64,000 nucleotides of DNA from NCBI GenBank assembly GCA_026929865.2, contig CM049410.1, positions 23,280,001 to 23,344,000 of the forward strand, written 5' to 3'. A program made the translations under genes and the position numbers. Positions 1 through 64,000 of this stretch are shown in pieces (position 1 is the first letter of the stretch; every line of letters begins with the position of its first letter). Source of the DNA: Hyperoplus lanceolatus. Its lineage: Eukaryota > Chordata > Actinopteri > Uranoscopiformes > Ammodytidae. The notes under the pieces are model-generated. The model saw only the letters and a list, made by a program, of their open reading frames with translations. It was not told the origin of the DNA and made no database searches.

Positions 1-1138
1 TTAATTTAGTCTCCAACTATAATTGATTTTGAATAATACAATTACAACTTGAACAATTCCCTCACAAAGTTTGAATGTGTCTGACGGCCTCTGACCGAGT
101 GTTGGGGTCAAAACAGGGAATTTACGACACCCCTCTCTGGTTGGCCGGGGTTAAGAATGCTTCGCTGTAACTACTGCAGACTGTAGACTCATTCTAAAGA
201 TAAGTGCCAAGTTTGGTGGTGATTGGACAGTTGGTCAAACAGTAATGGCAATTTAGCAGCAAAGCCCAACCCTTGCAAAGACGTTTTGGTCAATGCTAAA
301 ATGCTACAATTTCATGTGTAGCCTATGTCAGTTCCCTTAGGCTGTATACCAAATATTGTGGTGATAGGTTGGAAATCCTTAAAGCACATAGATGTCACGT
401 CACTATTTTAGTTTATGCAGAATGAATCTGAATGAATTTGGAATTTTAAATATGATGCCAAAATAAATGTGTCCCATTGAATGCAATTATAAAGATCTCT
501 AGTTTAATGCTTTGAATGTTTGAGCATTCATAGCTCTGCTGCTTTCACATGTCTCCAGATAGTGTATAGTGGACTGTTTTTCTCAGGAACAGGAAATGTT
601 GAGTAAGCAGAATAATGTTGAGTCAGGATCTTTACAGCCAACGGTTTGAGGGTTGAATTCTGTTCCACCCAAAAACAGTGGAACTGCCCTTCCAACAAGG
701 TTCTTCCAGTGTGTATGAATTAAGATGTGGACACCTTCTATCCAAGAGACTGAGGGCCTTAGAAAAGCATCCAGAGACCAAATGCACTGACGAGAGCCAG
801 AGTTTTTTTTTAAGTTTAAAGCTGTGTTTATAAAATTGATCTGGTAAACTTGTTTTTAACCAATAAAAACACACTGCCAAGCTAAAGAGCTATGCACCAA
901 CCAGGGTGAAAAAAGGTAGACTTAACCTATCTTAAGGCCTTTATGCCAAACTTCTCATTCATGCATGGACAATATATTAGAAACACTTGAAGCACAAACT
1001 AAAGTTTCTAAATGAGCACTTTGAGTCATCAGCTATCGGCAGTTTAAACAAAAACTGGCCATTAAGGAGGATTTACACTGTACACTGTATTGTACCGGAT
1101 GTTGTAATGCCTCATCGGTGTCCTCTCGTCCTCCATAG
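1..1138. other. ap2a1 intron (5' part lies outside the window)
   Basis: AT-rich non-coding DNA upstream of the first visible ap2a1 exon. I looked for the expected upstream coding text (KYVCKLLFIFLLG, EKQI) and found none, so the earlier exons are to the left of the window. No RNA gene or clear mobile element was recognised. A short open frame near 987-1184 only runs into the exon in a different frame. Confidence 0.6.
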
Positions 1139-15954
<14,816 letters not shown>

Positions 15955-16340
15955 AGTGAACCACCGTGTCTCCCTCCAGCCCTCCTGCCAGCCCCCTCCT
16001 CGTCCTCCCTCCCTCGCTCCCTCCCTCCCTCCAAACAACAGTCTTTGAGTAAAAAAAACAAAAACAAATTGTAACCTACATAAGGGAAAAGTCAGCCACT
16101 GCTAGCAGCAGAGGCAATATTATTGTCATTATCTTTGTCCCACATTCTGATTCCAGTTCATCTCCTTACTTGTTTATTAACATGATGCTACATTCTTGTT
16201 TTTGTTGGTGTTACCTGTGTAGCCGGGACATATTTGGCCAGAAGTGTGTCTGTGTGCGTGTGCGTATGTGTCCCTTGGTTGTGCTGGGTTCCCATTCTGC
16301 TCCATTCTGACAGCTCTGATGCTGTGTGTGTGTGAAAGAG

Positions 16341-16382
<42 letters not shown>

Positions 16383-18485
16383 ATTAGTAGAACATTCCTT
16401 GAAGTCAAATGGGTGAAGCTGTTTTTCCGCACACATGTACTCTACTTATCCCCTTCCTACACACACACACAAGCACACACAGACACAGACACACTCTCAC
16501 ACTCACACACACCAACAGGTATATAAGGCCTTCATGATTCCTTAGCGGTTCTGGTGGGTCCCACTTGGGAAGTGAGACATTAGGGTCCAGAACCGTGCTC
16601 TCTGCCTCCTTTCTGCTCTTATACCCATCAAGCATTACCAATGAGAACTCGTTTTAACAAAGGTGTTGGGATACTCATTGAAAAGCCCCCTTGACTGTCC
16701 CCTCTCTGAGTAAAGCCCTTCATTTCAATTAACTAGTACACTAGTTTATGTTGTTTATGTAAATATGTGGCGGTGTGTGTATGACTTTATTGCTTTCTGA
16801 GACATTCCCATCATGCTTGTTAAGAATGCCTGTGATGTATCTATCTGGAATGAATGGACACTATGTAGAGGGGGGAGACTGATCCACTGCTTGGGAGATG
16901 GTTCCATGTGCTCGCTGTTGAAAAGCTCAGGAAACGGCATCTGAGATGCTTTTGAACTGGGGGTGCGGAGGTTTATCAGATGTACACTTGCTAAGATAAC
17001 CATATTGTGATGAAACATAATACGTACTACTAGGTCGAATAGTGGTAATATATGGTTATGAAACAAGGATCCATTCCATTCCGGCTATATGTAGGTCACG
17101 ATACGTTGTCTATTGTTGAAATATCAGCCTATTAAAAATACTGTTGGTACAAATTTGTAACTAACTCATGAGCTTTTTATCAATCTTCCTAATGTGTGTG
17201 AATGATAGACTAAAGGTCGCCATGAAATAAATGATAATGCCGAGTCAAGAAGACAAACTGTAGGTTGGTGTTTCAACCATTTTGTCTGGGTAAGAAAGAA
17301 AATGGAAGTCAATGTCGCAAATGAGAATATGGAGCAAATTTGACTATGTACATTTTAAGTGGATGTCAGCAGAAGGTTGAGTCCTCCACCTTTTTATACA
17401 GGGCAGTGCACTGCTGCTTCTCTGAGCTTTTCAATGGAACACACACCCTGGGACAGTGGAAGAGTCCAACCCCAAACGGAGACACTGGTTCTGGCTTGGC
17501 TATCGGCACCAGTGTCTTTATGTATATGGAATTTACCTTTTGATTTTTACTTTGCCCAGCTTTAGCTTTCATTCATCAGAATAGGCACAAAATGGCAGGT
17601 TCATAATCCTCCAAAAGGACACGATAACAGTTTTAATAATCAGGCGCCAACATATGTATTCTGTAGTCCAATCCCCAGGCTGGACACACACACAGATCAG
17701 TCTGATGATAATACATATGTACACATTCCATCGCTGCTTCTTTAGCCAAGCACTTAATAGACAAGATCCATGCCGTGATGTGTGCACACAACCACTACAG
17801 TCAATGTTGAGATCCACCACTTTCCACAAGCTTTCTATAACGCTTCCTGGGCTTCCTCTCTCACACACACATGTGCGCTGGTGTGCTGTGGAGAGGAACA
17901 GGGTGTTAAAGACACCAACAGGTCCATTACAACTAAAGGGGACTGGGTATATGTGTTTGTGTGTGTGAGAATGTGAGTGTGACTGTTATAGCAGGTAAGA
18001 AAAAAAATTAAAAGAGAAAAAAAAGATGCCGAAAGACATTTCTAATATAGTCACATTACATTGTGTGACTGCACGGCAATCACAGGACATTGAACATTGT
18101 TGTGAAAAAATTTAGTCTTCTTATTTTGTCATTTTGTGAGTGTGTGTGTGTTGTGTGTGTGTGTGTGTATGTGCGTGCGTGTGTGTGTCTATGCAGTATC
18201 CACTAGCTAATGCAGCCTCATGTATCGGTGTTAAGACCCTGTCCAATACCTGTGTTAGAATTAAGATTTACTCTGTAATGGAAAAAAAATGTGAAAGTAA
18301 AACTATGCCATATATCCGACCTGTTACGTCTCTTGTCTTGTGTCTGGGAAGTTTGGGAAATGCTTGGTTTTAAATCTGGTGTTTAAGATTTGAAATCTGA
18401 ACACATTACTGGAAAATGCTGAATTTTCTCCAAAATGGATGACTGACTTAGAATAGTCAATAAAATACTGTCATTTTTTTTTTCA
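15955..18485 (+). other. ap2a1: Probable ap2a1 3' untranslated region
   Basis: Non-coding sequence after the TAG stop, with CT-rich start, GA and GT microsatellites (16341-16377, 18137-18190) and no coding support. Two AATAAA hexamers at 17226-17231 and 18459-18464 are candidate polyadenylation signals, so the transcript could end near 17.25 or 18.48 kb. Confidence 0.55.
18459..18464 (+). terminator. Candidate ap2a1 polyadenylation signal AATAAA
   Basis: AATAAA followed within 20 nt by a T-rich stretch. It is the last good hexamer before the transposon block. An earlier one is at 17226. Confidence 0.4.
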
Positions 18486-18626
18486 ATACCTTCATGCTGT
18501 CCTGATCATATTCTCAACAAGCATAATCAAACAATTTTACTAATTTGGGCTCATGAAGTAGGGGAGAGTGGCCTAAGTTGTGCATTTTGGAAGTTGTTCC
18601 ACCCCTTGTTTCTAGAAAAGTTATAA

Positions 18627-18935
18627 GTAAGTAAGTAAAATGTATTTATAAAAGCACATTTATGACAGTTTGCACTGTCCAAAGTGCTGTACATAGTGCA
18701 TTCAGTAGGTAAACAATGAAGGTAAAATAACAATAACCAAAATAAAAGACGTAAAGCCCATACATCCACATAAACACAGATAGTAGTGCAGAGGTAAGAT
18801 AGTTAATGGGGAGGAAACACCATATGGGTTTTGAGCCTTGATTTAAAGGCAGAAATGTAGGGGAATCACATTTGTCAGGTGGCAGTTGGTTCCACAAGCA
18901 GGGAGCAACTAGTGCAAAGTACATTTCTGAGAGTT
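18627..18935. mobile_element. Interspersed repeat nested in the Tigger-like element
   Basis: Begins with a (TAAG)n run, then tgtatttataaaagcac..ccaaagtgctgtaca, the same architecture as the repeat at 51020-51120 (tttatttatatagcac..caaagtgctttaca). Ends near tggttccacaagcagggagc. The family name is not assigned. Confidence 0.6.
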
Positions 18936-19180
18936 GTGCCAGTGGCATGGCTGTATACGCTGGTCACCAAAAGAAAGTGATTGTCTACAGTAGCTCAGAA
19001 GAGAGTGACATCTCAATTCCACTTAACGACACCACTGATGAGAGTTCAGATGGCCAGAAAGATGATGATGGTGACTTTGTCATTGTGAGCTTTGCAGGTA
19101 AAACCATTAGATCTGCTAGGCCTTGTTTAAGAAAATTGTCCTTCAAACTTTGTCAACTATTTACTTTAAATAAACCTTAA
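18872..19180 (+). pseudogene. Transposase C-terminal remnant
   Basis: 102-codon open frame within the inverted-repeat element. The 5' third is shared with the inserted repeat, so only about codons 27-80 (AVYAGHQKK onward) look like ancestral coding text: an acidic low-complexity linker followed by DFVIVSFAGK. No DDE catalytic region is present. It is a fragment, not a functional gene. Confidence 0.5.
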
Positions 19181-19494
19181 ATAAGTAATTGTCCAATGGA
19201 TTTGTCTTGCATTACAGTTTATGAGATATATAGCACTGGCACAATTCACCCCATGGTATTCTCTCCAACCGCACAACTTACACCACACCGGGGGCAAGTT
19301 GTGCATCAAGACAACTTTTTTTCCGAAAGCTATATTTCTTCAACAGTTTATTCCAGATCCAAAGTTTTTATTGCCAGGGATGCACAACACCCTGAAATAT
19401 ATGTACATATTTGAGTTGGAGACTTCACTGTCAAGGCCTTACTTTAAAGTCACTTTGAGTGAAAAGTTGCACAACTTAGGCCACTCTCCCCTAC

Positions 19495-20391
19495 AATAAT
19501 TTTGATTCATAATGTGGAATTCATTCATTTTCAACAATTATATCATAGGAAATAAGAAATATTTATTCCATAGCTTCCATATTATGTGACTCACAGCCCC
19601 AGGAGTTAATACTACACCGGACACTCCTCTGTATATATCAATTAATATTTTCATTGAAAATCCATGTGTCTAACAGCTGGAAGACACTAGATTTTATTTT
19701 TATTTTTTAACATCATTCTCCAGAATCGCTAACCCTACATTTTAAGATAATAAACTAAATGGCAATGTTAATACAAGTTAAGGTTTTGGATGTCTATCCA
19801 TCTCTGTTTCATACTGACAAACCTGCCAATGTAAAAAGAAAAAAAAGCCTGCTCTGCGTTTTTATCCTTCGATGCTTGTCAGAGCTCAGCCCTCAATTTA
19901 AGCACAATGATGCAACGCTATTGCCAGGGCCCCCTCCCAAATGTTTCTAGTAGCTTATCTTAGGGTTCCCTATTTCCCTGCATTGCCATAAAGTGTATCA
20001 TGAAAATATTGCTAAATGCTATGATGACGTATGAATAAATTAACTTAAAACTAAACACTGAAGGAACATTCCAATGTCAACGGTATTGAAGGGCACGATA
20101 AAATGAATTGCAGACAAAGCCTACTAGGCTATATAGAACACAGCACTAAGTGCTGTAGGCTGTTGTTCAGTGCCAGTGCAGTTGTCACGCGCTTGGTCTA
20201 AAACTCCCATCTGGTTTAAAAACTCCACGTATCAATACGTAAAATACTGACGTATTTTCAATGTGTAGGGAGGTGAATTAAAGCATGGCCCTAGATTGAC
20301 TTTCTTATGTCTGTCCTACTTTAGCCTCCTACTGTTTGGTGTCTGTTACTGCTCTGCTGTCTTGTCACTCACACACACACACACACACACG

Positions 20392-20467
<76 letters not shown>

Positions 20468-20741
20468 GGCTATATACATTTTAAATAAATAAATAAACAC
20501 GCACAACGCACATTCGCATAGGCTTTGGACACATTGCCTAGGCTACGTTTAAATGATTATAAAGCAACTTAAACAGCTTTGTCTCCTATTAATTTGATTA
20601 TTACCACTGTATTATTATCATGATTGTTGCTTTGGATTTTGAGTCGGCCTATTTGCTATTGTTGAATTGTTAGGCTAGCTAGAACTATATTCATTTTGCA
20701 TGATGCTTCGCAACATTTTATTTTGTCACATGCATGCCCAT
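19495..20741. other. Intergenic DNA between ap2a1 and the phosphatase gene
   Basis: Contains a family A end at about 19712-19746 (cattctccagaatcgctaac), and the (AC)n array at 20369-20464. No coding exon was supported. Confidence 0.6.
20369..20464. repeat. (AC)n microsatellite
   Basis: About 48 units with two ACGC interruptions near the start. Confidence 0.95.
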
Positions 20742-21702
<961 letters not shown>

Positions 21703-21850
21703 ATCCTATACAAAATGTGAACATTACGTCATGTTGTTGATCAGGCAACCCTGCACGGTGAACTGCACTGTGTGCTTGCTGAATATACACTGTGCTGATG
21801 ATAACACAGCAGATCTGCGGCTGCGCTGTGTGGAAGTCCAGCAGGGCGCC

Positions 21851-21960
21851 GCTGATTGGCTGCAGATGACATCACCTAGTGGAGATCTATTGTTGGTAAG
21901 GGGATGAGCTCATCGTTTAGAAGCCAGTTCTACAGAGCAGAGCGAGGACGCAGCACATAC
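21851..21960 (+). promoter_or_regulatory. Candidate promoter of the DUSP8-like gene
   Basis: An inverted CCAAT box (ATTGGC, 21855-21860) and a CRE-like TGACATCA (21867-21874) sit upstream of a GC-richer stretch that leads to a splice donor (ACA|GTGAGT at 22055/22056). This suggests a non-coding first exon of roughly 21.93-22.055 kb. No convincing TATA box. Confidence 0.45.
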
Positions 21961-22055
21961 AGCAGCAGGCAGCGGGACAGAAAGACTCTGCAAACCGTTC
22001 ACTGACACACGACAAGAGGACATCTACAGCGATTTTTACAACAGGAACATTAACA

Positions 22056-22252
22056 GTGAGTAACATTGCATGAGAAAAAAGGCTTTAAACCTGCATATTT
22101 AGTGACGCAAAGTGCTGTTTTCTGTGCTGGAATCTTTTCCCTGCATGCAATAATAGGAGAAGTTGCAGTGTGATAGTGTGACATAGTATTGTGTTTATTG
22201 TGTTATTTATCAGTGGAGTAGTAACATGTGTTTATCTGGTGCTGTGCTGCAG
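22056..22252 (+). other. 5' UTR intron of the DUSP8-like gene
   Basis: GTGAGT donor after the presumed leader exon and 'gctgcag' acceptor just before the coding exon. No start codon in frame lies upstream in the leader. Confidence 0.5.
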
Positions 22253-22254
22253 AT

Positions 22255-24363
22255 ATGGTGTGGTCCATGGAGACTGATGCGGAGCCCCCGCTGTCCGTCA
22301 TCCTGCCGAGGCTCTACCTCGGAGCGGAGAGAGACGTGACGCAGGTGAGAAAGTCTATTCATTCACCGCCCGGAATCACGGAAAAGTCATTTGCAAACCA
22401 TGTAACACGAAGCCTACAGAATTCTGATTTATCTTAAAATGATCAGCCTATTATTATTAAATATTATTACATTATCATTCCTGATGCATTCATTCATGAT
22501 AACTGTTTACTGTAGCCTACTATTTTATTTTTAAATGTGAAACTGTTTTGTTTTACGCATGCAGTTCATGTAGGCTATACAGTTGTCTGTTTCCATCTAC
22601 ATTTTAGAAACTGATCTCGTGTTTTGTAAAATCGGAATTTGACAATCACATAAAGAAAAACAATGTGCAAATATTTATCCGCCGCCCCCCCCCCCCCCTC
22701 TCTCTCTGTAGGACGGGCTTGCCTTCCATGGTATCTCCTATGTGTTGAGTGTGAGTCGCTGCAGCCCCCAGCCCTCCTTCTTGCCTGCCTCCAGATATAT
22801 GCGCATCCCCATCGACGACTCACTGTGGGCCGATCTGCTGCCATGGATACCGCAGGCTCTGCATTTCATCGGTCAGTATATAGCCGTCACTCACTTAAAA
22901 CATTGAACTCAAAGCTACAAGGAAGTACCTCTAGTCCAGACATTGCATCACTCTGACTGTTTGACTGACGTGTGTGTGTGTGTGTTTGTGTGTGTTCAGA
23001 TGAAGCCATATCCTCCGGAGCCTCTGTGTTGGTTCACTGTGCAGCAGGCATCTCCCGCTCTCCGGCCCTGGCTGTGGCCTACATCATGTACAGTCTGGGC
23101 ATGGACATGGACCAAGCATACAGGTATACACTCATCATATTGTCAAACACTTTTAACCTTTTTATTCATTTTAAGGCGAGACACTGCAGGTAAAAACATT
23201 TGTTTTATCCAACACTGGTCGATTTTGAGCATTTTGTCTATTTTGCCTTCATATGATGTTTTCTTTCTAGTATAAATCAAAGGTCCAAAATCAATGTACA
23301 CTTCGGTTATAATTTGACTAAACTTTGTCTGTTTGCGTCTGTGTATTTCTTCTATACAACCATCAACTTACATCAACTAAACTTTCAATAATCATTCTTA
23401 CCACTATTCCGAGTTTTATCTAAAGGTTTCTGGAAAAAAATATGTAATATGTAATAGAATTTTTTGTTTTATTTTAATGTGGGTAATCAACTGCCAAAGT
23501 TTCATGACTATATCTATTAGATAAAAATGTTACCCTACTCACCTGCAGTGTTTCGCCTTAAAGGAAAACGAATGGATAACTGCTCGGATAGTTTCATCTG
23601 ATGACTTATTACTACTAGCCCCTAACCCCCCCTCTGGTCTGTCCCTCCTCTTTAAAGGTTTGTCAAAGAGCGCCGACCCTCCATTTCCCCAAACTTCAAC
23701 TTCCTGGGTCAGCTGCAGCAGTTCCAGGGCACACTCACACACAAGTCCTCTGCTGCCCACCTACCCATCCAGCTGAATGACAACTACAGTGTCAACCACA
23801 CCAACACCATTCAACACAACATGAATCAGGAGGCCACACACATGGACAACACACAGCACACACACCCGGCTCAGCACAGAAGGCCATGTTCAGACATCGG
23901 CAGTTTCTCTGGGAAACATAAGACTCTTCATTTGACTCTCAATCTGAATCTGAACCAACAACAGCAGCAGTGTGCCGTTTCAGCTCCGAGCCCCTGTGAG
24001 CCGGTCCAACCAGAAGTAGCAGCAGAAGCAGCAGAGAAGCCCACACAACTACATCTCCCAGCATTCTCTGCTTCCTCTCTACGGGACAAACGCAAAAGTC
24101 TCACCCTTTCTCTGATGCCTTTGGGGACCGGCCCAATGGTTCCGGCTGTTGTTGAGGAGTCGAATACTGTGCGGAGGAACAGTGGCTGGTGCCGGCAGCA
24201 GAGCCAGACCCAGACCCAGGACCAAGGGAAGGAGCAGGGCCTCATGTCTCCCTTCAGCTTCAGCCTCAACAAGCTGCTGGACTGGGGGGAGAGGCTGCTG
24301 CTGGGGGGGCTCTCTGTCCAACCGGTCAGGATGGGAACGCCCGCACTGCCCTACAGGTGCTGA
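22255..24363 (+). CDS. DUSP8/16-like dual-specificity phosphatase without rhodanese domain
   Basis: Protein Tyr/Ser/Thr phosphatase, probably acting on MAP kinases. Coding exons: 22255-22344, 22712-22871, 23000-23123, 23658-24363 (stop TGA); 1080 nt, 359 aa. The phosphatase domain occupies about residues 13-150: general-acid candidate Asp66 in MRIPIDDS, then the signature HCAAGISRS with Cys97 and Arg103, then AYRFVKERRPSISPNFNFLGQL, almost the DUSP8/DUSP16 wording. Those enzymes carry an N-terminal Cdc25/rhodanese-like MAPK-binding domain. Here the domain starts 12 residues after the initiator Met and the upstream exon is non-coding. Residues 150-359 are low-complexity (His/Asn/Gln, Ser) until a compact tail FSFSLNKLLDWGERLLLGGL close to the end. 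The ATG at 22255 lies two bases into its exon. ATG at 22267 is an alternative start. Exact orthologue uncertain. Confidence 0.85.
23171..23561. mobile_element. Family C MITE with TTAA ends (phosphatase intron)
   Basis: TTAAGGCGAGACACTGCAGG at the left end and its inverted form CCTGCAGTGTTTCGCCTTAA at the right, with one mismatch. Internal text (gtataaatcaaaggtccaaa, gtctgtttgcgtctgt) recurs near 63.6 kb. Non-coding. Confidence 0.8.
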
Positions 24364-24399
24364 GGAAGGGCAAAGGGATGTGTCTGTGTAAAGCCATGT

Positions 24400-24527
24400 T
24401 TCTACTGAGTGGTACAGTTTGGTTTTGATTGCCCCTAGCCAGCGCCTACCCATAGACTGTATATACTTTGCATACCGTTCCCTGCTGAACTAAACCGAAA
24501 CTGTGCCGCTCAGTGGAAACGAGGCAT
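24400..24527. mobile_element. Short palindromic repeat in the phosphatase 3' UTR
   Basis: Left arm tttctactgagtggtacagt and right arm ctgtgccgctcagtggaaac form an imperfect inverted repeat about 115 bp apart. The same motif occurs at 58672-58720 and, diverged, at 8255-8345. Confidence 0.6.
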
Positions 24528-24664
24528 ATGAGTCTGTGCATGGTTGTCAAACAGAAACAAGCGGCACATGTGGTGTAAATACATACAGGGGATCTGAGAG
24601 AATGTTTGTCTTCTATCTATGTATTTATTTATTTATTTATTGCAGAGCTGAATATAAATCATAG

Positions 24665-24986
24665 TTAAAGCTGTACTATATAAGATTTTTGAATACATAT
24701 TTTTTACTGGCTTTTTGTCAAAAAAACAAACAAAAAAACATTAAATTTTTTTTCAACTTCAATTTGTTTTGACTTCTTCTCTAAATACGTTAATGTATTG
24801 GTGACAGAAAAAAAAACATGGCAGAGCAATCAATTAAGACACCAGAAAGTAATGTTGTCCCTAAAAAGGGTAAGGAGATCATAAGAAGGGAAACACGCTG
24901 AACGGGAATGTGCTGTAATGACCACTTTCTACCAGAGGGGGCACAAAATACACTCCAAAAAGCAAAGTTACATAGTACAGCTTTAA
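24665..24986. mobile_element. Family B MITE with TTAA ends
   Basis: TTAAAGCTGTACTATATAAG on the left and its inverted form TTACATAGTACAGCTTTAA on the right. Probably part of the phosphatase 3' UTR if the AATAAA at 24992 or ATTAAA at 25080 is used. Confidence 0.75.
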
Positions 24987-24991
24987 TATAC

Positions 24992-25085
24992 AATAAACCT
25001 CCACAACTTGTTTATCCCATGTTGACACTGGTCAGCCTATCCTGTTGGCACGATGGCTTGAAATGTGTGTTTTTTGACGATTAAA
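24992..25085 (+). terminator. Candidate polyadenylation signals of the DUSP8-like gene
   Basis: AATAAA at 24992-24997 directly follows the family B element. ATTAAA at 25080-25085 is a second candidate. Confidence 0.4.
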
Positions 25086-25465
25086 GATGGCTGTCAACTA
25101 CTGTATGTCTTCTTGGCTTTTTCTCAGTCCGGAGCAGCTCATGTCCCATAAGTCAAAGAGATGCAGGTTTGTTTGTTTCAGTATGTTACCTTAGGGGGCA
25201 ACATTAGGCACTTTTACATTTGATCATTTCAGGGAAAATTTAAAATGAGTTTACATTACACAAAATAAAACTATTTTTATATAATTTGTGGTATTAATTC
25301 AGAAATGCCATAAGCTTGAATATATAATGATGTTGTACTGTATTGTATGTTATGTGTAGTTTAAACTAAATATTCAACAATTAAGTAGCCTATTTATTAC
25401 ATCAACATTATAACACCTATAACAGTGTTCAGCCCTTAACATGAACTTGTAACAGTGACACACAG

Positions 25466-25538
<73 letters not shown>

Positions 25539-26260
25539 GTGTGTGTGTGTGTGTGTAAGTTTTTGGTGAAAAATTACCGCTTTGCTCAACCTGCCCCAAA
25601 AGCACTGGCACATTTTACCCCACAACCTCCTATTGACAAAAAAACCCTTTCGGTTCTTGTTTTAATGATCAGCCACCCTTTAAGAAAAGTGTTTGCACAG
25701 GTCAAGTAGGCCTGTCAATCCTGGTGCATTGGAATGTATTTAGAAATGTCTCCCTATGCATTGTGTAATGCCAAGAGCAGCCGGTCTGCATGCTGCCTTA
25801 ATGCAGCTACCTGTGGCCGCCTACACTAGAGGCTCCTCCAGGCTAGGAGCTCTGTGGCACGCGGCCAGATACAGAGGCGTGTAGTGCCGCCCCCGGGCGC
25901 ACATTTCCAACGCATTCCACACTGAAGGAGAGCCGAAGAAGTTCCGGTTCCCGCTGAACAACCGGAGCTCGTACAACCCAATAAATCAATGGATGGTAGA
26001 ACCCACCAGGACAACATCTGTTTTATCTAATGCACTAGCCTATTATAAGGGCTCAAACAATCACATTTTAGGCTGATAGCGCTGCTTTTAAAACCAGCGC
26101 TGTGTGAACCTGTGAAGTTGAAGTGGTGATGTCACGGATCCTCCAAATGACCAAATAAGGAGAGTGACACATGAAAGTGGAATTAGTTCTGTTCCGTTTT
26201 GCAGTTTGAATGAGACGAACGCAAAGAGAGTGTGATTGTGTGTGTATGTGTGTGTGTGTG
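25086..26260. other. Intergenic DNA between the phosphatase gene and rras
   Basis: AT-rich sequence with a (GT)n array at 25470-25557 and a more GC-rich segment at 25800-26000. No coding exon was supported. The open frames here come from the microsatellite. Confidence 0.55.
25470..25557. repeat. (GT)n microsatellite
   Basis: About 44 units with one GC interruption. Confidence 0.95.
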
Positions 26261-26717
26261 TGTAGCCTCTGATCTCTCACATCTAATCTCAACACAGCTC
26301 GGGTTATTGGGGTCTTCTGCTCTGCTGCGCGCGCGTGTGTGAGTGTGTGTGCGTCTTGACTTTGTTGAGGAAAGAGAAAAAAGAGGAAGCAGTTCCGCCC
26401 TCAGAAAGAAGCTGCCTGCAGGCCGAGGAGAGAGAAGCAGAGAAGCAGCGGCCCGCTCCGCTCCACACCGTCAAGTCAAACGCCTGGAACGTGTTTGCGT
26501 GAAAGGAAGTTTGGAATTAAGATCAGCGCCGAGCAAAGGAAAACAGCCAGAAAACTGCTTTGCTTTGGACCCGTGTATCTCGCCTTGTGTTGGGCTTGAG
26601 CTTTGCTGGACAACTGGAGACGGTGCTGCGAGGTTCCAGATCCAGCGCTTTTTTTCCGACCAGGCGAGAGAAAAAAACGAGAGAGGAAAAAAAATCCCAG
26701 TTCCGATTGCAGCAGCT
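26261..26717 (+). promoter_or_regulatory. rras: Probable rras promoter/5' UTR
   Basis: GC-enriched sequence with an inverted CCAAT (ATTGG in 'ggttattggggtc'), CpG-containing 'gcgcgcgcgtg', and a leader running unspliced into the ATG at 26718. The rras frame stays open for about 125 codons upstream of this ATG without an in-frame ATG. Confidence 0.5.
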
Positions 26718-31792
<5,075 letters not shown>

Positions 31793-31833
31793 CACCAACG
31801 CCTCAGCCCTATACTGCTTTCCAAAGAGAGAGA

Positions 31834-31870
<37 letters not shown>

Positions 31871-31890
31871 TGTAAGTGAGTTTGTGTGTG

Positions 31891-31943
<53 letters not shown>

Positions 31944-34490
31944 AGTGAGTGAGTGGGCGAGAGATAAGGTGCATCATTTTCTCTCCAAATGTTTTTTTCA
32001 TTTGCACTTTTTTGCCGAAAGCAACCTTTTTAAATCAGTGTAATCTTGTGTTTGAATGAGAGGATGTTAAAGGGAGAGCAGCAGAGGTGGTGTCGGAGGA
32101 GGAGAGACAGAAAGTCAGCGCTATGGGCCGACGTACACGGAGTAATAATGCCTTTACTATGAACAACCACAAATATCACCACACCGTCACCTGTTGTAGA
32201 AATGACCAAACTGCTGTTTAAGAACAGGACGCCTCTTCCTGTAGTGACATCACTGCCACGCTGCTGACTGTCTTAGGAAACAATCGCCATGGACAGTTTA
32301 TTTACAATACTATGTCTTAAGTGTGCAGGAAAATGTGGATGTAACATTTTCTAACTAGCCCGTGTCAAGTGGCAAGCACAAGGATGAGACGTTAAAGGGA
32401 TAGGTCAGTATTTGTGAAGTGGGGTTGTATGAGGTACTCATGCATAGTTAGTGTGTTACCTAATGAAGATTGGGATCAGCGCAGTCATTTTAAGGACTTT
32501 TGAGGGAGGGACATCGCTGTAGCAGAAGTCAGCATTGTAATGTTGCAGAGGGGGTCAGAAGAAAAATGACAATTCGCCAACTATATATATGCTTACCTAA
32601 AAGAAAATCAGTTCAATTGTACGCTAGATTTAGGATTGTTTCGGTACTGATTCGCTGCACTGCACCAGCAGACTGCTGATTATTTTTGCCCTTTTTTAAG
32701 CTAGTTCGGCCATGTATTACTCCGCCTATGGAGCATATCAGTCCACAAATCAACAGTGAAAGTATACTACTTAGTGTACAATTGAATGGATATTCATTTT
32801 TTAGTTTAGCATTATTATATTTGGCGAAACACCGTTTCTCTGCTTGCCCCATCTACAACAGTACAAGGCTGACATCTCTCCCAAACCCCTTAAAATGACC
32901 GCGTTGACTGCCATCTCCATAAGGTAACTTAAGACTGAGACTAGGTAAGAGTAACAATGCTTAAGTACCTTATACAACCCACTTCAAAAATACTGAACTA
33001 TCCCTTTAACGCCCATGTGCTGTCATGTTCCGTGCCTTCCTGCAGGGGGCAGCAGAGCCACACAGACGTAGGGTTAGGTCGCTGCTGTGTTGCTCCCTAC
33101 CCATCTTTCCACCAGCGTTGCCTTAATATTATACAGACAGATTATTACAACCATCTATAAATACAAAAGACGCCGATGTTAAAAAATGTATTTTTCCTAA
33201 TAATTGCAAGGAACATGTCTTGGTTTCACTTAGAAATGATGACCATTATTTGTAAACATAAGCTATATTCATGTAGACATGCCCAGAAGTAAGAAAAAAA
33301 ATTCTTAATGTCTGAGTTTCAAAATTCCCCACCTAACATTAGACATATTTGTAATATGTTTTGTTCCCCCCCTGCCAAGGCAAATTTCAATAAAGAAAAG
33401 TTCCCGCACCAATTTCTGACAGTAAAGTATTATAAAGCAGTAAAATGATCTACCTTCAAAGTGTTTTGAACTATATTTAAGTAATGATAAAAGTAGTTAT
33501 TTCTTTACAATATGTTTTTTTCTGAAGATTTTGAATTTAATCGGCTGTTATATTGGTTATCAGATCATTTTTAGTCCCTAATTTCGGAATCGGCATCGGC
33601 CCTAAAAATTGGTCTGGCCCTTTTACAATGTGTGAACGCCTGCTCCCTGCTGACACAAGCTGAATGAGGAAGTCTGTGCTGTATTCAAGACAGAAGGACT
33701 TGTTTCTGTGCTTTCACGTCTTAACTTTTGACCTGCAATGGGCAACGTGTTGGGTTGACACAAATGTGTTCAGTGACAGGTGGACTGCATTGTGGTACTG
33801 ATGTTTTTTCTTTACACTTTTTAAGTTTTTTTTTTTACATGTACTTTATCAGTGTCTTAACATGATGTGTATGTATGATGGTGAACTGGTAGCAGGGGAA
33901 AAGTCTATTCTTGACCTTGAATACAGTTTGAAATAATAATAATAATCCTCAACTCAAGGTCCTCTTACTAGCTTTGTCCAGAGATTTCAACTGCAGCCAA
34001 TGCTCTTCATTAGTCGGTTGGAGTTTTGATGGTATGTGGGGTATTTCTGCTAAAAAAAATCAATGTTTTCAGTGTTTAGGATGTGTAATATTACAGTATT
34101 GCCCAACATATCACATTGGAAGTTTCAATCAATATTACCTTCATTTATATTGTAACCCGCCCCCCCCTCCCCCTATTACATTTATCAAAAGTCATTTGTG
34201 CCACTATTTTGCCCCTGTGCAGTGGCCCATGCTAACTAGTAGAACACTATTGCAGCTATACAGGGATGAGCAGCCAGCAGTCCTCCCCACCATGACCAAT
34301 TGTATTTGGTTTCTTTTTCTTTTTTGGAATTGAAAGTATAAAAATATTCATACTGTTCCTGCCATTTGTAATGTTTCAGACAATTTGGTTTCTCTTATTA
34401 TTAATGTTAATTCATATTTATATCTATCTCGCAGCCTGCAATTCACGTCATCAATTTTTATTTTGAAATAAAAGTCAAATCACTTTTATA
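31793..34490 (+). other. rras: Probable rras 3' UTR with an inserted repeat element
   Basis: Non-coding after TAA. Contains GT arrays (31839-31940), the inverted-repeat element at 32392-33009, and AATAAA hexamers at 33389-33394 and 34467-34472, either of which could end the transcript. Confidence 0.5.
32392..33009. mobile_element. Inverted-repeat element with TTAA ends, family D
   Basis: Left TTAAAGGGATAGGTCAGTAT then ttgtgaagtggggttgtatgaggtact; the right end is the near-exact inverted form (acaacccacttcaaaaatac, tgaactatccctttaa). The terminal repeats are roughly 48 bp with few mismatches, suggesting a relatively recent copy. No open frame. Confidence 0.85.
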
Positions 34491-36250
34491 CATCATTGAA
34501 TAATTTCTTTCTGTTGTGTTTTGACTTTTCAAACCGACACTGTTTGAAGCAGAATTTTTTTTCTAGGGTTTCCAAGACGTTACAGTTTCATCATTTGTAT
34601 TCTGTTGTGACAGATTTGGTCACATTAAACATGTATTTACAAAATCAAAGTCCAAGCAGCAAGAAATGTATTAAAACAAAGTGTTTATAACAGGACAAAG
34701 TATGTGAACGTATTTACAACATTTAAGTAAAATTACAAGACATTCATCTAAAAATGTTCTAAGGTAAACAGGCCTTCTGATGATAAACACAATGTTATCC
34801 CTGGCTCGGGATGGACCTTTTGGGGTTGACTATGCAGACATATTTAGGTCACAAGACTGGTTTGAGGTCACAGGAAAAACCCTATGAGCTTAAAACCCTA
34901 AAGGAAGTTAGGGAGTTTGCCGACGTAATCACCTTGGGTAAGGAGTTCCAGAGTCTAGGGGTTTTGACAGAAAATCCTATGTACACTTTTGTAGCTTGTC
35001 AGGAGGTTTACACCTGAAGATAAAAGTGTGAGCGAGGCCAAGCAGGGCTTTAAAAGTTAAATGCATCTTCATTTCAGTTGTTGCTTCGGCAGGCAGGCTA
35101 CACCCATAGCCCAGGGATATACTATGCTCATGTCTTCAACTTCATTGATTTGAAATAAGAACAAGTGGGAACATGGGTCCGTTTTGTAACAGGCAGGCTA
35201 TTGAAGGCTTCTATTGTCATCAAAGGACTGAAAAAACCCATACCATAACACAACATTTTGGGCACTAGAATTGACACTGATCTGTAGCATGTTTGAAAAT
35301 AATTATAATAAAAACTTGAATTACAAAAAAAAAATTTTTGGAAAACTTAACGTAAATCTTCTTCAGAACTGAATTTCATATTTGCAAGTTGCCCTGCAAT
35401 ACAGGGAAAACTTTACAATGTAAATTAATCTAGCTTGATTGCTGGCAAGTAGCTCCCGACTAGGTTAATAATGAGGATATTACAACCAAAACCTACTGAC
35501 CTTCTTTTGTTTTGTTTGTTCCATCAAGTCAGGACAAGTTGTGAAGTTCATTTGAGAGGGGGCGGGGTTCTGGGTGCCTCAAACTATTTTTGGTTTAAAT
35601 TATGATGATAAAATGACTCATTACCAAGAATTACATGCAGAGAAGAAATGTTTAGTAAACCAACTGCAGGCTCTGTAAATGTAAACCAAGCCCCCTCCCC
35701 TGAAACTGCATAGTGCACCTTTAAAGGGCGGGTAAACTCGGTTCACCATCCAGTCGACTTGAGTTGGTTGCTGTCATTAGCGTTGGATGTGATCAATGTT
35801 TAATCACAAGGTTAACAGACCAAAACAAAAGTATTTTTAGTGAGTGACACTGGGTTAGGGACATGTTTGAGTACAGAAAAACACTAATAGATACCAATGA
35901 TTTGATTGGATCGGAATGATTGCTGGAGACAGTTGCAGGAGTAACCTAATATAACATGCCCTTGGATTGTGCGCGGAAGGAGAGAAAGACAGACAGACAA
36001 ACACACAGACAGACAGATGGAGAGGCAGACAGGTTTGTGGGGGTTCCTCCCATTCAGCCGGTATGTTGTCCAACAGGTTTATGATGAGACGATACACTCT
36101 CTCGGTAAACAGCACACAATTCTGGAGTCTTTACACTTCCACTAAAGAAGCTCACTTTGAGGGGAATATTGGTTCCTCCATGTTTTCTGGAAATCTTAAG
36201 GAATAATTGTTTTTTTTCTCTCAAACTACAGCAGAGTAAGTTGGCCACAG
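34491..36250. other. Intergenic DNA between rras and prrg2
   Basis: Contains an interspersed repeat at about 34800-35230 (gagttccagagtctaggggt, taggtcacaagactggtttg) and a family B right end at about 35690-35722 (aactgcatagtgcacctttaa). Nothing coding was recognised. Confidence 0.55.
34800..35230. mobile_element. Teleost interspersed repeat (LINE/SINE-like), unnamed
   Basis: Phrases such as ggtaaggagttccagagtct, agccttgtcagg-like 'tagcttgtcaggaggtttac', 'gcgaggccaagcagggcttt' and 'aacaggcaggctattgaagg' have the texture of a dispersed fish repeat. Boundaries are approximate. The 68-codon open frame at 34811 is repeat text. Confidence 0.45.
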
Positions 36251-36377
36251 CTTTGGACAGGTGAGTGAGTGTATTGGAGGCTGGTCCTCACACACACATA
36301 CACCACACAGCCTCAGGCAGGAAGTGTTGGAATCATTCCCACCGAAACCCTTCCTTGTTCTTTTTTTCTGTTTTTAG

Positions 36378-39300
36378 TTTATTGCGTCGATGGCCTCCAC
36401 CGTGTCAGTGTTGTGGATTGTGCTGCTGTCCCTGCTCCAGCTGGCCCAATGCTATGTGACCGACAGGCACGCTCCAGGTAAGAGCACACACCTCTTCTCA
36501 CTCACAGCTGGTCAGTCCACACTTAAAAGACACACACTATAGAATTTTAGAATCTTAACAACTGTATTGGTCTAATTTCTAGTCAGAATATATCATCTCG
36601 CTGTAAAAATAGAAGGACACAATCACCTCACAAGCAACATTTCAGTGAAATATAGGGATTAAAATTCAATACGCTTGATTTGTAAATGAGGATTGCAAGG
36701 GTGGCTTACAATGACACAAAAACTGTTCCTATTATTACTATAGTAGTAAAACATGCTCAACATAAGTATTTCCAGCCAGCTACAAGATATATCTCTGTCT
36801 TATTTTGTCTAATTTATTATCATTATCTTATATCAAGTAGGTGATTATCTTAAATCTAGAACAGTGCCACTAATGTAATGATGAGATTGACATTGACAAG
36901 TCGTGGGAAGTATACTGCTTTTGATCATTACAGGTTTACTATGATACATAAAACTTCCTAATACAAATACAATACAGTCACTGTATTGAATACACTACAA
37001 CTTGAGTTTTCCCAGCTAATTTCAAGATCTATTCTATCTTGAAAGGCTTAAATATTCCATATTATTTCAAGAAATCTTACCAGGTGAATTTTCACCTGTT
37101 CCTTTGGCAGAGTTGGTTTACTTTTTACAAGTGAAATACACCTGGTTTTGTTACACTTATTTTTTTAAGAGGCATTTTGTCCAGTGTACTGCCCTCCCAC
37201 ACAAAAGAGAAAAACAATCTATTCAGTACAGTATTGTTTCTTGTATTGTGTTCCAGAGTGCGGGGGTTGTATATACTGTAGTTCATCACTCATACGGTAT
37301 GACTGTATATATAATATGGCCCGTCTCTGCTGTAGGAGTTCCAGTGTTGGTGGACCAGCAGGCAGCCACCTCCTTCCTGTCCCGCACACTGCTCTACAAC
37401 AGCTGGGACTTTGAGGTGGTGGCGTCTGATAATCTGGAGAGGGAATGCAGGGAGGAGATCTGCAGCTATGAGGAGGCCAGAGAGGTGTTTGAAGACAATG
37501 ATAAGACGGTAATGCTGCCTCCATATACATAGACATGTTGAATGTAGAACTCCACAGCCTTTTGAAATATTTCATTATGTCTAATCTGACGTTGGTATCA
37601 CCGTAGAGCAGTGAAGGAAATAGGCGGGTGTTCGGGGCGAAGTGCCCATGAACAATTCAAAATTTCCATGGAAATTCATTTGACAGAAGATTTTAATGGC
37701 CCTGTGAATGTAAAATTATTTTGGGAGATTTTACTGTCCTTATATGCATCTGCAAAGCCAGAGTTAAAAATGGACTACCTGGCATATGTAGTACAGTACA
37801 TACTAAACTAGTATTCCATACTAGTTTACTACTACTACTACAATATCTTATCTGGGAGTGCAGTTGGCATTACATTGGGATTAAGGGGTATTAAAGGGTC
37901 TTTAAAAAGTCTTAAATGTGATTTGGAGAACCATGGTGGTACACTGTTAAAGGAAACATGAGATTTCCTTCTTTCATTGCTTTTGAAAGGGAGCTGTCAA
38001 AATAATGGGTAATAAAAGGTTCGGCATAGTAAGCTATGGCTTCAGGCTATACCTTTTTGGTTCTGTTTTGTCTTTTGTATATCTTTTGTTTCAATGCCAG
38101 AACAGCAATACCTTAATGTCTATTTATTCTTTATCTAAGTCTTGACTAAGTGAATAGTCAATCAGTTTAATGTTGACCGAAATAAACTAAACTAAACTAA
38201 ACCAAAATCATTCAAACCACGCAAAACTTTAGCTTAACAAGTGCATCTGTGAAGACTGAGATGTATGGGTTTATGTTGCATTATAATTTTGCCTTGTTGT
38301 TCTTTATTGTTTTTTTTGTCATTGTTGTTTTAATCTTTGTCTCTATGACTACATTATTATGTGATAAATGCCTAACCAGGGACCAGGACTGCTTATCCTC
38401 TAATCTGATTTTTCTCCATGTTTTAGAGCGTGTTTTGGGAGGACTATATCAGCAGTCACGGTAAATGCTTCAAAAATGTATTTGATCCATTGTCGTATTT
38501 GAAAATACACGAGTAACACTTAATACATCATTTTCTCCGCATTGCTGCCATTTTTTCTCAGAGGATAATCTGTCATTTTAGAATAGGTTGTTGTAAAGTA
38601 TGCTTAATGCCTTAAATGCTCTGTCAAAGTGTAGCCAAAATACATCCCTTACTACAGAAAAACATGCTGCTGCAAACTGTCACATATTTAGGAATACTGG
38701 ATACAACGCCAAACACTAGGAATATGTTGCAGTTACACAATTATACTGATGACTTAAAGGTTGGGTCAGCGATTCATGAGAATTTTTTTTGACAAAATCA
38801 CTTTTTGCCAAATCATATCTCCTCATATTTGTAGCCTATAATCAGCGCACTCACAGTACAGACAGGAAGGAGATTGTGAGGAGATATTCACTGATTTGAC
38901 AAAAAGTGATTTTTTCAACAAACATTCTCCGGAATCGCTTACCCCACCTTTAAGCCAATTAGACCCACACAAGACGGAGACGTGACTGACCTGCTGATTG
39001 CCTGGTATGAGAATTCTCCTTAATGTTAATGATGATATTTGTCTTTGAAGAATACAGTCCCAAAGTGGATGTGTCGGGGCTGGTGGCCGGCATCGTGGCT
39101 ATCCTAGTGTGTGCAGTCTTTGCCACTGTGGTGGGAATCTACTGCTACAAAGCCAAGAGGAACAAGAGTGGACGAAGGTCAGGATTGTTTTGCAGCAACA
39201 CCAGCACATCCCCAATGCCAAGTCTCTTTAATTTGTCACTTCCTGGGTGATCCCTTGTGCAGCCCCAGTCCTCGACACCTGTTCAAGAGAGACTGGAGCT

Positions 39301-40390
39301 TTTTTACTTCCTTTACAACCATTTTAATCAGAGGTATCACACTTTATAGTGTATTTTGCACAGCTCACTTAACCTGTGATGTGGAAATTAAAGGTGGAGT
39401 CAGCGATTCTGGAGGACGCTTGTTGTCAAAACCACTTTTTGTCAAAAATCATTGACTATCCCCTCACGATCAGCGCTACTTGTTCGTACTGTGTGTGTGC
39501 TGAAAAAAAAATCCAGTCTTAATAGCCTGACTCTGTAAACTGGTATATCAACAAAGGGGGCCCACCGTAGCCACCATAATGCCCGTTTACAAAGCCTTGG
39601 CTTTGTGTTATCACAGGATTTTTTGTCAGCTGGCCCACTGTAGCGGATCGTAAGGAGATATTCACTAATTTAGACAAAACCTGATTTTGACAACATACAT
39701 TCTCCAGAATCGCTGACTCCACCTTTATATTTACAAATATATTTCCACCAGATTTACTGAGCCCATTCATGTTTGCTTCAGACTTGATCAGATTTACAGC
39801 AACTTAACTTAGTTTTCTGAATTCTTCTGATTGCTTTGTGTTGCTCATTGTGCTGATCCAGAGCTCCAGTGAGGCTGGCAGCAGATGGGCGTCCGGCCCC
39901 AGAGACGGTGCCCCTGGGTGGGATCATTGCCCCGGGTCTACCCAGTTACAACGAGGCTCTGCACCACAGCGGGGTACACGATGCCCCACCACCACCATAC
40001 TCAGGGTAAGTGGATGCTCCAGTAGGCCTACTTATGAATCCAGGTCAGCATATCTGTAGGCTACAAGATCCAGCCATTATCTACCATGATGTAATGAGTG
40101 TCCCAAAATGCAATAAGTTGTTCCATTATGGACAAAAAGTTATTACATTAAGCGCTCAGCATTTTGTTAGATTATGGACCAGTAAGCCTACAACATTATA
40201 GGTTTAATTATTAGTATTTTTTCCATTATGGGTCGTTGTTACATTTTGGGCTCTTATACAACAAGCATCTTTATAGGAACAATAAATATATCACCCTGAC
40301 TGTTGGACCGTGACGCTCACAAAGATCTTTCCTCTCTCTGACCACAGGGGAGCGCCATCAGAGCCTGCTGATCCAGGAGACAACGAATGA
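36378..40390 (+). CDS. prrg2: Transmembrane Gla protein, proline-rich Gla 2
   Basis: Single-pass membrane protein with a vitamin-K-dependent gamma-carboxyglutamate domain outside and WW-binding motifs inside. The ATG is at 36390, 12 nt into its exon, and coding exons are 36390-36477, 37336-37508, 38427-38460, 39051-39177, 39862-40005, 40348-40390 (stop TGA); 609 nt, 202 aa, the length I recall for human PRRG2. Signal peptide about 1-21, propeptide ending near FLSR (43-46), Gla domain about 51-97 with LERECREEICSYEEAREVFE (63-82) carrying the Glu cluster and the Cys67/Cys72 pair, then the 34-nt exon coding SVFWEDYISSH, the short aromatic exon seen in Gla genes. Transmembrane segment about 107-131, then cytoplasmic LPSY (167-170) and PPPY (184-187). 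A non-coding first exon probably ends at 36260 (gacag|gtgagt). Confidence 0.93.
36478..37335 (+). other. prrg2 intron 1 with a dispersed repeat
   Basis: A segment at about 36976-37105 (ttcaagatctattctatctt, tttcaagaaatcttaccagg, tgaattttcacctgttcctt) recurs inverted at about 42755-42860 in prr12 intron 1. No coding support. Confidence 0.6.
37509..38426 (+). other. prrg2 intron 2
   Basis: AT-rich non-coding sequence of about 900 nt. I saw no recognisable element apart from a (TAAAC)n run near 38183-38204. Confidence 0.5.
38756..38952. mobile_element. Family A MITE, short copy (prrg2 intron 3)
   Basis: TAAAGGTTGGGTCAGCGATTC at the left (first 20 listed from 38756) and the inverted end cggaatcgcttaccccacct at the right, with 'tcacagtacagacagg' inside. 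Confidence 0.8.
39390..39725. mobile_element. Family A MITE, best-preserved full copy (prrg2 intron 4)
   Basis: AAAGGTGGAGTCAGCGATTC at 39390 and the exact inverted form GAATCGCTGACTCCACCTTT at the right end, 336 bp, flanked by TA on both sides (aatTA…TAtatt if the TA is counted as the duplication). Confidence 0.9.
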
Positions 40391-40632
40391 GTGCAGGCAC
40401 AGCCTCTGCTTTATGTTTGACGGGCACTGGTGTTTTTTGATATATTGTATTTATAAATGAAGTTGCAGCACAATCCCAGAATGGACCCTGTCTGTCCACT
40501 ACAGATGGGCTGCAGCTTAGGGTGGGCTGCACTGTAGGCTACACTCGACTGTGTTGGTTGTAAGATACTTTTGAACAGAGCAACAAAAAGGCAATCCGTT
40601 CATAGAGAATATCAAGAAAACATGTTTTATAT

Positions 40633-40638
40633 AATAAA
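40633..40638 (+). terminator. prrg2: prrg2 polyadenylation signal AATAAA
   Basis: The first AATAAA after the TGA stop, about 240 nt downstream, in a short plausible 3' UTR. Confidence 0.55.
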
Positions 40639-40719
40639 TCACAAAGCAATGACACGTGTCTCCATTCATTTCTATCCATTTAGTCTTTCATCCGTCTAAC
40701 TTGCCAAGGCAGTAGGCCT

Positions 40720-41405
40720 AGAGAAAAGCAAATGTGTGTGTATTGGAGCTCAGGAGGACGTCAGCACATCATTGTGTGTTTGCTGCTGCTTTGCACAGTT
40801 TATTATGGAAATACAGCTGGCTACAGGCTGAGCTCTTTCACTCTCTTCCACGGTGCTGCTGCACACTGCGCTGCTGTGCATGACAAATTGTGTGTGTGTT
40901 TGCGCGCGCATGTGTGTGAGGGAGGGAAGGAAGGAGAGAGGATGAACGCCAGCCAGCCCAGTCATTCCTCTTAAAAATGGCGTCTTGTGCACAAAATGAG
41001 CGAAAATAGCTTTACTACGATGTGTGTGAGTGAGTGAGCAGCGGCGGCACAGAGTAGCTACTTTTAAGTCGGAACAATGTGAATATAGCTTCGGCTTCCT
41101 AAAATCTGCTAATGAATGTGCAGCATCTGTTCTACTCACGGCCCATCCGCTTAACACGGGAGACAATAGACAGTGAAATATAAGGGAGGAGGAGGTGCTC
41201 CTGGCTGCTGTGAACCCCCCTCCCCTCCCTCCCTCGCTCCTTCTCCTCCCTCCATTCCTGCCTACAGTCTACAGGCTCGCCAGGCAGGAGGGAGAAACAG
41301 AATAGCGAGCAGCAGTAGCAGCGCACACAGAAGAGAAGACATTCCTCCCTCCCCTCCCCCTCCTTAGCAGCTATCTGCCCATCTTCATCCAGCCCTTTGC
41401 TTTTC
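40720..41405 (+). promoter_or_regulatory. prr12: Probable prr12 promoter and 5' UTR
   Basis: Sequence turns GC-rich from about 41180, with pyrimidine-rich blocks (cccctccctccctcgctcct) and CpG sites continuing into the first coding exon. This is consistent with a CpG-type housekeeping promoter. No TATA box was seen. Confidence 0.45.
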
Positions 41406-60808
<19,403 letters not shown>

Positions 60809-61810
60809 AGGAGGACCACAGCCTGAGCCGACCAAAACCAACCAAACTCACACAGCCATGCGCAGTATTAAAGATGGAGGCATCCGGAGTTTGTGAAAAC
60901 AAAAGAATCCCCAACCACACAACGGACGCTAGTAGCATTAGCTCCGGTGAGAACAGACACTGTTGGTTCGTTAGTGGGATCTTTAACTTTAATAGTATTT
61001 GTTTTATCATTGAGCCCCTTTTATAAAAGTACCTCTTGACCCATTGAAAGATGGGGGAGGGGAGGGGGGTTAAACTATGTGAATGTGATGGATTTCCCTC
61101 AAAAGTCAAAGAAAGGGGCCACAACCTAATTTGGTCATCGCTACCAAACAGATTTTTATGAAGAACTATAGAATATTGACAGGCACAGCCATGCCGTCTA
61201 TAAGTGTGTATTGACTATGGTTTGTATTATTTATACAAAGGACAATTTCTAAAATGACTGTCCTAAAATGGGATTGTTTGCTGTTATTATTTAAGAAAAA
61301 AAAAAGGTTTTAAAGGGTATAAATAAAATAGCCCTCCTGCAATCAGACCCACAGAGGTAAAGCTAGAGTTGAATAAGACCGAATAGAAGGACTATGTGAT
61401 AGTCCCCTGTGTCTACCTGCTTCGGTTAGAAAAACAGTGAAGATTAAAGGGGTAATGTATTTTAAAACTAAGCTGTGTTCTTTCTGTTTGTTCTTCAAAA
61501 GACAATGAGAGGATTTAAAATTTAAAAAATAAAATAAAGCACGACTTTCTTAAAGGAAGTGTGAGGTGGAATGATCCAAAAGCATTAATGTCAGTGTTTA
61601 ATGTAAGTCATTTTTATCTGTTTGTTGTTGATAGATATTTTGTTATGATTTGACCTCCCAGAGGATATTCTTGCAGAGCATTTTTGTTTTGTTTTGTTTC
61701 GACGTGTAAATACTGTACAGCTGTTTCATTCTCTAGTTCCGTTGCTCTTCTGTACATGAAATTCCTGTATTTGACATAATGAAATAAAACTGTTGACAAA
61801 TGAAAAACGT
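60809..61810 (+). other. prr12: prr12 3' untranslated region
   Basis: Non-coding from the TGA stop to a pair of AATAAA signals (61783-61788 and about 61817). An earlier AATAAA cluster is at about 61526-61537, giving possible short and long 3' ends. Confidence 0.6.
61783..61788 (+). terminator. prr12: prr12 polyadenylation signal AATAAA
   Basis: AATAAA about 975 nt after the stop, followed by AT/GT-rich sequence. Confidence 0.5.
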
Positions 61811-61933
61811 GATAATGAATAAACCCACCCTGTGTTCCAGTCATTTCAATGAGGCATGAGTAAGTGGGGTTGAATGAGGGGTTAGTATCCATGTCTATGC
61901 CCACAACGCCCTACATCAGCACAGCCCAAATTA

Positions 61934-62055
61934 AAGGTGGAGTCAGAGATTCTGGAGAACGCTTTTTTTTTCGAAATCCCTTCTGGTCCAAATCAGTGAA
62001 TATCTCTTCATGATCTGCTGCTACCTGTATATAGCGCAAAACTAGAGTATTTAAC
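61934..62055. mobile_element. Family A MITE, truncated left half
   Basis: TTAAAGGTGGAGTCAGAGAT through 'atctgctgctacctgtatat'. The right inverted end is missing. Confidence 0.75.
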
Positions 62056-63529
62056 ATCCATATCGATATTTATGATTCGGGTCCAAGTTTGATTTGATAT
62101 TGGATTGAATCCAAATGCTGTGGCAGAGGCGTGCACGGCTCTCTAAGTGTGCATTTAAAAATGTATTTAATATAAATCACAAAATGCATATGTGTGTATC
62201 CTTCTGTGTCACTATTGATTAAAATAGAGAGCGATCTGATTCCATTCATGATCAACAGAATGTCATGGCAGTGTTCCAGTTTACAGGCAGCAACGTTGAG
62301 CTGTGGAACTTTCTCTAGAGCCACATGAAAGCAACATTCTCACCATAATACTGAGCAGATGAGAGATGAAAAAAAAACTTTGGCTCAGAAATATGTAACC
62401 ATGCATGAAACCACAGCCCTATATCTTTTTTAATTATCTAAAAATGGCTACACACCCCTTCATTCCTAGGTAATGATAACATAACTCAAACTTTAACTGA
62501 CCCATTGACATTCACATATGTTTAAAAAATCGACATGTATCTGTAATTTGTCATCATTATTTGTATACTCAGATTTTGTGTACATATTATGATAGTTGTA
62601 CAGCATACAAGGTGTCCTATGCTGTACATGTGACGAGTCTCCCTGAGGCAAAATATGACTTTTGATATGAGGATTGATAAATGAAACTGACGTGTTAACT
62701 ATGAAAGTTTGAAACTCTGCAGTGTAATGTAGTAAAAGTCAAAGAAAGAGCGGAATAACTTGAAACATTTGAAACTCTAAAACACATGCTTTGGGAATGA
62801 TCAGCAGTAATGTGAAAGTGAATCCACCACTTATTATTACTTATGATGTGAAACAAAGAGAAAAAACTGGTGAGACAGGCCAAGATTTAGAGGCTGCACT
62901 GTAAAAAAAAATATATAAGCTAAAAAGGGGCAGGGTAAAAGGAAAAACATGCAAAGGGAAGTTACAGAAAGGGGCGGGCAACAGCACAGACATCTGGAAA
63001 CAATCGAGCAGAGAGAGATAGAGAGAGAGAGGGAGAGAGACAGAGAGGGAGGGACATAGAGAGAGACACAGTTCTGTTAACAATAGGAACAAAATGAAGG
63101 CTAAAACCTCCCGCATGGACAGTCACATAAACTTAATATAAAGTTCTGGATTTTTGGAAGAAGACAAGTTAACTAATTAATCATTGAAGGACAATTCAGA
63201 GAAAGCTGGCTGACTCACTGACCAATCCAGCTCTGAAAGGAAAACTAAGGGAAAATCCTAAAGGCGCCAGGGGTTACCAAGAGGAGCCTGATAAAACAAG
63301 ATACAAGAGAAGTGAAATTCATCTTCAGGTAAAGTCTGTTTGTATATCAGTTGTTGTAATGCAGATACAGATACTAAATCTAGACATCAGAAACACCCCT
63401 TTAAGTTTGTTGGTGCGGCTGTTTTGATGAGCTGGTCTGTTTTTTCACTTTGTCAAGAATGTAACCATGATACTGTACATAGAGCAACTTTGCCACCAAC
63501 TCACTGATCTGCTGTATTTGGTTTTATGG
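62056..63529. other. Downstream intergenic DNA
   Basis: No coding exon was supported. A GA-rich segment (63001-63070) precedes a non-coding stretch that ends in a good donor (cttcag|gtaaag at 63329/63330). This could be a leader exon of the next gene, but nothing else supports it. Confidence 0.4.
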
Positions 63530-64000
63530 TGTGACACTGCAGGCAAAAAAAATGTTCAAGCATGTGTCAGTTTGGGGATTTCTGTCTATTTTGCTTCCAT
63601 AACATGCTGTCTTTCATACTAGTATAAATCAAAGGTCCAAAATGCATATTTAGGTGTTTATTTGACTAAACCTTACCTGTTTGCGTCTGTATACTTCTCC
63701 TATACAACCATCTTTAAAAGCCATTATCTCAACATTAGTTTTTTTCAGAACCAAAAGTCTCATCTTCTCAAGCACTTACATCAACTAAACTTTTCATAAT
63801 CATTCTAAGCACTATTCTGATGGTTAGTAGTTAATCTAGTCTGATTTATTATACATTTTGATCTTAAAAAGATGCTGCATTATACAAGTTAGGTATATTT
63901 TGATTTATAAAATGAATAAAAGGCTGTATCCAAAATCTGTTCTGTAAAAAGTAGGACATTAATATGTTGGAAAAATAAAATAAAGATTTCAACTCTGGCT
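63530..64000. mobile_element. Family C element reaching the window edge
   Basis: Starts gtgacactgcaggcaaaaaa and continues ttctgtctattttgcttcca, gtataaatcaaaggtccaaa, then aaaggctgtatccaaaatct and ataaagatttcaactctggc, the mirror of the 53450-53885 copy. The right terminus may lie outside the window. Confidence 0.65.

Follow-up and report, generated by a model that had tools for sequence, protein, structure and literature searches.

Gene content of the window

The stretch of DNA under study (hereafter, the window) spans 64,000 nucleotides, C16:23280001-23344000, of the 806.7 Mb Hyperoplus lanceolatus assembly. Four exons on its + strand, between positions 22255 and 24363, are predicted to join in frame through GT-AG introns and to encode a protein of 359 amino acids followed by a stop codon; the coordinates 22255..24363 given in the initial annotation correspond to the coding part of this gene. 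The first coding exon (22253..22344) follows a predicted acceptor AG at 22251-22252, carries the ATG at 22255 and encodes residues 1-30. The second (22712..22871; residues 31-84) holds Asp66 (22817-22819), which we take to be the general acid, and the third (23000..23123; residues 84-125), terminating within the Arg codon of AYR, holds the phosphate-binding loop HCAAGISR (23035..23058) with the catalytic Cys97 and Arg103, as well as Tyr124 (23119..23121), the equivalent by alignment of Tyr271 of MKP7. The fourth (23658..24363; residues 125-359 and the stop codon) encodes the end of the catalytic domain and an unrelated tail. A non-coding first exon is likely to precede the coding part: it is predicted to end at 22055 on the + strand, within 21906..22055, with a donor GTGAGT at 22056, and in the joined sequence the frame ahead of 22255 contains no Met and runs back to a stop at 21905. 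An inverted CCAAT (21855) and a CRE/ATF-like TGACATCA (21867), covering 21855..21874 of the same strand and recognized by consensus match only, are possible promoter elements.

None of 2000 mononucleotide shuffles kept the frame of the tail open, and GC at third codon positions amounted to 0.68 in the gene compared to 0.33-0.43 in its three introns, so that the frame is more than chance would provide. Judged from its sequence, the gene appears to be an intact-looking, protein-coding and fast-changing relative of DUSP8/DUSP16, and it is presumably expressed. Rfam and tRNA scans returned no matches.

The initial annotation had placed this gene next to an AP2A1-RRAS-PRRG2-PRR12 block. Two of the neighbors were compared with human AP2A1/AP2A2 and RRAS/RRAS2 sequences that we assume to be accurate. 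In its ear and hinge pieces, the upstream neighbor is closer to AP2A1 than to AP2A2, at 42 vs 19 discriminating sites (30 matching neither) and with a score of 1130 vs 1052. RRAS held only weakly for the downstream Ras gene, discriminating sites favoring RRAS over RRAS2 by 15 to 10 (25 neither) but scores leaning to RRAS2 (alignment, 610 for RRAS vs 622; PDB bits, 255 vs 259). A Gla domain in 37020-37529 is consistent with prrg2, and PRR12 was assigned by reading alone, none of its three candidate frames in the window having a Pfam match.

Several repeats were also noted in the window. A stretch at 19185-19496 and one on C6 (L026:3556-3879) harbor near-alike frames (PMVFSP, AQLTPHRGQVV) and were recognized by eye as an interspersed repeat present on C16 and C6. 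A dispersed repeat, also picked out by eye, occurs on both strands at about 1416-1680, 10904-11122, 15302-15707, 31471-31668, 38826-38982 and 39373-39757, and looks like a short non-autonomous element. An open frame of 112 codons with an acidic end and no Pfam match (18842-19177) looks like a transposon remnant.

Membership of the DUSP8/16 group

The predicted protein matches PF00782 at residues 20-148 (E 5.4e-37). Both the AYRFVKERRPSISPNFNFLG and GISYVL wordings, on which the initial annotation had based its assignment to DUSP8/DUSP16, are present, and similarity to DUSP8 in the solved-structure match extends from residue 13 on, in agreement with the proposed start of the phosphatase domain 12 residues past the Met. 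Solved structures matched best were DUSP8 (159 bits) and DUSP16 (156 bits), followed at 110 bits by an entry named only tyrosine-protein phosphatase, while the best match without rhodanese-bearing kin reached 80 bits (2hcm), ahead of DUSP28 (75), DUSP22 (66) and DUSP3 (58); which of these structures have or lack a rhodanese domain is our own assignment. The catalytic domain is identical to that of human DUSP8 at about 78-81 of 145 positions and to that of DUSP16 at 70 of 144 (49-56%), compared to 107 of 145 (74%) between human DUSP8 and DUSP16. The human DUSP8 sequence in these alignments is presumed correct, its catalytic part agreeing with the rows of PDB 4jmk. The loop reads HCAAGISRSP in the window gene vs HCLAGISRSA in its relatives. 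A search of a viral collection yielded two distant relatives and that of a prokaryotic collection none; a single-sequence fold prediction was uninformative (mean pLDDT 34).

Phosphatase-domain trees, built from eight reference sequences in the first set and with six fish sequences added in another, grouped the window gene with DUSP8 and DUSP16 with support of 98.4/99 (eight references), 97.9/100 and 97.7/99 (six fish added). Placement with the DUSP1/4, DUSP6/7/9 or DUSP10 group had AU values of 0.025, 0.0075 and 0.0146, and SH values of 0.101, 0.026 and 0.046, the DUSP1/4 placement thus surviving the stricter SH test. Membership of the DUSP8/16 clade, as the initial annotation had it, is supported by these trees.

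An argument independent of branch lengths is provided by the introns. Those of the window gene lie after residue 30 (phase 0), in residue 84 (phase 1) and in residue 125 (phase 2), and all three have counterparts of matching position and phase in the dusp8 gene of the same genome; the second and third coding exons measure 160 and 124 bases in both genes. At all nine other MKP-type loci, typed by best matches (C2, C3:25.47, C5, C6:29.66, C8, C10, C13, C18 and C20), matches run unbroken across the places of the first and third introns, the query spans extending from 1-67 to 1-80 over the first place and from about 57-67 to 132-133 over the third; the first-place match at C6:29.66 includes a stop. 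Seven further DUSP-like matches ending near or before the third place were checked, one of which has a probable donor: the DUSP28-like phosphatase exon at C12:2143092-2143328 runs into GTGGGT, one base off the place where the window gene has its third intron. Because of this locus, the third intron alone is not exclusive, and the intron argument for DUSP8/16 membership therefore rests on the intron pair.

The dusp8 gene used in this comparison appears complete (C6:17629402-17668611), with exons for the KIM, the rhodanese domain and the catalytic domain and a tail that terminates in EIIEVS. Scanning the genome with residues 1-301 of human DUSP16 (63 candidates scored) recovered DUSP8/16-type exons at this dusp8 and in the window only; the scan did recover dusp8 exons at 45-75% identity, and found neither dusp16 nor a second dusp8 in an assembly that may be incomplete. 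dusp16 may have been lost in this fish, missed, or be missing from the assembly. DUSP10 was the best match of two dusp10-type loci, on C13 (L039) and C20 (L036), which are probably the teleost duplicates.

The window gene thus resembles DUSP8 (hVH5, M3/6) in its catalytic domain (81/145 identical to human) and in having the introns of the fish's own dusp8, and differs from it in the absence of a rhodanese/KIM match, in its unrelated tail and in its length of only 359 residues. It shares with DUSP16 (MKP7) the FNFL F-site, equivalents of Tyr271 and Asp268 and the catalytic residues, but is identical to it at only 70 of 144 positions and has no kinase-binding domain. With atypical small DUSPs it shares a phosphatase domain without a rhodanese domain; its match to them is far weaker (80 bits at best), and its gene structure is that of dusp8. 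It is real, and unusual for the well-known family of enzymes to which it belongs.

Position within the group and origin

The position of the gene inside the DUSP8/16 group is the least certain point of the analysis because its branch is long (0.73 substitutions per site), which could reflect changed substrates. The best tree set it beside DUSP8 and DUSP16 as a pair, with support of 71.3/77 for the eight references, 78.2/56, and 91.6/80 once six fish sequences were added. Neither pairing with DUSP8 (AU 0.363, 0.054 and 0.091 in three runs) nor pairing with DUSP16 (0.055, 0.162 and 0.213) reached rejection at 5%. The initial annotation had called the gene a second copy of DUSP8: it does stand as a paralog of the DUSP8/16 group distinct from the genome's own dusp8, whereas its being a copy of DUSP8 specifically is not established, the best tree placing it outside DUSP8+DUSP16. 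We consider it probable, if well short of certain, that the gene represents a further lineage of the DUSP8/DUSP16 group beside ap2a1 that has lost the rhodanese domain, kept the catalytic domain and would likely act as a JNK (perhaps p38) phosphatase through FNFL.

The strongest competitor to a separate lineage is a DUSP8 ohnolog issued from the early vertebrate duplications, the basal look of which would result from fast evolution. Identity to DUSP8 (81/145) is above that to DUSP16 (70/144), sites separating the two favor DUSP8 by 13 to 5 (20 neither), or by 8 to 4 (12 neither) where fish and human DUSP8 were required to agree, and ap2a1 adjoins the gene. The branch of DUSP16, however, is longer than that of DUSP8, so that an excess of DUSP8-like sites is expected from this alone; the best tree leaves the gene outside DUSP8+DUSP16 (91.6/80), and AU values for its union with DUSP8 fell to 0.054 and 0.091, though to 0.363 in another run. 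On balance we regard this origin as unlikely, while deserving to be weighed. A teleost-only duplicate of dusp8 relocated beside ap2a1 would account for the finding of just one other DUSP8/16-type locus by the DUSP16 1-301 scan, but seems quite improbable given that the fish's own dusp8 is less similar to the window gene (74/145 identical) than human DUSP8 is (78/145) and that pairing with fish dusp8 had the lowest AU value among five trees (0.0665, still above 0.05). That the gene is decaying and freed from selection, as its long branch and a tail for which no relatives are known might suggest, is scarcely credible in view of its four open exons, GT-AG splice sites, kept catalytic residues and coding-like third-position GC.

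We infer that the gene probably arose when the genome was duplicated early in vertebrate history. Besides the neighbor of the window gene, a single AP2A locus was found in the genome; it lies on C1 (5.2 Mb) and dusp8 on C6, so that 11p-type linkage is not visible in this fish. Considering the fit to AP2A1, the mixed evidence for RRAS, the Gla domain and the presumed human map positions on 11p and 19q, it is plausible that the gene is a 2R ohnolog retained in a 19q13.33-type block. Human DUSP16 is reported to map to 12p12 (PMC9676401). No gene of this kind is described among the matches listed in our literature searches, which does not make it unpublished: it could well be catalogued in fish databases with a DUSP8-like name. 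The portions consulted of a survey of yellow catfish DUSPs name only dusp1-7 and 10 (PMC11598348), and those of a paper on 2R ohnologs mention no DUSP, AP2A or RRAS (PMC3411107). The gene bears on the number of DUSP8/16 genes in the vertebrate ancestor, and should be of interest to specialists of phosphatases and of genome duplication.

Docking domain, tail and proposed function

In fish dusp8, the rhodanese domain finishes (GGFAAFSSCFPGLCEGKP...) and the catalytic domain starts within a single exon. Its counterpart in the window is predicted to begin two bases before the ATG and encodes the catalytic start without a rhodanese end. Rhodanese queries from human DUSP8 and DUSP16 gave best E values of 2.8 and 0.82 against the whole window, and tblastn at E 0.1 found no rhodanese match in the preceding 20 kb. 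The best match of two rhodanese exons of fish dusp8 in the window (E 0.006) fell between exons of ap2a1, on the strand opposite to the gene, and we disbelieved it. These results agree with the rhodanese-less protein described in the initial annotation, and the gene appears to have lost the N-terminal rhodanese/KIM docking domain. Since its structure is that of dusp8, the missing domain reads as a loss and not as kinship to the atypical DUSPs.

A rhodanese domain encoded by upstream exons that our scans overlooked has two points in its favor. The first rhodanese exon of dusp8 precedes the catalytic start by ~38 kb (C6:17629402 vs 17667266), and the genome scan with human DUSP16 1-301, which found rhodanese exons at six MKP loci (C2, C3, C6 dusp8, C10, C18 and C20), overlooked them at four of the ten MKP-type loci besides that of the window (C5, C6:29.66, C8 and C13), whence its limited reach. 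Yet that scan found no rhodanese exon on C16, tblastn found none in the window and the 20 kb upstream, the window exon matching the rhodanese-end exon of dusp8 is devoid of that end, and ap2a1, on the same strand, occupies most of the 14.5 kb upstream, leaving hidden exons a highly improbable explanation.

The tail, called novel in the initial annotation, is unlike the DUSP8/16 tails. Real alignment scores to the tails of human DUSP8 and DUSP16 were attained by 37 and 84 of 300 shuffles, and 178 of 300 shuffles scored as well as the real comparison to the fish dusp8 tail, leading us to reject similarity to any of them. LKRSFSLDIKS and the EIIEVS end, presumably features of the human DUSP8/16 tails, are both found in fish dusp8 and absent from the tail of the window protein. 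Five patterns, written as regular expressions that we assume to describe D-motifs adequately, were tried on the tail. They highlighted the candidate D-motif KHKTLHLTL (23914..23940, + strand; residues 211-219) and RKSLTLSL (24091..24114, + strand; residues 270-277), a candidate JNK D-motif of the NFAT4 type, a class named in PMC4670726. The match level of the NFAT4-type RKSLTLSL was attained in 5.1% of 5000 shuffles and that of a JIP1-type KPTQLHL in 2.7%, while the four MEF2A-type matches at two places of the tail and the four generic matches were equaled in 0.24% and 0.2% of shuffles, respectively. FxFP is absent from the tail, and further runs of basic residues followed by alternating leucines are present. 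A role of these sites in JNK docking is suggestive only, a lead of modest odds and weaker than the FNFL motif of the catalytic domain. A more elaborate scenario, in which a third DUSP8/16-type gene from the early vertebrate duplications was kept in fish and lost in mammals, dropped its rhodanese domain and gained JNK-docking motifs in its tail (RKSLTLSL, KHKTLHLTL), and became a JNK phosphatase with selectivity arising from the F-site and the tail alone, is one that we entertain tentatively and with some doubt.

With the docking domain apparently lost, the kinase is probably found through the catalytic domain and perhaps the new tail. Cys97, Arg103, Asp66, Tyr124 and FNFL (residues 138-141; 23695..23706, + strand) align with Cys244, Arg250, Asp213, Tyr271 and FNFL 285-288 of MKP7, where FNFL serves as an F-site JNK-docking motif (PMC4802042). 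According to the same source, of the parts of MKP7, only the catalytic one bound JNK1; kcat on phospho-JNK1 is 0.028 per s for the catalytic domain of the human enzyme alone vs 0.029 per s with the kinase-binding domain; cellular phospho-JNK is little changed by the F285D, F287D and L288D mutants and still reduced by D268A and N286A; and inactivation of JNK requires the FNFL motif, not the docking domain (PMC4802042). Tyr271 is described as important for catalysis and MAPK binding (PMC9676401). The docking domain contributes affinity for p38 and its removal has no drastic effect on catalysis (PMC4802042), so that loss of the rhodanese domain may weaken, not abolish, p38 binding. By analogy, the product of the window gene is likely a JNK/p38 phosphatase relying on the kept FNFL motif: it would dephosphorylate JNK, and perhaps p38, through Cys97, with FNFL, a site within the catalytic domain, holding the kinase in place of a rhodanese KIM. 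Both activity and substrate are deduced here from MKP7. PMC4802042 attributes an N-terminal kinase-binding domain to each of the ten MKPs that are catalytically active in mammals. A natural MKP devoid of it would offer an evolutionary test of the laboratory result on MKP7, namely which contacts suffice for JNK recognition. Puckered of Drosophila is not known to carry a rhodanese domain either. It provides a parallel in being described as a JNK phosphatase (PMC5618612).
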